Source: Sneathiella aquimaris
GTDB taxonomy: Bacteria > Pseudomonadota > Alphaproteobacteria > Sneathiellales > Sneathiellaceae
Direction of reading: 5' to 3'
Assembly: GCF_026409565.1 (NCBI RefSeq)
Contig: NZ_CP112881.1
Location: 3,727,501 to 3,791,500 of the forward strand
DNA length: 64,000 nt
Made by a program: the position numbers and the translations under genes. Shown here piece after piece: positions 1 to 64,000 of the stretch; the stretch's first letter is position 1; every line of letters starts with the position of its first letter. The notes below the pieces were generated by a model that was not told the origin of the DNA, did no database searches, and saw only the letters and a program-made list of their open reading frames with translations.

Positions 1-1
1 T

Positions 2-118
2 ATAAGCTTTACAGCAACCGATAGTCCGGACACCGAAGTGATTATCGATGCAAAATATGTTGAAAAACATGTTGGGCAATTGACCACCGATTCCGACTTG
101 TCGAAGTTCATTTTGTAA
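2..118 (+). CDS. hslU: HslU C-terminal end (partial)
   Basis: Only the last 38 codons are in the window; the gene begins upstream of base 1. The reading frame starting at base 2 gives a peptide containing [20 protein letters not shown] and ending DLSKFIL before TAA. That is the characteristic carboxyl terminus of HslU (ClpY), the AAA+ ATPase that unfolds substrates for the HslV peptidase; the extreme C-terminal tail docks into HslV. The assignment rests on recognising this tail alone, since the ATPase domain is not visible. hslV would be expected just upstream. Confidence 0.8.
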
Positions 119-134
119 TCCGAAACCGCGCAAT

Positions 135-157
135 GAGGCCTGCCGCAGGTGGGCCTC
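135..157 (+). terminator. weak hairpin after hslU
   Basis: Six-base arms GAGGCC (135-140) and GGCCTC (152-157) can pair around an 11-base loop that itself contains a CCTG/CAGG mini-stem. There is no clear T-run directly behind it, so this is only a possible end of the hslU transcript. Confidence 0.35.
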
Positions 158-261
158 CTGCCAAACTTTTCTGATCGTCTTCCATCCTAAGGCTTAGGGA
201 TTGCTTAATAAAAACATCGTAGATTGAACAACTATCATTTCAATTCCAACGGTGTGCTAAA

Positions 262-1032
262 ATGAAAATTCTAACAGAAGCAGAACTGGAAAAGCAGTAT
301 GAGATCGAAGCCCTGGATGAGGCCAGAGATGTCGTGGCGGGCTTGGAAGTTCGGATGCAGCAAATAAGGGGCGGAACACTTGACCCCAAGGAAGCTGCGA
401 TGCTTCTGGCGCAGGACGCTTCAAACCTGCGCCTGAAAGCCAAGGCCGTTAATCTTCCGGGTCTGACCCCGCTTAGCCATCGTTTGGATGAATATCTGGC
501 CCAGGCTGATCAAATTACCGATAAAAATCTCATGGATCTTCAGCGGTTCAGCGACAGAATCAGTGCGGTTCTGGATGGTGATGTTATTCCGCCAGAAGAG
601 ATTGCGACTGTTATTCGGGATCTTCCTCATAAAAGCACCTTTGAAGTCACCGATATTACAGTAACTGACACCGAAGTAACCCTGATTTTACCACAAAAAA
701 CAGCGGCCCGTGTTGTCGAACGTGAACTTGCCGCCTGTGGTTATCGTGTTTCAACCGTTCTCGACCCGATTGAAGCGTTTGAAATTGTTCTGGAAACTAA
801 GCCGGATCTGGTAATCACAACCGCGGTTATGCCGCGTCTTTCAGGAATTGATCTGGCCTGTGCCCTCTCAGCAATGCCGACAACCAAAGATATTCCAGTT
901 GCCGTTTTGACCAGTCTGGAACCCAATCATCCAGATTTACGAGCCCTTCCGATGAACGTCGGGATTATCCGCAGGGGTCCAAATTTCGGAAATGACCTTG
1001 CTGATACGCTCCAACGATTTGCGATCACCTGA
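262..1032 (+). CDS. degenerate receiver-domain (CheY-like) protein
   Basis: A 256-residue protein. Residues about 138-255 have the beta-alpha pattern of a response-regulator receiver domain. The phosphorylation site is missing: where PDLVLLDxxMPxxxG is expected the sequence reads PDLVITTAVMPRLSG (about 181-195), so the acceptor Asp is Thr187. The acidic pair after beta-1 is replaced by LILPQKTAAR, and the conserved Lys before the last helix is not seen. Thr217 in VAVLTS is kept. The helical N-terminal half (about 1-110) has a conserved-looking stretch around His73 (LSHRLDEYL) that could be an HPt-like or dimerisation bundle; I do not recognise it with certainty. It has no DNA-binding output domain. 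It stands alone between hslU and a convergent gene, so a partner cannot be named. Confidence 0.7.
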   Translation: MKILTEAELEKQYEIEALDEARDVVAGLEVRMQQIRGGTLDPKEAAMLLAQDASNLRLKAKAVNLPGLTPLSHRLDEYLAQADQITDKNLMDLQRFSDRISAVLDGDVIPPEEIATVIRDLPHKSTFEVTDITVTDTEVTLILPQKTAARVVERELAACGYRVSTVLDPIEAFEIVLETKPDLVITTAVMPRLSGIDLACALSAMPTTKDIPVAVLTSLEPNHPDLRALPMNVGIIRRGPNFGNDLADTLQRFAIT

Positions 1033-1042
1033 TCCTCACAAT

Positions 1043-1061
1043 AAGGGGGTCATACCCCCTT
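1043..1061. terminator. convergent hairpin between receiver and crotonase genes
   Basis: Perfect 8-bp arms AAGGGGGT (1043-1050) and ACCCCCTT (1054-1061) around a CAT loop. It lies between two convergent genes and overlaps the minus-strand stop codon at 1050-1052. Neither side has a long T-run, so it may act as a 3'-end-stabilising or weak bidirectional terminator. Confidence 0.5.
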
Positions 1062-1808
1062 GAACTGTGCCGCCCGTTTTTCGGCGAGCGCCGCCCGGCC
1101 TTCCGCAAAATCATCGGATTCCAAACATTTGATTTGGCGCTGGACCGCCGCATCTGCATCGAAGGCGGATCGGGCGATGTCGTTGAACGTGGCTTTCATT
1201 CCCCGAAGGCTGAGCGGTGCCAACGCCAACAGATCCGCCGCCAAGGCTTGTGTCTTTTGCTCCAGTTGGTCGGCATCCTGGGCCAGATAATCAAGAAATC
1301 CGATCTCTTTCAATTCACTTCCGCGCATTGTCTCCAAGGCTAAAAACAAGCGTTTCGCCGGTCCCAGACCAAGCCTTGAAACGGCCCGCGCCATTCCTGA
1401 TGCATGATAATGAATACCGATTTTAGCCGGTGGAATAAAACATTTCATGGCCGTTGTACCGACGCGAAAATCACAGGCGAGCGCAAGATCTGTTCCACCG
1501 CCATAAACCCCTCCATTTAATTTGCATATGACGGGGAAAGGCAGGCTTTCAATCCGATTGGACAAAATTTCCAAAGGGTTAGCACTAAAATTATAGTCTT
1601 TTAATTCACCGAGATCAGCGCCCGCACAGAAACTTTTCCCCGTTGCCGTCAGAACTCCAACCCGGATGTCATCGTTGTTTGCCTGCACCTCAAGATGGTC
1701 CGACAACGCCGCCATCTCTTTTGGGTTCAAAACATTATGCTGTTCCGGTTTGTTGAGTGTGACTGTCAGCACATGATCCTTCTGATCGGATGAAAAGAAA
1801 GTGCCCAT
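1050..1808 (-). CDS. enoyl-CoA hydratase/isomerase (crotonase) family protein
   Basis: A 252-residue crotonase-fold protein. The start at 1808 is chosen because it begins the fold (MGTFFSSDQKDHVLTVTLN) and has AAGGGG about ten bases upstream; a further in-frame ATG 21 codons earlier lacks support. The CoA and oxyanion-hole signatures are present: SFCAGADLGEL (about 59-69) and NGGVYGGGTDLALACDF (about 98-114). The two glutamates used by true hydratases are not present: the first aligns with Asp107 (GGGTDLAL) and the second with Ala128 (PPAKIGI). The family also contains isomerases, dehalogenases and thioesterase-like members, so the substrate and reaction cannot be named. It is convergent with the receiver gene and divergent from the broken methyltransferase gene. 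Confidence 0.8.
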   Translation of the reverse strand: MGTFFSSDQKDHVLTVTLNKPEQHNVLNPKEMAALSDHLEVQANNDDIRVGVLTATGKSFCAGADLGELKDYNFSANPLEILSNRIESLPFPVICKLNGGVYGGGTDLALACDFRVGTTAMKCFIPPAKIGIHYHASGMARAVSRLGLGPAKRLFLALETMRGSELKEIGFLDYLAQDADQLEQKTQALAADLLALAPLSLRGMKATFNDIARSAFDADAAVQRQIKCLESDDFAEGRAALAEKRAAQFKGV

Positions 1809-1909
1809 AACTTGATTACCCCTTGTTCTTGGTTTTAATGACTTGTAACACAGGGTTTGATTATTTGACAAAATCTCTGTTCATTCGCGATTTCAACAGC
1901 CGGTACCAG

Positions 1910-2744
1910 ATGACTATGCGACGCCTCAAAATGGGATTATCAACGATCCTGGGACTCAAAAAACAGGGTTTCTTTATTCCCTACCGGTATGCGGACACGG
2001 TACCGATCCGAGCGCAGGACAGACCGTACGCTGCTTTGCTAGATCTCATGCAACAAAAAGAAGAGCATTTTGGGCGATTTCTGAACGGAATGGGCCGTTA
2101 TTCAGAAGAATTATCCTCTTTTGGGAAGGAAGGTCCGCCCGCGCCGCGCTGGGAACAGGATTGGTTTCCCCGTCTGGACGGCGCCGCTGCCTATACCATG
2201 GTTCGAGACGAAAAACCGGCGACCATCATCGAGGTTGGCTCCGGGCATTCAACCCGTTTCATGATGCGCGCCATTCAGGACGGTAGGGTCAACAGCCGTT
2301 TTATCGCAATCGATCCTGCCCCGCGCCGATATCAGCAGCCTTGGTGTCGAAATATTCCCAACAACCGTGCAACAGGTCGACCCCTCCCTCTTTTCGGATC
2401 TGACATCGGGCGATATTCTTTTTATCGACAGCAGTCATATCGCCATGCCTGGAACAGATGTTGATTTTCTTTTTCTCGAAATACTACCGGCCCTTCCCAA
2501 AGGGGTCATCGTCCATATTCACGATATTTTCCTGCCCCATGACTATCCGGAAGGCTGGCACTGGCGCGGTTATAACGAACAACAGGTTGTCGCCCCGTTG
2601 CTAAGCGCAGGCTATGATCTTCTGTTTTCAAGCTATTATGTACAGCGTTATATGGGCGAGGCCCTTAATCGCAGTGTGGTTGGCTCTCTACCAATTCAGG
2701 ACGGCGCGCATGAAACCAGCCTTTGGCTGAAAAAAGAGACATAA
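1910..2744 (+). pseudogene. class I SAM-dependent methyltransferase, frameshifted near 2327
   Basis: Two overlapping frames together make one methyltransferase-like protein. The first runs from about 1910 (alternative ATGs at 1916 and 1931) and contains the SAM-binding motif ATIIEVGSGHSTRFMMRA followed by FIAIDPAPR. Family-like sequence then stops at about base 2327. It resumes in another frame as DISSLGVEIFPTTVQQVDP, continues through GDILFIDSSHIAMPGTD and VIVHIHDIFLP, and ends at 2744. One extra base, or two missing bases, near the GCGCCGAT at 2324-2330 would explain it. I see no slippery heptamer, so programmed frameshifting is unlikely. It is either a real inactivating mutation or a sequencing error. 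The intact protein would be about 277 residues. The methyl acceptor is unknown. Confidence 0.75.
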
Positions 2745-2800
2745 CAGGAATATGATGTGTTGTTACTGTTATCTTTCCCAGAACAAGGCATATTAGAAAA

Positions 2801-4156
2801 ATGCTGTCTCTAATAAAGCGCACCCTTCTTGGGAATGATATTGATGGTCAATTACCGGCGCGGGTGCAACAGGCCATACAAACACAGGAAAATCAGTCAG
2901 AAATACTGATTGCCTGGGTACAGCTCTTTCTGGTCATGGTTTTTGCGACCCTCTACGCGCTTTCGCCAAAAACCTTTTCTGCTGATGCAATGTTCGCCCC
3001 CGTGCCCTATGCGCTTGCCTCCTATTTGATATTCACGCTTATCCGCACGGCCGTTGCCATCACCCGGTATCTTTCCTGGTGGTTTTTATCCCTGTCTGTC
3101 ATTGCCGATATGACATTGCTTATGTTCCTGATCTGGAGCTTTCATATCCAATATGAGCAAGAACCCTCTTTTTATCTTAAAGCGCCGACCCTGCTTTATG
3201 TTTTTATTTTCATATCGTTAAGGGCGTTGCGATTTGATGTGCGCTATGTCCTTCTGGCGGGCCTGAGTGCGGCGCTCGGTTGGACAGTGTTGCTTGGTTA
3301 TGCTGTTCATTCCGGTAACGGAATGGCCAATATTACCAATGATTATGTCCTATACACCATGTCCCACAATATTTTGCTGGGTGCCGAGTTTGACAAAATC
3401 ATCAGTATTCTTGTCGTGACGTTTATTCTCGCACTGGTAATTGTCCGGGCAAAACGGCTGCTGATCAATTCGGTTGCGCAGGCGACCGCTGCAGAAGACC
3501 TGTCGCGCTTTTTCTCACCGGAAATTGCAGAAAAAATCACCCATTCAGAAGGATGGATCGAGCCGGGAACCGGTCAAACCCGAGAAGCGGCCATCCTGCA
3601 TTGTGATCTGCAAGGCTTTACCCGCCTTTCCATGGAAAAGCCGGCCAATGAAGTGATCACGCTTCTTGCTGAGTATCAGGCCCGGATTGTTCCCATCATC
3701 CAACGCAATGGCGGTACAATCGACAAGTTTCTCGGTGACGGCATTCTGGCTACTTTTGGTGCCGCTGTACAAACGGATCATTATTCTGCCGATTGCCTTC
3801 GGGCAATGGAAGAAATGATGGTGGAAACCAGAGACTGGGCAAAAGAGCGAGAAGCCCAAGGCCTTGAACCTCAGGTTATTCGCTTCACCGCCGCCTCGGG
3901 ATCAATTCTGTTTGGCGCAGTCGGCGACAAAAGCCGGCTGGAATATACGGTGATCGGCGAGCCGGTCAATCTGGCCGCTAAACTCGATAAACATGCAAAA
4001 GCCGAACAGGCCATTGCCCTGCTTACCTTGCAAAGCTATGAAGAAGCACTCGCTCAGGGCTTTACGCCATCCACACAGATGGAAATCCGCGCCGCCCGCG
4101 ATGTCGGCGGCGTGACAGGCCTTGTGGATCTTGTCGTCCTCACCGAAGCCGATTGA
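2801..4156 (+). CDS. membrane-anchored class III adenylate/guanylate cyclase
   Basis: A 451-residue protein. The N-terminal half has about six hydrophobic segments (roughly 36-58, 66-86, 93-113, 130-143, 148-170 and 200-216). A short linker (DLSRFFSPEIAEKI, about 233-246) leads into a cytoplasmic class III cyclase domain. Metal-binding aspartates are visible as Asp269 in HCDLQGFTRLS and Asp313 in IDKFLGDGILATFG; Lys309 fits the purine-recognising position. The segment EYTVIGEPVNLAAKLDKHA carries the transition-state Asn (Asn390), but Lys394 stands where Arg is usual. It should convert ATP (or GTP) to a cyclic nucleotide and PPi at the inner membrane. A stand-alone cyclic-nucleotide-binding protein is encoded at 18630-19100, a possible effector. 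The gene is convergent with the ABC importer operon. Confidence 0.88.
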   Translation: MLSLIKRTLLGNDIDGQLPARVQQAIQTQENQSEILIAWVQLFLVMVFATLYALSPKTFSADAMFAPVPYALASYLIFTLIRTAVAITRYLSWWFLSLSVIADMTLLMFLIWSFHIQYEQEPSFYLKAPTLLYVFIFISLRALRFDVRYVLLAGLSAALGWTVLLGYAVHSGNGMANITNDYVLYTMSHNILLGAEFDKIISILVVTFILALVIVRAKRLLINSVAQATAAEDLSRFFSPEIAEKITHSEGWIEPGTGQTREAAILHCDLQGFTRLSMEKPANEVITLLAEYQARIVPIIQRNGGTIDKFLGDGILATFGAAVQTDHYSADCLRAMEEMMVETRDWAKEREAQGLEPQVIRFTAASGSILFGAVGDKSRLEYTVIGEPVNLAAKLDKHAKAEQAIALLTLQSYEEALAQGFTPSTQMEIRAARDVGGVTGLVDLVVLTEAD

Positions 4157-4176
4157 CGGTAACCTTTCAAAGCCTT

Positions 4177-5364
4177 TTATTTATATGGATCCGCCGCATC
4201 CCGAAGACCATCCCCCAGGAAGTTAAACGCCAAGACAACGATAATGACGGGCACCACCGGATACATAAGCCAAGGTGTCGTCGCAACCGCATTGATATTG
4301 GTTGTTTCATTCAGCAATACCCCCCAGGATGTAATCGGCGGTCGCAACCCCAATCCAAGGAAGGAAAGCGCTGTTTCACCCAGAATCATGCTGGGAACGG
4401 CGAGGCTGGCGCTGGCGATCAGATGGCTGGCGAATGATGGCAACAGGTGGCGTCCAATAATCCGGGACGGACTGGCCCCCATCAACTGGGCCGCCGTTGT
4501 AAAGTCTTCCTCGCGTAACGACAGGAATTTTGATCGAACAGCGCGGGCAAGGCCCGGCCAATCCAGCAATCCAAGGATGACCGTCAGTCCAAAAAATACC
4601 CAGATCGGCGACCAGGTCACCGGTAGCGCCGCCGATAAGGCTAGCCACAGAGGCAATTGAGGGAGAGATTTCAACAGCTCGATGGTTCGTTGAATAACGT
4701 TATCAATCCAGCCACCATAATAGCCTGAGATACCACCAAGAATAATACCCAGCGTAAAACTGATAATGATACCGATCAGTCCGATGGTGAGGGAAATACG
4801 GGTACCATAAATGATCCGGGACAGGATATCCCGGCCCAGCCGGTCTGTCCCAAGCCAGAAGAAGGTTGCTTTACGCTGGTCATCCTGACAGACCAGATGA
4901 ACATCGGTTTCAACCATTCCCCACAACTTATAGTCGTCGCCGCGGCAAAAATACCGCAGGGTATAAATCTGCTTTGTGTCAATCCGATATTCCCGCTGCA
5001 AGGTCTCAAGGTTCAACCGCTGGCGATACCCATAAACAAACGGCGCTCTTATCTCACCTTCGTGAAAGATGTGAATGGACTGCGGCGGCGCAAAAATATA
5101 TTTCGTATTTCGGCTATGCAACTCATAGGGCGCAAGAAACTCTGTAAAGATGACCGAAAGATAAAATAGCAGCAAAACCAGGCCGCTGATCACGGCCAAA
5201 CGGTGGCGGCAAAATTTCCACCACATCATTTTCCATTGCGACGCCAGATAGAATTTTTCCTGCTCTGCAGAGAGCTTTTCTACGGAATAGGGGTCAAAAG
5301 GTTCTGTCGAATGCCAGTGATCCAGCTTTGTCGTCTTGCCGGTTTCGTTGTTGATATCACTCAT
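4177..5364 (-). CDS. peptide-type ABC transporter permease (YejE/OppC-like)
   Basis: A 395-residue inner-membrane permease. A long cytoplasmic N-terminus precedes the first membrane segment (about 58-78). A periplasmic insert of roughly 90 residues follows; its beginning (APYELHSRNTKYIFAPPQSI) is typical of the YejE subgroup rather than plain OppC. The remaining membrane spans and the EAA loop (AAQLMGASPSRIIGRHLLPS), which contacts the ATPase, are intact. It is the last gene of the minus-strand importer operon and overlaps the preceding permease gene by four bases (ATGA). With that permease, the binding protein and the fused ATPase it should form an importer for peptides or peptide-like compounds. 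Confidence 0.9.
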   Translation of the reverse strand: MSDINNETGKTTKLDHWHSTEPFDPYSVEKLSAEQEKFYLASQWKMMWWKFCRHRLAVISGLVLLLFYLSVIFTEFLAPYELHSRNTKYIFAPPQSIHIFHEGEIRAPFVYGYRQRLNLETLQREYRIDTKQIYTLRYFCRGDDYKLWGMVETDVHLVCQDDQRKATFFWLGTDRLGRDILSRIIYGTRISLTIGLIGIIISFTLGIILGGISGYYGGWIDNVIQRTIELLKSLPQLPLWLALSAALPVTWSPIWVFFGLTVILGLLDWPGLARAVRSKFLSLREEDFTTAAQLMGASPSRIIGRHLLPSFASHLIASASLAVPSMILGETALSFLGLGLRPPITSWGVLLNETTNINAVATTPWLMYPVVPVIIVVLAFNFLGDGLRDAADPYK

Positions 5365-6389
5365 TTCGTGGCCCCTCCTGACAATCTGATCCGGGGGTCC
5401 AGCATGGCAAGCAGAATATCAGACACAAAGACACCGATGACCGTCAACAAGGCAAGGAACATCAGGAAGGATCCCGCCAGATACTGATCTTGCGATCGTA
5501 ACGCGTCCAGCAGCATGGGACCGGCAGTCGGCAAACTCAGAACCGCACTCACGATCACCGATCCAGAAATGACATCGGGCAGTAAATTCCCAATATCGGC
5601 AATAAAGGGATTAAGCGACATCCTGATCGGATATTTTATAAGGGCCCGCACCTTGGGGACCCCTTTCGCCTTGGCCGTTGTTACATATTGCTTTTGCAAT
5701 TCATCGAGCAGATTTGCCCGCAGACGGCGGATCATGGCTGCTGTACCACTGGTGCCGATAACAATCACCGGAATAATCATGTGATCCAGAACCGACAGGG
5801 CCTTGTCGATACTCCAGGGCTGATCCAGATATTGCTCATCCATCAGCCCGCCAATCGACAGGCCGAGATAGTAGTTGGCGTAATATAAAAGAACCATCGC
5901 CAGAAGGAAGTTCGGCGTTGCCAGCCCCAGATATCCGACCAGCGTAAAACCATAGTCCCCAATGGAATATTGGCGGGTCGCCGAATAAACCCCAATGGGA
6001 AAGGCCACAATGTAAATAAAGATTATCGTTGAGAAATTAATCACGAAGGTCAGGAACATTCGGTCCCCAAGAACTTCACTTACCGGCAGATCATAGGCAA
6101 AAGAATGTCCCCAGTTGCCCTGCAACAACCCGGAAAAACCGTTCGGCCCTGGCCAAAATCCCATCCAGATCGCATATTGCTCAACAAGCGGCTTGTCCAG
6201 CGAATACTGTTCCCGATAAAACGCAATCTTCGCCGCCGCCGACGCGGACTCCCCTTGCGCTTTCAATTCCTGAAGCTGATTGGAAAGATAATCACCCGGG
6301 GGCAACTGAATAATGATGAAAGTCAGGATACTGACCACCAGCAAAGTCGGGATCATAACCAGAACGCGTTGTGCAAAATAACTGAACAT
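5361..6389 (-). CDS. peptide-type ABC transporter permease (YejB/OppB-like)
   Basis: A 342-residue permease beginning MFSYFAQRVLVMIPTLLVVS, the usual OppB/DppB first membrane helix. Several further spans follow, with an EAA-like loop (TTAKAKGVPKVRALIKYPIR). The region LPPGDYLSNQLQELKAQGES, followed by the extended QYAIWMGFWPGPNGFSGLLQGNWG segment, matches the YejB subgroup. It is the partner of the permease encoded immediately downstream, with which it overlaps by four bases. A 60-base gap separates it from the upstream binding-protein gene. Confidence 0.9.
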   Translation of the reverse strand: MFSYFAQRVLVMIPTLLVVSILTFIIIQLPPGDYLSNQLQELKAQGESASAAAKIAFYREQYSLDKPLVEQYAIWMGFWPGPNGFSGLLQGNWGHSFAYDLPVSEVLGDRMFLTFVINFSTIIFIYIVAFPIGVYSATRQYSIGDYGFTLVGYLGLATPNFLLAMVLLYYANYYLGLSIGGLMDEQYLDQPWSIDKALSVLDHMIIPVIVIGTSGTAAMIRRLRANLLDELQKQYVTTAKAKGVPKVRALIKYPIRMSLNPFIADIGNLLPDVISGSVIVSAVLSLPTAGPMLLDALRSQDQYLAGSFLMFLALLTVIGVFVSDILLAMLDPRIRLSGGATK

Positions 6390-6449
6390 CCGCTTAGTTT
6401 CCCCCTACCCCATCAGCCGATAAAATACATATTGCCAGTAAAGTTGGCA

Positions 6450-8366
6450 TTATTCTGCCCCCGTTTTCTGACTGGTATCAAACCAGAACATATCCGGATG
6501 ATAAATCCCGAACTGCGCGCCAGGATCCCAATTAAAGATCGCCTTTTTCGGTACGTTTTTTAAAATGTTCTTCACAACAATGGGCTGCAATATACCGCTG
6601 ACGACACCAATGGTATATTGCTCCTCCGCATGGATCCATAACATTTCTGTCCAGATTTTTGTTCGTTCTGCCGTGTCAGAGGCGTTCAGCCATTTGGAAT
6701 ATAGCGCGTTCAACTGATGGACTTTTGGCATGTCCACTTCTTCGCCAGACTGTCCTTTGGTCTCGAAATACTGTCCCCATTTCGGCCATTGATAGCTTTG
6801 CTGACTTGTTGTCGCCAGGATTGCCGGGCTGCTTTCCGGCGTTGGCACGCCATTTTCCAATCCGCCCCAAACCGATAAGATTGTCTCGCCTGCGAAAATA
6901 CGATTTCTGAAGACGGATCGTTGGGATGGTTTGATAAACAGGGAAATACCGATTTCTTTCCAGGAATCCCGGATCAATTCCAAGACATCAGACTGTTCAG
7001 AATTTTCGCCCGCCGTTTCCACAATCAACAAAAGTGGTTCACCATTGGGAAGAAGCCGAATGCCATTGTTATCCCGGTCTGTCAGACCTATTTCATCAAG
7101 AAGCGCATTTGCTTTTTCGATATCCAGCGTTGCCCATCTGGTTCGCAATTCATCCGAATAAAAAACGCTCTGTTCCTGAACCGTATTATTGCCTTCTTTC
7201 GCCAAGCCGAAAAACAGGACATCGTTGATCTCTTCGCGGTCAATACCCAATGATAGCGCCCGCCGGAACCGCGCGTCGCGCATAAGCTTTCGCCAAACAG
7301 GATCAGAGGCGTTTAGATTTGGGAATAAGGCAAAATGGGACCCACGGACAGTTGGCCATAAAAGGGTCCTGTATTTGGAGCGTTTTTCATTGGCTTTAAG
7401 AAAAGTCGCATCCTGCAAACGAATAGCCCGGGCCTGCAGGTCAACATCCCCGGAAGCCGCCTTGGCGGAAATGAGTTTGCTTTCGGAAATGGATAACACA
7501 ACCCGGTCAATATACGGCAGCTGGCGACCTTTTTCGTCAACCCGGTGAAAATACGGGTTTCGAACCCCGACAAATCGGTTGGCCGGTGCGGCAGTTGTGT
7601 TGCGCCACGGTTGAAGCGTTGGCAATTCAGGATTGTCAAATTTGTACAGATTATCTTTGCGGTTATGATTGGAGGCCCAGGACTTGAACTTGATCTTCTG
7701 GATCTTGCTCATCTTGGATTTATCCACATACCGATCATGAAATTTTTTCAAATAATGAGCTGGCCGATAAATCAGCAACGGCGACGCCCCGGCAAGAGAC
7801 GCCAGAAAATTCGGGTTTGGCCGCGTCCAGGCATACCGAACCGTATACGCATCTGGGAAAGTTACTTCAGGATATTGATCTTCAACCGCCAGTGCGGAGG
7901 GCGGACCTGTCGGGGACAGCTTTGGATTGTTCGCGACATCTTCCCACCAATACCGGAAATCCTCTGATGTGAAGGGTGCCCCGTCCGACCATTTATGGCC
8001 TTTACGCAAATAAAAGGTAAAGACGCGGTTATCCTGTACTTCAAAATCACGAACGATATCCGCAGCAATTTTCAAATCCTGTGTATAGCCAACCAGACGC
8101 GCATACCCATAAACAAACATCAACTTCACATCAGACGCACTGCCAATGAGCGTTTTAAGACTGCCACCATATTCACCAAGTGTCCGACCCTCTCGTAACG
8201 GAACGACAAGAGGGGTATCGGGCAACCGTTCTGCCATGGGAGGCAGTTGCCCCATATCCACCTGTTCTTTCAAAGAAGGGATTTCGGCAGCAACCCCGAG
8301 ACTGGCAAGACACCAGAGACAGGCCGTCATTATTGCCAATTTTATGTTCCTGAAATGAGCAGTCAC
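6450..8366 (-). CDS. periplasmic substrate-binding protein, SBP_bac_5 (YejA-like)
   Basis: A 638-residue solute-binding protein. Residues 1-27 form a signal peptide (positive start, hydrophobic core, cleavage after SLGVAA). The mature protein has family-5 features: FYLRKGHKWSDGAPFTSEDF (about 115-134), a lid region with FVGVRNPYFHRVD, and FRRALSLGIDREEINDVLF. Its size and the LPYIDRVVLSIS region match the YejA branch, which binds oligopeptides or peptide antibiotics of the microcin C type. The start codon overlaps the stop of the upstream ATPase gene (ATGA at 8363-8366), so it is translationally coupled. It delivers ligand to the two permeases encoded downstream. The ligand itself cannot be read from the sequence. 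Confidence 0.9.
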   Translation of the reverse strand: MTAHFRNIKLAIMTACLWCLASLGVAAEIPSLKEQVDMGQLPPMAERLPDTPLVVPLREGRTLGEYGGSLKTLIGSASDVKLMFVYGYARLVGYTQDLKIAADIVRDFEVQDNRVFTFYLRKGHKWSDGAPFTSEDFRYWWEDVANNPKLSPTGPPSALAVEDQYPEVTFPDAYTVRYAWTRPNPNFLASLAGASPLLIYRPAHYLKKFHDRYVDKSKMSKIQKIKFKSWASNHNRKDNLYKFDNPELPTLQPWRNTTAAPANRFVGVRNPYFHRVDEKGRQLPYIDRVVLSISESKLISAKAASGDVDLQARAIRLQDATFLKANEKRSKYRTLLWPTVRGSHFALFPNLNASDPVWRKLMRDARFRRALSLGIDREEINDVLFFGLAKEGNNTVQEQSVFYSDELRTRWATLDIEKANALLDEIGLTDRDNNGIRLLPNGEPLLLIVETAGENSEQSDVLELIRDSWKEIGISLFIKPSQRSVFRNRIFAGETILSVWGGLENGVPTPESSPAILATTSQQSYQWPKWGQYFETKGQSGEEVDMPKVHQLNALYSKWLNASDTAERTKIWTEMLWIHAEEQYTIGVVSGILQPIVVKNILKNVPKKAIFNWDPGAQFGIYHPDMFWFDTSQKTGAE

Positions 8367-10255
8367 AGTTTTAACTCCGACATATCAGCATCTTTCTGGA
8401 CCCGAATAAAATGATCATCCCCCAAATCATACATCATGGCAGGGCTTTCATCACTGGCTGTAAACGGCCTTGCCCAGGCTTTTGGATCAGAAGCTTTTTC
8501 TTCCACAAGATGGGCGAAATCCAGTTTATGTTCCGGATCGGGCTCCGGGACAGCCGCCAAGAGCCGTTTTGTATAAGGATGCACCGGATTTTTAAACAAA
8601 ACATCGCGGGGCGCCGTTTCTACCAGTTTGCCTTGGCACATCACAGCAATTCGGTCCGCGATATAATCCACCACCGCCAAATTGTGAGAGATGAACAAAT
8701 AAGTAAGGCCCAACTCTTTTTGCAGGTCTTTCAGCAAATTCAGGATCTGCGCCTGAATTGATACATCCAGCGCAGAAACCGGCTCATCACAAATTAACAA
8801 ATCCGGTTTCAGGGCCAGGGCTCTTGCTATTCCGATACGCTGGCGCTGCCCGCCAGAGAAAGAATGAGGGTAGCGGCGCAGAAAACGGATATCCAGACCC
8901 ACGAGGTTCATCAATTCCTTGACCGTTTCCTCCCGCTCTTTCTGATTTCCAATATTGTGGATAACCAATGGTTCCGAAATAATATCAAAAACCGTCATCC
9001 GCGGATTGAGGGATGAAAAGGGATCCTGAAAGATAAACTGGACTTTTTCGCGATAATCGAACAGTTCTTTTTTGCCAAGATGCAGAACATCCAGATCCGT
9101 TCCCCGATCATTATAGGTAACAACCCCTTCTGACGCGGTGACGGCCCGAAGGATCAATTTTGACAAGGTCGTTTTTCCGCAACCGGACTCGCCGACCAGT
9201 CCCAGGCATTCCCCCGGCTTTATGTAAAAACTAACATCATCGACCGCCTTCACCGTACCGCCGGGCTTACTGCCCAGCATCGTTGTTTTACGGGTTGTGA
9301 ATGTTTTGCTTAAATTTTGGACCGATAAAATCGGTGGATCGTCATGTCCGCCCGGCTTGCGTGGATTGGCCTGACTTAAAAACCGGCTGTCTTTTTCGCG
9401 CTTGATTTCCCGGATCGGGGTCAACTTTTCCCCTTCTTTCATGTGAAAACGCGGAACAGCTTTCAGAAGAGCTTTCAGGTAGGGATGCCGCGGGTCACCA
9501 AAGATATCATCCAGTGTCCCCTGCTCCATGACCTTGCCATGATACATGACGACCACTTCGTCCGCCATACTGGCGACGACACCCAGATCATGGGTAATCA
9601 TCAAGATGGCCATTTTCAGTTGTTTCTGCAACGATTGCATCAAATCCAGGATCTGAGCCTGGATGGTCACATCAAGGGCCGTTGTCGGCTCATCCGCAAT
9701 AAGCAGGGCGGGGTTACAAATCATGGCCATGGCAATCATCGCCCGCTGCCGCAACCCGCCTGACAATTCAAAGGGATACGTGCTCAACGCCGCTTCAGGA
9801 TCCGGAAATCCAACCAGACGGAGCATATCCATGGTGATTTCCTGACCTTCCTGCTTTGTTTTCTTATGATGCAGGTGAAGGGCCTCGGAAATCTGGTCAC
9901 CGATCGTATGCAACGGGGACAGGGACGTCATCGGTTCCTGAAAAATAATCGTAATCCGCCCACCGCGAATTTCGCGCATTTCCCGGCTGTCTGGTTTCAG
10001 TTTTGCAATATCATAAAAATTGCCGGGCTTCTGGGGATCAAAAAATATGATTTCACCTTTTGAAATCCGTGCCGCTTTGGGAAGAATGGACATAATCGCC
10101 TGACTGATAACCGATTTACCAGAACCAGACTCGCCGACCAGCGCAACGGTTTTACCTTCAGGCACACGAAAACTCACACCATCGACGGCTTTGACAACAC
10201 CCTCGGCGACATGAAATTCAACTTTCAGATCACGAACCAGCAACACATTGGACAT
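8363..10255 (-). CDS. fused two-domain ABC ATPase (YejF/DppDF-like)
   Basis: A 630-residue protein with two complete ATPase domains in tandem. The first has Walker A GESGSGKS (41-48), signature [10 protein letters not shown] and Walker [13 protein letters not shown]. The second has Walker [10 protein letters not shown] (about 353-361), signature [15 protein letters not shown] and Walker [13 protein letters not shown]. Both carry the C-terminal oligopeptide-transporter extension ([12 protein letters not shown] and [14 protein letters not shown]). This fusion is the YejF arrangement, replacing separate DppD and DppF subunits. It is the first of the four importer genes here, whereas yejF is last in the usual yejABEF order. 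The small membrane-protein gene upstream ends only three bases before its start. Confidence 0.92.
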
Positions 10256-10258
10256 TCT

Positions 10259-10777
10259 TTATTTTCTTCCCCAACTAGCTGGCTGTATATCGCCGTGGTT
10301 ATTGGCGTAGATGCCAAGAATATCCAGATTTTGTGCTGTTGCCGAACTGAAAGAAAGACCTCTGCCCGCAGCAATGGTTGCGCAGATTTCCACCAAATCT
10401 TCGAAATCAGTGATCGTGGATTCAATCCTCAATCGAACACCTCTACCTTCCAACTTAAGCTGCATCCATCCCTTTTCTCCATCACGGCGTGTGGAAAAAT
10501 AGGAAACCGAGAATGCCTTAAGTTCCTCCCAATCAATACATTTAGCCTGTAATCCGGTTATGCAGATTTTATTTTCCGTAATACAGACTTTTGCAATATG
10601 CCTGTTTATTGCTCTTAAAGCATACAAGATAAACAGGCAAAGCAAAGCTCCCAATATATAAACAATGACAGATGATGGCCTCAACAACAAGAGGGGAAGC
10701 GCGGTTAGTCCAATTCCAATTCCCGCCCGCACATACTCGCGCATCACTTCCTTAAAAGGGTAGGTAAATACTTTCAT
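10259..10777 (-). CDS. small membrane protein of unknown function
   Basis: A 172-residue protein that I do not recognise by name. Two hydrophobic segments (about 17-33 and 37-54) form a hairpin, followed by a soluble region with alternating short strands (KVCITENKICITGLQAKCIDW, WMQLKLEGRGVRLRIES). This layout resembles bacterial PH-domain (YcxB or bPH-like) proteins, but that is only a fold-level guess. It sits immediately upstream of the importer ATPase with a three-base gap, so it is probably cotranscribed with the transporter. It may also continue the transcript of the glycan genes, which end 55 bases upstream. Confidence 0.65.
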   Translation of the reverse strand: MKVFTYPFKEVMREYVRAGIGIGLTALPLLLLRPSSVIVYILGALLCLFILYALRAINRHIAKVCITENKICITGLQAKCIDWEELKAFSVSYFSTRRDGEKGWMQLKLEGRGVRLRIESTITDFEDLVEICATIAAGRGLSFSSATAQNLDILGIYANNHGDIQPASWGRK

Positions 10778-10832
10778 CGTTTTTCAGGATCAACATCCGC
10801 CAGAATTTCAACCCGCCCCCTTGTCACTTTGA

Positions 10833-11591
10833 TTACTCCACTAGCGCCATAGCGCCGGGAAATGTCATCCATCTTACAGCTTTGTGACTGTTTAAAAAGG
10901 ACAGTAGTTTAAAAGTAATTTCCCAAATCGCCTCGTCATGAACAAGATGATGGGTCAACAGCCCGGTTGGTTCCAGCACATCAGCACCTCCCGACCGCCG
11001 CGCCTGCAGATGGCGGATCACAAGAGCAAGCACTTCTTTCTCGTCAAGGGCACTTCTGTTTCCGCGCCAGAAGATAGGGTCAACATGGGTATTTATTTCC
11101 ACAAGCCCCCCGTTGTGAACCGCATTTTCCCGAGCTCTATAGCGCGACAAACCAATAAATCCCGCGTCTGCAAGCGGGCCGAGCAAACGGGATGTGATCC
11201 GGTTCCAGGGAGGAACAAAGACGGGAAGATACTGACCACCGAACAATTCCTCCATCCGTGATTTACCGGACAGTATATCCGACAGGCTTTCGTCCACAGG
11301 GCGCGTGTCTGGAAATTCGCACTTCTTTTGTCCGGCATCTGCAAAGTTCTGATGCAGCACCCCATGTTGCAAAAACAGGCAGCCATCGGCCTCGTCTGCA
11401 ATATGTGGATCAACCCGATCTGGAATAACGGCAAGCCCCAGCGGAATATCCAGCGCAGCCCTTAACTGAAGCAAGCGCATGAACGCATCTGTTGGCTCGT
11501 TCAGATCGTCATCGCGCCACCAGAAGGTCGCCCTCTTGCCAGCGTCCAGCCATTGGTCCAGCTCAGCTTGCAATAGATCCCAATCAGCCAT
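10833..11591 (-). CDS. polysaccharide deacetylase-like protein
   Basis: A 252-residue NodB-fold protein. The start at 11591 (MADWDLLQAELDQWLDAG) is chosen because it overlaps the upstream glycosyltransferase stop by eight bases; a start 18 codons earlier would overlap that gene further. Active-site features of carbohydrate esterase family 4 are visible: the acidic pair in FWWRDDDL and the metal histidines in LQHGVLHQN (HGxxH). FVPPWNRIT also matches the family. It has no signal peptide, so it probably acts on a cytoplasmic glycan precursor. It is the last gene of the five-gene glycan set and likely removes an acetyl group from a sugar built by the neighbouring glycosyltransferases; the substrate is unknown. 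Confidence 0.8.
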   Translation of the reverse strand: MADWDLLQAELDQWLDAGKRATFWWRDDDLNEPTDAFMRLLQLRAALDIPLGLAVIPDRVDPHIADEADGCLFLQHGVLHQNFADAGQKKCEFPDTRPVDESLSDILSGKSRMEELFGGQYLPVFVPPWNRITSRLLGPLADAGFIGLSRYRARENAVHNGGLVEINTHVDPIFWRGNRSALDEKEVLALVIRHLQARRSGGADVLEPTGLLTHHLVHDEAIWEITFKLLSFLNSHKAVRWMTFPGAMALVE

Positions 11592-12747
11592 TTTTTTCTG
11601 CAACCCATTGTTTAAGAAGCGCCGCTGACCGGGTTCCTCCGTCAATATCGATCGATGCTTCAGATGGGGGCCCTTTCAGCGCCCTGTCCACTTGACCCGC
11701 CAATATCTCCGGTGTGAGCCCGGCTTCATTAGCAATATGAAGCACGCCTTTTTTCGCCAGCAGCTCTGCCCGTAACGTCTGTTCGGTCTCCACGCCCCCC
11801 GCATAAGGCACAATCACCGCCCGGCAACCGGCATAGAGAATTTCCATCACAGTATTGTAACCGCCCTGACTGATCGACAGATCACAATTCATCAGCAAAC
11901 TGGTAAAATCTTTTCGCGCCCTCTCCACAATAACCCCGGCGGGGGCCATCCCGCGAAGTTCTTGAAAAATCTCATCTTCGACGGTCGTTCCAACCATCAT
12001 GCGCCAGACCTTATCACGGGCAGAAGACAACGCCTTGGCTTTCATCGCGGTTTTCAAAAGTTCTGTTCCGACGGCTCCCCCGCCGCTGGACACAATCACC
12101 TCGCCCGCGCCGACCGGCTCTGCGCCTCCACGGACACCGGTGCGGTCAACCACATATCCGGTGTAGAAAATCTGGCCCTGAATTCGGGCGGTATGCGGAA
12201 AGGTCCGGTCGAGTGAAATAAGCTCTGGATCCCCATGAACCATGACTTTATCAAAATAGGTTTCGACAAGGGCCAGCATTTCGTCGTTCCGGCCGGGCTT
12301 GGTTTGGGCAACTAGAATATCCCGAACAGAGGAGACAATCAGAGGCGGCTTTCCTGACGCCTTTGCGGCTTTCAACAACGGTAATAATTCAAACCGCATC
12401 TGACGGCGCCCAAAAGGAAATAGCTCTGTAATCAGGATATCCGGTTGGATATCGTCATACAGATCCAGCAATTTTCCGGCGCGCATGTCGCGCCAACCAT
12501 CATCAATCTGATTTCCTTCTTCATCGACAAGTTCTTTAAAGAACAGATCGGTGGCTCGCGTGGCCGGCAGTTGAACAAGGTGCGCCCCGCCCAGATCGAT
12601 GTCGATCTTGTGCCCACCTGAAACAACGGTGACATCAAAACCGGATCGCACCAGATTTCGGGCAAGCGTCGCGGTTCTGCGAAGATGTCCAATCCCCAGA
12701 AGGTGCTGCACATAAAAAAGAACGCGGATGGGCAATAACTCGGTCAT
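11584..12747 (-). CDS. MurG/GT28-like glycosyltransferase
   Basis: A 387-residue protein with a GT-B glycosyltransferase pattern. The N-terminal Rossmann half begins VLFYVQHLLGIGHLRRTATL, with the glycine/His motif typical of family 28. The C-terminal half contains VSSGGGAVGTELL (about 227-239) and the nucleotide-sugar binding region SISQGGYNTVMEILYAGCRAVIVPYAGG, equivalent to the MurG donor loop. It lacks membrane helices and probably works at the cytoplasmic face. Its ATG overlaps the upstream phosphatase gene's stop by four bases. The donor sugar and acceptor cannot be determined. It belongs to the glycan cluster on positional grounds. Confidence 0.82.
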   Translation of the reverse strand: MTELLPIRVLFYVQHLLGIGHLRRTATLARNLVRSGFDVTVVSGGHKIDIDLGGAHLVQLPATRATDLFFKELVDEEGNQIDDGWRDMRAGKLLDLYDDIQPDILITELFPFGRRQMRFELLPLLKAAKASGKPPLIVSSVRDILVAQTKPGRNDEMLALVETYFDKVMVHGDPELISLDRTFPHTARIQGQIFYTGYVVDRTGVRGGAEPVGAGEVIVSSGGGAVGTELLKTAMKAKALSSARDKVWRMMVGTTVEDEIFQELRGMAPAGVIVERARKDFTSLLMNCDLSISQGGYNTVMEILYAGCRAVIVPYAGGVETEQTLRAELLAKKGVLHIANEAGLTPEILAGQVDRALKGPPSEASIDIDGGTRSAALLKQWVAEKNG

Positions 12748-13325
12748 GATGTCTCCAACGGAATATTCACGCAGTCAGGAAATATCCTGCCAGACGGGTC
12801 TACTTTAAATAAATGCACGCAGGACCAATCGAACGGAACTGGCGCTTTTTCAGTCATGTCCCAGTTGTAAGCCAGGGATTTCAAGGCGCGTATAATCCCT
12901 TTATGTGTAACGGCTATTGTTGGTTCAGACAATTCCATAAGCCAGGGTCGCAAACGCTCCTGAACCATGGCTGGGCTTTCCCCGGCAGGCGGCTGCATAT
13001 GAAGCCCCTTGGCTTCATTCTGACGCATTTCCTCTCCGTAAAGGGCTCGAAGCTCGGACAAGGTCTTACCGTCCCAGTCCCCCCAATCCATCTCAATAAT
13101 CCGCGGTTCGATATGCGGGGCTTCCGCCCCCAGCAGCAAAGCGGTCTCTTCCGCCCGTTTTAAGGGACTACTGACCCAGTTGAACGCGCGAAACCGGGCC
13201 GGGATACGAACCCCTTCAAGCGTTTTACGTCCGATATCACTTAACGGAATATCACGCCGCCCCTGAATACGTTTTTCAAGGTTCCATTCGGTTTTTCCAT
13301 GCCGGACAAGCAATAAAGGGATCAC
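12744..13325 (-). CDS. histidine phosphatase family protein (phosphoglycerate mutase fold)
   Basis: A 193-residue protein beginning MIPLLLVRHGKTEWN, the RHG catalytic motif of the histidine phosphatase superfamily. A second catalytic His lies in IAVTHKGIIRAL and an acid in IEMDWGDWDGKTLSE. The length fits the cobC/gpmB-type phosphatase branch. Since it lies inside a glycan operon with ATGA overlaps on both sides, a sugar phosphate or nucleotide-sugar intermediate is a plausible substrate. That is inference, because the family is highly promiscuous. Confidence 0.85.
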   Translation of the reverse strand: MIPLLLVRHGKTEWNLEKRIQGRRDIPLSDIGRKTLEGVRIPARFRAFNWVSSPLKRAEETALLLGAEAPHIEPRIIEMDWGDWDGKTLSELRALYGEEMRQNEAKGLHMQPPAGESPAMVQERLRPWLMELSEPTIAVTHKGIIRALKSLAYNWDMTEKAPVPFDWSCVHLFKVDPSGRIFPDCVNIPLETS

Positions 13326-14449
13326 GATAAAACCTCGCCGAGCTGTTGTTTTAACATGGATGAAGCCGCCTCCAACCCCCGTTTATCACGTGCAAAATTG
13401 GCTGCATTTTGTCCCAGCTGAGCTCGTAGATGCGGCTCATCCAGCAATTTCCGAATTGCCGCAGCAAACGCTGGCATATCTCCGGCAGGGCAAAGCAAGC
13501 CCGTTTTACCTGAAAGCACAACATCGGGAACACCGCGAATATCTCCCGCCACGGCTGGCAAGCCACAAGAGGCTGCTTCCAGAAATGTCATGCCATACGC
13601 CTCCCCATGGGCAGGCCAGACATACACATCCGCTTTTTTATACAAACCGAAAAGCGCCGGAGCCTCCAAAGCACCCAGAAACAAAAGCCGATCCTTTGCC
13701 GGTTCAAAGAACGAGCGAATAAGGTCTTTTTGTGGGCCATCCCCGACGACTGCCAATTGCCAATCATCTCCGCCGAGAAACCGGCAAGCCTCAGCAAGTT
13801 GTCTGTAGGATTGTAATTTATCGCCGCTTCTCATCATGGCAACAGTCAGTAAGAGCGATTTTTGACAATCCCACCCGGCATTCTCAAGCAACCGTTCCAC
13901 ATCTTTTTCGGCCAGCGCCGCGGGCTGTTCATCCAGAAAGGGCGGCAAATATACCAGAGCGTCCTGTCGGTCGAGCAATGGCTTCAGGCAGGCCCCATCC
14001 AGACGGGTCATATGAAACACCCGCGACGCCTGCTTTATCGCCTTTTCCGCGGCCTCATATCCCATGGCCCAAGGCCCCTCTTTCTGTTTAGGCGCATGGC
14101 TGGCTTCTGCGACAAAATACGGTATCCCAAAATGCCCCGACACTTTTGGGCCAATCCAGTCCGGAGCCTTGTGATACACATGATAGGTAAACCAGGCCTG
14201 TGGCCGCGCGGCGGGTTCTGTGTTTTCCAAAACCGAAATTATTCGTTCCGCCTCAGCCAATCCCGCTAAACGAACCTCTTCTTGGCAGGACTTATCGCCG
14301 TTTTTGTCGAAACTTCGAAATTCGCTATAAAGGTCAACCTCAAATCCAGCTTCACGCAATGCTTTCATCAACAATCTGGCCACCCGTCTGTCACCTGATG
14401 GGACAGGGTGGTTTGGTGATTTCATTGGTGCGTAAAAGCCAAGTTTCAT
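13322..14449 (-). CDS. glycosyltransferase family 4 protein
   Basis: A 375-residue GT-B glycosyltransferase. The C-terminal donor-binding domain has the GT4 hallmarks: LLFLGALEAPALFGLYKKADVYVWPA followed by EAYGMTFLEAASCGLPAVAG, where the EX7E-type glutamates sit, and a typical tail (LLDEPHLRAQLGQNAANFA). The N-terminal half begins MKLGFYAPMKSPNHPVPSGDRRVARLL, consistent with the acceptor-side Rossmann fold. It is cytoplasmic. It overlaps its neighbours by four bases on each side, indicating translational coupling in the glycan operon. Linkage and sugars are unknown. Confidence 0.87.
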   Translation of the reverse strand: MKLGFYAPMKSPNHPVPSGDRRVARLLMKALREAGFEVDLYSEFRSFDKNGDKSCQEEVRLAGLAEAERIISVLENTEPAARPQAWFTYHVYHKAPDWIGPKVSGHFGIPYFVAEASHAPKQKEGPWAMGYEAAEKAIKQASRVFHMTRLDGACLKPLLDRQDALVYLPPFLDEQPAALAEKDVERLLENAGWDCQKSLLLTVAMMRSGDKLQSYRQLAEACRFLGGDDWQLAVVGDGPQKDLIRSFFEPAKDRLLFLGALEAPALFGLYKKADVYVWPAHGEAYGMTFLEAASCGLPAVAGDIRGVPDVVLSGKTGLLCPAGDMPAFAAAIRKLLDEPHLRAQLGQNAANFARDKRGLEAASSMLKQQLGEVLS

Positions 14450-15717
14450 GATGGATTATCTGTTTTGTCTGGAGCAGTTTTAAGTCCGAATTTTGCCGCC
14501 AGTCTGTCAATCCATTTAGACGCGTCAAATTTTTGCCGAAGAATTTCATCCCCGCGATCGGCAAATGCCTGACGTTTAGCCGGAAACACGATCATATTTT
14601 CAAGCGCCGCCGCCAAAGATACTGGGTCACGCTGCGGTACAAGAAGACCACTTTCACCGTTCTCAATCAATTCGGGAATAGCGGAAACCTCTGTTGATAC
14701 TACCGCCACTTTCTGGCTTTGTGCCTCCATCAATACATTGGGCAATCCATCACGGTCGCCATCATCTGCGATCCGACTTGCCAGGACGAAAATGTCGGAT
14801 GCCTTAAGGTTTTCCAGAACGTCTTTTTGTGACAGCGCACCGCGCCAGGTAATCCGATCAGACAATCCAAGTTCTGCTGCCTGCTGTTTTAAATCCTTTA
14901 ATAAGCCACCCCCGCCAATATGGGTAAAATGCCACTGCAGGTCTTCTGGCAGAATGGCCAACGCCTTCAGCAGATCATCATACCCCTTTTTTGTCACGGC
15001 ACGGCCAACAGAAATGATTTTCACGGGTGCGGCAGCGTCCCGCCCATCGTTGACATGGTTTTTATCAGGTGCCACAGGAAAGCGGGACAAATCAAGCCCG
15101 TGATATAACAAAGAGACCGTTTCAGGATTTGACGCCAGTTTTCGCAAATAATGTGTGTTGAAACTGGTGCAGGTCACCAGCCATTTCAGATCATCCAGTT
15201 TTTCTGACAGTTCCCATTCTTCAGATGTCCAGATATCTTTGGCATGCGCCGAGCAGGACCAGTCCAACCCTGTCATATGTGCCGCATACCGCGCGACAGA
15301 CGCGGGCGTATGCAAGAAATGCGCATATAATTCGCGGCTGCCTTCCGGCATTTCTGCGGCCAGGACCAACGCCTGCCCAAAGCGGCGTCCACGATTGGAA
15401 GTCACTCCCCTTAAAAAATCACGGATCCAGATCGACTTCGCTTTCTTATATCCTGGAAAATGTCTGGCTTTCTTCCATGCGCGCCAGACGCGACCCGGTT
15501 CCTGATACAAATATTCTGGTAAATATGTAACAGGCGCCTGAATTTCATCGTGGATCGGATGGGTTGTTTTATCCGTCGGATGACGCAGAGAAATCAGATG
15601 CAGCCGCAACCCCTTTTTTTCCAGGGCCAGTAATTCCTGCGCGATAAAGGTTTCAGAAAGGCGCGGATATCCTTTCAGCACAACGGTTATTACATTCTGT
15701 GGTTCTGAATTTGACAA
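14446..15717 (-). CDS. glycosyltransferase family 4 protein, first gene of the glycan operon
   Basis: A 423-residue GT-B glycosyltransferase of the type found in exopolysaccharide clusters. Key features are GYPRLSETFIAQELLALEKKG at the start, VGRAVTKKGYDDLLKALAIL in the middle and the donor-site region DGLPNVLMEAQSQKVAVVSTEVSAIPELI. The middle segment LYHGLDLSRFP is also typical of GT4. It is the promoter-proximal gene of the minus-strand set and reads away from the divergent ABC-like gene at 15956. Its stop overlaps the start of the next glycosyltransferase gene by four bases. Confidence 0.87.
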   Translation of the reverse strand: MSNSEPQNVITVVLKGYPRLSETFIAQELLALEKKGLRLHLISLRHPTDKTTHPIHDEIQAPVTYLPEYLYQEPGRVWRAWKKARHFPGYKKAKSIWIRDFLRGVTSNRGRRFGQALVLAAEMPEGSRELYAHFLHTPASVARYAAHMTGLDWSCSAHAKDIWTSEEWELSEKLDDLKWLVTCTSFNTHYLRKLASNPETVSLLYHGLDLSRFPVAPDKNHVNDGRDAAAPVKIISVGRAVTKKGYDDLLKALAILPEDLQWHFTHIGGGGLLKDLKQQAAELGLSDRITWRGALSQKDVLENLKASDIFVLASRIADDGDRDGLPNVLMEAQSQKVAVVSTEVSAIPELIENGESGLLVPQRDPVSLAAALENMIVFPAKRQAFADRGDEILRQKFDASKWIDRLAAKFGLKTAPDKTDNPS

Positions 15718-15955
15718 TCTGCATGCCCTGAATATTTGGATCCTGCTCCCCTGATTAAGCGTAGTTCTGGTGAATTACAACCAACAATCGCGGGCAAAAA
15801 AAACCGTTCATAAAAAAGTGTTCAGAGCTTGGAACTTATTTATGGTTGCATCATCTCTAATTTTGAAACAGTGTTAACGGCTATAACCAAATCGGGGAAT
15901 GGCCAGGACAGGGATCATGCGATGACCTGCAATTGGCTGAAATGGACTGCGTTGT
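15718..15955. promoter_or_regulatory. divergent control region between glycan operon and ABC/cNMP operon
   Basis: A 238-base gap between two divergent operons, so it should hold both promoters. It contains an A-rich block (around 15800-15830) and AT-rich DNA near 15838-15895. I could not fix a convincing -35/-10 pair on either strand. No Shine-Dalgarno sequence is visible before the ATG at 15956. Confidence 0.5.
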
Positions 15956-18604
15956 ATGGAACACAGCATATATAAGTATATTTTGCGACACAGCAAAAAG
16001 CAGCAGATTATTCTGACACTTATGTCATTCGCTTCCTTCCCGTTTCTCTACTACTATCTCGAACTCCCCAAAATCATCATCGATCAGGCAATTCAGGCAA
16101 AAGACATTCTGTTCCCCGTTGAAGTCCTTGGCTTTGAAATTGATCAAAAAGAATTTTTATATGTTTCGGTCAGTGCCTTTTTGTTGCTGGTCATTATCAA
16201 TCAATGTTTTAAATACGCCATCAACGTGTATCAGGGTGTCACCGGCGAAAGAATGCTACGCCGATTGCGCTATGAATTATACAGTCGCATTCTGAGATTT
16301 CCCCTGCCGACTTTCCGCAAAAAAAGCTCGGGGGAAATCATTCCCATGATCACGGCCGAGGTTGAGCCGCTGGGTGGTTTCATTGGTGAAGCCTTTGCGC
16401 TCCCCGCTTTTCAAGGCGGGTACCTGATTGTCATCATGAGTTTTCTGCTAGTGCAAAATGTTTATATGGCTCTCGCAGCAATTGCCCTGTATCCCGCGCA
16501 GGCCTATTTCATTCCCAAGCTACAGAAGAAAGTCAACCAACTGGGTAAGGAAAGGGTGCGCCTGGTTCGCGTCCTGTCTGATCAGATCGGCGAAACTGTC
16601 GCCGCTGTACAGGAAATTCACGTCCATGACGGCTCCAATTATCTTCGCGCAAGCTTCACGTATCAGCTGGGTCGGATCTTCAAAGTCAGGTACCGGATTT
16701 ACCTGCTGAAATTCATCATCAAATTCCTCAACAACTTCATTCAGCAACTGGGACCATTTTTCTTCTACGCGCTTGGCGGCACGATGGTTATCAATGGTAA
16801 TCTTGAAATCGGTACGCTGGTTGCGGCGATTTCCGCCCATAAGGAGATGGCCGCCCCCTGGAAAGAACTGCTCTCTTATTACCAGCGCCGTGAGGATGCC
16901 CGGATCAAGTATGAACAGGTCGTCGAACAGTTTGAGCCAGCTGGAATGCGCGATGAAAGCAACCAGCTTGTCGAGCCTGAAGAAATTCCGCAGCTGAAAG
17001 GTGAGTTGGTTGCCAGCAACATTGTTCTTTCTGACGATACGGGCTCGGCCCAGCTGGAAGGCCTGAACCTAAAACTGGCCCTCGACAAACGGGTTGCCAT
17101 TGTTGGACAGGCAGGCTCCGGCCGTGAAGCATTGACACAGGTTTTATCCCGTCTCATTGATCCTGACCGCGGCAAAGTAACTGTTGGAAATCTTGATTTT
17201 TCCGAAGCATCGGAAGCCGTTATCGGACGGAGAATTTCCTATCTGGGCCAAAGTGGCTATGTGTTTAACACCACCATTGGCGAAAATCTGTTTTTCAGCT
17301 TAAAGCACCGCCCCTTGCGCGAGGTCCTGTTTGAAGGGGAAGAGCAAGAATTTCGTGAAGAAGATGTCAAAGAAATTCTGTTAACAGGAAACTCACCGGA
17401 TGATTTTGGTGCCGACTGGATCGACTTCGAAAGTGCGAATGTTGAAGATCTGAAAGGGTTGCATGATCGGGCGATTGACGTCCTGCACATGGTTGATCTG
17501 GGAGAAGATGTTTATCAATTCGGCCTGAGAAGCACCCTCGACCCGATAGAAGATCCGGAGATTGCCCAACTGATCCTTGGGGCAAGAAAACGTTTTTATG
17601 AAAAGCTGACTGCGGATACGGCATTTGCAAATCTGGTCGAAGCCTTCTCCAAGGAAAAATACAATACCAATGCCACGCTTGGCGAAAACCTGTTATTCGG
17701 AACCCCGGTTGATAGTGCCTTCGATATGGAACGCCTTGCTGAGAACTCTTATGTCCAACAGGTCATTGACGATGCTGACCTGACAGACTCGTTTTTGAAA
17801 ATGGGCTTTCAGGTCGCTTCCCTGATGGTTGAATTGTTTGCTGACCTGCCTCCTGATCATGAATTTTTCCAACTTTATGGATTTATTTCCTCCGACGAAT
17901 TGCCAGAATATCAGGCTATTCTCAGCCGTGTGAACGCTGACAACCTGCACCAACTGCGCGAAGAAGACCGGCTCCGTTTTATGTCATTGCCGTTCAAAGT
18001 GATCCCTTCAAGGCATCGCTTGGGTGTTGTTACAGATGAAATTCAGGAAAAAATTGTCGAAGCCAGAAAACAGTTCGTTGACCATCTGCCAGAAGATCTA
18101 CAGGGCAGCATCGCGTTTTTTGACGAAAACACCTATAATGCGGCTGCTAATATTCAGGATAATATCCTGTTTGGCAAAATCTCTTACGGCTTTGCACAGG
18201 CGGCTGAAAAAATTGGTGGCCTGCTGGCGGCCGTGGTTGATGAAATGGAACTGAAACGGACGATCATTAAAGTGGGTCTGGATTTCAGGGTTGGTGCTGG
18301 CGGGGCCCGGCTAAATGAAAATCAAAGACAAAAATTGTGTATTGCCCGAGCCATTCTAAAACGACCAGATATTCTGGTTCTCAGTCAGGCAACAGCAACG
18401 TTCGACAACCGCACCCAGCAACGCATCACTGAAAATATTCTGTCAGAATTTGAAGGTCGTTCAGTTATCTGGTCGATTGAAAAACCTGAAATGGCCTATC
18501 TGTTTGATCATATAGTTGTCATCAATGGCGGGGTAATTACGGAATCTGGAAATTTTGATCACCTTCAGAAGAACGGCGAGCAATTCAAACTGCTCAGTGC
18601 CTGA
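15956..18604 (+). CDS. exporter-type ABC protein with degenerate ATPase domain and large insert
   Basis: An 882-residue protein. Residues about 1-320 look like a type I ABC exporter membrane domain: six hydrophobic segments and coupling-helix sequence such as RRLRYELYSRILRFPLPTF. From about 355 a nucleotide-binding fold follows, but its catalytic residues are replaced. Walker A is GQAGSGRE (384-391, Lys to Arg), the signature is LNENQ (786-790) instead of LSGGQ, Walker B is DILVLSQATATFD (805-817; Asp-Glu to Ser-Gln), and the H-loop His is Glu842. A Q-loop-like Gln remains in ISYLGQSGYVF. Between Q-loop and signature lies about 340 residues against the usual 60 or so. This region contains three copies of a motif resembling TIxENxLFG: NTTIGENLFFS (438-448), NATLGENLLFG (572-582) and NIQDNILFG (732-740). 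It heads a likely four-gene operon, with the cNMP-binding gene 25 bases downstream. A transporter without ATP hydrolysis, a scaffold or a regulated channel are all possible. Confidence 0.85.
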   Translation: MEHSIYKYILRHSKKQQIILTLMSFASFPFLYYYLELPKIIIDQAIQAKDILFPVEVLGFEIDQKEFLYVSVSAFLLLVIINQCFKYAINVYQGVTGERMLRRLRYELYSRILRFPLPTFRKKSSGEIIPMITAEVEPLGGFIGEAFALPAFQGGYLIVIMSFLLVQNVYMALAAIALYPAQAYFIPKLQKKVNQLGKERVRLVRVLSDQIGETVAAVQEIHVHDGSNYLRASFTYQLGRIFKVRYRIYLLKFIIKFLNNFIQQLGPFFFYALGGTMVINGNLEIGTLVAAISAHKEMAAPWKELLSYYQRREDARIKYEQVVEQFEPAGMRDESNQLVEPEEIPQLKGELVASNIVLSDDTGSAQLEGLNLKLALDKRVAIVGQAGSGREALTQVLSRLIDPDRGKVTVGNLDFSEASEAVIGRRISYLGQSGYVFNTTIGENLFFSLKHRPLREVLFEGEEQEFREEDVKEILLTGNSPDDFGADWIDFESANVEDLKGLHDRAIDVLHMVDLGEDVYQFGLRSTLDPIEDPEIAQLILGARKRFYEKLTADTAFANLVEAFSKEKYNTNATLGENLLFGTPVDSAFDMERLAENSYVQQVIDDADLTDSFLKMGFQVASLMVELFADLPPDHEFFQLYGFISSDELPEYQAILSRVNADNLHQLREEDRLRFMSLPFKVIPSRHRLGVVTDEIQEKIVEARKQFVDHLPEDLQGSIAFFDENTYNAAANIQDNILFGKISYGFAQAAEKIGGLLAAVVDEMELKRTIIKVGLDFRVGAGGARLNENQRQKLCIARAILKRPDILVLSQATATFDNRTQQRITENILSEFEGRSVIWSIEKPEMAYLFDHIVVINGGVITESGNFDHLQKNGEQFKLLSA

Positions 18605-18629
18605 CGAACATTTATAGGAGAGAGAACCG

Positions 18630-19100
18630 GTGGACTTAAGAGAAGAGGTGGAAACCCTACGACAGATACCTTTGTTCGCAAAAGCAGACCCCTCGAAAGT
18701 GAAACTGCTTGCCTTCACCTCGGAACGGGTCATTTTCCAGGCCGGTGATTTTGTCTGTCAGCAAGGTGAAATGGGGGAAGCTGCCTATGTTATCATGAAC
18801 GGCAAAGCGGACGTCGTGGTCAATACGCCATCCGGTCCGATCACGGTTGCGACAATGAAAAAGAATGATGTGGTCGGAGAAATTTCCATCCTGATCAATA
18901 TTCCCAGAACAGCAACGATCAAAGCTGCGTCCGAACTGACCACCCTAAAAATTACGAAAGACCAGTTTCTTCGGATGATTACAGAGTTCCCTGAAATGTC
19001 GATCGAAATGATGCGTGTTCTGGCGGAACGACTGGTCCGCACAACAGAAGAGCTGCAAAAAGCCAAAGAAAGCCTGCAAAAATACGATGGCGAAGACTAA
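18630..19100 (+). CDS. stand-alone cyclic-nucleotide-binding domain protein
   Basis: A 156-residue protein starting with GTG at 18630, behind a strong AGGAGAGA. Residues about 15-115 form a CRP/PKA-type cNMP-binding beta-roll. The phosphate-binding cassette is well kept: VVGEISILINIPRTAT (about 81-96), with Gly84-Glu85 and Arg93 at the ligand-contacting positions. The C-terminal helix (about 115-150, EMMRVLAERLVRTTEELQKAKESL) matches the CRP dimerisation/C-helix, but no helix-turn-helix follows, so it is not a transcription factor. It lies 25 bases after the degenerate ABC gene and is probably its regulatory partner, sensing cAMP or cGMP. The class III cyclase at 2801-4156 is a possible source of ligand. 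Confidence 0.85.
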   Translation: MDLREEVETLRQIPLFAKADPSKVKLLAFTSERVIFQAGDFVCQQGEMGEAAYVIMNGKADVVVNTPSGPITVATMKKNDVVGEISILINIPRTATIKAASELTTLKITKDQFLRMITEFPEMSIEMMRVLAERLVRTTEELQKAKESLQKYDGED

Positions 19101-19140
19101 GTGTCCGTGATTTTTCCCTCTGCCATCAAGAAGTATTAAA

Positions 19141-20466
19141 ATGTCTCTGCCTAACTGGCTGTCAGCCTTTGCCATCTATCGGGATCCCCGCGTTCTGGCG
19201 ATCCTGTTCCTTGGTTTTTCATCCGGCCTTCCCCTTGCCCTGACCGGGACAACTTTATCTTTGTGGTTACGCGAAGAGGGAACTGCTCTTACGGCCATTG
19301 GTTTTCTGTCGAGCGTCGGCACCCCCTATGCCCTCAAATTCCTGTGGGCACCGCTGATTGATAAACTTCCTTTGCCCGTTTTGGGGCCGCTTTTAGGGCG
19401 GCGAAGAAGCTGGATGATCCTGACACAGATCTGTCTGATCCTTTCTATCGTCGGGCTGGGTTTGACCAGCCCGTCCGAAAATATTCTTCTGACCGCCAGT
19501 CTGGCTTTTCTGGTCGCCTTTTCATCGGCCAGTCAGGATATTGTCATCGATGCCTACCGGGTCGAGATATGTGATGAGCGCAGTATGGCGGCCGGTGCCG
19601 CGGCTATTGTTTTTGGCTATCGTATCGGAATGCTGGTGTCAGGTGCCGGGGCTCTTTATCTAGCGACGACAGTCAGCTGGTCGATCACCTTCACCATCAT
19701 GGCAGCCTTCGTTCTTGTTGGCGTGATCACCATTTTGATGTCCCGCGAACCTGAAACACATAAAGCTTTGACGACCGTTCAGTTTGAGCCCGGAAGCCGC
19801 CGGCTTGCTGCCTATAAAAAATGGATTGTCGACGCGGTAGTCAAACCGTTAAGCGAATTCATGTCACGGCCAGGCTGGATACCCATTTTACTCTTTGTCA
19901 TGCTGTATAAATTCGGGGACAGCCTTGCTGGCGTCATGAGCACACCGTTTTTTTACGATCTGGGTTTCACCAAGATCGACATTGCGAATGTCAGTAAAGT
20001 TTATGGCACGATCGCAACTTTTGCCGGGCTGGCCCTTGGGGGCTGGTTAATGGCAGCGACCGGCCTCTACAAAACCCTCTGGGTCTGCGGGTTTCTTCAG
20101 CTTTTCTCAAACCTGATGTTTGCTGTTCAGGCTCTAGCGGGCAATGACATTACTGTATTATCCTTAACGGTTGGGATTGAGAATTTGGCGGGCGGCATGG
20201 GAACAGCCGCGTTCGTCGCCTACCTTTCAAGCCTGTGCAACATCTCCTACACCGCCACACAATACGCTTTGCTTTCTTCATTCATGGCGACCGCGCGCAT
20301 CTGGTTTTCAAGTCCGGGCGGCTGGCTTGCTGAACAATTCGGCTGGGTTGAGTTTTTTCTAATAACAACACTAGCGGCGATCCCCGGCTTATTGTTATTA
20401 TGGTGGCTTACAAAAGAAGGTCATACGACAAGACCGGAAACGGCCATTAAAGAGCCGCTACAATAA
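19141..20466 (+). CDS. ampG: AmpG-like MFS permease
   Basis: A 441-residue, roughly 12-helix major facilitator protein. It has AmpG signatures: FLGFSSGLPLALTGTTLSLWLREEG at the N-terminus, LKFLWAPLIDK, SSASQDIVIDAYRVE and MLYKFGDSLAGVMSTPFFYDLGFTK. AmpG imports anhydro-muropeptides for peptidoglycan recycling. The family also includes related permeases, so the muropeptide substrate is likely rather than proven. It lies 40 bases after the cNMP-binding gene and 29 bases before the acyl-CoA synthetase gene, in an apparent four-gene operon. Confidence 0.82.
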   Translation: MSLPNWLSAFAIYRDPRVLAILFLGFSSGLPLALTGTTLSLWLREEGTALTAIGFLSSVGTPYALKFLWAPLIDKLPLPVLGPLLGRRRSWMILTQICLILSIVGLGLTSPSENILLTASLAFLVAFSSASQDIVIDAYRVEICDERSMAAGAAAIVFGYRIGMLVSGAGALYLATTVSWSITFTIMAAFVLVGVITILMSREPETHKALTTVQFEPGSRRLAAYKKWIVDAVVKPLSEFMSRPGWIPILLFVMLYKFGDSLAGVMSTPFFYDLGFTKIDIANVSKVYGTIATFAGLALGGWLMAATGLYKTLWVCGFLQLFSNLMFAVQALAGNDITVLSLTVGIENLAGGMGTAAFVAYLSSLCNISYTATQYALLSSFMATARIWFSSPGGWLAEQFGWVEFFLITTLAAIPGLLLLWWLTKEGHTTRPETAIKEPLQ

Positions 20467-20495
20467 AGAGATCCTGAAAGGATCCGGGGGGACAC

Positions 20496-22013
20496 ATGAA
20501 TATCGCTAACTTTTTAGTTCGAACAGCCGTGACTTTTCCAGACCATGCGGCTTTGGCCCACGGAAAAGAAATAGTCGCAACCTATCGCCAATTTGCCGAT
20601 CAGGTTGCGGCACTCGCTTATGGATTAAGGCACAGCAAAGGTCTTCAAAAAGGGGACCGGGTTGCCTTGATTATGAAAAACCATCCACAATACTGGGTTT
20701 CAGTATTTGCTGTTTGGCATGCAGGCCTTGTTGCGGTTCCAGTGAACGCAAAACTCCATATCAGTGAATTCGCCTATATTCTGGAAAATTCCGAAGCCCG
20801 CCTGTGTATTGCGACACCCGAATTGGCCAGCACGCTGGCCCCCCTTGGTTCTGATACACCCGTTCTTGATATCACTGACCCAGACTATGCCGCTTTATGT
20901 GCAGGACCCGCGCTGCCTCTTGAAGATGCGGCGCCTAATGATCTGGCATGGTTATTTTATACATCTGGCACAACAGGCAAGCCCAAGGGCGCCATGCTGA
21001 GCCATAGAAATATTCTTAGCTGCACGACCAGCTATTTTTCCGATGTGACCCCGATTAATCCGGGTGACGCCGTCATCCATGCAGCGCCGCAAACCCATGG
21101 ATCGGGCATATACGGTATTCCACTTGTTGCCAAAGCCGGTATACAGGTAACGCCGGAAAGCGGTGGCTTTGATCCCGCCGAAACACTGGACCTGATTGCC
21201 CATTATCCCAATTCCTGCTTCTTCTTTGCCCCGACGATGATCCACCGCCTGATCGGCAGTAACGCTTTTGCAGGAGCAAATACGGAAAATATCAAGCTGA
21301 TCGTCTATGGCGGCGGGCCTATGTATGAGGCTGATATTCGACGCGCGTTGGACGCCATTGGCCCTAAATTCTGTCAGATATACGGACAGGGCGAAGCGCC
21401 CATGACCATCACTGTCCTGACCCAATGGGAACTCAGCGAGAATCACAACCATCCAAGGCGGGCAGAAAGATTGGCCTCCGTCGGTACCGAACGCACCGAT
21501 GTGGAGGTTCGGATTGTCGATGAAGAAGGCCGCCCCTGCTCCCCCGGTACTGTTGGCGAAATCATCGTGCGCGGCGATGTAGTGATGCTGGGATACTGGA
21601 AAAATGAGGAAGCGACCCGGGATACCGTTCGAGACGGCTGGCTTTATACCGGCGATATGGGATGCTTTGACGAAGATGGCTTTGTTACGTTGAAAGACCG
21701 ATCAAAAGACCTGATTATCTCCGGCGGCACGAACATCTATCCACGAGAGATCGAAGAAGTCCTGCTCACCCATCCCAAAATCGACGAAGTGTCTGTCGTC
21801 GGTCGCCGTCATCCCGACTGGGGAGAAGAAGCCGTTGCGTTCCTTGTTTTGGCAAAAGGCGCGTCTGTTGATCCGCAAACGCTGGACGCCTTTTGCAACG
21901 AGCACATGGCTCGCTTCAAGCGACCCAAAGAATATTTCATGCTCGAAGCATTACCCAAAAACAATTATGGAAAGGTCCTTAAAACAGACCTTCGCAAAAG
22001 GTTAGAAAACTAA
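20496..22013 (+). CDS. AMP-dependent acyl-CoA synthetase
   Basis: A 505-residue member of the ANL adenylating superfamily. The P-loop-like A3 motif YTSGTTGKPKG is at 155-165. The later motifs GWLYTGDMGCFDEDGF, LKDRSKDLIISGGTNIYPREIEE and the C-terminal catalytic lysine region NNYGKVLKTDLRKR are all present. It should activate a carboxylic acid with ATP and transfer it to CoA. Chain length is not readable, and it resembles medium/long-chain or aryl-acid ligases. GGGGGG precedes the start, and a small GATCCT/AGGATC hairpin lies at 20470-20484. It ends overlapping a convergent acetyltransferase gene by four bases. Confidence 0.88.
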   Translation: MNIANFLVRTAVTFPDHAALAHGKEIVATYRQFADQVAALAYGLRHSKGLQKGDRVALIMKNHPQYWVSVFAVWHAGLVAVPVNAKLHISEFAYILENSEARLCIATPELASTLAPLGSDTPVLDITDPDYAALCAGPALPLEDAAPNDLAWLFYTSGTTGKPKGAMLSHRNILSCTTSYFSDVTPINPGDAVIHAAPQTHGSGIYGIPLVAKAGIQVTPESGGFDPAETLDLIAHYPNSCFFFAPTMIHRLIGSNAFAGANTENIKLIVYGGGPMYEADIRRALDAIGPKFCQIYGQGEAPMTITVLTQWELSENHNHPRRAERLASVGTERTDVEVRIVDEEGRPCSPGTVGEIIVRGDVVMLGYWKNEEATRDTVRDGWLYTGDMGCFDEDGFVTLKDRSKDLIISGGTNIYPREIEEVLLTHPKIDEVSVVGRRHPDWGEEAVAFLVLAKGASVDPQTLDAFCNEHMARFKRPKEYFMLEALPKNNYGKVLKTDLRKRLEN

Positions 22014-22609
22014 CGGATCCTGGGCCGATTAATCTGATAGTCCAGATGCGTGCGAACAGCAGGCCATTCATTTTCAATAATGCTGTAAACACATGTATCC
22101 CGCCGGGATCCGTCCGGCAGGATCATGTGGTTGCGCAGGATACCATCCAGTTTAGCGCCCAGCCGTTCGATCGCAGCACGACTTTGCTTGTTAAAGAAAT
22201 GGGTCCGAAACTCAACGGCCCCGGCCCCCAGTGTTTCAAAGGCATGAGCGAGCAATAACCGTTTGGCGTGGGTGTTCAGTCCGGAACGCTGAACGGATTT
22301 CCGATACCAGGTTGACCCGATCTCCACCCGCCGGTTAGCCTCATCAATGTTCATGTAGGTTGTCATCCCGACCACTTTTCCGCTTTCTGTCTGGGCAATG
22401 GAAAAGGGCATCATTGTCCCCGCCTCGCGCAACCCCAGCCGCCTGTCGATTTCTGTTCGCATCGTGTGAGGATCCGGAATACTGGTATACCAAAGCGTCC
22501 AAAGGTCTCCGTCCTGTGTGGCTTCGACAAGATCATCATGGTGATCGTGGGACAAAGGCATCAACGAGACACGCGCGTCCGATAACGTCACAGGGTGTAT
22601 CCAAGGCAT
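22010..22609 (-). CDS. GNAT-family N-acetyltransferase (RimJ/RimL-like)
   Basis: A 199-residue acetyltransferase of the RimJ/RimL subgroup, with the signatures EIGSTWYRKSVQRSGLNTHAK (acetyl-CoA loop region), LLLAHAFETLGAGAVEFRTHFFNKQSRAAIERLGAKLDGILRNH and a closing DTCVYSII strand. Members transfer acetyl groups to protein N-termini or small amines; the target is unknown. It is convergent with the acyl-CoA synthetase gene, sharing bases 22010-22013 at the stops. Its start lies 150 bases from the maeB stop on the same strand. Confidence 0.85.
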   Translation of the reverse strand: MPWIHPVTLSDARVSLMPLSHDHHDDLVEATQDGDLWTLWYTSIPDPHTMRTEIDRRLGLREAGTMMPFSIAQTESGKVVGMTTYMNIDEANRRVEIGSTWYRKSVQRSGLNTHAKRLLLAHAFETLGAGAVEFRTHFFNKQSRAAIERLGAKLDGILRNHMILPDGSRRDTCVYSIIENEWPAVRTHLDYQINRPRIR

Positions 22610-22700
22610 GGTATTTTCCTAAAAAACAGACATCCGTTGCCTGTGTTTAAAAAGGATTGCCCCGCCGCGAAAGAGCCAATTGACAACTTCATACAGTGCC

Positions 22701-22732
22701 AAAAAAAAAGCCGCCCTTTCGAGGCGGCTTTT
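22701..22732 (-). terminator. rho-independent terminator of maeB
   Basis: Arms AAAAGCCGCC (22706-22715) and GGCGGCTTTT (22723-22732) pair perfectly over ten bases around a seven-base loop. On the minus strand the stem is followed by a run of nine T (complement of 22701-22709). It sits 27 bases past the maeB stop. Confidence 0.9.
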
Positions 22733-22758
22733 CAAAAGCATCAAATTGATCTGCGGAT

Positions 22759-25023
22759 TTACTGACCAGCCTCATGTGCAGCCAGCGCGGCCATACTAAC
22801 AAGATCAGAAACCGTCGCACCAATCGGCACAATCTGCACCGGCTTGGACAAACCAACCAGCAGCGGTCCAATAACTTCGGTATCGCCAAGCACTGGCATC
22901 AGTTTGGATGTAATATGCGCAGAATGCAGACCCGGCATAATCAAGACATTCGCCGGACCAGACAGGCGGCAGAACGGATAAAGCGCCATGATATCGGGGT
23001 TCAACGCCACATCTGCGGACATTTCACCATCATATTCAAAATCCAGTTCTTCCTGATCAAGCATCCGAACGGCCTCCCGGATTTGTTCAGAAGTCACATG
23101 GGCTGGATTGCCAAAGTTTGAATAAGACAGTAAGGCAACCCGCGGCTCATGACCAAGCCTGCGCGCAACTTCCGCTGTTTCTTTGGTAATTTTTACAAGC
23201 TCGCTTGCATCGGGCAGGGTTGTTACAGCTGTATCGGCAATAAAAACCGTTCTATCCCGGCCAACCGCAATGGATACACCAATAGTATTCTGACCTTCTT
23301 TTGCATCGATAACTTTACGAACATCTTTATACGCGCCAGAGAAACGACGGGTTACGCCCGTTACCATGGCGTCGGCATCCCCAAGGGCAACCATGCAGGC
23401 ACCAAAAATATTCCGATCCCGGTTCACCAGTCGCACGCAATCCCGGAAGATATAACCTTTACGCTGCAAACGCTTGTAGAGAAAATCGTGATATTTCTCG
23501 CGATCTTCCATTTCACGGGCATTGTAAATCTCGACACCTTCTAGGCTGTCGATTCCTATTTCCGACATGGTTTCTTCGATAAACTTTTTACGGCCAATCA
23601 AAATAGGAACACCATATCCGGCTTTTTGGAATTCAATGGCGGCCCGGATAACCTTTTCTTCCTCACCTTCCGCGAAAACCACACGGCGCGGCGCGGCGCG
23701 AACTTCATCCATGATCAACTGCAACGATCCGGCGGTTGGATCCAGTCGTGCCCGCAGAATGTTACGATAGGCTGTTTCATCAATGATCGGCTTGCGGGCA
23801 ACGCCACTATCCATCGCCGCTTTGGCAACCGCTGTTGGCACATGCGTAATCAGACGCGGATCAAACGGCACAGGAATGATATAATTTGGACCATAAACGG
23901 GCCGGTTTCCCTTGTAAGCAGCGGCCACTTCATCCGGCACATCTTCGCGCGCCAGTTCTGCAATGGCTTCGGCGGCTGCAATTTTCATTTCTTCATTGAT
24001 GGTTGTTGCACGCACGTCCAACGCCCCCCTGAAGATATACGGAAAACCCAGCACATTGTTTACCTGATTGGGATAATCAGAGCGTCCTGTTGCAACAATT
24101 GCATCCCCCCGCACTTCAGCAATTTCTTCCGGGCGGATTTCCGGATCAGGATTAGCCATGGCAAAGATAATCGGTTTGGCTGCCATTTCCTTGACCATTT
24201 CCTTAGACACCGCATCCTTGACGGACAGGCCCAGGAAGACATCAGCACCGACCATTGCTTCTTCAAGCGTCCGCGCTTCTGTTTCAACAGCATGGGCCGA
24301 TTTCCACTGGTTCATGCCGATTTCACGGCCTTTGTAAATCACACCCTTGGTATCACACAGGATGGCTTTATCATGCGGCAAGCCCATCGCCTTGATCAAT
24401 TCAAGGCAGGCAATCGCAGCGGCGCCTGCGCCATTTACGACAACTTTGGTATTTTTTATATCACGGCCCGTCAGGTCCAGCGCGTTAATCACTCCGGCCG
24501 CACAGATAATTGCTGTTCCGTGCTGATCATCATGAAAAACGGGAATATCCATTTCTTCGCGCAAACGCTGTTCAATGATGAAACATTCGGGGGCTTTGAT
24601 ATCCTCTAGATTTATGCCGCCAAAACTTGGGCCCATCAAGCGGACGCAGTTAACGAATTCATCCACATCTTCTGTATCCAGCTCCAGATCAAAACAATCC
24701 AGATCGGCAAAGCGTTTGAAAAGAACCGCTTTCCCTTCCATCACGGGTTTAGAGCCAAGGGCCCCCAGATTACCAAGACCCAGAACAGCCGTTCCGTTCG
24801 AGATAACCGCAACCCGGTTTCCTTTGGTTGTAAAATCGTAAACAGTATCCGGGTCTTCTGCTATGGCCAGACAGGGTGCCGCGACCCCCGGAGAATAGGC
24901 AAGTGATAAATCATGTTGGGTTGCAACGGCTTTGGTCGCAACAATCTCTAACTTACCTGGTTTACCTTGCGCATGATATCGCAGCGCTTCGTCATATTGG
25001 CTGGAATCCCGCTTGTCACTCAT
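22759..25023 (-). CDS. maeB: NADP-dependent malic enzyme with phosphotransacetylase-like domain
   Basis: A 754-residue MaeB-type enzyme that oxidatively decarboxylates malate to pyruvate with reduction of NADP. The malic domain (about 1-425) shows DLSLAYSPGVAAPC, FHDDQHGTAI (metal/substrate region) and the nucleotide site VVVNGAGAAAIACLELI. The C-terminal half (about 430-754) is a phosphotransacetylase-like regulatory domain (RVVFAEGEEEKVIRAA, then VRMLDQEELDFEYDGEMSADVALNP and GPANVLIMPGLHSAHI). In this family that domain is thought to bind acetyl-CoA rather than to catalyse. It is single-gene, divergent from mutS across a 107-base gap, and ends at a strong terminator. Confidence 0.95.
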   Translation of the reverse strand: MSDKRDSSQYDEALRYHAQGKPGKLEIVATKAVATQHDLSLAYSPGVAAPCLAIAEDPDTVYDFTTKGNRVAVISNGTAVLGLGNLGALGSKPVMEGKAVLFKRFADLDCFDLELDTEDVDEFVNCVRLMGPSFGGINLEDIKAPECFIIEQRLREEMDIPVFHDDQHGTAIICAAGVINALDLTGRDIKNTKVVVNGAGAAAIACLELIKAMGLPHDKAILCDTKGVIYKGREIGMNQWKSAHAVETEARTLEEAMVGADVFLGLSVKDAVSKEMVKEMAAKPIIFAMANPDPEIRPEEIAEVRGDAIVATGRSDYPNQVNNVLGFPYIFRGALDVRATTINEEMKIAAAEAIAELAREDVPDEVAAAYKGNRPVYGPNYIIPVPFDPRLITHVPTAVAKAAMDSGVARKPIIDETAYRNILRARLDPTAGSLQLIMDEVRAAPRRVVFAEGEEEKVIRAAIEFQKAGYGVPILIGRKKFIEETMSEIGIDSLEGVEIYNAREMEDREKYHDFLYKRLQRKGYIFRDCVRLVNRDRNIFGACMVALGDADAMVTGVTRRFSGAYKDVRKVIDAKEGQNTIGVSIAVGRDRTVFIADTAVTTLPDASELVKITKETAEVARRLGHEPRVALLSYSNFGNPAHVTSEQIREAVRMLDQEELDFEYDGEMSADVALNPDIMALYPFCRLSGPANVLIMPGLHSAHITSKLMPVLGDTEVIGPLLVGLSKPVQIVPIGATVSDLVSMAALAAHEAGQ

Positions 25024-25130
25024 TTCACTGTTTCCTCAGTTTCTTTCTTGTCCCGGCGACCAAACTCTCCGTTAAAAAAAATTTCTGACAAATGAGTTGG
25101 CAAAACCGGCGTCTATGATAGTTTTCATTC

Positions 25131-27800
25131 ATGCCTACAGTAGTAAAAACAAAGTCGCAACAGAATAAGTCTGTCACGCCCATGATGGCGCAATATTTAG
25201 CAATAAAGGAAGGCTATCCTGATAGCCTTCTTTTTTATCGCATGGGTGATTTCTATGAGCTGTTTTTCAAAGACGCTGAAATTGCGTCGGCGGCCCTTGA
25301 CATAGCCCTGACCAAACGCGGAAAGCATGACGGGCTGGACATACCGATGTGTGGGGTTCCAGTTCATTCAGCAGATGGGTATCTTCAACGCCTGATCCGC
25401 AAAGGCCACCGGGTGGCCGTTGCCGAACAGACGGAAAGCCCGGCCGAAGCAAAAAAACGGGGTCACAAATCCGTTGTGGCCCGCGATGTGGTGAGGCTGG
25501 TCACGCCAGGCACAATTACAGAAGACAATCTTCTAGATGCCCGCTCTCATAACTTTCTCGCGTCCGTTGCGCGGGTCGGAAAAGATCACGCTCTTGCCTG
25601 GGCGGATATGTCGACCGGCGAATTTTTTTACAGCACTGTCGCGGAACTGGACATCCAGACGGAACTGGCCCGCCTGATGCCGGGTGAAATCCTGTTATCG
25701 GATAAATGGCTCGACGATGCTCAACTCGGCCCTGTTTTTGAAGATTGGGACAAAGAACTGACTCCCCTTCCCTCGGTCCGTTTTGACAGCCAGAATGGGG
25801 AACGGCGGCTGAAGGCCCTTTTCAAAGTTTCTGCGCTGGATGCTTTTGGCCATTTTAACCGGGCTGAACTTGCCGCCTGCGGGGCGCTGGTTGATTATGT
25901 CGAGCTCACCCAAAAAGGCAAATTTCCGCACATCAAAGCCCCTTTAAAGCAGGCATCAACCGATGTTATGTCCATTGATGGGGCAACCCGCCGCAATCTG
26001 GAACTGACCCGTACCATGAACGGCGAGCGGCAGGGTAGTCTGCTGTGGGTTATTGACCGAACCATCACAGGGGCCGGCGCCCGCAGGCTGGGTGCTGATT
26101 TGTCCAGTCCGCTTACCCGGCCCGATGATATTTATTACCGGCTGGAAATGACGGATTATTTTGTCCGCGACAATGCCCGGCGCGAAGCACTGCGCACGAT
26201 CCTGCGCCGATGCCCCGATATGGAACGCGCCCTCAGCCGATTGTCGCTTGGACGCGGCGGCCCCCGTGATATGGCGGCTGTTCGGGATGGGCTTGCTGAA
26301 ACGGCCAACCTTCGTGCGACGTTGAGCCAACTGGATATCGATACTGAACGCCGGGGAATTGACGCTGCGGCAGAACAGCTTGGCTTTCACGCTGATCTTG
26401 TTGACGAACTGACCCGGGCCCTGTCTGCAGATTTGCCCCTTCTCGCCCGCGATGGCGGCTTTATTGCCAAGGGCTACAGGCTCGATCTGGACGAACTAAA
26501 GGCGCTGCGCGATGAAAGCCGGCGACATATTGCCAACCTTCAGGCTAACTATGCCGCCAAAGCAAACGTTCCCTCGCTTAAGGTCAAACATAACAATGTT
26601 CTGGGTTATTTTATCGAGGTTACGCCTCGGTTTGCTGACAATATGGGCGACGATTTTATTCATCGTCAAACCATGGCCAACGCCATCCGCTATACAACGG
26701 TGGAGCTGGGAGAACTTGAAGATAAGATCTCGCGGGCGGCAGAACGGGCGCTTGCCCTTGAAATGGAACTGTACGACAGCTTGAACCAGACTATTCTTGC
26801 CCATGCGAGCAAGATCCTGTCTGCGGCTGAAGCCATGGCTTCGTTAGATGTTGCGGCAAGCCATGCGGAACTTGCCGTAGAAAAAAATTACAGTCGGCCG
26901 CTGATTGATGACAGCCTGAAGTTCGATATTGAAGGTGGCCGTCACCCCGTTGTTGAAGCTGCCCTTGAAGCCGGCAATGAAGGTAAATTTATCGCCAATG
27001 ACTGTAGCCTGAGCGATGATCACCGATTATGGCTTTTAACCGGTCCGAACATGGCGGGTAAAAGTACCTTTTTGAGGCAGAATGCCCTGATTGCCGTGCT
27101 TGCCCAAATTGGTGCCTACGTCCCTGCCGAAAAGACCCATATTGGGGTTGTTGATCGATTATTCAGCCGTGTGGGAGCTGCTGATGATCTGGCGCGCGGG
27201 CGTTCGACCTTCATGGTCGAAATGGTGGAAACCGCTGCCATTCTCAATCAGGCCGGTGAACGCGCCTTGGTTATTCTGGATGAAATTGGCCGCGGTACTG
27301 CCACGTTTGACGGCCTGTCCATTGCGTGGGCCACGGTGGAAAATCTCCATGACATTAATAAATGCCGCGGACTGTTTGCCACCCACTATCATGAATTGAC
27401 AGCCCTTTCCGCCAAATTACCGGCATTGTCCAATCATTGTATGCTGGTCCGGGAATGGAAAGGTGATGTGATTTTTCTACATGAAGTAGGTCAAGGGTCT
27501 GCTGATCGGTCGTATGGTATTCAGGTTGCAAAACTGGCGGGTTTGCCCAAAGCCGTTGTCAAACGCGCAGAAAGCGTTCTCAGCCATCTTGAAGAGAAAG
27601 ACCAGAATTCAGCAACAACCCGTCTTGCCAATGATCTGCCACTATTTGCAGCTGTTGTTGAAGAAGTGTCTCAACCGGCCTCATCCAACGGTCCTTCTGA
27701 TGTTGAGGAAAAACTGAAAGAGATCAGCATTGACGATCTTTCCCCGCGAGAGGCGCAGACCTTACTTTATGAATTAAAAGGACTTTTACCGCCCGAATAA
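25131..27800 (+). CDS. mutS: DNA mismatch repair protein MutS
   Basis: An 889-residue MutS. The N-terminal mismatch-binding domain has [19 protein letters not shown], including the Phe-x-Glu of the wedge. Connector, lever and clamp regions follow. The ATPase domain begins near 630 with Walker [10 protein letters not shown] (638-646), Walker [16 protein letters not shown] and [10 protein letters not shown]. The C-terminal tail has the expected dimerisation helices ([18 protein letters not shown]). It recognises base mismatches and small loops and recruits MutL. The start ATG at 25131 is the first in-frame one and lacks a clear Shine-Dalgarno. In many alphaproteobacteria mutS sits beside maeB and glnD, as here. 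Confidence 0.97.
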
Positions 27801-27896
27801 CGCAGCGCAACATAAAGATGACAAATTATCAATTTGCCTTTAATCTGCGTTTATCAGTCAGATAAATACAATAAAAAAGAAAATGGGAGTATCCTG

Positions 27897-28667
27897 ATGT
27901 TTGATTTAACCGGGAAAAATGTTGTTATCACAGGGTCCAGTAAAGGGATCGGAAAATCAATTGCACATCAGATGGCGCTAGCCGGTGCAAAAGTCACGAT
28001 TTCCAGCCGGAAAGCAGATGTCTGCGAAGAAGTCGCCAAAGAAATCAATACCAGCCTTCCCGATGGATGCGCCGGAAGTGCGATCGTCATTCCCGTAAAC
28101 ATTAACTCGAAGGAAAGCCTTCAGAACCTGGTTGACGAAGCGCACGAGAAAATGGGCCAGATCGATGTTCTGGTGTGTAATGCAGCCCTGAACCCGTACT
28201 TCGGACCAGCAATGGATTGCCCGGATGATGCGTTTGACAAAATTATGAGCGCCAATATCAAATCAAACCATTGGCTTTGTAATATGGTCTTGCCGGAAAT
28301 GAAGGCGCGCAAAGACGGTGCCATCATTATTGTCTCCTCTATCGGTGGATTGAAAGGTTCTGCGGAATTGGGGGCTTATTGCATCTCCAAGGCCGCTGAT
28401 ATGCAGCTCGTGCGCAACCTGTCCGTAGAACATGGACCGGATAACGTGCGGATCAATGCGATTGCCCCTGGCCTCATTCGAACTGACTTTGCCCGTGCCC
28501 TTTGGGAAAATCCCGAAATCCTTAAAAAAGCGACATCCCGGGCACCCCTGAAACGGATTGGCGAACCTGAAGAAATTGCGGGTGCCGCCGTATTCATGGC
28601 GTCAAAAGCCGGAAGTTTCATGACCGGTCACACCATGGTCATAGATGGTGGTCAGACAATCGTCTAA
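27897..28667 (+). CDS. short-chain dehydrogenase/reductase (SDR)
   Basis: A 256-residue classical SDR. The start at 27897 is preferred: it opens the Rossmann fold (MFDLTGKNVVITGSSKGIG) and has GGGAG eight bases upstream. Cofactor motif GSSKGIGKS, the NAG-equivalent CNAALNPYFGP, active-site serine in IIIVSSIGG and the catalytic YCISK are present, as is the terminal DGGQTIV. It should oxidise or reduce a carbonyl/alcohol with NAD(P). The length and motifs resemble FabG-like or dehydrogenase members, and the substrate cannot be assigned. It follows mutS after 96 bases. Confidence 0.87.
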   Translation: MFDLTGKNVVITGSSKGIGKSIAHQMALAGAKVTISSRKADVCEEVAKEINTSLPDGCAGSAIVIPVNINSKESLQNLVDEAHEKMGQIDVLVCNAALNPYFGPAMDCPDDAFDKIMSANIKSNHWLCNMVLPEMKARKDGAIIIVSSIGGLKGSAELGAYCISKAADMQLVRNLSVEHGPDNVRINAIAPGLIRTDFARALWENPEILKKATSRAPLKRIGEPEEIAGAAVFMASKAGSFMTGHTMVIDGGQTIV

Positions 28668-28688
28668 CGCGTCACCAGAATGTTATTC

Positions 28689-28728
28689 GCCCTGCCAGCC
28701 TTTCCCCGTTACGATAGGCTGACAGGGC
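28689..28728 (+). terminator. hairpin after the SDR gene
   Basis: Interrupted arms GCCCTG (28689-28694) plus AGCCT (28697-28701) pair with AGGCT (28716-28720) plus CAGGGC (28723-28728) around a 14-base loop. No T-run follows, so it is a transcript-end hairpin rather than a textbook terminator. Confidence 0.45.
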
Positions 28729-28794
28729 AATCAAGCCCGCCATGCTGTTGAAAACAGGACCACAAAGTTGGCCGTTTGATCTTTTGAGGGCGTC

Positions 28795-29001
28795 ATGAAT
28801 TTTATTCCCGCATCCACAATCACCTGTCCCAAATGCGGACATGTTGAAACGGAAACCATGCCTGTCGATGCCTGCCAATGGTTTTACGACTGCAAGGGCT
28901 GCCAATCCCTTTTAAAACCGAAAGCTGGCGATTGCTGCGTTTTTTGCAGCTATGGTGATGTTGCCTGCCCGCCCATCCAACAGGGAAAAGACTGCTGTTA
29001 A
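28795..29001 (+). CDS. GDCCVxC-domain cysteine-rich small protein
   Basis: A 68-residue protein with eleven cysteines. It contains the name-giving motif GDCCVFC (46-51), with Cys47, Cys48 and Cys51, and an N-terminal CPKC pair (Cys11, Cys14) followed by Cys33 and Cys36 that looks like a zinc ribbon. Family members are small proteins, some of them selenoproteins, often found near mercury or redox functions; their biochemistry is not established. GAGGG precedes the ATG. The C-terminal KDCC ends on a TAA that overlaps the convergent lysE-type gene by four bases. No mer genes are nearby. Confidence 0.82.
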   Translation: MNFIPASTITCPKCGHVETETMPVDACQWFYDCKGCQSLLKPKAGDCCVFCSYGDVACPPIQQGKDCC

Positions 29002-29630
29002 AAAGCGCCCTTTATCATCTGATCGTGGACCAGACTGGCCGCAACAGCAAACATCATGACAGCCACAAGAAGATCCAGAAACCGTGCGCCCGCTGGATGC
29101 TTCATAAGCGGCGCCATGAGCCGCGCGCCATAGCCTAGGAAAAAGAACCAGGCAAAAGACACAAGAACCGCCCCGGCAACGAAAAACAGACGCAGATCAA
29201 ACGCATAGGCCGATGCAATCCCGCCCAGCAAAATGACTGTGTCCAGATAGACATGCGGATTAAGTAATCCAAAGGCCAGCGTCAGCATGATCGCTTTTTT
29301 AACACTGGAGGTCGGTGGCTCGTCGACCGACGTATCAACCGGTTTTGGGACAAACACACGGAACAATGCCATCCCCCCGAAAATGAGCAAAAATGCTACA
29401 CCGCCCCAACTTGCCAGCGTCACCAGCCAGGGCAGGGTCGCAATCAATGTCCCAAGGCCCAACGCGCCCGCCGCAATCAATGTGCCGTCAATCAACGAAC
29501 AAATCAGACACACGATAAAAACCTGATCCCGTGCAATTCCCTGACGCAGAACAAATAGATTCTGGGCGCCAATGGCAATAATCAAGGCGCCGCCGAGAAG
29601 CGCGCCATTTGCGAAAGCTGCAATTGACAT
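28998..29630 (-). CDS. LysE/ArgO-family amino-acid exporter
   Basis: A 210-residue membrane protein with about six hydrophobic segments. It starts MSIAAFANGALLGGALIIAIGAQNLFVLRQG, the signature of the LysE/ArgO family (GAQN motif). A later conserved stretch is FGLLNPHVYLDTVILLGGIA (the NPxxYLD motif). These proteins expel basic amino acids such as lysine or arginine. There is no neighbouring LysG/ArgP regulator gene. It converges on the GDCCVxC gene and is divergent from glnD. Confidence 0.88.
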   Translation of the reverse strand: MSIAAFANGALLGGALIIAIGAQNLFVLRQGIARDQVFIVCLICSLIDGTLIAAGALGLGTLIATLPWLVTLASWGGVAFLLIFGGMALFRVFVPKPVDTSVDEPPTSSVKKAIMLTLAFGLLNPHVYLDTVILLGGIASAYAFDLRLFFVAGAVLVSFAWFFFLGYGARLMAPLMKHPAGARFLDLLVAVMMFAVAASLVHDQMIKGAF

Positions 29631-29737
29631 ATATTCGTCGAAATTCCCAAAATCAGGAGGAAGTTACTGATAAACTGTCCGAATGTGATATAAAAAATCT
29701 ATACAGCAACACGAAGAAGCGCAAGAATTGAAACCGA

Positions 29738-32521
29738 ATGGATAAAGTTCCCAATCAGCGAGCCATCTTTGATCGCAAGACAATCGTCGCCCAAATCAGT
29801 AAACTGGCAGAAGAACATGACCCGCAAGGGTTTGATTTTCGTACCGCTCTTCTTCAACTGCTGAAAGATACATTGTCCAGTGGACAGGCTGAAATCAAAC
29901 GTCGTTTCATGGCCAATAATAAAGGCCGTCCTTCCATGCATGCGACCTGCTTTCTGATCGACCAGTTAATCCGAACCATTTACGATGTAGCGAGTGTTCA
30001 CGTATATCCATTAAACAATCCCACCTCAGAGGAAAAACTCTCTCTGTTGGCCGTAGGTGGTTATGGACGGGGCGAATTGGCACCTCATTCCGATGTTGAT
30101 CTGCTTTTTCTGTTTCCGTACAAGCAAACATCATGGTGTGAACAGGTCATTGAGTTTTGCCTGTACCTTCTTTGGGATCTTGGACTGAAGGTGGGGCATT
30201 CCACCCGGACACCGGATGAATGTATCCGCCTTGCGAAAAAAGACATCACCATACAAACAGCCCTGCTGGAAGCACGGTATGTCTGGGGAGATCAGGACCT
30301 GTCCAACGAATTGCGGGAAAAGTATTTCAAAGACATTATTTCCGGCAATGGAAAGCAGTTTATCGAAGCAAAACTTGCAGAGCGCGACGAACGCCACGAA
30401 CGGTTCGGAAACTCGCGATACGTCGTCGAGCCTAATATCAAAGAAGGCAAAGGCGGCCTACGAGATATCCAGACACTCTTCTGGATTGCCAAATTTATTT
30501 ACAGCACGACCAGTATTCCTGAAATGCTGTCTCGCGGCGCATTTACACAGGCTGAACGGCGGCGGTTTCAGAAAGCCTCAAATTTTCTGCGCACGGTCCG
30601 CTGCCACCTGCATTACCTGACGGATCGGCCGGAAGAACGCATAACCTTCGATGTCCAAACAGAATTGGCGTCCCGGTTGGGCTATAAGGATCACGCCGGG
30701 GCGCTGGGCGTTGAACGCTTTATGAAGCACTACTTTCTGGTGGCAAAGGATGTGGGAGATCTGACCCGAATATTCTGTGCCAATCTGGAAGCAGAACAAC
30801 AGAAAAAGAACCGCCTCCCCATTCCCGGGCTCGGCCTTCTAAGACGAAAGGTCAAAGGCTATTCGGCAGAAGGGGGCCGGCTAAACTTCATTTCAGAAGA
30901 AGAATTCAAGGAAGATCCGGTCAAGATCCTTGGCCTTTTCCATGTGGCCCAGCAAAAAGACTTCGATGTCCATCCGGAAGCCCTGCGCCTTATTCGTCAG
31001 AACCTGAAACTGATCAACCGAAAAGTCCGGCTCAATCCAGAAGCCAATCGATTATTTCTGGAAATGCTAACCAGTAAAAAAGATCCTGAAACGACCTTGC
31101 GGCGCCTGAGTGAAGCCGGCGTTTTCGGGCGATTTATTCCGGATTTTGGCCGTGTAATTGCACAAATGCAACATGATATGTACCATGTCTATACGGTGGA
31201 CGAACATACCATTCGCGCCATTGGTATCCTTGCGCAAATCGAACAGGGCGCGCTGGCAGAAGACCATCCTCTCAGCCATCGCATTATGCCCAAAATCATT
31301 TCCAGAAATGTTTTGTTTGTTGCCGTGCTTTTGCATGACATCGCAAAAGGACGCGGCGGCGATCACTCTGTTCTGGGGGCAGAGGTTGCGGAAAAGGTCT
31401 GTCCACGCCTTGGCCTGTCCCGGTCTGAAACGGAAACAGTCGCCTGGCTGGTTCGGTACCATCTTCTTTTCAGCAATGTTGCTTTCAAGCGGGACATCGC
31501 AGACCCCAAAACAGTTGCCGACTTTGTGCAGATCGTCCAAAGCCCGGAGAGATTAAAACTCCTTCTCATTCTTACTGTTGTCGATATCCGCGCCGTCGGT
31601 CCGAATGTCTGGAATGGTTGGAAAGGACAATTACTGCGAGAGCTTTATTACGCAAGCGAAACGGCTTTGACCGGCGGCCATGTCTCTGAAGGACGGGCCG
31701 ATCGGGCGCGCCACAAAAAAGAGGAATTACGGGCCGCATTGCCGAACTGGTCCGAAGAGGAAATGGACAAGCATCTGGATCGTTTTTACGAGTCTTACTG
31801 GGTTGCCACCAGTCTTGAGACTCAGATCCTCCATGCGGAAATGTTGAAGAAAGCAGATGCAGCCGGCGACACCTTAACGATCGAAGCCCATAGTGACCCA
31901 TTTCGTTCCGTTACGGAAGTCACGGTTTATACAGGCGATCACCCGGGTCTGTTCGCCCGAATTGCGGCGGCCATGTCCCTGTCCGGGGCCAATTTTGTCG
32001 ACGCAAAAATTCACACGACAACCGATGGCATGGCGTTGGATAGTTTTGTTGTCCAGGACCATGAAGGGGATGTGTATCGCCGCATGGACAAACTGCGGAC
32101 AACGATCCGGGACACCCTGAGCGGTAAAGTAAAAGCGCATCTGGAACTGGAAAAACGCACAAAAACATCAATCCCCAGTCGAACCCGTGTCTTTAAGGCA
32201 GAACCGTCGGTTCTGGTCAATAATGTTGCCTCCAATATCCATACTGTTATTGAAGTACGCGGGCGGGACCGACCCGGTCTGCTGGCTGACTTGACCCGCA
32301 CTTTGTTTACATTATCGGTTACAATTGCGTCGGCTCATATCTCCACGTTCGGTGAACGGGTGGTTGACGTTTTTTACGTGAAAGACATGTTTGGCCTTAA
32401 AATCACCAACAAAGTGAAGATAAAGAATATCGAACGCAAACTTATTCTTGCCCTTGAAGGGACAGAAAAGAAAAAGACCAGAAAAAGTAAAACCACCAGT
32501 TTGGAAAAGAATACATCGTGA
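29738..32521 (+). CDS. glnD: bifunctional PII uridylyltransferase/uridylyl-removing enzyme
   Basis: A 927-residue GlnD, the nitrogen sensor that modifies PII proteins. The nucleotidyltransferase site GGYGRGELAPHSDVDLLF begins at residue 107, with catalytic Asp119 and Asp121. The HD hydrolase domain has LLHDIAKGRGGDHS (His533-Asp534). Two C-terminal ACT domains (about 725-800 and 835-905; TEVTVYTGDHPGLFARIAAAM and HTVIEVRGRDRPGLLADLTR) sense glutamine. The in-frame TGA shortly upstream fixes the ATG at 29738, although no strong Shine-Dalgarno is seen. Its stop overlaps the GTG of murJ. Confidence 0.97.
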   Translation: MDKVPNQRAIFDRKTIVAQISKLAEEHDPQGFDFRTALLQLLKDTLSSGQAEIKRRFMANNKGRPSMHATCFLIDQLIRTIYDVASVHVYPLNNPTSEEKLSLLAVGGYGRGELAPHSDVDLLFLFPYKQTSWCEQVIEFCLYLLWDLGLKVGHSTRTPDECIRLAKKDITIQTALLEARYVWGDQDLSNELREKYFKDIISGNGKQFIEAKLAERDERHERFGNSRYVVEPNIKEGKGGLRDIQTLFWIAKFIYSTTSIPEMLSRGAFTQAERRRFQKASNFLRTVRCHLHYLTDRPEERITFDVQTELASRLGYKDHAGALGVERFMKHYFLVAKDVGDLTRIFCANLEAEQQKKNRLPIPGLGLLRRKVKGYSAEGGRLNFISEEEFKEDPVKILGLFHVAQQKDFDVHPEALRLIRQNLKLINRKVRLNPEANRLFLEMLTSKKDPETTLRRLSEAGVFGRFIPDFGRVIAQMQHDMYHVYTVDEHTIRAIGILAQIEQGALAEDHPLSHRIMPKIISRNVLFVAVLLHDIAKGRGGDHSVLGAEVAEKVCPRLGLSRSETETVAWLVRYHLLFSNVAFKRDIADPKTVADFVQIVQSPERLKLLLILTVVDIRAVGPNVWNGWKGQLLRELYYASETALTGGHVSEGRADRARHKKEELRAALPNWSEEEMDKHLDRFYESYWVATSLETQILHAEMLKKADAAGDTLTIEAHSDPFRSVTEVTVYTGDHPGLFARIAAAMSLSGANFVDAKIHTTTDGMALDSFVVQDHEGDVYRRMDKLRTTIRDTLSGKVKAHLELEKRTKTSIPSRTRVFKAEPSVLVNNVASNIHTVIEVRGRDRPGLLADLTRTLFTLSVTIASAHISTFGERVVDVFYVKDMFGLKITNKVKIKNIERKLILALEGTEKKKTRKSKTTSLEKNTS

Positions 32522-34074
32522 GCCTCTTTCGATCTGTCGCCACCGTTGGTGGCTTTACTATGGTCAGCCGCATATTGGGCTTTACCCGTGATATCCTTGT
32601 TGCATTTGTTCTGGGCGCAGGTCCGGTTTCAGACGCGTTTTTTGTTGCGTTTCGCATTCCGAACATGTTTCGCCGCTTGGTCGCGGAAGGCGCATTTTCA
32701 GCCGCATTTGTCCCCTTGTTTTCGCGAAAACTGGAAGATGGTGATACGCAAGATGCGCTGGAATTTGCCTCCCATGCGCTCGGTTTCCTGACCGGTTTTC
32801 TGCTTATATTCTCCATCGCCTTCATGGTTTTCATGCCCTTAATCATGCAATATCTTGCGCCGGGTTTTGAAATTGGTGGCGATCGGTTTGATCTGGCCGT
32901 TACCTATACCCGCATTACATTCCCTTACCTGATTGCAATGGCGGTTGTCGCTTTGCTTGGGGGAATGTTAAACGCGATTTACCGCTTTGCGGCCATGTCG
33001 GCTGCGCCGATCCTGCTCAATATCATATTAAGCGGCCTTCTGGTCATGCAGATCCTGTTTCCCGTATACGAGGCTGGCCTGGTTCTGGCCTGGGGCGTTT
33101 CAGCCGCAGGTGTCGCCCAGGTTATCTATCTGGTCATCGCCTGCAAAAAAGAAAATATTTTCCCTCCATTGCGCAAGCCTCGATTTACCCCACAAATCAA
33201 ACGCCTGTTTCAGTTAATGCTCCCCGGCCTGCTGGGGGCTGGCGTTTTACAAATCAATATTCTCGTGGGCACCATTATCGCCTCATTGCTCGCGACAGGC
33301 TCCATTTCAGCCCTTTATTATGCAGACCGGATTTACCAGTTGCCGCTCGGTGTTATCGGAATTGCCGTTGGTACGGCGTTACTGCCGATGCTGTCGCGCC
33401 AGTTACGGGCTGGCGATAACGGCCCTGCCCTCGATACCATGAACAGGGCTGTTGAACTGTCGATGCTGTTTACCCTGCCAGCCACAGCGGCATTGATGGT
33501 GATTGCAGAACCGATCGTTATTGTTCTGTTTCAACATGGCGCGTTTGATTCTGACGCCGCCCGGATCACCTCGGAAGCATTGATTGCCTTCTCGAGCGGT
33601 CTTCCCGCTTATGTGCTGACCAAAGTCTATGCGCCAGGTTTTTTTGCCCGTGAAGATACCGTAACACCGGTGGTCATTGGGGTCATTGCCATGATCATCA
33701 ATGTAACCCTCAGTTTGCTACTGCTTGAAAACCTCGCCCATATCGGCATTGCACTGGCAACCTCTGTAGCAGCGTGGATGAACGCGTTAACCCTGCTGAT
33801 AATGCTCAGGCGCAAAGGCCAGTACAAAGCCGACAGACGTCTTTGGCTGCGGGTCAGTGCAACGCTCTTATCCAGTGGGTGGATGGCGGCGTGCCTCTAT
33901 TTCATACAACCTTTTCTGTCTCCCCTGCTTCAAGGTCCCCTTCTTCTTCAGATTGTCGGTCTGGCCGTTCTGGTCCTTGGCGGTGGTCTCGTCTTCGCGA
34001 TCGCTGCCTTTCTGTTCGGCGCGGCCCAACTTTCAGACATAAAATCGATGCTCTCCCGGCAAAAAAGTACCTAG
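32518..34074 (+). CDS. murJ: lipid II flippase MurJ
   Basis: A 518-residue MviN/MurJ protein with about 14 hydrophobic spans. Conserved stretches include MVSRILGFTRDILVAFVLGAG (the arginine-rich first helix), DAFFVAFRIPNMFRRLVAEGAFSAAFVPLF and YYADRIYQLPLGVIGIAVGTALLP. It flips lipid II across the inner membrane for peptidoglycan synthesis. It begins with GTG at 32518, sharing four bases with the end of glnD, so the two are translationally coupled. Confidence 0.96.
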   Translation: MSLFRSVATVGGFTMVSRILGFTRDILVAFVLGAGPVSDAFFVAFRIPNMFRRLVAEGAFSAAFVPLFSRKLEDGDTQDALEFASHALGFLTGFLLIFSIAFMVFMPLIMQYLAPGFEIGGDRFDLAVTYTRITFPYLIAMAVVALLGGMLNAIYRFAAMSAAPILLNIILSGLLVMQILFPVYEAGLVLAWGVSAAGVAQVIYLVIACKKENIFPPLRKPRFTPQIKRLFQLMLPGLLGAGVLQINILVGTIIASLLATGSISALYYADRIYQLPLGVIGIAVGTALLPMLSRQLRAGDNGPALDTMNRAVELSMLFTLPATAALMVIAEPIVIVLFQHGAFDSDAARITSEALIAFSSGLPAYVLTKVYAPGFFAREDTVTPVVIGVIAMIINVTLSLLLLENLAHIGIALATSVAAWMNALTLLIMLRRKGQYKADRRLWLRVSATLLSSGWMAACLYFIQPFLSPLLQGPLLLQIVGLAVLVLGGGLVFAIAAFLFGAAQLSDIKSMLSRQKST

Positions 34075-34140
34075 GCAGTTGACGAACGCGGAGGGCCCTG
34101 CAATAACCCGTTTTCTATTGGGAATTGTCCCATTTCTCCA

Positions 34141-34178
34141 GCCCGGGCGGATTTCAGGTGGAAACCGCAACCCCGGGC
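34141..34178 (+). promoter_or_regulatory. stable hairpin in the trpS leader
   Basis: GCCCGG (34141-34146) pairs with CCGGGC (34173-34178). Inside, GCGG/CCGC (34147-34150 with 34165-34168) and TTTC/GAAA (34152-34155 with 34161-34164) continue the stem around AGGTG. It ends 27 bases before the trpS ATG and just upstream of its Shine-Dalgarno. No T-run follows. A role in trpS expression is inference. Confidence 0.4.
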
Positions 34179-34205
34179 CCGTGTCCAAAGCGTGAGGAGC
34201 GTTTT

Positions 34206-35204
34206 ATGTCTCGTATTTTTTCTGGCGTACAGCCTACTGGTAATTTGCATCTGGGTAACTATCTGGGCGCAATCCGTAATTTTGTCGGTCTGCAAGATGA
34301 TTATGAATGCATCTACTGTGCCGTGAACATGCATGCAATTACGGTATGGCAGGAACCAAATGAACTTCGCAACAATACCCGCGAAGTTGCCGCCGCGTAC
34401 CTTGCCGCCGGTGTTGATCCTGAAAAGTCCATCATTTTCGCGCAAAGCGCCGTTCACGCCCATGCTGAACTAGCCTGGATTTTCAACTGTGTCGCCCGTA
34501 TTGGCTGGCTGAACCGGATGACCCAGTTTAAGGAAAAAGCCGGGAAAAACAGAGAAAACGCCTCACTTGGCCTTTATGCATATCCGTCCCTGATGGCAGC
34601 GGACATTCTGGCGTATAAGGCAACCCATGTGCCCGTCGGCGAGGACCAGAAACAACATCTGGAACTGACACGGGATATTGCGCAAAAATTCAATAACGAT
34701 TTTGGCAAAGAGGTTTTTCCCATCGTTGAGCCGCTGATATTTGGCGAAGCAACACGGGTTATGTCCTTGCGCGATGGGTCCAAGAAGATGTCCAAATCAG
34801 ACCCAAGTGATTATTCGCGCATTGCCCTGACCGACGGACGGGATGACATTGCCCGTAAACTCAAAAAGGCCCGGACGGACGCGGATCCCCTGCCGGAGAC
34901 TGTTGACGGTCTGGAAGATCGTCCGGAAGCTGCCAATCTGGTTGGTATTTACGCCGCCCTGTCTGGTCAGTCCAAAGCGGATGTACTGAAGGAATATGCT
35001 GGATCGCAATTCTCAGTGTTCAAGCCCGCATTGACAGATTTGGCCGTTGAAAAATTTGGCCCCGTGGGTGAGGAAATGAAACGCCTGATGACCGATCCCG
35101 CCTATGTGGATGACGTCCTGGCGAAAGGCGCAGAACGCGCGTCGGCCATTGCCAACCCGATCATAAAAGAAGTGAAAGAAATCGTTGGATTTCTGGGCGC
35201 GTAA
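34206..35204 (+). CDS. trpS: tryptophanyl-tRNA synthetase
   Basis: A 332-residue class I aminoacyl-tRNA synthetase. The start at 34206 is chosen because it begins [21 protein letters not shown], the normal N-terminus with the HIGH-equivalent motif, and AGGAG precedes it. The KMSKS motif is present in [13 protein letters not shown]. The middle region ([20 protein letters not shown]) is typical of TrpRS. It charges tRNA-Trp with tryptophan. It follows murJ after about 130 bases and ends four bases before a perfect inverted repeat. Confidence 0.97.
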
Positions 35205-35207
35205 CAC

Positions 35208-35250
35208 AAGCTTAGACAGGGAAAACTTGTAACTTTCCCTGTCTAAGCTT
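35208..35250. terminator. perfect 17-bp inverted repeat after trpS
   Basis: The arm AAGCTTAGACAGGGAAA (35208-35224) is perfectly repeated in inverse at 35234-35250, around a nine-base loop. It begins four bases after the trpS stop. It is very stable, but only ACATCTTT follows, not a T-tract. A transcript 3' end, RNase-resistant barrier or protein site are all possible. Confidence 0.65.
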
Positions 35251-35300
35251 ACATCTTTAGAGGATTTATTCACACCCAAGCAAAAAGCAGGGCAGACACC

Positions 35301-36269
35301 ATGAGTGAAATCGGAACGGGCGGCGAAGCCCAGGGTACACGTAAAATCAAACTGTTATCCCGCTGGCGACCATTTCTGTTGATCCTTCTGCTGATTGTCT
35401 TTGGTTATTATGTGGGTGGAATGATCTGGATCCACAAAATCAATGACGACCTGACCTTTCTGCCTGCGGAAAGAAATACCGTTAAGGGTGGAAGTGCGGC
35501 CGTTGAAGTTGCCGCAGGCTTGATTGACCGGGAAATCAATCAAAACAGTTGGACCTCCAATGATCCTTTTTTCATGCCGGGCGCGCTGTTGGATAACATG
35601 CCTAATTATCAACAGGGCATTATGTCTGCACTGGCACGGTTCAGCTTCGAACTGACCGATCAGATTGGTCGGACCAGAGGATCCAGCCAAACCGACAAAG
35701 ACCTGCAAACCGCGGCAGGACTTCTACAATATTCCGGTACTGTCTGGAGTTGGGACCCAACCGTTTCTCTGCTGCCAACCGCCTCCTCTGAACGGCAATA
35801 TAACAAAGCCCGAAAAGCCCTCATTTCATACAATCAGCGCCTGGCGGATGGCCGGGCGGTTTTTGAAAAAAGAGGGGACAATCTGCAGGCGACCCTGAAC
35901 AGGATTGCATCAGATATCGGCTCTTCAACCGCCGTTATTGACAAACATATCGCCGAAAATGCCGGCGCCTATGTGGATTTTGAAGCTGATGACCTGTTTT
36001 ACGGTTTCAAAGGTCAGGCCTATGCCTATTACACTGTCCTTACGGCCCTTTCACAGGATTTTGAAAATCTGATCCGCGAGCGAGAACTTGGCAACGCCTG
36101 GAACCAGATGCTGGTGAGCTTTCGCTCAATTGTCGAGTTGGACCCCTATGTCATCTCAAATGCCAAAACTGATGGTCAACTTTTCCCCAATCATCTGGCT
36201 GTTCAAGGTTTCTATATCTTGCGGGCCCGGACCCAACTCCGCGAAATTAGCAACATTCTCTTGAAATAG
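35301..36269 (+). CDS. DUF2333 family membrane-anchored protein
   Basis: A 322-residue protein matching the DUF2333 type. A single hydrophobic segment (about 25-46, FLLILLLIVFGYYVGGMIWI) follows a basic N-terminus. The rest is a mostly helical domain probably in the periplasm. Recognisable parts are AAGLIDREINQNSWTSNDPFFMPGALLDNMPNYQQG and FYGFKGQAYAYYTVLTALSQDF. The family has no established function. It is cotranscribed at most with the Usp gene 52 bases downstream. Confidence 0.8.
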   Translation: MSEIGTGGEAQGTRKIKLLSRWRPFLLILLLIVFGYYVGGMIWIHKINDDLTFLPAERNTVKGGSAAVEVAAGLIDREINQNSWTSNDPFFMPGALLDNMPNYQQGIMSALARFSFELTDQIGRTRGSSQTDKDLQTAAGLLQYSGTVWSWDPTVSLLPTASSERQYNKARKALISYNQRLADGRAVFEKRGDNLQATLNRIASDIGSSTAVIDKHIAENAGAYVDFEADDLFYGFKGQAYAYYTVLTALSQDFENLIRERELGNAWNQMLVSFRSIVELDPYVISNAKTDGQLFPNHLAVQGFYILRARTQLREISNILLK

Positions 36270-36321
36270 AGGCGCTGATGGTGGCAGGATAGCGCTGATT
36301 GAAATTACAAATGGAAGTTTC

Positions 36322-36810
36322 ATGAACGATGAAACCCTGTCTCCTGGACGGCGCAACAAATTTCTTGTTGTTGTTGATGAGACACCCGAATGTAAATCTG
36401 CAATCCATTTTGCCTGCCGTAGGGCCTGGCATGTGGGCGGTGGCGTAATTCTCCTATACGTGATCGAACCTCCCGATTTTCAGCATTGGATGGGCGTCGA
36501 GCAAGTCATGCGCGAAGAAGCCCGGGAAGCCGCTGAAGAATTGCTCCAATCCCTTGCGGACGACATTCGCCGGGACACAAATATTGTTCCAGAATTCGTT
36601 ATCCGGGATGGGTATAAAAAGGACGAGCTTCTGGCGCTTATTGAAGAGGATCCAGATATCCGTATTCTGGTCCTTGCCGCCTCTCCCGATTCCGGGGGGC
36701 CCGGACCCTTGGTCAAAAGCCTTGTTGGCGAGATGTCAGGCACCTTTGCGGTCCCGATTACGGTTATTCCGGGGAACCTGAGTGACAAACAACTGGACGC
36801 CGTCACCTAA
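36322..36810 (+). CDS. universal stress protein (UspA) family
   Basis: A 162-residue single-domain Usp fold. It begins with the basic lead RRNKFLVVVDETPECKSAIHFAC, the first strand and adenine loop. A nucleotide-binding-type glycine loop follows at the end (LAASPDSGGPGPLVKSLVGEMSG), although GxxGxxxxxxxxGS is not fully canonical. ATP binding is therefore uncertain. Usp proteins accumulate under stress and starvation. It follows the DUF2333 gene. Confidence 0.85.
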   Translation: MNDETLSPGRRNKFLVVVDETPECKSAIHFACRRAWHVGGGVILLYVIEPPDFQHWMGVEQVMREEAREAAEELLQSLADDIRRDTNIVPEFVIRDGYKKDELLALIEEDPDIRILVLAASPDSGGPGPLVKSLVGEMSGTFAVPITVIPGNLSDKQLDAVT

Positions 36811-37091
36811 CGCCCAGAAAATGAATCACTTTCTTTTTTTAAGCTTCCCCTGTCGAAAAATTCAAAAAAACTAATATGGTAAACAATTGATTAACAGTGG
36901 CAATTCTCACTGCTAAGGGAAAACTTGCATTTCGTTTTTTGTTAGGACATAGTCCCCAACTCTTGTAGAGGAATTACCCCAAATTTGAGGTAAATACACC
37001 CTATTTAGTATGCTTGAATGTTGTATAATACTGAATATAGTGTTACAATCAGGCTCGTTTCGACGGGTACAACTTGTGTGACGAAATCTTA
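36811..37091. other. 281-base AT-rich gap before the glucosaminidase gene
   Basis: The largest stretch without a gene. A weak AGAAA/TTTCT stem followed by TTTTT (about 36817-36842) may end the usp transcript. Further on are several TATAAT-like boxes (for example in GTTGTATAATACTG near 37018-37031) and a TTGCAT with CATAGT at 17-base spacing (about 36925-36953). I cannot single out one promoter. I found no RNA gene or operator here. Confidence 0.4.
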
Positions 37092-38123
37092 ATGCATCAG
37101 ATAACGACTTTATTCAAATCAGCTCGACTTGCCACAGTGCTCGTATTGGGCGTTGCTGGTCTTTACGTGGCAACTGATTTCGGTACTTATCCGTCTCAGC
37201 AAAGTGCCGCCGCAAAAATGCCAAAGCCCTATGCCGTGGTTTCGACTGACGCGGTCGATCCAGACAAATTGGCGATGCTATCTGTTCCGGTTCCTTTAAC
37301 CCGACCTGCAGACCTGCCATATATAGAGCAACCCCATCAGGTGAACGTCGTGTCTCTGGACCAAAAATGGTCTGGCATGTCTTTTGATCTGGATGCCATC
37401 CGTTTTGGCCGGGAAGTTCCCCGGTATTTTGTTGAGCAGATGCCCGTCGATATTCTGGACATCACTCAGGTTGACGAACGAAAACGGGTCTTTTTGTCTT
37501 TAGCGCTTCCCCTCATTCTAAAAGTCAACGAAGAGATCCAGGCCGAGCGACAACGTCTTGAACGCATTATAACCGCGCGATCTTACCGACAGAATATCAG
37601 TTCGAAGGACAAACGCTGGTTGCGCCGTCTGGCGAAGAAATATAATGGCAGCACAAAAAACCTCGCTGACTTGTCTGCACGGGTCGATACAATTCCGGTC
37701 TCTCTCGCTTTGGCACAAAGCATTGAAGAAAGCGGCTGGGGAACCTCTCGTTTTGCCCGTGAAGGCAACGCCCTTTTTGGCCAGCGGGTCTGGTCTACGG
37801 GAGACGGCCTTATTCCGGTTGAGCGGGAAGAAGGCGCGAACTACGAAGTTAAAGCGTATGATGCTCTTGTGTCGTCAATTCGTGATTACGCCCGGAACCT
37901 GAACAGTTTCAGCGCCTATGAAGAATTTCGCCAGCAGCGTTCTTTTCTGAAAAGTCTGTATGGAAAAGCCAATGGCTATGACGTCGCCACGGCTCTGCAA
38001 TCCTATTCAGAGCGCGGCGACGATTATACGGCAACATTGCAAATGCTCATCCGGGTCAACAGCCTTGATCAATTTGACAATGCCAGCCTCAAAAAAGAAG
38101 AGGTTGCTCAGCTTTTCAACTGA
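37092..38123 (+). CDS. Bax-like glucosaminidase-domain protein
   Basis: A 343-residue protein started at the ATG 37092; a TTG six codons earlier is also possible. An N-terminal hydrophobic segment (TVLVLGVAGLYVATDF, about 14-29) serves as signal anchor. The C-terminal third is a glucosaminidase (Bax/FlgJ-type) domain. It contains PVSLALAQSIEESGWGTSRFAREGNALFGQ with the catalytic Glu, then YDALVSSIRDYARNLNSF and YSERGDDYTATLQMLI. It should cut peptidoglycan glycan strands in the periplasm. Its 3' end overlaps the convergent aldolase gene by 16 bases. Confidence 0.85.
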   Translation: MHQITTLFKSARLATVLVLGVAGLYVATDFGTYPSQQSAAAKMPKPYAVVSTDAVDPDKLAMLSVPVPLTRPADLPYIEQPHQVNVVSLDQKWSGMSFDLDAIRFGREVPRYFVEQMPVDILDITQVDERKRVFLSLALPLILKVNEEIQAERQRLERIITARSYRQNISSKDKRWLRRLAKKYNGSTKNLADLSARVDTIPVSLALAQSIEESGWGTSRFAREGNALFGQRVWSTGDGLIPVEREEGANYEVKAYDALVSSIRDYARNLNSFSAYEEFRQQRSFLKSLYGKANGYDVATALQSYSERGDDYTATLQMLIRVNSLDQFDNASLKKEEVAQLFN

Positions 38124-38878
38124 TCAAGAAGTTCCTGGGCACCGGTCGAAACCAGAGTTGTCTCGGCCGCACACAGAAGAAAATCAAAACCTTCCGCAAA
38201 CATTTCGCGGGTCCGCCCGGCACCACTCGAAATACAACCAAGCCATTTACCGCTTGCCTTGATTCTATTGCGAGCATCTTCAAATTGTTTGATGACCTCT
38301 GGATCATCAAACCAGCCGGGTTTGCCGATACTGCCTGACAGGTCATAGGGCCCAATAAACAGCATATCAACGCCGTCCACAGCCGCGATCTCCTCAATAT
38401 TGCCGACCGCCTCCTTGCTTTCGATCTGACAAATAATAAGAAGCTTGTCTTCAAATTCTTCAAGATAGCGTTCCTTGTCGCGCCCATAAGCAGCGGCCCG
38501 TGCCGCACCAAGACCAACACCGCGGGTGCCGTTTGGCGGATACCGGCAGGCGGCAACGGCCGCACGGGCTTGCTCTGCCGTATTCACAGCAGGAAACATA
38601 ATCCCTTCCATCCCGGCATCCAGCGCCCGTTTTACGGCAACCGGGTCGTTGGACGGAATGCGCATCAAAACACTGGTATCACCCGCACACCGAATGGCAC
38701 GGTGCTGATCGATTGCCTGAGATAAATTGCCACTACCATGCTCGTGATCAATCATAATGGCATCAAAACCGGCACCGCCAATTATTTCTGCCATATCGGC
38801 CGATCCGGTGAACAACCAGCAGCCCTTGGCTTTCTGGCCTGCAGCCAACGCTTTTTTTACCTTACCAATGCGGTTCAT
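38108..38878 (-). CDS. HpcH/HpaI-type aldolase
   Basis: A 256-residue TIM-barrel aldolase. The start at 38878 (MNRIGKVKKALAAGQKAKG) has AAGGAG ten bases upstream. Family signatures are FDAIMIDHEHG, MRIPSNDPVAVKRALDAGMEGIMFP, NGTRGVGLGAARA, IICQIESKEAVGNIEEI and the metal/phosphate region VDMLFIGPYDLSGSIGKPG. Such enzymes cleave or form 2-keto acids with pyruvate, or related substrates (2-dehydro-3-deoxyglucarate, 4-hydroxy-2-oxoheptanedioate). The exact substrate is not clear. It is the last gene of a three-gene minus-strand set, seven bases after the deacetylase gene. Confidence 0.85.
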   Translation of the reverse strand: MNRIGKVKKALAAGQKAKGCWLFTGSADMAEIIGGAGFDAIMIDHEHGSGNLSQAIDQHRAIRCAGDTSVLMRIPSNDPVAVKRALDAGMEGIMFPAVNTAEQARAAVAACRYPPNGTRGVGLGAARAAAYGRDKERYLEEFEDKLLIICQIESKEAVGNIEEIAAVDGVDMLFIGPYDLSGSIGKPGWFDDPEVIKQFEDARNRIKASGKWLGCISSGAGRTREMFAEGFDFLLCAAETTLVSTGAQELLDQLKS

Positions 38879-38885
38879 AATGGCG

Positions 38886-39947
38886 TTATCTCCTTGGAAT
38901 ATAAAATAAGGCACCGAACCAGCGATACCGACCTTCCGGCCCCGGTAATGTGCAGTTGATCCGTCCGCGACCGGCGGAATAGGTTTTACTCAATCGAACC
39001 TCAATCCGGGCGTCCCCTAACCGTTCGATCGGGACGGCGCCGCCGGACTGGTTAGACGAAAAACAGGACAACTGGTTCAGGTTAGAATATTGTTCCGCCA
39101 ATGTGAATCCAAAGGCGGGCGGATTTCGCTTCAAAATATTGTCTTTTGGCATCACTTGTTTGACCCGCAGCGGCATGGCATTCGCGGCCAAACGCAATCG
39201 ACCAATTGAGCCAAAGGCCTCACTCAAGGCAAATCTGGGCAACCCGTACATGTCAGATCCAGAATAAAAAACACCGGACTGCTGCCCAAAGGCTGCTTTA
39301 AATCCAGCTTGCTTGACCACTTCTTTAATTTCGCGGCCATATTCCCCGTAAGGATATGCCAATATACCGGGGACAAAACCAAGCTGTTTTTCAAAACTTG
39401 CGCTGGCGCGCTGAATGTCTTCTTTCACCTGTTCGATACTAAGCGCCGGCAAATGCCGGTGGGTCGCTGTATGATGCCCTACATAAACACCTGCATCGAC
39501 CATTTCTTTAAGCTGCTCCCAGCTCATATAGTCCGGGATTTTTTTATCCAGGGCATCTGTTGACGTAAAAATCGTAAAGGGGAATCCCGCTTCTTTCAGC
39601 AGGGGCCAGGCATTTTCATAGACCGACAAATACGCATCATCGATCGTAATCGCAACGGTACGGTCTGGGAGAGCCTGACCACTTTGGATTTTATCGACGA
39701 TCTGACCCAACGGCAGAACCGTGTATTTTTGCGCCTTCAGTTCCTGCAAATGCTCTTTGAACTGATCGAGTTTGATATTGGTGCTGGGATATTTACCATC
39801 GCCAAATCGATGATACATAATAACGCTGGCCCAATCAGCCGCCGCCGCCAGGCCGGGCAGCGCGAGCAAAGGCATGAATACGCTGGCAGCCAATAATATC
39901 TGCCGGCTGACATGTCCCAGTTTCGTCATTTTCGTATTTTTCTTCAT
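38886..39947 (-). CDS. secreted polysaccharide deacetylase
   Basis: A 353-residue exported NodB-domain protein. Residues 1-36 form a signal peptide ending LPGLAAAADWAS. The deacetylase region shows VIMYHRFGDGKYPS, the acidic pair in VAITIDDAYLSVYENA, the metal histidines in VGHHTATHRHLP, and ILAYPYGEYGREIKEVVK. The extra C-terminal 80 residues have two cysteines and may form a small beta-domain. It probably deacetylates a cell-surface or peptidoglycan sugar. Its gene lies 14 bases after the dipeptidase gene and is cotranscribed with it. Confidence 0.87.
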   Translation of the reverse strand: MKKNTKMTKLGHVSRQILLAASVFMPLLALPGLAAAADWASVIMYHRFGDGKYPSTNIKLDQFKEHLQELKAQKYTVLPLGQIVDKIQSGQALPDRTVAITIDDAYLSVYENAWPLLKEAGFPFTIFTSTDALDKKIPDYMSWEQLKEMVDAGVYVGHHTATHRHLPALSIEQVKEDIQRASASFEKQLGFVPGILAYPYGEYGREIKEVVKQAGFKAAFGQQSGVFYSGSDMYGLPRFALSEAFGSIGRLRLAANAMPLRVKQVMPKDNILKRNPPAFGFTLAEQYSNLNQLSCFSSNQSGGAVPIERLGDARIEVRLSKTYSAGRGRINCTLPGPEGRYRWFGALFYIPRR

Positions 39948-39961
39948 AAGCGGTCTCTATG

Positions 39962-40519
39962 TTATTCCTGCATCATTCTTGTTCCCGCAGCCTTATCAGA
40001 CAAGGTCGCAAAGCGGCGCGGTTTGAACAACTGATAATGCCACCATTCGTTCATATAAAAATCCCAGCCGGCCGCACTCATGATCCCAAGCAGCAAGGCT
40101 CTATTTTTCTGGGCTTCCTCTGACACTTCCGTGACCCCATGATGGGATAGGGGCGTCATGGCGTCAAACTCAGTCCCCATATCCAAAGCCTCTCCCATCT
40201 CGTCCAGCAATGTCAGATCAATTGCCGCCCCCCGCGAATGCGGCGAACCATTGGCAGGATGGGACAGATAATGCGGATTGGGTGTATGGTCCCACAACGC
40301 TTGAACTGCCTCAGTTGGTCGAAAACCGTCAAAGAGCCTGAACCGATATCCCATGGATTTGGCAAGGCGGATTGCAGTGGCCAGCTTATCAGCCGCCTCT
40401 TCATTCAAATAGCAGGCTTGGCGGGTATAAATGGGGGCGCCTGTAAAATTATTATCCGTCGCATAGCGAATATCCAGCGCCACATCAAAGTGAGCTTTGG
40501 TAATCTCTACAAGTGTCAT
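39962..40519 (-). CDS. ddpX: D-alanyl-D-alanine dipeptidase (VanX/DdpX-like)
   Basis: A 185-residue zinc peptidase of family M15D. Metal and catalytic elements are in SPHSRGAAIDLTLLD (SxHxxGxAxD) and in the C-terminal NEWWHYQLF (EWWH with catalytic Glu and zinc His). VEITKAHFDVALDIRYATDNNFTG and RFRLFDGFRPTEAVQALW are also typical. It hydrolyses D-Ala-D-Ala. Without a van cluster a role in D-alanine recycling is likelier than resistance. No signal peptide is apparent, so it probably acts in the cytoplasm. Confidence 0.9.
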   Translation of the reverse strand: MTLVEITKAHFDVALDIRYATDNNFTGAPIYTRQACYLNEEAADKLATAIRLAKSMGYRFRLFDGFRPTEAVQALWDHTPNPHYLSHPANGSPHSRGAAIDLTLLDEMGEALDMGTEFDAMTPLSHHGVTEVSEEAQKNRALLLGIMSAAGWDFYMNEWWHYQLFKPRRFATLSDKAAGTRMMQE

Positions 40520-40634
40520 AACATCCCTGTGAAATGCTCAAATTCTTTTTTTCCACCAGACAGGTGCTTTAAGGTGTGATATGGCCTAGCCTTTCACGCG
40601 GACAAAAGCCTACAGGGACATGGACTTAAAGGCA

Positions 40635-41342
40635 ATGAAGATACTTGCACTTGATACGGCACTCAACGCCTGCTCGGTGGCCCTTATGGAAAACACCGAG
40701 ATACTTCTTGAAAGAAGTGAGCCGAGAGCGCGCGGACATGCGGAGAAGCTTCTTCCCATGGTTCGGGACATGATGACAGAGTGCCAGATTGACTTTGCCC
40801 AACTCAATGGTATTGCTGTCTCTGTCGGGCCCGGCACGTTCACCGGATTGCGAATTGGCTTATCCGCAGCGCGGGGCATGGCTTTGGCCGCCGGAATCCC
40901 CGCCCTTGGTATAACCACACTTGAAGCACTGGCAGCGTCGGTTTCAGCGGATCAGCATCAAACGCGCCCCGTAACCATCGCCATCGATGCCCGGCGACAG
41001 GAAGTCTATCTTCAGTCGTTTGATCCACAAACTCTTGCCACCTCACCGGTCCCGCTGGCCCCCGCCAGAGCCGTTCCTATTAAAAATGTAACCGACTTTT
41101 TACCAAAAGAGCCCTTCGTTCTTTTGGGAAGCGGCGCCGGACTTCTTCAAGAGGCAGGAATGCTGCGGGCGCTTTCGTTCGAAATTCTGGATCTACCGGA
41201 AAATCCTGCTGCCTCTCGTCTGGGACGCATCGCTGCCCTTCGCGGTTTTGAAACGGCTACAGAGCCACCCGCACCGCTTTATTTACGCTCTCCAGACGCC
41301 AAACTTCCCGGTGGCATCGATCCTTTCAAGGGAAAAGAATGA
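40635..41342 (+). CDS. tsaB: TsaB, tRNA t6A modification factor
   Basis: A 235-residue protein starting MKILALDTALNACSVAL, the ASKHA-fold beginning of TsaB (YeaZ). Further hallmarks are ARGHAEKLLPMVRDMM and VGPGTFTGLRIGLSAARGMA. TsaB is an inactive homologue that scaffolds TsaD and TsaE for N6-threonylcarbamoyl-adenosine formation at position 37 of ANN-decoding tRNAs. The start is uncertain by five codons (40620 also ATG). Its stop overlaps the rimI start by four bases. Confidence 0.93.
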   Translation: MKILALDTALNACSVALMENTEILLERSEPRARGHAEKLLPMVRDMMTECQIDFAQLNGIAVSVGPGTFTGLRIGLSAARGMALAAGIPALGITTLEALAASVSADQHQTRPVTIAIDARRQEVYLQSFDPQTLATSPVPLAPARAVPIKNVTDFLPKEPFVLLGSGAGLLQEAGMLRALSFEILDLPENPAASRLGRIAALRGFETATEPPAPLYLRSPDAKLPGGIDPFKGKE

Positions 41343-41806
41343 GGCTCTCCCACGATTATCTGACAGAAGAAACAGCCGCCCCTGTCATCGCAGTTCTTCA
41401 TCAGGCCTGCTTTGATCCGGGCTGGTCGGAGGCCGATTTTAAAAGCCTCCTCTCGGTTCCGGGCGGACTGATACAAATCACCTCCCTTGATCACGCTCCC
41501 ATCGGGTTCTGTTTTTACCGTCTTGTCGCGGACGAAGCTGAAATTATTACGATCGGGGTTCTTCCAGAATATCGGAATAGAACTGTTGGCGCCCGGTTAC
41601 TTGAAAAAGGTCAGGAAAAACTCGCCGGTTTAAACATAAAAACCCTTTTTCTTGAGGTGTCAGAGACTAACCTTTCGGCCCAAAAACTCTATGAAAATAT
41701 GGGCTTTTCAGTGACCGGCCGCCGCAAGAACTACTACACAGAAGCGGCAGAGAAGGTTGATGCCCTGATCATGGGCAAGACATTAAATTCAAACAATTTT
41801 CATTGA
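41339..41806 (+). CDS. rimI: ribosomal-protein-S18-alanine N-acetyltransferase RimI
   Basis: A 155-residue GNAT protein. It has ITIGVLPEYRNRTVGARLLEKGQEKL (the acetyl-CoA binding Q/RxxGxG/A-type loop; here RNRTVGARL) and ETNLSAQKLYENMGFSVTGRRKNYY, the RimI hallmark. It acetylates the N-terminal alanine of S18 and perhaps other proteins. Translational coupling to tsaB (ATGA) is the conserved arrangement. Confidence 0.92.
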   Translation: MRLSHDYLTEETAAPVIAVLHQACFDPGWSEADFKSLLSVPGGLIQITSLDHAPIGFCFYRLVADEAEIITIGVLPEYRNRTVGARLLEKGQEKLAGLNIKTLFLEVSETNLSAQKLYENMGFSVTGRRKNYYTEAAEKVDALIMGKTLNSNNFH

Positions 41807-41916
41807 AATACCAACAAATGGATAAAAACTGTTGATCAGTTCCAAGTAGTTGGAAAGACGAGATACGGGCAAGGAAGAAAAGTATTTTTGCATACCCCTT
41901 TATTCTTTACCAACTA

Positions 41917-41945
41917 TTGCACATATTAAGGGCATACTTTATAAG
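41917..41945 (+). promoter_or_regulatory. candidate promoter of mucR
   Basis: TTGCAC (41917-41922), a 17-base spacer and TATAAG (41940-41945) lie 33 bases before the mucR GTG. Inverted TAGTTGG (41847-41853) and CCAACTA (41910-41916) just upstream could be a regulator site. MucR is often autoregulated, but no MucR site can be claimed. Confidence 0.5.
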
Positions 41946-41977
41946 GCTCTCTACTTTTTAATGGAGGAATTGAAAAA

Positions 41978-42394
41978 GTGTCTGAGAAAATCGAGAAAAT
42001 GGAGCTCCTTGCTCTGACCACAGACATCGTGACCTCTCATCTGTCCAGAAATACGCTGGAAACAGCTGAAATTTCGAGTCTTATTCGGGAAGTATATTCC
42101 ACGCTTGCCAATGTTGGAACGTCCGAGCCTATCAGCGACAGACCTCAGCCTGCCATTTCCATCCGCAAATCTATACAGCCTGATTACATTGTATGCCTCG
42201 AAGACGGTAAAAAGCTGAAAATGCTGAAGCGTCATCTGAAAACGGCGTACAACATGACCCCAGAAGAGTATCGCCAACGCTGGGGCCTGCCATCAGACTA
42301 TCCAATGGTTGCGCCCAATTATGCCAATCAGCGTCGGAACCTTGCCAAGAAAATCGGGCTGGGTACGCGCCGCAAAAAAGCTGCCGCCAAATAG
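41978..42394 (+). CDS. mucR: MucR family zinc-finger transcriptional regulator
   Basis: A 138-residue Ros/MucR-family regulator. The GTG at 41978 follows GGAGG ten bases upstream. The body shows LALTTDIVTSHLSRNTL (the conserved N-terminal oligomerisation stretch). The zinc-finger region is IVCLEDGKKLKMLKRHLKTAYNMTPEEYRQRWGLP, followed by the basic tail ANQRRNLAKKIGLGTRRK. MucR proteins bind AT-rich DNA, often as silencers of surface-polysaccharide and virulence-like genes. Targets here are not identified. Confidence 0.92.
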   Translation: MSEKIEKMELLALTTDIVTSHLSRNTLETAEISSLIREVYSTLANVGTSEPISDRPQPAISIRKSIQPDYIVCLEDGKKLKMLKRHLKTAYNMTPEEYRQRWGLPSDYPMVAPNYANQRRNLAKKIGLGTRRKKAAAK

Positions 42395-42474
42395 CATTTC
42401 TTTTCTGGCCCGCTTATACCTAATCGTATAGACTGGCCGAACATCTTAGATATTCAGGTAGATAGAGGGCACGT

Positions 42475-42960
42475 ATGCCATCGCGATTGGAACAACTGTG
42501 TGTGGACAAAGGTCTGCGAATGACAGAGCAGCGCCGGGTGATTGCCCGTGTGTTGTCAGAGTCCCAGGACCATCCTGACGTGGAACTGGTTTATAAACGG
42601 GCCTCGGATGTTGATGATACAATCAGCATTTCGACTGTCTATAGAACCGTTCGGATGTTTGAAGAAAATGGTATTCTTGAACGGCATGATTTCGGTGATG
42701 GCCGCGCCCGTTATGAAGAAGTATCAGACCAGCACCACGATCACCTGATCAATGTAAAAACAGGCCAGGTTATCGAATTTACCAGTGAAAAGATCGAAGA
42801 ACTGCAAACCTTGATCGCAAAGGAACTGGGCTTTCGGTTGATTGACCACCGTCTCGAACTGTACGGAGAACCGCTGGATGACAATGCAGTCTCAACGGCT
42901 ACACCGGAAGAATCTGTTGTCAACATCAACCAGACTTCTTTGCAAAAGAAGGACAAATAG
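42475..42960 (+). CDS. fur: Fur-family metal-dependent repressor (Fur/Mur)
   Basis: A 161-residue Fur-family regulator. The winged-helix part contains GLRMTEQRRVIARVL and TISISTVYRTVRMFEENGILERHDFG. The metal-binding HHDHLINVKTGQVIEF segment is present, but it lacks the CxxC of E. coli Fur, as is normal in alphaproteobacterial Fur/Mur proteins. Those may respond to iron or manganese. AGAGGG precedes the ATG. The gene follows mucR and precedes plsC by 28 bases, as in related genomes. Confidence 0.9.
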   Translation: MPSRLEQLCVDKGLRMTEQRRVIARVLSESQDHPDVELVYKRASDVDDTISISTVYRTVRMFEENGILERHDFGDGRARYEEVSDQHHDHLINVKTGQVIEFTSEKIEELQTLIAKELGFRLIDHRLELYGEPLDDNAVSTATPEESVVNINQTSLQKKDK

Positions 42961-42988
42961 GCAACAACAGTTTGTTGCCTGAACCGCC

Positions 42989-43771
42989 ATGACATTTATC
43001 CGTTCTCTTTTCGTTATCGCCGCCGTTCTTTTATGGGCTGGCATTTTGGTCCTGCCACAATTCATTGTTCTGATGGCGATGCCGAAACACCGCTATACCC
43101 TGCCACAAATTTTTCATCGTGGTCTTTGCCGTCTGTTACGAGTTCAGGTGGAAATCCATGGCACGCCGGCGCAGAACAAGCCGACCCTTTTTGTCATCAA
43201 CCACATTTCATGGCTGGATATCCCTGTCGTTGGCAAGGCCATCAAAGGCAGTTTTGTCGCCAAGCAGGAAGTTGCCAAATATCCGTTTATTGGCCGCTTG
43301 TCCCGGCTGCAACAAACCATCTTCATCTCAAGATCCCGCCCCTCCGTAAAAACCCATAAAGACGACATGCAGGAGCATCTGGAACAGGGTGATAATATAT
43401 TCCTGTTTCCCGAAGGCACCTCTTCCAACGGTATTGTTATCCAAAATTTCAAAAGTGCCTATTTTGCGTTGGCCGAAAGTCACGCTGGGGACGCCCCCCT
43501 GACGGTTCAGCCCGTAACCCTGGCCTATAGCATGATGGATAATCTGATGATGACCCGCGGGACCATGGGTATTGTTGCCTGGGTGGGGGATGAAAATCTG
43601 TTATCGCATGTTTGGGATTTCTTGAAATCCGGCAAAATAACAGCCGAACTTCGCTTTCATAAACCGGTAACGATCGATCAGTATGATTCCCGAAAAGACA
43701 TGGCCGCCGACTGCCAACGGGTCATTGCTCACGGTTTATCCCGCGCAATGACAGGCAGACCCGAGTTTTAG
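42989..43771 (+). CDS. plsC: 1-acyl-sn-glycerol-3-phosphate acyltransferase (PlsC)
   Basis: A 260-residue membrane-associated acyltransferase. The catalytic NHISWLD (His72 and Asp77) and the substrate-binding FPEGT (140-144) are both intact, and an N-terminal hydrophobic anchor spans about 5-31. It acylates lysophosphatidic acid at sn-2 in phospholipid synthesis. It may be the general PlsC or a specialised paralogue such as an ornithine-lipid or lyso-PL acyltransferase; the sequence alone does not decide. Confidence 0.9.
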   Translation: MTFIRSLFVIAAVLLWAGILVLPQFIVLMAMPKHRYTLPQIFHRGLCRLLRVQVEIHGTPAQNKPTLFVINHISWLDIPVVGKAIKGSFVAKQEVAKYPFIGRLSRLQQTIFISRSRPSVKTHKDDMQEHLEQGDNIFLFPEGTSSNGIVIQNFKSAYFALAESHAGDAPLTVQPVTLAYSMMDNLMMTRGTMGIVAWVGDENLLSHVWDFLKSGKITAELRFHKPVTIDQYDSRKDMAADCQRVIAHGLSRAMTGRPEF

Positions 43772-43775
43772 TAGT

Positions 43776-43887
43776 ATAATATGTCTTTTTTCGGTACCTG
43801 GAATTGTATTCGACTGGACTTTGCTTATCTACTTCTTCATTAATCTATTGTTTCCTGATAAGACAAAGATACATAAAGACATATTAT
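43776..43887. repeat. 13-bp inverted repeat spanning 112 bases between plsC and miaB
   Basis: The arm ATAATATGTCTTT (43776-43788) is perfectly inverted at 43875-43887 (AAAGACATATTAT), enclosing 86 bases. Inside, CTTATC and GATAAG also pair, so the whole gap can fold into an extended stem. No target-site duplication or coding content is visible. It could be a regulatory RNA leader for miaB or a tiny mobile remnant. Confidence 0.6.
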
Positions 43888-43942
43888 GAGTAGTGCCAGT
43901 GTCTAACAGTATTTTTACGACGACAATGGTCAGCGAGGACCA

Positions 43943-45304
43943 GTGACCAAAAAACTTTATATCTCAACATACGGCTGCCAGATGAACGTATACGATTCTG
44001 CACGTATGGCCGACATTCTTTCCCCTTTGGGATATTCTCTGACAAACCAGCCGAACGGCGCCGATATGGCAATTTTGAATACGTGCCATATTCGGGAAAA
44101 GGCTTCTGAAAAAACTTTTTCAGAGCTGGGCCGATTGCGCAATATGCGCAAAGCCAAGGAAGAGAAGGATCAGGGCGGCATGATCATCGCCGTCGCCGGT
44201 TGCGTTGCGCAAGCTGAAGGCGCCGAAATCATGAAACGCGCACCTTATGTCGATATGGTCTTTGGCCCTCAATCCTATCACAAGCTGCCGGAAATGATGG
44301 CCGAAGCGACCCGCGGCGCCGGTCAGATTCTGGATACGGACTTCCCGATCGAACCTAAGTTTGACTATCTGCCCGACGAAGCCATTGACACAAATCTTAG
44401 TGCCTTTCTCACGGTTCAGGAAGGCTGCGATAAATTCTGTGCCTTCTGTGTCGTCCCCTATACGCGTGGCGCTGAATTCTCGCGTCCGGTCGCCAGTATC
44501 GTTGCAGAAGCGAAACGAATGATTGCCGGAGGTACCCGGGAAATCACACTGCTGGGACAGAATGTAAACGCCTATCATGGCGAAGGCCCGAACGGTCGCG
44601 CCTATTCTCTGGCTGAACTTATTGAGGAACTGGCCGAAATCGATGGGTTGCAACGCCTCCGTTATACGACGTCCCACCCACTGGAAATGACGGAAGACCT
44701 GTGCAAAACCCACCGGGATGTTGACATCCTGATGCCGTATCTTCATTTGCCTGTTCAAGCAGGAGCAGACCGGATTCTGGAAGCAATGAACCGCCGGCAT
44801 ACCGGCGCTCAATACAGAACCATTATCGAAAAGCTGCGGAATTATCGTCCTGATCTTGCCCTGTCCGGGGATTTTATTGTCGGTTTTCCTGGTGAAACCG
44901 ACGCTGAATTCGAAGACACCATGCAATTGGTGCGGGATGTAAATTACGCGCAAGCCTACAGTTTCAAATACAGCCCCCGGCCCGGAACTCCGGCTGCGGC
45001 CCTTGAGGGACAGATGATACCCGAAGAGGTAAAATCTGAACGCCTGGCGCGCCTTCAGGCTTTGTTAAACGAACAACAGCTTTCCTTCAACCGCACGTTT
45101 GAAGGAAAAGAAATCGACGTTTTATTGGAACGTGAAGGCAAAAAAGAAGGGCAGCTTATTGGAAGAAGCCCGTATATGCAGTCAGTGTTTGTCCAATCCC
45201 CTCCCCATCGGATCGGACGTATTGCAACGGTTGTTGTCGAAGAAGGCAATGCCAACTCCCTTCGGGGCAAACTCAAAACCGGATCAACGGCAAGCGCCGC
45301 GTAA
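43943..45304 (+). CDS. miaB: tRNA-2-methylthio-N6-dimethylallyladenosine synthase MiaB
   Basis: A 453-residue radical-SAM methylthiotransferase starting with GTG at 43943 behind CGAGGA. The N-terminal UPF0004 domain supplies Cys12, Cys48 and Cys87 for the auxiliary [4Fe-4S] cluster. The radical-SAM motif CDKFCAFC gives Cys162, Cys166 and Cys169. The C-terminal TRAM domain spans about 375-445. It methylthiolates i6A37 of tRNAs. It begins the phoH-ybeY-corC-lnt run. Confidence 0.96.
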
Positions 45305-45324
45305 TTCGGGCATCAGGAGAGAAA

Positions 45325-46365
45325 GTGCCACAACAACCCTCGGACGCGACAACAAAAACCAATAAAAAGTCTGCCAATGACAAGGTGACGATCATCGAGT
45401 TTGATGACAACCACCTCGTCGCTCAATTGGTTGGAGAGCATGATCGTTATTTGGCTCGCATTGAACAGGAAATGGATGTTTCTGTGGCACCGCGCGGCAA
45501 TAAAATGGCGATTTCAGGCCCCAAAGAAAGCCGGACCATTACCAAAAAAGTTCTACAGGACTTGTATGCCCGGCTTGAAAAAGATCTGGAAGTAACGGAA
45601 GGCGAAGTGGATGCGGCCATTCGAATGGCCCGTGACCTTCCCGCGTCAGATGGAAGCCGGGGCTCTGTCGCCTCAACCGGGGCAATGATTGTCACAAAAC
45701 GCAGGCGGATTACACCACGTTCGACCAATCAGTCTTATTATGTCAGTTCCCTGCGCAAGCACGAACTGGTCTTTGGTTTGGGTCCCGCTGGCACAGGCAA
45801 AACATATCTGGCGGTCGCCAATGCGGTCGCCATGCTGATCGAAAATCAGGTAGACCGGATTATTCTGGCGCGCCCGGCTGTGGAAGCCGGTGAAAAACTC
45901 GGATTTTTGCCCGGCGATATGCGCGATAAGATTGATCCCTACCTGCGCCCGCTATATGACGCTCTCTATGACATGCTGCCCGCCGAAGAAGTAGTCAAGC
46001 GGCTGGAAAATGGCGAAATTGAAGTAGCAGCGCTGGCGTTCATGCGCGGCCGAACCCTGTCAAACGCCGCCATCATTCTGGACGAAGCCCAGAATACCAC
46101 ACCCGTACAGATGAAAATGCTGCTGACCCGGATGGGTGAAAATTCGCGCATGGCCGTGACCGGTGACCTGTCGCAGGTTGACCTGCCCCTTGGTGTGCGT
46201 TCCGGATTACAGGAAGCGGTGAAAATTCTGGATGGGGTCAAAGGCGTTGATTTCATTAATTTTGGCGAATCTGATGTGGTCCGGCACCCACTGGTCACCC
46301 GGATTGTGCGGGCCTATGGCGAGCATGAACGTGAGAAAAAATTGAATTTGAAACGGCCTGATTGA
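45325..46365 (+). CDS. phoH: PhoH-like ATPase
   Basis: A 346-residue PhoH protein with Walker A GPAGTGKT at 153-160, the conserved MLTRMGENSRMAVTGDLSQVDLP, and LARPAVEAGEKLGFLPGD. The N-terminal part contains a PhoH-associated KH-like region. GTG start at 45325 after AGGAGA. PhoH proteins are ATPases with likely RNA-related roles and pair genetically with YbeY, encoded immediately downstream. Confidence 0.95.
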   Translation: MPQQPSDATTKTNKKSANDKVTIIEFDDNHLVAQLVGEHDRYLARIEQEMDVSVAPRGNKMAISGPKESRTITKKVLQDLYARLEKDLEVTEGEVDAAIRMARDLPASDGSRGSVASTGAMIVTKRRRITPRSTNQSYYVSSLRKHELVFGLGPAGTGKTYLAVANAVAMLIENQVDRIILARPAVEAGEKLGFLPGDMRDKIDPYLRPLYDALYDMLPAEEVVKRLENGEIEVAALAFMRGRTLSNAAIILDEAQNTTPVQMKMLLTRMGENSRMAVTGDLSQVDLPLGVRSGLQEAVKILDGVKGVDFINFGESDVVRHPLVTRIVRAYGEHEREKKLNLKRPD

Positions 46366-46372
46366 GACACAC

Positions 46373-46975
46373 GTGACACATATTGAACAAGCAGAGGCAG
46401 CATTGGCCGACATGGGCTTTGCCTGTGAAAGTGCTGTTTCCATGGAAGAAGACTGTTGGGCATCGGATGCTGAACTGGTTCAGTCGCGAACCCGTCTGTG
46501 TTGCGTGCAGTCGCTCCTTCATATTGTGCCCGGACTGGATCTGGATCTGGATGACTTCTCACCCTGTATAGAAATCAGTTTTCGCTATACCAGTGACGCA
46601 GAAATTCAGATTTTAAATCGGGATTTCCGGGGCAAGGACGCGCCAACAAATGTTCTGTCTTTCCCCGATACTACCTTGACACAGGATAACCTGCTTTCAG
46701 CCGCCCGATTTTCCGAACCGCTTATTCTGGGCGATATTGTTCTTGCAGAAGAAACCATCCGTCAGGAAGCGATAGATCAGAAAAAAACACTGGATCAACA
46801 TCTTAGTCATTTGATTACACATGGTATGCTACACTTGCTGGGTTATGATCATGAAGAGGATGACGAAGCCGATGTTATGGAACAGCTGGAAATTGAAATC
46901 CTGCAAAAAATGAATATCGACAATCCTTATAAACCAAACGATACTTTCAGGATGGAGACACCTGAACAGAAATGA
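46373..46975 (+). CDS. ybeY: endoribonuclease YbeY
   Basis: A 200-residue YbeY. The zinc motif HGMLHLLGYDHEED gives His150, His154 and His160, and RDFRGKDAPTNVLSFP is the usual central signature. YbeY acts in 16S rRNA 3'-end maturation and ribosome quality control. With the GTG start at 46373 the protein carries a longer N-terminus (about 50 residues before the conserved core) than the common 150-170-residue forms, so a later start cannot be excluded. It overlaps corC by four bases. Confidence 0.94.
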   Translation: MTHIEQAEAALADMGFACESAVSMEEDCWASDAELVQSRTRLCCVQSLLHIVPGLDLDLDDFSPCIEISFRYTSDAEIQILNRDFRGKDAPTNVLSFPDTTLTQDNLLSAARFSEPLILGDIVLAEETIRQEAIDQKKTLDQHLSHLITHGMLHLLGYDHEEDDEADVMEQLEIEILQKMNIDNPYKPNDTFRMETPEQK

Positions 46976-47889
46976 ATACACAACAAACTGACGCCCCTGT
47001 CCCTGAACAGATTGAAGACGAGACCCTCCCTGAAAAACAAGGGTTCTTTTCCAGGTTATTCAACATTTTCCGTCTGTCCCCCCAAACAGATGGAAGTGTC
47101 AGATCCACACTTGAAGAACTCATAGAAGAACATAACGATCCCGAGCAGGCGATAAACGCGACTGAAAAAGCCATGCTGACAAATATTCTGTCAATCGGGG
47201 CACTGAATGTCAGCGATGTCATGATCCCACGGGCCGATATTGAAGCGATCGACAATAGCCTTTCCCTTGAACAGGTTGTTGCCCGGTTTAGTGATACCAG
47301 CCATTCCCGCTTGCCCGTTTATAAAGAAAACCTGGATAATGTTGTGGGCATGTTCCACATCAAAGACCTGATCAATTTCTGGGGCCAAACCGAACATACC
47401 AACTGGCAAAATTTTACCCGAGAAATCCTTTTTGTCCCGCCGTCCATGACGGTTCAGGACCTTTTGCTCAAAATGCGTGCCACGCATATCCACATGGCCA
47501 ATGTTGTGGATGAATATGGCGGTATTGACGGGCTTGTCACCATTGAAGACCTGGTGGAAGAAATCGTCGGCGATATTGAAGACGAACATGATGAACAGGA
47601 AGGCCCGCTAATCTTTGTCTCCGGAAATGGCACCATCGAAGCGGATGCCCGGGCGGCAATAACAGAACTGGAAGATCTTTTGGGTCTGGATCTGCTGCCA
47701 GAAGAAGAAGACGAGGATGTCGATACGGTCGGCGGACTGGTCTTCCAGCTTGCCGGACATATCCCAACCCGCGGCGAAATAATCCCCCACATCAGTGGCC
47801 TTAATTTTGAAATCATTGACGCAGACCCGCGAAAAGTGAAACGAATTCGGGTTCGCCGAGACCCTGAGAGCCTTCAGGAAGACGAATGA
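46972..47889 (+). CDS. corC: CorC/HlyC-family protein with CBS pair
   Basis: A 305-residue protein of the hemolysin-C/CorC type. Two CBS motifs (about 80-200) contain [20 protein letters not shown] and [35 protein letters not shown]-terminal CorC_HlyC domain (about 215-300, [24 protein letters not shown]) follows. It is linked to magnesium/cobalt export or homeostasis, usually regulating a membrane partner. ATGA overlaps couple it to ybeY before and lnt after. Confidence 0.92.
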
Positions 47890-49445
47890 CCAACCTGCTT
47901 TCGCGATTTGAAAAATTAGCCTTTTGGAAAATCGCCGCTCTCTCTTTCTTACTGGGACTGTTATTTGCAACGACGTTCGCGCCGCTGCATCTTGTTTTTC
48001 TGCTACCGGTCTGCTTTTCAGCAATTCTTTTCTTTCTGGGATTTGCGCGAACAAAAAAACAGGCGTTTTTTGTTGGTTGGTGGTTTGGCTGGGGTCAATT
48101 TATTGCAGGTTTCTATTGGATCGGCGTTGCGTTCACAATCGATGCAAACGCCCATGCGGCCTTAATTCCGTTGCCAGTCTTGGCTCTCCCCGCCTTTTTA
48201 GCCGTCTTTCCGGGTCTGGCGACCCTTGGCACCTATTTACTAAAATGGCGAACCGGCCCCAAAATCCTCGCCTTCAGCAGCCTTTGGATATTGAGTGAAT
48301 ATGTCCGTGGAACAATTTTCACTGGATTTCCCTGGAACCTGACAGGGTATAGCTGGGGCAATATTCTACCGATGCTGCAATGGTCAGCCTATATCGGTAT
48401 CTTTGGGCTTGGCCTCCTGACCGTTTTAATCAGCAGCATTCCTGTTGTGCTGACAGATCGCGACCTGCCACAAAAATCCAAAAACCGGGCCATGCTTTTC
48501 ATGTCGGGGCTGCTCGGGATCATGATCCTGACTGGATATTGGCGTCTTGGCGCGGAAACTCCGGCGCCTTTGACCAATAGCGCCTTTCGGATTGTTCAGC
48601 CTAATATCCGGCAGGCAGACAAATGGGTGCCAAAACTGAAAGGCGGACACGTCAAGAAGCTGGCGGATCTGAGTAAACTGCCTGCAAAAGGACAGATTCG
48701 GCACTTGATTTGGCCGGAAACTGCCGTTCCGTTTTTTCTGACAACCGATCAACCTATCCAATCCTATCTGGACCGGGTTATCCCCGAAGGAGGGTCTTTA
48801 ACAACCGGGGCACCGCGGAAGGATCCTGAAAAAAGACAATATTGGAATAGCGTACAGGTTCTACAACCGGGTCAGGGCGTAACCGGGATCTATGACAAGC
48901 AGCATCTGGTCCCTTACGGCGAATATCTTCCCTTTCGGACATTGCTGATCGAAAGCGGACTTTCGCGCGTTATTCCTGTCCTTGATACGATGTCAGACTT
49001 TTCCGCCGGCGCATCAGGATCCCAGACCGTCACCCTGCCCGGACTTCCCCCTGCACGGGTTTTGATCTGTTATGAAGTGGCGTTCCCCTGGGAGGTATCC
49101 GGGGCAGACGACTTTTCCTGGATTTTAAATGCGACCAATGATGGCTGGTTTGGAGACACATCCGGTCCGTATCAACATTTGATTATGACCAAAACCAGGG
49201 CCATTGAACAGGGCATGTCCGTTATTCGCGCGGCGAATACGGGTATTTCTGCGGTTATTGACGGATACGGGCGGGTTCTGCAAAGCCTGCCTTTGAATGA
49301 ACCGGGCTTTCTGGATGGCAACATACCGGCACCGCTGGCCAGTATTCCCCTTTATAAACGTGCCGGGGAAATCCTGCCGGCCTCCTTGTTATGCTTGTTT
49401 CTGATCGTTGGATTATTCTGGCAAAGACGCCTGTCATCAGAATAA
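47886..49445 (+). CDS. lnt: apolipoprotein N-acyltransferase
   Basis: A 519-residue inner-membrane enzyme: several N-terminal spans, then a nitrilase-like domain from about 235. The catalytic triad is visible as Glu278 (WPETAVPF), Lys338 (YDKQHLVPYGEYLPF) and Cys395 (LICYEVAFPW). It adds the third acyl chain to lipoproteins, completing maturation for outer-membrane sorting. It is the last of the overlapping set ybeY-corC-lnt and is followed by a 214-base gap in which I see no RNA gene. Confidence 0.96.
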   Translation: MTNLLSRFEKLAFWKIAALSFLLGLLFATTFAPLHLVFLLPVCFSAILFFLGFARTKKQAFFVGWWFGWGQFIAGFYWIGVAFTIDANAHAALIPLPVLALPAFLAVFPGLATLGTYLLKWRTGPKILAFSSLWILSEYVRGTIFTGFPWNLTGYSWGNILPMLQWSAYIGIFGLGLLTVLISSIPVVLTDRDLPQKSKNRAMLFMSGLLGIMILTGYWRLGAETPAPLTNSAFRIVQPNIRQADKWVPKLKGGHVKKLADLSKLPAKGQIRHLIWPETAVPFFLTTDQPIQSYLDRVIPEGGSLTTGAPRKDPEKRQYWNSVQVLQPGQGVTGIYDKQHLVPYGEYLPFRTLLIESGLSRVIPVLDTMSDFSAGASGSQTVTLPGLPPARVLICYEVAFPWEVSGADDFSWILNATNDGWFGDTSGPYQHLIMTKTRAIEQGMSVIRAANTGISAVIDGYGRVLQSLPLNEPGFLDGNIPAPLASIPLYKRAGEILPASLLCLFLIVGLFWQRRLSSE

Positions 49446-49659
49446 ACAACCCGTCCGTAAGGGCCGTGAAATGCACGAAAGAAGCGTACTTTCAGTCGGG
49501 GAAACAAGCGATACAGGCGACCGAAAACCAAATATTCAGTATATTTTTACACCGATATAGTGTATTCCATCCTTCTTATCAGGTGTTCTTCTGTCGGTGC
49601 CGGAAAAATGCTGAAATGTGTTTGACGATATAAACCCATCCAAATTTAGGGGAATATAC

Positions 49660-50070
49660 ATGCCACATCATCCAGTGGACGTACATGTTGGAAGTCGCGT
49701 TAGACTGCGCAGAACCCTTTTGGGGATCAGTCAGGAAAAACTGGGCCGTGAATTGGGCCTCACTTTTCAGCAGATACAAAAATACGAAAAAGGCGCGAAC
49801 CGGATCGGATCCAGTCGCCTGTATGAAATCAGTCAGATTCTGGATGCCCCCCCTGCTTTCTTCTTTGACGATATGCCGCAGGAAAATGCGTCGTCATTTT
49901 CCACCCTGCAGGAGGAAGAAACCGCCTTCGAACACCAGCATCTGTCAAAACGTGAAACCCTTGAACTGGTGCGTGCCTATTATAAAATACCGGATGAAGA
50001 CGTTCGAAAACGGGTATTCGATCTTATTAAAGCTGTGGGCGGTCAGAATATCGATTTGGATGATCTGTAG
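49660..50070 (+). CDS. XRE-family helix-turn-helix regulator upstream of metK
   Basis: A 136-residue regulator. The start at 49660 (MPHHPVDVHVGSRVRLRRTLL) follows AGGGGA; an ATG 14 codons earlier lacks such a site. The HTH (about 9-66) reads LLGISQEKLGRELGLTFQQIQKYEKGANRIGSSRLYEISQIL. The C-terminal part is a short acidic helical tail (LELVRAYYKIPDEDVRKRVFDLIKAV). A protein of this kind sits between lnt and metK in many alphaproteobacteria. It may regulate metK or neighbouring genes; no operator is identified. Confidence 0.9.
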   Translation: MPHHPVDVHVGSRVRLRRTLLGISQEKLGRELGLTFQQIQKYEKGANRIGSSRLYEISQILDAPPAFFFDDMPQENASSFSTLQEEETAFEHQHLSKRETLELVRAYYKIPDEDVRKRVFDLIKAVGGQNIDLDDL

Positions 50071-50102
50071 CAGCGGCAACGCACATCCATGATATTCTAG
50101 GC

Positions 50103-50130
50103 TTGACCCTGACGGTAAGCACGTTACATT
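50103..50130 (+). promoter_or_regulatory. candidate promoter of metK
   Basis: TTGACC (50103-50108), a 16-base spacer and TACATT (50125-50130) lie 74 bases before the metK GTG. The remaining leader does not match any SAM riboswitch that I know by eye. Confidence 0.4.
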
Positions 50131-50203
50131 GCCGGTCATTGTGATCAATTTGCGTAGCCAGAGCGCTAGCAGCAATCCCTGATATGAAAGCCGAGGTTTA
50201 TCC

Positions 50204-51373
50204 GTGCGACAATCCAACTATCTCTTTACAAGCGAATCTGTTTCTGAAGGTCATCCAGACAAAGTCTGTGATCGTATCTCTGATACAATCGTGGACCTTT
50301 ATTTGTCTCAAGACCCTTATGCACGTGTTGCATGTGAGACCCTTACCACAACGAACCGCATCGTCCTTGCCGGCGAAGTACGCGGTCCGGACACAATCAC
50401 CAAAGACCTGATCGAAGAGGCTGCCCGTTCGGCCGTTCGGGATATTGGCTATGAGCAGGACGGTTTCCATTGGGAAAATGCTGCAGTCGATATTTTCCTG
50501 CATGAGCAATCCGTAGATATTGCCCAGGGCGTCGATGCCACTGGCAATAAGGATGAAGGTGCGGGTGATCAGGGCATCATGTTTGGCTTTGCCGTCAACG
50601 AAACAGACGTGCTGATGCCAGCCCCGATTTATTATTCACATGAAATCCTGAAATCGCTGGCGGCAGCACGCCATTCCGGACAGGAAAAAGCACTCGGCCC
50701 GGATTCGAAAAGTCAGGTCACGCTGGTATATGAAAATGGTCGGCCTGTCCGCGCGTCATCCATAGTGGTTTCCACACAGCATACAGACGATGTCGAAACA
50801 GACGAAGTCCGTGAGATTGTGCGCAAATATGTAACCGATGTCATGCCAGATGGCTGGATGTGCCCGGAAGAAGAGTTTTATGTCAACCCAACCGGTAAAT
50901 TCGTCATTGGCGGCCCGGACGGGGATGCCGGCCTGACCGGACGTAAAATCATCGTAGACACCTACGGCGGGGCAGCCCCACACGGTGGCGGCGCCTTTTC
51001 CGGCAAAGATCCGACCAAGGTGGACCGCTCAGCAGCCTATGCCTCCCGATATCTGGCAAAGAATGTTGTTGCCGCCGGGCTTGCAGATAAATGCTGCATT
51101 CAGGTTTCTTATGCCATTGGTGTTTCCAAACCATTGTCTTTGTATGTTGATCTGTATGGCACAGGTCAGGTGGACGAAAGCCGTCTCTCTGAAGTTCTGA
51201 TGGACGTAATGGATCTGAGCCCTCGCGGGATTCGGGAACATTTGAACCTGAACAAACCTGTCTATGCCAGAACAGCGGCCTATGGTCACTTTGGACGGGA
51301 CGCAGAAGACGATGGCGGTTTCTCTTGGGAGAGACTGGATCTTGTCGATAGCCTGAAATCAGCGTTCGGATAA
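50204..51373 (+). CDS. metK: S-adenosylmethionine synthetase
   Basis: A 389-residue MetK beginning with GTG at 50204 ([20 protein letters not shown]; the conserved His is in the HPDK motif). Other signatures are [36 protein letters not shown] and [20 protein letters not shown], the last holding the KDPTKVDRS catalytic loop. It makes SAM from methionine and ATP; the TrmB, MiaB and methyltransferase enzymes in this window consume it. It is followed after seven bases by trmB. Confidence 0.97.
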
Positions 51374-51380
51374 TCCATTA

Positions 51381-52079
51381 ATGGCCGACGAAAGACCGGA
51401 CAGAAAGCGTATTCTGTATGGGCGGCGCAGGGGGAAAACCCTGCGCAAAGGCCAACGGCATGCCATCGATGATATCTTTCCGACCCTACAGGTTCCGCTG
51501 GAGGCGGAAACGATTGACCTGAACGCACTGTTCGGCGGCAATTTTGAAACCACCTGGCTGGAAATCGGTTTTGGCGCCGGCGAACATCTGGCGTGGCAGG
51601 CAGACCATCACCCGGATGTGGGAATTATTGGCTGCGAACCCTTCATCAATGGTGTCGCCGCCCTGATCCTCAAACTTGAGGAAAAAGGGTGTAACAATGT
51701 ACGAATTCATAACGAAGCCGCCGAATTATTAATGGAAAAGCTCCCCGAAGCGTCAATCAATAAGGGCTTTCTGTTATTCGCCGATCCATGGCCAAAATCG
51801 TCTCATCACAAGCGGCGATTCGTTTCAGAAAAGAATATCGCAGCCCTCGCGCGGGTTCTGGAAGACAATGCAGAACTGAGGATTGGTACAGATCACACCA
51901 ATTACGGAGCCTGGATTTTGTGGCATATGTTACAATCTGAGGACTTTGTCTGGATCGCTGAGTCGCCAAAAGATTGGCGCATTCGCGGCGATGACTGGCC
52001 TCAAACCCGGTATGAAGCAAAAGCGTTGCGCGAAGGACGTCAATCTGTTTACTACCGTTTCATCCGGCGGCCCCGCTAA
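51381..52079 (+). CDS. trmB: tRNA (guanine-N7-)-methyltransferase
   Basis: A 232-residue TrmB with SAM motif WLEIGFGAGEHLAWQA and the family's FADPWPKSSHHKRRFV signature. The C-terminus has AKALREGRQSVYYRFIR. It makes m7G46 in tRNA. It lies seven bases after metK and closes the transcript before the gap that leads into the rimP-nusA unit. Confidence 0.95.
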   Translation: MADERPDRKRILYGRRRGKTLRKGQRHAIDDIFPTLQVPLEAETIDLNALFGGNFETTWLEIGFGAGEHLAWQADHHPDVGIIGCEPFINGVAALILKLEEKGCNNVRIHNEAAELLMEKLPEASINKGFLLFADPWPKSSHHKRRFVSEKNIAALARVLEDNAELRIGTDHTNYGAWILWHMLQSEDFVWIAESPKDWRIRGDDWPQTRYEAKALREGRQSVYYRFIRRPR

Positions 52080-52107
52080 ATTTGATCTTCTCCAAGCAAG
52101 AAAAGGC

Positions 52108-52135
52108 TTGGCATTGGCGGCATTCGGACTATTAT
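52108..52135 (+). promoter_or_regulatory. candidate promoter of the rimP-nusA-infB operon
   Basis: TTGGCA (52108-52113), a 16-base spacer and TATTAT (52130-52135) lie just after trmB. Transcription from here would include the hairpin terminator at 52181-52211 in its leader. Confidence 0.45.
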
Positions 52136-52180
52136 ACAGGAAATTATTACTGTTCGCTCACCGTCCGGATGAGCTTCTGG

Positions 52181-52211
52181 ACAGTGGGCCGATGGTCCAC
52201 TGTTTTTGTTT
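52181..52211 (+). terminator. rho-independent terminator/attenuator before rimP
   Basis: Arms ACAGTGGGCC (52181-52190) and GGTCCACTGT (52194-52203) pair over ten positions (one G-T) around GAT, followed by TTTTGTTT. It may end the metK-trmB transcript. It could also attenuate the rimP operon, because the preceding GTCCGGA/TCTGGAC stem (52163-52169 with 52176-52182) overlaps its first arm. Confidence 0.85.
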
Positions 52212-52265
52212 ATGGGCCTTTTGCTTTTGGTTTCGTACCGGAAAAAAGGCCGGAAAGAGGATTGA

Positions 52266-52757
52266 TTGGATCCAACCGCTAAGATTGCAGAGCTGATTAC
52301 ACCGTCTTTATCAGACTTGGGGTATGAGCTTGTCAGAGTGACCTTTACAGGAGGCGATCGGCAGATTTTGCAGATCATGGCCGAACGTGAAGATGGTACA
52401 ATGACAATTGAAGGCTGCGAAGAAGTAAGCAGAACAGTTTCTGCCTTACTGGATGTGGAAGACCCAATCAGCGAAGCCTACGAACTTGAGGTTTCTTCAC
52501 CGGGTATCGATCGCCCGCTGACACGCCTTAAGGATTTTGACAGGTGGTCCGGATTCGAAGCGAAAGTGGAATTGGACGAAGCGGTAGATGGCCAGCGCAG
52601 ATACCGTGGTAAATTACTTGGTCTACAGGATGAAGAAATTGTTCTTCTGAATGACGCTGGAGAAAAAATATTGCTGCCTTTCGCTGAGTTGCGAAAAGCA
52701 AAGCTGGTATTAACAGATGAGCTGATTGCCGCTAGTCAAGACGGCAACAGGTCCTGA
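52266..52757 (+). CDS. rimP: ribosome maturation factor RimP
   Basis: A 163-residue RimP starting with the rare codon TTG at 52266, preceded by AGAGG. No ATG or GTG in frame gives a complete N-terminus. Typical parts are ELVRVTFTGGDRQILQIMAE, TIEGCEEVSRTVSALLDVEDP, YELEVSSPGIDRPLTRLKDF and the C-terminal SH3-like barrel ending KLVLTDELIAA. It helps late 30S maturation. It is the first gene of the nusA-infB transcript, 25 bases before nusA. Confidence 0.93.
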   Translation: MDPTAKIAELITPSLSDLGYELVRVTFTGGDRQILQIMAEREDGTMTIEGCEEVSRTVSALLDVEDPISEAYELEVSSPGIDRPLTRLKDFDRWSGFEAKVELDEAVDGQRRYRGKLLGLQDEEIVLLNDAGEKILLPFAELRKAKLVLTDELIAASQDGNRS

Positions 52758-52782
52758 TCAGATATTGGACGGATAGAGAGTC

Positions 52783-54345
52783 ATGGAATCAGCCGCGAGT
52801 TTAAATCGACTGGAATTACTACAGGTCGCTGATACGGTTGCCCGAGAAAAACTGATTGACCGGGATATTGTTCTGGAAGCAATGGAAGAAGCGATCCAGA
52901 AAGCAGCCCGGGCAAAATATGGTCACGAAAATGATATTCGGGCTAACATTGATCGGGGCACCGGCGAAATTCGCCTTGCCCGCGTGATCGAAGTTGTCGA
53001 GGAAGTCGAGAACGAAGCGGCCCAAATGACATTGGAGCAAGCTCGTGATGTGGCAGAAGATGCTGAAATCGGCACCCTCCTTTCTGAACCATTACCGCCC
53101 ATTGATTTTGGCCGGATCGCGGCTCAGACTGCGAAGCAGGTTATTGTTCAGAAAGTTCGGGAAGCTGAGCGTGAGCGCCAGTATATCGAATATAAAGACC
53201 GTATCGGGGATGTCATCAACGGCATCGTGAAGCGGGTTGAGTTTGGCAATGTAACGGTTGACCTTGGTAAAGCCGATGCCGTTGTCAGGCGCGACAACCT
53301 GCTTCCACGGGAAAGCTTCCGTCAGGGTGATCGCATCCGGGCCTACATTTTTGATGTTCGGCGCGAACAGCGCGGACCGCAGATTTTTCTATCGCGGACC
53401 CACCCGGATTTCATGGCCAAACTATTTGGTCAGGAAGTCCCTGAAATTTATGATGGTATTATCGAAATCAAGGCCGTTGCACGGGATCCGGGCAGCCGGG
53501 CGAAAATTGCGGTTATCTCCAGCGACCCAAGCATTGACCCTGTCGGCGCTTGTGTGGGTATGCGGGGCTCCCGCGTACAGGCTGTTGTAAACGAACTGCA
53601 AGGCGAAAAAATCGATATCATTCAATGGTCACCAGACCAAGCCAGCTTTATTGTGAACGCCTTGGCCCCGGCTGAAGTGGCCAAGGTGGTTCTGGATGAG
53701 GACGCCAGCCGTATCGAGGTTGTTGTGCCGGATGACCAGCTTTCACTCGCAATCGGTCGGCGCGGACAGAATGTTCGACTGGCAACGCAGTTGTCCAAGT
53801 GGGACATCGATATTCTGACAGAAGAAGAAGAATCAAACCGCCGTCAGGCTGAATTTACAGACCGGACGAACGAATTCATGCGGGCTTTGGACGTTGATGA
53901 GACAATTGCTCAGCTGTTAGCTGCAGAAGGGTTCGCAACAATCGAAGAAATCATGTATGAAGAAGCTTCTTCAATTGCGGAAATCGAAGGTTTCGACGAA
54001 GAGATTGCTGAAGAGCTGATCCGCCGTGCGCAGGAATATATTCAAAACTACCATGCTGAGATGGAAGAAAAACGTCTTGAGCTTGGTGTCAGCGACGATA
54101 TTGTTGCGATTGAAGTTCTGACACCACCAATGGTGGTTGCTCTAGGTGAAGCGGGTGTTAAAGAGCTCGATGATCTTGCCGATTTGTCTGGCGATGAGCT
54201 GATCAGTGAAGAAGACGGAATCCTTAAAGGGTTTGGTCTTGATATGGATACTGCCAATGATATTGTCATGGCAGCCCGCGCTCACTGGTTTGATGACGAA
54301 GAAACACCAGCGGAGGCGGAAGACGGTGACGAGGAAGACGCATAA
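52783..54345 (+). CDS. nusA: transcription termination/antitermination protein NusA
   Basis: A 520-residue NusA. An N-terminal RNAP-binding domain (about 1-125) is followed by S1 (about 135-200, GIVKRVEFGNVTVDLG), then KH1 and KH2 (about 230-345; VGACVGMRGSRVQAV and SLAIGRRGQNVRLA). The C-terminal half-repeats (about 365-500) have helix-hairpin-helix segments (VDETIAQLLAAEGF, LGEAGVKELDDLADLSG). An acidic tail ends in EDGDEEDA. It governs pausing, termination and antitermination, and may regulate its own operon through the upstream terminator. Confidence 0.96.
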   Translation: MESAASLNRLELLQVADTVAREKLIDRDIVLEAMEEAIQKAARAKYGHENDIRANIDRGTGEIRLARVIEVVEEVENEAAQMTLEQARDVAEDAEIGTLLSEPLPPIDFGRIAAQTAKQVIVQKVREAERERQYIEYKDRIGDVINGIVKRVEFGNVTVDLGKADAVVRRDNLLPRESFRQGDRIRAYIFDVRREQRGPQIFLSRTHPDFMAKLFGQEVPEIYDGIIEIKAVARDPGSRAKIAVISSDPSIDPVGACVGMRGSRVQAVVNELQGEKIDIIQWSPDQASFIVNALAPAEVAKVVLDEDASRIEVVVPDDQLSLAIGRRGQNVRLATQLSKWDIDILTEEEESNRRQAEFTDRTNEFMRALDVDETIAQLLAAEGFATIEEIMYEEASSIAEIEGFDEEIAEELIRRAQEYIQNYHAEMEEKRLELGVSDDIVAIEVLTPPMVVALGEAGVKELDDLADLSGDELISEEDGILKGFGLDMDTANDIVMAARAHWFDDEETPAEAEDGDEEDA

Positions 54346-54952
54346 ATCAGCGTCAAGGCGTCAACAACAAGACTTGAGTGAACCAGTCCGGCGATGTATA
54401 GCGACTGGACAGGTTTTGAAGACAAGCGGCCTTTTGCGCTTTGTTGTCTCACCTGACGGTGTACTGGTTCACGATGTCCATAAAAAACTGCCCGGGCGCG
54501 GTATATGGATTGAGAGTAAAAAAGAGAATATTGAATTAGCCCGAAAAAAAGGCTTGTTTGCGCGTTCTGCCAAACAACCGGTTTCTGTCGCAGACGACCT
54601 TTGCGATATTGTTGAAGCGGGTTTGGCGAAAAGATGTCTGGATCTTCTGGGCCTCGGGCGAAAAGGCGGGCTTGTTGTAACGGGGTTTGCCAAAGTCGAG
54701 GCATCATTGAAGAACGGCAAAGCGGCAATTTTGCTGGCGGCTTCAGATGGTGCGGATGACGGCAGACAAAAATTGAGACGACTGGCGGGTTCGCTCCCGT
54801 TAGTAGAGCTGTTTGACAGCGATGAACTAAGCAAGGCACTGGGGCTTGAAAATGCCATCCATGTGTCAATGGTCCGAGCGGGACCAACAGAAAAGTTTTT
54901 GGTTGAAGTTTCCAGGCTGGCAGGTCTGAGAAATGCCAACTATGAAGGTTAA
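54326..54952 (+). CDS. YlxR-L7Ae type RNA-binding protein
   Basis: A 208-residue protein that joins a YlxR (DUF448) domain to a C-terminal L7Ae/L30e-like domain. The YlxR part carries [26 protein letters not shown] and [13 protein letters not shown]. The C-terminal part carries [38 protein letters not shown]. The start is set at GTG 54326, which overlaps the nusA end by 20 bases and follows GGAGGCGGAAG. Earlier in-frame ATGs would lie deeper inside nusA, so the start is uncertain. Such proteins sit between nusA and infB and probably bind RNA. Confidence 0.82.
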
Positions 54953-54971
54953 AGACCGGGTCGGAGTAAGA

Positions 54972-57680
54972 ATGACTGAATCAAACGACAAGGGTGGGCG
55001 CAAATCGCTTAGCCTGAACAAACCGCTGGAAGTAAAAAAGGGCACCGGTGACAGCGGTAAGGTTCACCAGAACCTTGTAGGTCGCACTAAAACGGTGCAA
55101 GTAGAAGTGCGCAAGAAACGAGGTGCCCCGGCTGGCGCCGCACCAAGCTCACAGAAATCTGTGGCAACCCCTTCGGCTGCGCAACCCGCGCCGAAATCCC
55201 CGAAACGCACCTTAAGTGTTTCAAAGAATGCCGGATCAGGCCAGGGATCAAAATCCCGCGGTAAAAAAGATGGCAGCATTCTGACACGCGATGAAATGGC
55301 TGCCCGCGCTGCCGCCCTTCAGGGCGCCCGGGAACAGGCTGTTAAACAGAAAGAAATTGACGCTGAAAATGCCCGCCTGAGAGCAGAGCAGGAACAGCGC
55401 CTTGCAGAAGAACAGGCCGCTGCCGAGAAAGTAAGCAGCAAAGAACAGAAAGAAGCGGAAAAAGTTTCCAAACGACGCTCTCCTGAAGAACGCCGCAAGG
55501 CCGAAGAGGAAGAAGCGCGCCGCTTGCTTGAAGAAGTCAATGCAACGAAAGAAGCACAGGCTGCCGTTCACCGCGAGAAAAAGAAAACAGCCCCACAACA
55601 GGAAGAGCCGCGCCAACGTACGGCGAAGCCAACCCAGGACCGCGCAGGTCAGCCCGCGCGCCCTAAAACAAACGATGCACCGGGCACCGACAAACCAGCG
55701 ACAACCGGCCCTGCTGGACGGAAGAAAACCGTCAAGCGCGGTGCTGCTGACGACCGGGCGACAACAGCGACCCGCAAGGATGCGCAACCACGTCGTCGCT
55801 CTGGTCGCTTGACCATTGGGGAAGCCCTTGATGATCGTGGTCCTAAGCAACGGTCTCTTGCAGCCGTCAAACGCGCCCGTAGAAAACAGATGGCACAGCC
55901 TGCGGACAGCCCGCAAAAAGTGTTCCGTGAAGTTACCATTCCAGAAGTCATTTCCGTACAGGAACTGGCAAACAGGATGACAGAGCGGTCTGTTGACGTG
56001 ATTAAGTCCCTTATGAAATTGGGTATCATGGCGACTGCGAGCCAAACCATCGATGCCGACACGGCTGAACTGGTTGTGGAAGAGTTGGGCCATACGCCAA
56101 AACGTATTGCCGAGTCTGACGTTGAAATCGGACTGGGTGGCGATGATATGGATTCACCTGACACATTGCAGCCACGCGCACCTGTTGTGGCCGTTATGGG
56201 ACATGTTGACCATGGTAAGACATCGCTTCTGGACGCCTTGCGGAAAACTGACATCGTCTCTGGTGAGGCGGGCGGTATCACGCAGCATATCGGCGCCTAC
56301 CAGGTTAATCTGGCATCAGGCGATCTGATCACGTTCCTCGATACTCCGGGCCACGAAGCCTTTACGGCAATGCGGATGCGCGGTGCCGAGGTAACCGACA
56401 TTGTGATTTTGGTGGTGGCCGCGGACGATAGTGTCATGCCACAAACCATTGAGGCGATTAAGCACGCAAAAGCCGCTCAGGTACCCATGATTGTCGCGAT
56501 CAATAAATGTGACAAGCCAGATGCCAACCCGGATAAAGTACGCCAGCAACTTCTTCAGCACGAAGTTTTCGTAGAAGAAATGGGCGGTGACATTCAAACG
56601 GTTGAAGTTTCTGCACTGAAAGGCACAGGTCTTGACGCCCTTCAGGAAGCCGTGCTGCTTCAGGCTGAAATCCTGGAACTTAAAGCAAATCCAAACCGCT
56701 CAGCCCATGGCTCTGTGGTTGAAGCCAAGATCGAAACCGGTCGCGGTATGGTGGCAACGGTTCTGGTTAAGAAAGGAACCTTGCGGGTTGGAGACAACTT
56801 CGTATCCGGTCCCGCCTATGGTAAGGTTCGGGCCCTTCTCGACTATCGCGGTAAGCAGGTAGAAGAAGCCGGCCCTTCTGTACCAGTAGAAGTTCTGGGT
56901 ATTCAGGGATCACCGATTGCCGGTGACGATTTTGTCGTAACCGAAACCGAAGGTCAGGCAAAAGAAATTGCCGAATATCGCCAGCGGGTCGCCAAAGAGA
57001 AAAAAGTAACAGCGAAGGCACGTGGTACCATCGAGCAGATGTTCTCTGCGATTAAAGAAGGTACTGCGGATGAACTTCCGATCGTCGTGAAAGCAGACGT
57101 TCAAGGCTCTGCCGAAGCAATTGTTACCTCCTTGGAGAAACTGGCAACAGACGAAGTGAAGGTAAATGTTCTTCTGTCCGGCGTGGGCGGGATTACAGAA
57201 TCCGATATTTCGCTGGCAGCAGCCTCTCAGGCCATGATCGTTGCCTTCAATACACGTGCCAATAAACAGGCGCGTGAAGAAGCAGAAGCTCAGGGCATTG
57301 ATATCCAGTATTATTCCGTCATCTACAATGTCATCGACGACATTAAAGCGATGCTGTCTGGAATGCTGGCACCGACATTGCGGGAAGACTTCCTCGGATA
57401 TGCTGAAATTCGGGAGGTGTTTAACATCACGAAAGTGGGTAACATCGGTGGTTGTATGGTAACAGAAGGCGTCGTGAAACGCGGTGCCAAAGTTCGTCTG
57501 TTGCGTGATAACGTTGTTATCCATGAAGGAACCCTCTCAACCTTGAAACGCTTCAAGGACGAAGTGAAAGAGGTTAAATCCGGTATGGAATGTGGTATGG
57601 CGTTTGAAAACTACCATGATTTGAAAGTCGGTGATTTCATCGAATGTTTCGAAGTGGTGGAAGTCGCCCGCGAACTCTGA
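54972..57680 (+). CDS. infB: translation initiation factor IF-2
   Basis: A 902-residue IF-2. The start at 54972 ([20 protein letters not shown]) follows GGAG and fits family N-termini. A long, charged, repetitive region rich in Ala, Glu, Arg and Lys fills about 15-320. The GTPase domain begins near 405 with [17 protein letters not shown] (G1), DTPGHEAF (G3) and NKCD (G4). Domains II-IV follow to about 902. It places initiator tRNA on the 30S subunit and joins the 50S. Confidence 0.97.
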
Positions 57681-57718
57681 TTTCCGGTTCAAACCGGCCA
57701 CTAAGTCTAATTAAGAGT

Positions 57719-57745
57719 GCAGGGGTTCAGACCCCTGCCTTTTTT
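57719..57745 (+). terminator. rho-independent terminator between infB and rbfA
   Basis: Arms GCAGGGGT (57719-57726) and ACCCCTGC (57731-57738) around TCAG, followed by CTTTTTT. It lies 17 bases before the rbfA ATG, so rbfA depends on read-through or a promoter of its own. A second small CCGGT/ACCGG stem precedes it (57684-57697). Confidence 0.88.
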
Positions 57746-57761
57746 GCTTTATGAGGATCCC

Positions 57762-58145
57762 ATGGCATCCCGAAAACACCCTAGCAAAACAGCAAGCAAA
57801 CGACAGCTTCGCGTTGGCGAACAGCTGCGCCATATTCTGGCGGAGGTTCTCGCCGAAGGAAATATTCACGATCCGGATGTTGCCGGCAATTCTGTCACCG
57901 TTACAGAAGTCCAGGCGAGCCCGGACATGCGCCATGCGACCGTTTATGTGATCCCGTTGGGCGGCATGAACGAAGACACCATTCTGGCAGGCTTAAACCG
58001 CTCCGCCGGCTTTATTCAAAGCGAGATGGCAAGACAGCTCAGCATGAAGTTCACCCCCAAGCTGGCGTTTAAAAAAGACGAATCTTTTGATTACGGGGAT
58101 CATATTGAAAACCTGATCCGGCGGAACAAGCCACAGGACGACTAA
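57762..58145 (+). CDS. rbfA: 30S ribosome-binding factor RbfA
   Basis: A 127-residue RbfA. The start at 57762 (MASRKHPSKTASKRQLRVGEQLRH) follows GAGG. Family signatures VGEQLRHILAEVLAEGNIHDPD and TVTEVQASPDMRHATVYVIPLG fit the KH-like fold. It matures the 16S rRNA 5' end and is a cold-shock factor in other bacteria. Its TAA overlaps the truB ATG by one base. Confidence 0.95.
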   Translation: MASRKHPSKTASKRQLRVGEQLRHILAEVLAEGNIHDPDVAGNSVTVTEVQASPDMRHATVYVIPLGGMNEDTILAGLNRSAGFIQSEMARQLSMKFTPKLAFKKDESFDYGDHIENLIRRNKPQDD

Positions 58146-59041
58146 TGGCACGGCGACGTAAAGGGATTCCAATACACGGTTGGCTCAATGTCGATAAACC
58201 GGCTGATATGAGTTCAGCCACTGCGGTGGCTATCGTCAAGCGGGTCACCAATGCCCAGAAGGCAGGCCATGCAGGGACGCTGGATCCTTTTGCGACCGGT
58301 GTTCTTCCTCTCGCGCTGGGCGAAGCGACAAAAACCACTCCCTATATGATGGACGGAACGAAAGAATACACGTTTACCGCCCGCTGGGGCGAAAGCCGCA
58401 ATACAGACGATATTGAAGGAGAGGTTGTTGACACATCGGCACACCGTCCGGACCGTGACGCCATCATCGCCATTCTACCACAATTCACTGGAACCATCAG
58501 ACAGACACCGCCCGCCTATTCTGCGATCAAAATAGACGGTAAACGGGCTTATAAACTGGCGCGTGATGGTCAGGATGTTGTTATCCCGGAACGGGAAGTA
58601 TCGATTCTCTCGCTGTCACTCGAAAATATCATTGATACCGACCATGCGATATTCCGGGTTTCCTGCGGAAAAGGCACTTACATACGGGCATTGGCGCGGG
58701 ATATGGCGGTCTCTTTGGGGACTGTTGCGCACTTAACGCAATTGCGCCGCACACGAGTCGGTCCTTTTTCTGATAAAGATGCGATTTCACTGGATAAATT
58801 GGAGAAGCTGTGGCAGTGTCCGGCGGAATTTGAGGATTTACTTCCCTTGACGACCGCGCTGGACGACATCCCGGCGGTGGCCATTTCGGAAACTCAGGCT
58901 AATCGCGTGAGGCACGGCAATGACGTGGTGATCCCAAATCAAGCAGACGGTGTTGTCTGCGCAATGGAGGGAAATATCCCGGTTGCAATTTGTCGAATTG
59001 AAGACAACAACCTGTTTCCTGTCCGTGTGTTTAATATTTGA
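58145..59041 (+). CDS. truB: tRNA pseudouridine-55 synthase
   Basis: A 298-residue TruB. The catalytic Asp47 is in [22 protein letters not shown], and the conserved tail of the active-site cleft has [42 protein letters not shown] opens the fold, and a C-terminal PUA-like domain follows about 240. It makes pseudouridine at tRNA position 55. It begins one base inside the rbfA stop. Confidence 0.96.
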
Positions 59042-59057
59042 CTTATGGAGTATATTG

Positions 59058-59327
59058 ATGTCGATCACTGCAGAAAAAAAAGCAGACCTGATCAAGGATT
59101 TCGCGACTAAAGAAGGTGACACTGGGTCCCCTGAGGTACAGATTGCCATTCTTTCAGAGCGCATCGTAAACCTGACAGAACATTTCAAAGGCCACAAAAA
59201 GGACAAGCATTCCCGCCGTGGTCTTCTTCAGATGGTGAGCAAGCGTCGTCGGTTGCTGGACTATCTTAAAAAGAATGATGAAAGCCGTTACCAGACGGTC
59301 ATCAAACGTCTTGGTATTCGTAAGTAA
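59058..59327 (+). CDS. rpsO: 30S ribosomal protein S15
   Basis: An 89-residue S15 ([20 protein letters not shown]). The start follows TGGAG. Helical RNA-binding signatures [36 protein letters not shown] and [21 protein letters not shown] match the family over its full length. It binds the 16S rRNA central domain. Its position between truB and pnp is standard. A leader autoregulation typical of S15 cannot be assessed in the 16-base gap before the start. Confidence 0.98.
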
Positions 59328-59333
59328 CATGTA

Positions 59334-59439
59334 TCTTTGGCACCTTTTTTAAGCCAAAGACTGAAATTCCGGCGCCGGTTCCGCTTTAGGCAATAGCCTC
59401 TGGCGATCCGGCGTTCGGTGATTCTGGAGTTCTCTCCAG
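59334..59439 (+). promoter_or_regulatory. structured rpsO-pnp leader
   Basis: The gap holds TCTTTGGC (59334-59341) with GCCAAAGA (59353-59360) around a loop containing TTTTTT, and CTGGAG/CTCCAG (59424-59429 with 59434-59439). In enterobacteria a hairpin here is cut by RNase III for pnp autocontrol; the same role here is only inferred. Confidence 0.45.
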
Positions 59440-59533
59440 TCTGGAAGTACAAAGAGATTGAAAATACTGTCGCATAGGGCGATAGGAACTGGCAAACGGG
59501 CATAGGGCTTTGTTTGCATTGGAAGGAAAGAAA

Positions 59534-61639
59534 ATGTTTGAAGTACATCGCAAAGAAGTGATGTGGGGCGGACGTCCGCTCGTAATGGAAACAGGGAAAG
59601 TTGCCCGTCAGGCTGACGGCGCTGTCATGATCACCTATGGTGGTACACAGGTTCTTTGTACAGCGGTTGCTGCAAAGTCCCCAAAGCCGGGAATCGACTT
59701 TTTCCCGCTCACAGTAAATTATCAGGAAAAAGCCTATGCTGCCGGCAAAATCCCGGGCGGCTTTTTCAAGCGTGAAGGACGCCCGACAGAGAAGGAAACA
59801 CTGGTTTCCCGTCTGATCGACCGCCCATTGCGCCCATCCTTCGTCAGCGGTTTTAAACACGAAACACAGATTATCTGTACTGTTTTGGCCCACGATCTTG
59901 AAAATGATCCGGATGTTGTTGCCTTGGTTGGTGCTTCTGCGGCCCTGACAATTTCGGGCATTCCGTTCCTCGGCCCTGTTGGTGCAGCCCGCGTTGGTTT
60001 CATCGATGGTGAATATGTGCTGAACCCAACATCCGAACAGATGGCCGATACAGATCTGGACCTGGTCATTGCCGGAACGGACGAAGCGGTTCTGATGATC
60101 GAGTCTGAAGCGAGCGAGCTATCTGAAGAACAGATGCTGGGCGCTGTTATGTTTGGTCACAAAGAAACACAGGCTGTGATTGATGCCATCATCGATCTTG
60201 CTGAAGATTGTGCAAAGGAACCTTGGGACTTCCAGCCACCAGAAGTGGATGCTGATCTGGAAGCAAAAGTGAAATCCGCTGCCGAGGCTGCGTTGACCGA
60301 CGCTTACAAAGAGCAGGTCAAACAGACACGGACGGACAAGATCTCTGCGGCCAAAGCCGCTGCCCTTGAAGCACTTGAAGAAGATGAAGTTGAAGCTGCT
60401 GGTGGGATTCTCAAGAAAATTGAGAAAAACATCGTGCGCGGTAACATCATTTCCAACGGTACCCGTATCGACGGACGTGACACGAAAACTGTCCGCCCGA
60501 TCGTTGCTGAAGTTGGCGCCCTGCCCCGTGCGCACGGTTCTGCCTTGTTCACGCGCGGTGAAACCCAGGCACTGGTCGTTACAACGCTGGGTACTGGTCA
60601 GGATGAACAGATTGTTGATGCCCTTGAAGGCGAATATCGCGAAAACTTCATGCTGCATTACAACTTCCCTCCTTATTCAGTGGGTGAAGCGGGCCGTGTC
60701 GGCTTTACAGGCCGCCGCGAAGTTGGCCATGGTAAGCTTGCCTGGCGGGCACTGCACCCATTGCTACCGGGTAAAGATCAATTCCCTTACACATTACGTG
60801 TCGTTTCTGAAGTCACTGAATCCAATGGCTCGTCTTCCATGGCAACCGTTTGCGGTACGTCTTTGGCCCTAATGGACGCCGGTGTGCCTTTGAAACGGCC
60901 CTGTGCGGGTATCGCAATGGGTCTTATTCTGGAAGAAGACGGTCAATTTGCCGTTCTTTCCGACATCCTCGGTGATGAAGATCATCTCGGTGATATGGAC
61001 TTTAAGGTTGCAGGTACAGATAAAGGTATTACATCATTACAGATGGATATTAAAATCGCCGGCATTACTGAAGAGATCATGCGCATTGCATTGGCTCAGG
61101 CGACTGAAGGTCGTCTTCACATTCTGGACGAAATGGCGAAAGCCATCGATGCCGCCCGTGAAGGCGTACGTGACGGTGCCCCGCGCATCACACAGCTTCA
61201 GGTCAAGAAAGACAAGATCCGGGATATCATCGGTACGGGTGGTAAGGTTATTCGTGAAATCTGCGAAACAACCGGTGCCAAGATCGATATCGAAGATGAT
61301 GGAACTGTAAAAGTTGCTGCGACAACAACCGAAAGTGCAGATGCCGCTGTTGCCTGGATCAAGTCTATTGTTGATGATCCTGAAGTAGGTGTTATCTATA
61401 CTGGTAAGGTCGTTAAAGTTGTCGACTTCGGTGCCTTTGTGAATTTCTTTGGTAACCGCGATGGGCTGGTTCATATTTCTGAACTCGCGCCAAAACGTGT
61501 TGCTAAAGTGACAGATATTGTCAACGAAGGTGACGAAGTTCGTGTTAAAGTTCTGGAAATTGATGGCAAAGGTAAGGTTCGCCTGTCCATCAAGGCTGTA
61601 CAGGCCGAAGAAGGAACAACAGAAGAAGACGCCGAATAA
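59534..61639 (+). CDS. pnp: polynucleotide phosphorylase
   Basis: A 701-residue PNPase. The start at 59534 ([21 protein letters not shown]) follows GGAAGGAAAG. Two RNase PH-like domains (about 1-220 and 310-550; [27 protein letters not shown] and GSGLFTRGE-type region read as [14 protein letters not shown]) surround a helical linker. A KH domain (about 555-615, [19 protein letters not shown]) and an S1 domain (about 620-690, [22 protein letters not shown]) follow. It degrades RNA phosphorolytically and can polymerise. Confidence 0.97.
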
Positions 61640-61660
61640 GGCTGATTTTTCAAGTAAATG

Positions 61661-61689
61661 GGGGCGGCTCAGCTTGGCTGGGTCGCTCC
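61661..61689 (+). terminator. 13-bp hairpin after pnp
   Basis: GGGGCGGCTCAGC (61661-61673) pairs with GCTGGGTCGCTCC (61677-61689), with three G-T pairs, around TTG. It lies 22 bases after the pnp stop and has no T-tract behind it, so the transcript-end role is tentative. Confidence 0.5.
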
Positions 61690-61771
61690 GTATCCTGTTC
61701 ACCGCTTGAAGCAAACGCTAAGTTGCTCTAAGTGGTAAGGTACAAAGTAACTCTGCTGTAGGGATTGTCTC

Positions 61772-63169
61772 GTGAAGTCACTGAACTCCATAGTTATGTC
61801 GGGAAAAGAAGTTCTTCCCCTCATCGAAGGCGGTAAAGGTATCGCTGTCTCCTCTGGCGAAAGCTCTGGCGCTTGGGCTGCAGCCGGCGGTGTCGCCACT
61901 TTTTCCGGTGTAAACGCAGACAGCTATGACGAGAATGGTCAAATCATTCCACAAGTCTATCATGGCCGTACCCGTCGTGAACGCCACGACGAACTTGTCG
62001 CCTATGGTATCCAGGGCGGTATTGCTCAGGCCCAGATAGCGCATGAAGTTTCAAATGGCCAAGGCGCCATTCATATGAATGTATTGTGGGAAATGGGCGG
62101 GGCAGAGCGAATTCTGCATGGCGTGCTCGAAGGTGCACGCGGCCTGATTGACGGCATCACATGCGGCGCCGGCATGCCTTACCGTGTTGCGCAGATCGCA
62201 GCAGATTATCAAATTCATTATTACCCGATCATTTCTTCAGCGCGCGCGTTTCGCGCCCTTTGGAAACGGGCCTATCACAAATTTGCTGACTGGCTGGGCG
62301 GCGTGGTCTACGAAGATCCGTGGCTCGCTGGTGGTCATAACGGCCTCAGCAATTCCGAAGATGCCATGGTACCGGAAGATCCGTATCCACGGGTCGCATC
62401 TCTTCGGACGCTGATGAACGAAATGGGATTGCATGATGTCCCGATCATCATGGCCGGCGGTGTCTGGCATATTGAGGACTGGGAGCATTGGCTGGACAAT
62501 CCGGAAATTGGCCCCATTACATTCCAGTTTGGCACCCGTCCGCTTTTGACGAAAGAAAGCCCGATTTCTGATGCTTGGAAGCAAAAGCTTCTGACGCTGA
62601 AAAAGGGCGACGTCTTCCTGAATAAATTCAGTCCAACGGGCTTCTGGTCCTCCGCGGTCCGTAACGAATTTCTGGACGAATTAAAAGGCCGTTCCGACCG
62701 TCAGGTTGCGTTTGTTACATCGCCAATCGGTGAACATAGTGAAGCGTTCAGCTTCGGGGCTCGCAAACGTGAGATTTACCTGACACCGGCGGACAAGGCC
62801 AATGCCGAGAAATGGGTTGCTCAAGGCTATACATCCGGTCTGAAAACGCCAGATTCCACCATGATCTTTGTTGAGCCAGAGAAAATGGCTGAAATTCGGA
62901 AAGATCAGGTTGATTGCATGGGTTGTTTGTCACAATGCTCATTCTCCAACTGGGCTGAAGGCGAAACCGGGAATACCGGACGCAAGGCAGACCCAAGAAG
63001 TTTCTGCATTCAAAAAACTCTACAGGATGTTATTCATTCGGAAAACGTGGACAATAACCTGATGTTCGCCGGACACGGCGCATACCGGTTTGCGACAGAC
63101 CCTTTCTATGCGGATGGCTTTGTTCCAACCGTGAAAGAGTTGATTGACCGAATAATGACAGGGAAATAA
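61772..63169 (+). CDS. nitronate-monooxygenase-like flavoprotein with C-terminal cysteine cluster
   Basis: A 465-residue protein of the nitronate monooxygenase/2-nitropropane dioxygenase type (FMN TIM barrel). The GTG at 61772 is preferred because TAGGGA precedes it. NMO-like motifs are KGIAVSSGESSGAWAAAGGVATFS, LIDGITCGAGMP, GGHNGLSN and VPIIMAGGVWHIED. The C-terminus adds cysteines Cys382, Cys385, Cys389 and Cys412 (DCMGCLSQCSFSN, then RSFCIQ). That could bind an iron-sulfur cluster or metal and is not typical of simple NMOs. A broader family relative (PfaD-type enoyl reductase-like) cannot be excluded. A gene of this kind sits behind pnp in related species as far as I recall. Confidence 0.75.
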   Translation: MKSLNSIVMSGKEVLPLIEGGKGIAVSSGESSGAWAAAGGVATFSGVNADSYDENGQIIPQVYHGRTRRERHDELVAYGIQGGIAQAQIAHEVSNGQGAIHMNVLWEMGGAERILHGVLEGARGLIDGITCGAGMPYRVAQIAADYQIHYYPIISSARAFRALWKRAYHKFADWLGGVVYEDPWLAGGHNGLSNSEDAMVPEDPYPRVASLRTLMNEMGLHDVPIIMAGGVWHIEDWEHWLDNPEIGPITFQFGTRPLLTKESPISDAWKQKLLTLKKGDVFLNKFSPTGFWSSAVRNEFLDELKGRSDRQVAFVTSPIGEHSEAFSFGARKREIYLTPADKANAEKWVAQGYTSGLKTPDSTMIFVEPEKMAEIRKDQVDCMGCLSQCSFSNWAEGETGNTGRKADPRSFCIQKTLQDVIHSENVDNNLMFAGHGAYRFATDPFYADGFVPTVKELIDRIMTGK

Positions 63170-63197
63170 ATATTTTATCGTTTTCTTAATTGCTGAT

Positions 63198-63242
63198 TTG
63201 AATTATTCCAAATAATACACTATATAAAGTAGGAATAATTCA
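63198..63242 (+). promoter_or_regulatory. irr promoter flanked by an inverted repeat
   Basis: TTGAAT (63198-63203), a 17-base spacer and TATATA (63221-63226) form a good promoter. TGAATTATTCC (63199-63209) is perfectly inverted at 63232-63242 (GGAATAATTCA), covering the -35 and the predicted start. A nested ATTATT-CCA-AATAAT repeat lies at 63202-63216. This looks like a Fur-family autoregulatory operator. Confidence 0.65.
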
Positions 63243-63268
63243 GCAGTAATAAAGTGAGTGCCGGTATT

Positions 63269-63709
63269 ATGAACCCGATCGACAGAAATATTTCGCCGAT
63301 GAAAGCAGAGCTTGAAGACAAAATCAGGACTGCTCAGCTTCGGCCAACCAAACAACGTATTGCGTTGGCTGAACTTCTGTTTGCTTCCGGAAACCGGCAT
63401 ATTACAGCCGAAAAATTGCACAGCGAAGCCTTGGATGCGGGTGTCCGTATTTCTCTCGCAACCATCTACAACAACCTGCACCAGTTTACGGAAGCCGGGC
63501 TGCTGCGCGAAGTTGTCGTCGATGCCAGCAAATCATATTTTGATACAAACGTTACGCCCCATCACCATTTCTTCCACGAAGATAAGGGGTTACTGGAAGA
63601 CATTTGCTGCGAAAAAATGTCGGTTACCAACCTGCCGGATCTTCCGGATGGGACCAGGATCTCCAGCATTGATGTCATTGTTCGTGTTTCTAATGCGAAC
63701 AATTCCTAA
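63269..63709 (+). CDS. irr: Irr-type Fur-family iron regulator
   Basis: A 146-residue Fur-family protein of the Irr subgroup (GTG at 63254 is an alternative start giving 151). The winged helix shows LRPTKQRIALAELLFASGNRHITAEKLHSEALD and ISLATIYNNLHQFTEAGLLREV. The three-histidine stretch PHHHFFHEDKGLLEDI is the Irr heme/metal site. The N-terminal GCPWHD heme motif of rhizobial Irr is absent. Irr responds to heme and controls iron genes under iron limitation. Its promoter carries an inverted repeat, and the next gene's promoter has an Irr-box-like element. Confidence 0.9.
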   Translation: MNPIDRNISPMKAELEDKIRTAQLRPTKQRIALAELLFASGNRHITAEKLHSEALDAGVRISLATIYNNLHQFTEAGLLREVVVDASKSYFDTNVTPHHHFFHEDKGLLEDICCEKMSVTNLPDLPDGTRISSIDVIVRVSNANNS

Positions 63710-63738
63710 CAATCTGTTTTCAAAACAATTTTTTCCTC

Positions 63739-63755
63739 TTTAGAAACGTTCTAGT
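63739..63755 (+). promoter_or_regulatory. ICE-like Irr box
   Basis: TTTAGAA-ACG-TTCTAGT resembles the iron control element TTTAGAA-NNN-TTCTAAA, with all seven left bases and five of seven right bases matching. It ends three bases before the -35 hexamer of the rubrerythrin promoter. Confidence 0.65.
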
Positions 63756-63758
63756 TTA

Positions 63759-63787
63759 TTGACAGCCTGTCTTGGTGGTTTTATACT
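63759..63787 (+). promoter_or_regulatory. sigma-70 promoter of the rubrerythrin gene
   Basis: TTGACA (63759-63764), a 17-base spacer and TATACT (63782-63787): a full-match -35 box with ideal spacing. The predicted start near 63794 leaves a leader of about 55 bases to the ATG at 63849. Confidence 0.8.
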
Positions 63788-63848
63788 CTTCGCAATTCTT
63801 TAATGGTGAAGAATGTGAACCCGCCAACCCCGATTGAGGAGGTCTTCA

Positions 63849-64000
63849 ATGTCTCTACAGGGAAGTAAAACAGAACAAAATCTAAAAGATGCCTTTGCTG
63901 GTGAATCTCAAGCCAACCGTCGTTACCTATATTTCGCCCAGAAAGCCGATATTGAAGGATATAACGATGTTGCTGCTGTTTTCCGCTCAACCGCAGAAGG
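63849..64000 (+). CDS. rubrerythrin family protein (partial, 3' end beyond window)
   Basis: The first 50 codons (plus two bases) of a rubrerythrin-like diiron protein. It starts MSLQGSKTEQNLKDAFAGES, followed by QANRRYLYFAQKADIEGY. The ExxxY-type ferritin-like helix is visible: Glu19 in AGESQANRRY, the first iron-ligand glutamate. GAGGAGG precedes the ATG. Rubrerythrins reduce hydrogen peroxide or handle iron. It directly follows irr, and the ICE-like box upstream suggests Irr control. Confidence 0.85.
   Translation, partial: MSLQGSKTEQNLKDAFAGESQANRRYLYFAQKADIEGYNDVAAVFRSTAE

Follow-up and report, generated by a model that had tools for sequence, protein, structure and literature searches.

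A conserved alphaproteobacterial family of exporter-fold ABC proteins with lost ATPase motifs, usually accompanied by a cyclic-nucleotide-binding protein

ABC exporters are defined by ATP drive, and the locus analysed here raises the question of what becomes of such a protein when the residues of its ATPase are gone. The window, a stretch of 64,000 nucleotides from the genome of Sneathiella aquimaris, encodes an 882-residue protein in which both the six-helix exporter membrane domain and the NBD fold are recognised by Pfam, by an AF2 model and by VIA (Table 1). The N-terminal part matches ABC_membrane (PF00664, 82.1 bits) and the C-terminal part ABC_tran (PF00005, 53.9 bits), the latter in two stretches. 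The AF2 model, made with a 101-sequence alignment, has a pLDDT of 87.6 and a pTM of 0.83, and its NBD core (model residues 345-882) superimposes on the NBD of ComA (3vx4) with a Z of 30.9 and an rmsd of 1.8 over 239 of 239 residues (VIA). Canonical type IV exporters (MsbA, ComA/PCAT1, TM287/288, TmrAB) have the same membrane domain, NBD core fold and domain order, with VIA Z scores of about 29-31; unlike them, the family in the window lacks the four ATPase motifs and carries about 300 additional NBD residues with internal copies. Assignment to the MsbA lipid A exporters (TIGR02203, NCBIfam) was rejected, the score being 167.6 bits against a cut-off of 602. The name msbA homologue is used in PMC10945364 for Sinorhizobium meliloti SMb20813, a protein that is not equated here with the family of the window protein.

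Table 1. Features of the ABC gene and of its neighbourhood (positions in the window).
Feature	Position	Strand	Basis
Exporter-type ABC protein, predicted to be ATPase-dead, whole gene, 882 aa	15956..18604	+	one intact frame, Pfam, AF2, VIA
Transmembrane domain, residues 1-330, type IV exporter fold	15956..16945	+	Pfam ABC_membrane 66-293, AF2 model
Former Walker A GQAGSGRE (384-391), K->R390, S/T->E391	17105..17128	+	sequence, family alignment
Segment copy 1 NTTIGENLFFS (438-448), after Q-loop Gln 432	17267..17299	+	sequence, hhalign
All-helical insertion, residues 452-716, between Q-loop and signature	17309..18103	+	pLDDT 92.2 when modelled by itself
Segment copy 2 YNTNATLGENLLFG (569-582)	17660..17701	+	hhalign B vs C, prob 97.5
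Segment copy 3 YNAAANIQDNILFG (727-740), runs into former signature	18134..18175	+	profile comparison (hhalign)
Former signature LNENQ (786-790)	18311..18325	+	sequence, family alignment
Former Walker B DILVLSQ (805-811) and kept D-loop Asp 817	18368..18406	+	sequence, family alignment
Former H-loop His, now Glu 842	18479..18481	+	sequence, family alignment
Cyclic-nucleotide-binding-domain protein, 156 aa, 25 nt downstream of ABC gene	18630..19100	+	Pfam PF00027 4.6e-18
GT4 glycosyltransferase, divergent from ABC gene	14446..15717	-	Pfam; relative in 49/74 loci
GT4 glycosyltransferase	13322..14449	-	Pfam; relative in 48/74 loci
Histidine phosphatase family protein	12744..13325	-	Pfam; relative in 45/74 loci
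GT28-like glycosyltransferase	11584..12747	-	Pfam; relative in 42/74 loci
Opp/Dpp-type ABC importer: two permeases, substrate-binding protein, fused double ATPase	4177..10255	-	Pfam
Class III adenylate/guanylate-type cyclase, 451 aa, membrane-type	2801..4156	+	Pfam PF00211 6.2e-11

A preliminary description of the gene had reported that Walker A, signature, Walker B and H-loop are all altered, which is true at the residues concerned, and the Walker A Ser/Thr has gone as well. The Walker B Asp-Glu pair is replaced by S810-Q811 within DILVLSQATATFD. All three glycines of Walker A survive in the protein, as do the Gln of the Q-loop (Q432) and the Asp of the D-loop (D817). Among named records, its closest relatives belong to Sneathiella and to Sneathiellales. 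Only one copy of the gene is present in its own genome, where the remaining matches are ordinary ABC proteins of 18-34% identity; two or three family copies per genome occur in some cases (G162, G310 and G065). When read with regular expressions, the own-genome exporters L002-L007 carry all four motifs (L003/L005 and L004/L006 being apparently the same genes), L008 and L009 failed some of the patterns, and L010 is a 291-residue ATPase.

Of 387 class genomes in the sample, 148 contain a homologue (E <= 1e-60), and at the same threshold so do 31 of 60 relatives; within the genus 20 of 23 genomes match, the gene being absent from the other three. A sample of 299 genomes from the phylum gave 28 matches at E <= 1e-40, the sole one from outside the class being a protein without an NBD, and on plasmids 332 records match, including rhizobial and roseobacter replicons. 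From 167 loci with a homologous frame, 133 distinct full-length homologues were obtained after removal of seven partial sequences (<820 aa) and 27 identical copies. None of these 133 retains all four motifs, one retains three, five retain two, 33 retain one and 94 retain none, so that the finding proposed in the preliminary description as evidence against its reading, intact motifs in most orthologues, did not appear. Lys plus Ser/Thr in Walker A is found in five homologues, a canonical LSGGQ-type signature in none, the Walker B Asp-Glu pair in five (counted singly, the Asp is kept in 16 and the Glu in 66) and the H-loop His in 36. The position of the Walker A Lys is nevertheless basic in 125 of the 133 (Arg in 65, Lys in 60), while the residue that follows is Glu or Asp in 107 and Ser or Thr in six; glycine 384 is kept in 120 and glycine 389 in 121, the D-loop Asp in 122 and the Gln of the former signature in 118. 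Fourteen later sequences, outside the 133, were inspected and all four motifs were found in none. By the same reading rules 30 of 30 MsbA-like control exporters possess all four, although this control is a favourable sample since it was taken from the top of the score list (the 30 best-scoring loci in 95 genomes of the class). As the homologues share the loss, alteration of the motifs by chance is excluded, and the loss of ATPase motifs is a family trait.

Selection on the gene was estimated by computing Nei-Gojobori dN/dS values for four regions. Six Sneathiella pairs gave 0.018-0.084 (19 of 24 comparisons computable), three further pairs 0.031-0.091 and a single Ferrovibrio pair 0.092-0.322; these figures are rough, most pairs being close to saturation at synonymous sites. 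The membrane domain is best conserved, with a mean column identity of 0.66, and the values for the front of the NBD, the insertion described below and the rear of the NBD are 0.53, 0.56 and 0.56. The view taken in the preliminary description, that the loss is conserved and not a sign of decay, is borne out by the intact frame, by the lack of any homologue with all four motifs and by the low dN/dS, and also by the nine catalytic columns, each of which lies below the median conservation of the NBD columns.

The statement that the overall fold is kept applies to the NBD core only, as a large and internally duplicated insertion in the NBD had gone unnoticed. Every family member has about 300 NBD residues more than the controls: the span from N444 to the signature is 313-412 residues in the family (median 340), against 39-40 residues from the end of the same Q-loop motif to the signature in the 29 readable controls. 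A repeated motif is present in three copies (NTTIGENLFFS, NATLGENLLFG and NAAANIQDNILFG), and profile comparisons reveal similarity of residues 549-700 to the native segment 701-805 (hhalign probability 97.5, E 7.6e-12, 63 columns), while the segment 415-548 resembles both of these more weakly (88.3 over 22 columns and 87.9 over 68). The insertion thus looks like further copies of the Q-loop/ABC-alpha (helical-subdomain) segment. A known fold for it was rejected, since no clear structural match emerged: Foldseek returned 84 matches at E up to 10 and none at E <= 0.001, and a second structure comparison gave 10 of 363 chains at Z >= 2. The top two of these are helical parts of ABC NBDs (PrtD 5l22 and TM287 4q7k, Z 4.0, 75 and 79 residues), model-based matches that are too weak to prove the origin of the insertion, yet are in line with internal copies. 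A Pfam scan of 96 insertion sequences produced a single match, in one member and to one family (0.0056), which is taken as chance.

The ABC gene is followed by one for a protein with a cyclic-nucleotide-binding domain, the phosphate cassette of which, GEISILINIPRTAT, is intact; no DNA-binding domain was found in its 156 residues. A relative of this partner lies downstream within 1.5 kb and on the same strand in 111 of the 133 homologues and is fused to the C-terminus of the ABC protein in 15, i.e. it is adjacent or fused in 126, while in six no relative was found nearby and one homologue stands at a contig end. The cassette Glu is present in 119 and the Arg in all of 127 partner rows (the window copy counted twice). 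As we take these two residues of PF00027 to belong to the cyclic-nucleotide pocket, their conservation suggests that this pocket has been kept where the ATP pocket was lost. A comparable association of an exporter-fold ABC protein with a cNMP domain is found in HetC, described in PMC10986499 as a peptidase exporter with an essential ATPase residue and an N-terminal ppGpp-binding domain. The window protein differs in that no peptidase domain is detected in it by Pfam, its ATPase is presumably dead and its cNMP domain is separate or, in fused members, C-terminal. According to PMC10986499 the ligand of the HetC cNMP domain is ppGpp, not cAMP, and cAMP need not be the ligand of the partner either.

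Upstream of this pair lies a cluster of genes on the opposite strand, two glycosyltransferase families and a phosphatase among them. In the 74 loci with at least 4 kb on both sides, from which the counts for these neighbours are taken, relatives of the glycosyltransferases and the phosphatase are almost always encoded on the strand opposite the ABC homologue. Two further frames inside the cluster (10259-10777 and 10833-11645, both on the - strand) have no Pfam match at 0.001. An AmpG-like MFS gene (19141) and an acyl-CoA ligase gene (20496) were rejected as parts of the system, relatives being present in 0 of the 74 loci. On the Rhizobium leguminosarum plasmid pRle248d the cyclase, the importer, three glycosyltransferases, the ABC protein and the cNMP protein form one run. 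A close relative of the cyclase, defined as at least 268 bits by a cut-off chosen in this analysis, occurs in 75 genomes, 69 of which also have an ABC homologue and six the cyclase alone. Of those 69 genomes, 36 have the two genes no more than 35 kb apart, five have them on one contig at a large distance, and 28, mostly drafts, have them on different contigs; 76 of 145 listed genomes with the ABC gene lack a strong cyclase match. Judged by these counts of linkage and co-occurrence, the link to the cyclase is common and not constant. Genomes in which a close relative of the window cyclase is found and no ABC protein include G147, G229, G298 and G361. The preliminary description had overlooked the gene cluster as well as the partner and the duplicated insertion, which leaves its interpretation incomplete; these three together point to a mechanism.

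We tentatively propose, with slightly less than even confidence, that the protein is a non-hydrolysing transporter or channel of exporter fold that is gated by a cyclic nucleotide through its partner. It would be a homodimer with the fold of a type IV ABC exporter. Its NBDs, remodelled and made larger by extra copies of their own Q-loop/helical segment, may persist as a platform for coupling that does not depend on ATP. The class III cyclase would make the cyclic nucleotide bound by the partner, and this partner, obligatory and either adjacent or C-terminally fused, would dock on the NBD platform and, once ligand-bound, gate the membrane domain through it. The substrate, the weakest step of the proposal, may be anionic, either a glycan or a lipid-linked compound, as hinted by basic residues of the membrane domain (K86, R103, R105, R200, R205, R245 and K256) that are nearly invariant in the family and not shared by the 30 controls, and by the glycosyltransferase cluster. 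That ATP is not hydrolysed by the 882-residue protein is strongly indicated by its residues, and the acid which replaces the Mg-binding Ser/Thr in 107 of the 133 homologues should repel phosphate and Mg, although single members of the family keep up to three of the four motifs. A conserved and apparently dead pump combined with a cyclic-nucleotide sensor suggests a transporter that is signal-controlled and not ATP-powered.

Proton drive, as in SbmA, is the main rival to gating. The protein would then be an ion-driven secondary transporter, its dead NBDs would do no more than keep the dimer joined, and the cNMP protein would regulate something else or expression, which we regard as unlikely. 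SbmA/BacA proteins (SLiPT) have the membrane fold of ABC exporters without ATP drive, and PMC13316013 describes SbmA-like transporters as proton-driven and as presumed descendants of full ABC transporters whose NBDs were lost. They have neither NBD nor coupling helices and possess a glutamate ladder, whereas the window protein keeps the NBD core, and constraint acts on the NBD and on the regions that face it. No such ladder is evident, all acids conserved in at least 85% of the members lying outside crude hydrophobic segments, which is a weak test because exporter helices extend into the cytosol. Membrane-domain-only relatives do exist: five homologues of 382-489 residues match ABC_membrane only, and in a tree of the membrane domain these proteins group with the family and apart from the canonical exporters, their placement inside or beside the family being weakly fixed (91/31 support at the nearest fork) and the canonical exporters and divergent rows standing on very long branches. 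No relative of the cNMP partner was found near the five in the fetched stretches, which is expected if the pseudo-NBD is the docking site of the partner. Two of the five are encoded amid copper-resistance genes on plasmids of Phaeobacter gallaeciensis (pP11_b, L197:11797-13266) and Roseobacter litoralis (pRLO149_83, L198:9773-11011), beside genes for TolC, a copper oxidase and plastocyanin, and the annotation of the stretches around these two shows no gene for an ABC ATPase. Other relatives are even more degenerate (L182, L183, L184, L191 and L192); they align mainly over the NBD and the insertion, at about 28-32% identity, and neither a canonical ATPase motif nor a nearby cNMP partner was found for them.

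Somewhat less probable is a remaining role for ATP in the NBDs, which would bind it as a switch or use other residues to hydrolyse it at a slow rate. Some nucleotide binding is conceivable because a basic Walker A residue, glycines 384 and 389, the D-loop Asp and the Gln of the signature are mostly retained; the acid in place of Ser/Thr, the complete absence of a canonical signature and a conservation of the catalytic columns that does not exceed the NBD median all speak against such a role. Less probable again is a subunit with a regulatory or scaffolding role, which may pair with a canonical half-exporter from another locus, in the manner of SUR or of TM287/288. PMC7756269 describes heterodimeric exporters with a single degenerate site as common, and in exporters with one such site (TM287/288, TmrAB, MRP1, CFTR) evolution has likewise kept the non-catalytic NBD sites; canonical half-exporters are present in the same genome. 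The exporters with one degenerate site keep the other active, however, whereas in the single-gene protein of the window every site is degenerate, down to the Walker A Ser/Thr; a subunit lacking both Walker A and signature should spoil both composite sites, and no second exporter gene stands alongside, the neighbours being the cNMP protein and glycosyltransferases. An anti-phage module resembling Pycsar, with a cyclase and a cNMP-binding effector, is very improbable: the PADLOC models for the Pycsar cyclase and for PycTIR match the cyclase (1.4e-21) and the cNMP domain (5.3e-16), but both are broad for their domains, about 11.6-11.8 kb separate the cyclase and ABC genes in the window, and genomes across the class share the gene set, which is not patchy beside other defence genes. 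A pseudogene or decaying transporter, for all the core ATPase residues lost, is scarcely credible and was rejected on selection and conservation, as the frames are open, purifying selection acts throughout the family and the partner is conserved.

No description of this ABC family was recognised in the open-access literature searched, and gene tables label its members 'ABC transporter ATP-binding protein', a warning with regard to annotation. Beyond gating of the window protein, a wider and more doubtful proposition, which we hold as no more than possible, is that a class-wide ABC-fold family uses a cyclic nucleotide instead of ATP as its controlling ligand, as gated transporters or channels with a self-copied NBD segment that stand between ABC exporters and NBD-less secondary transporters. 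The family makes the role of an NBD without hydrolysis testable and offers a comparison for the NBD-less route taken by SbmA. If the proposal is true, it would show an ATP-driven machine turning into a signal-gated one.
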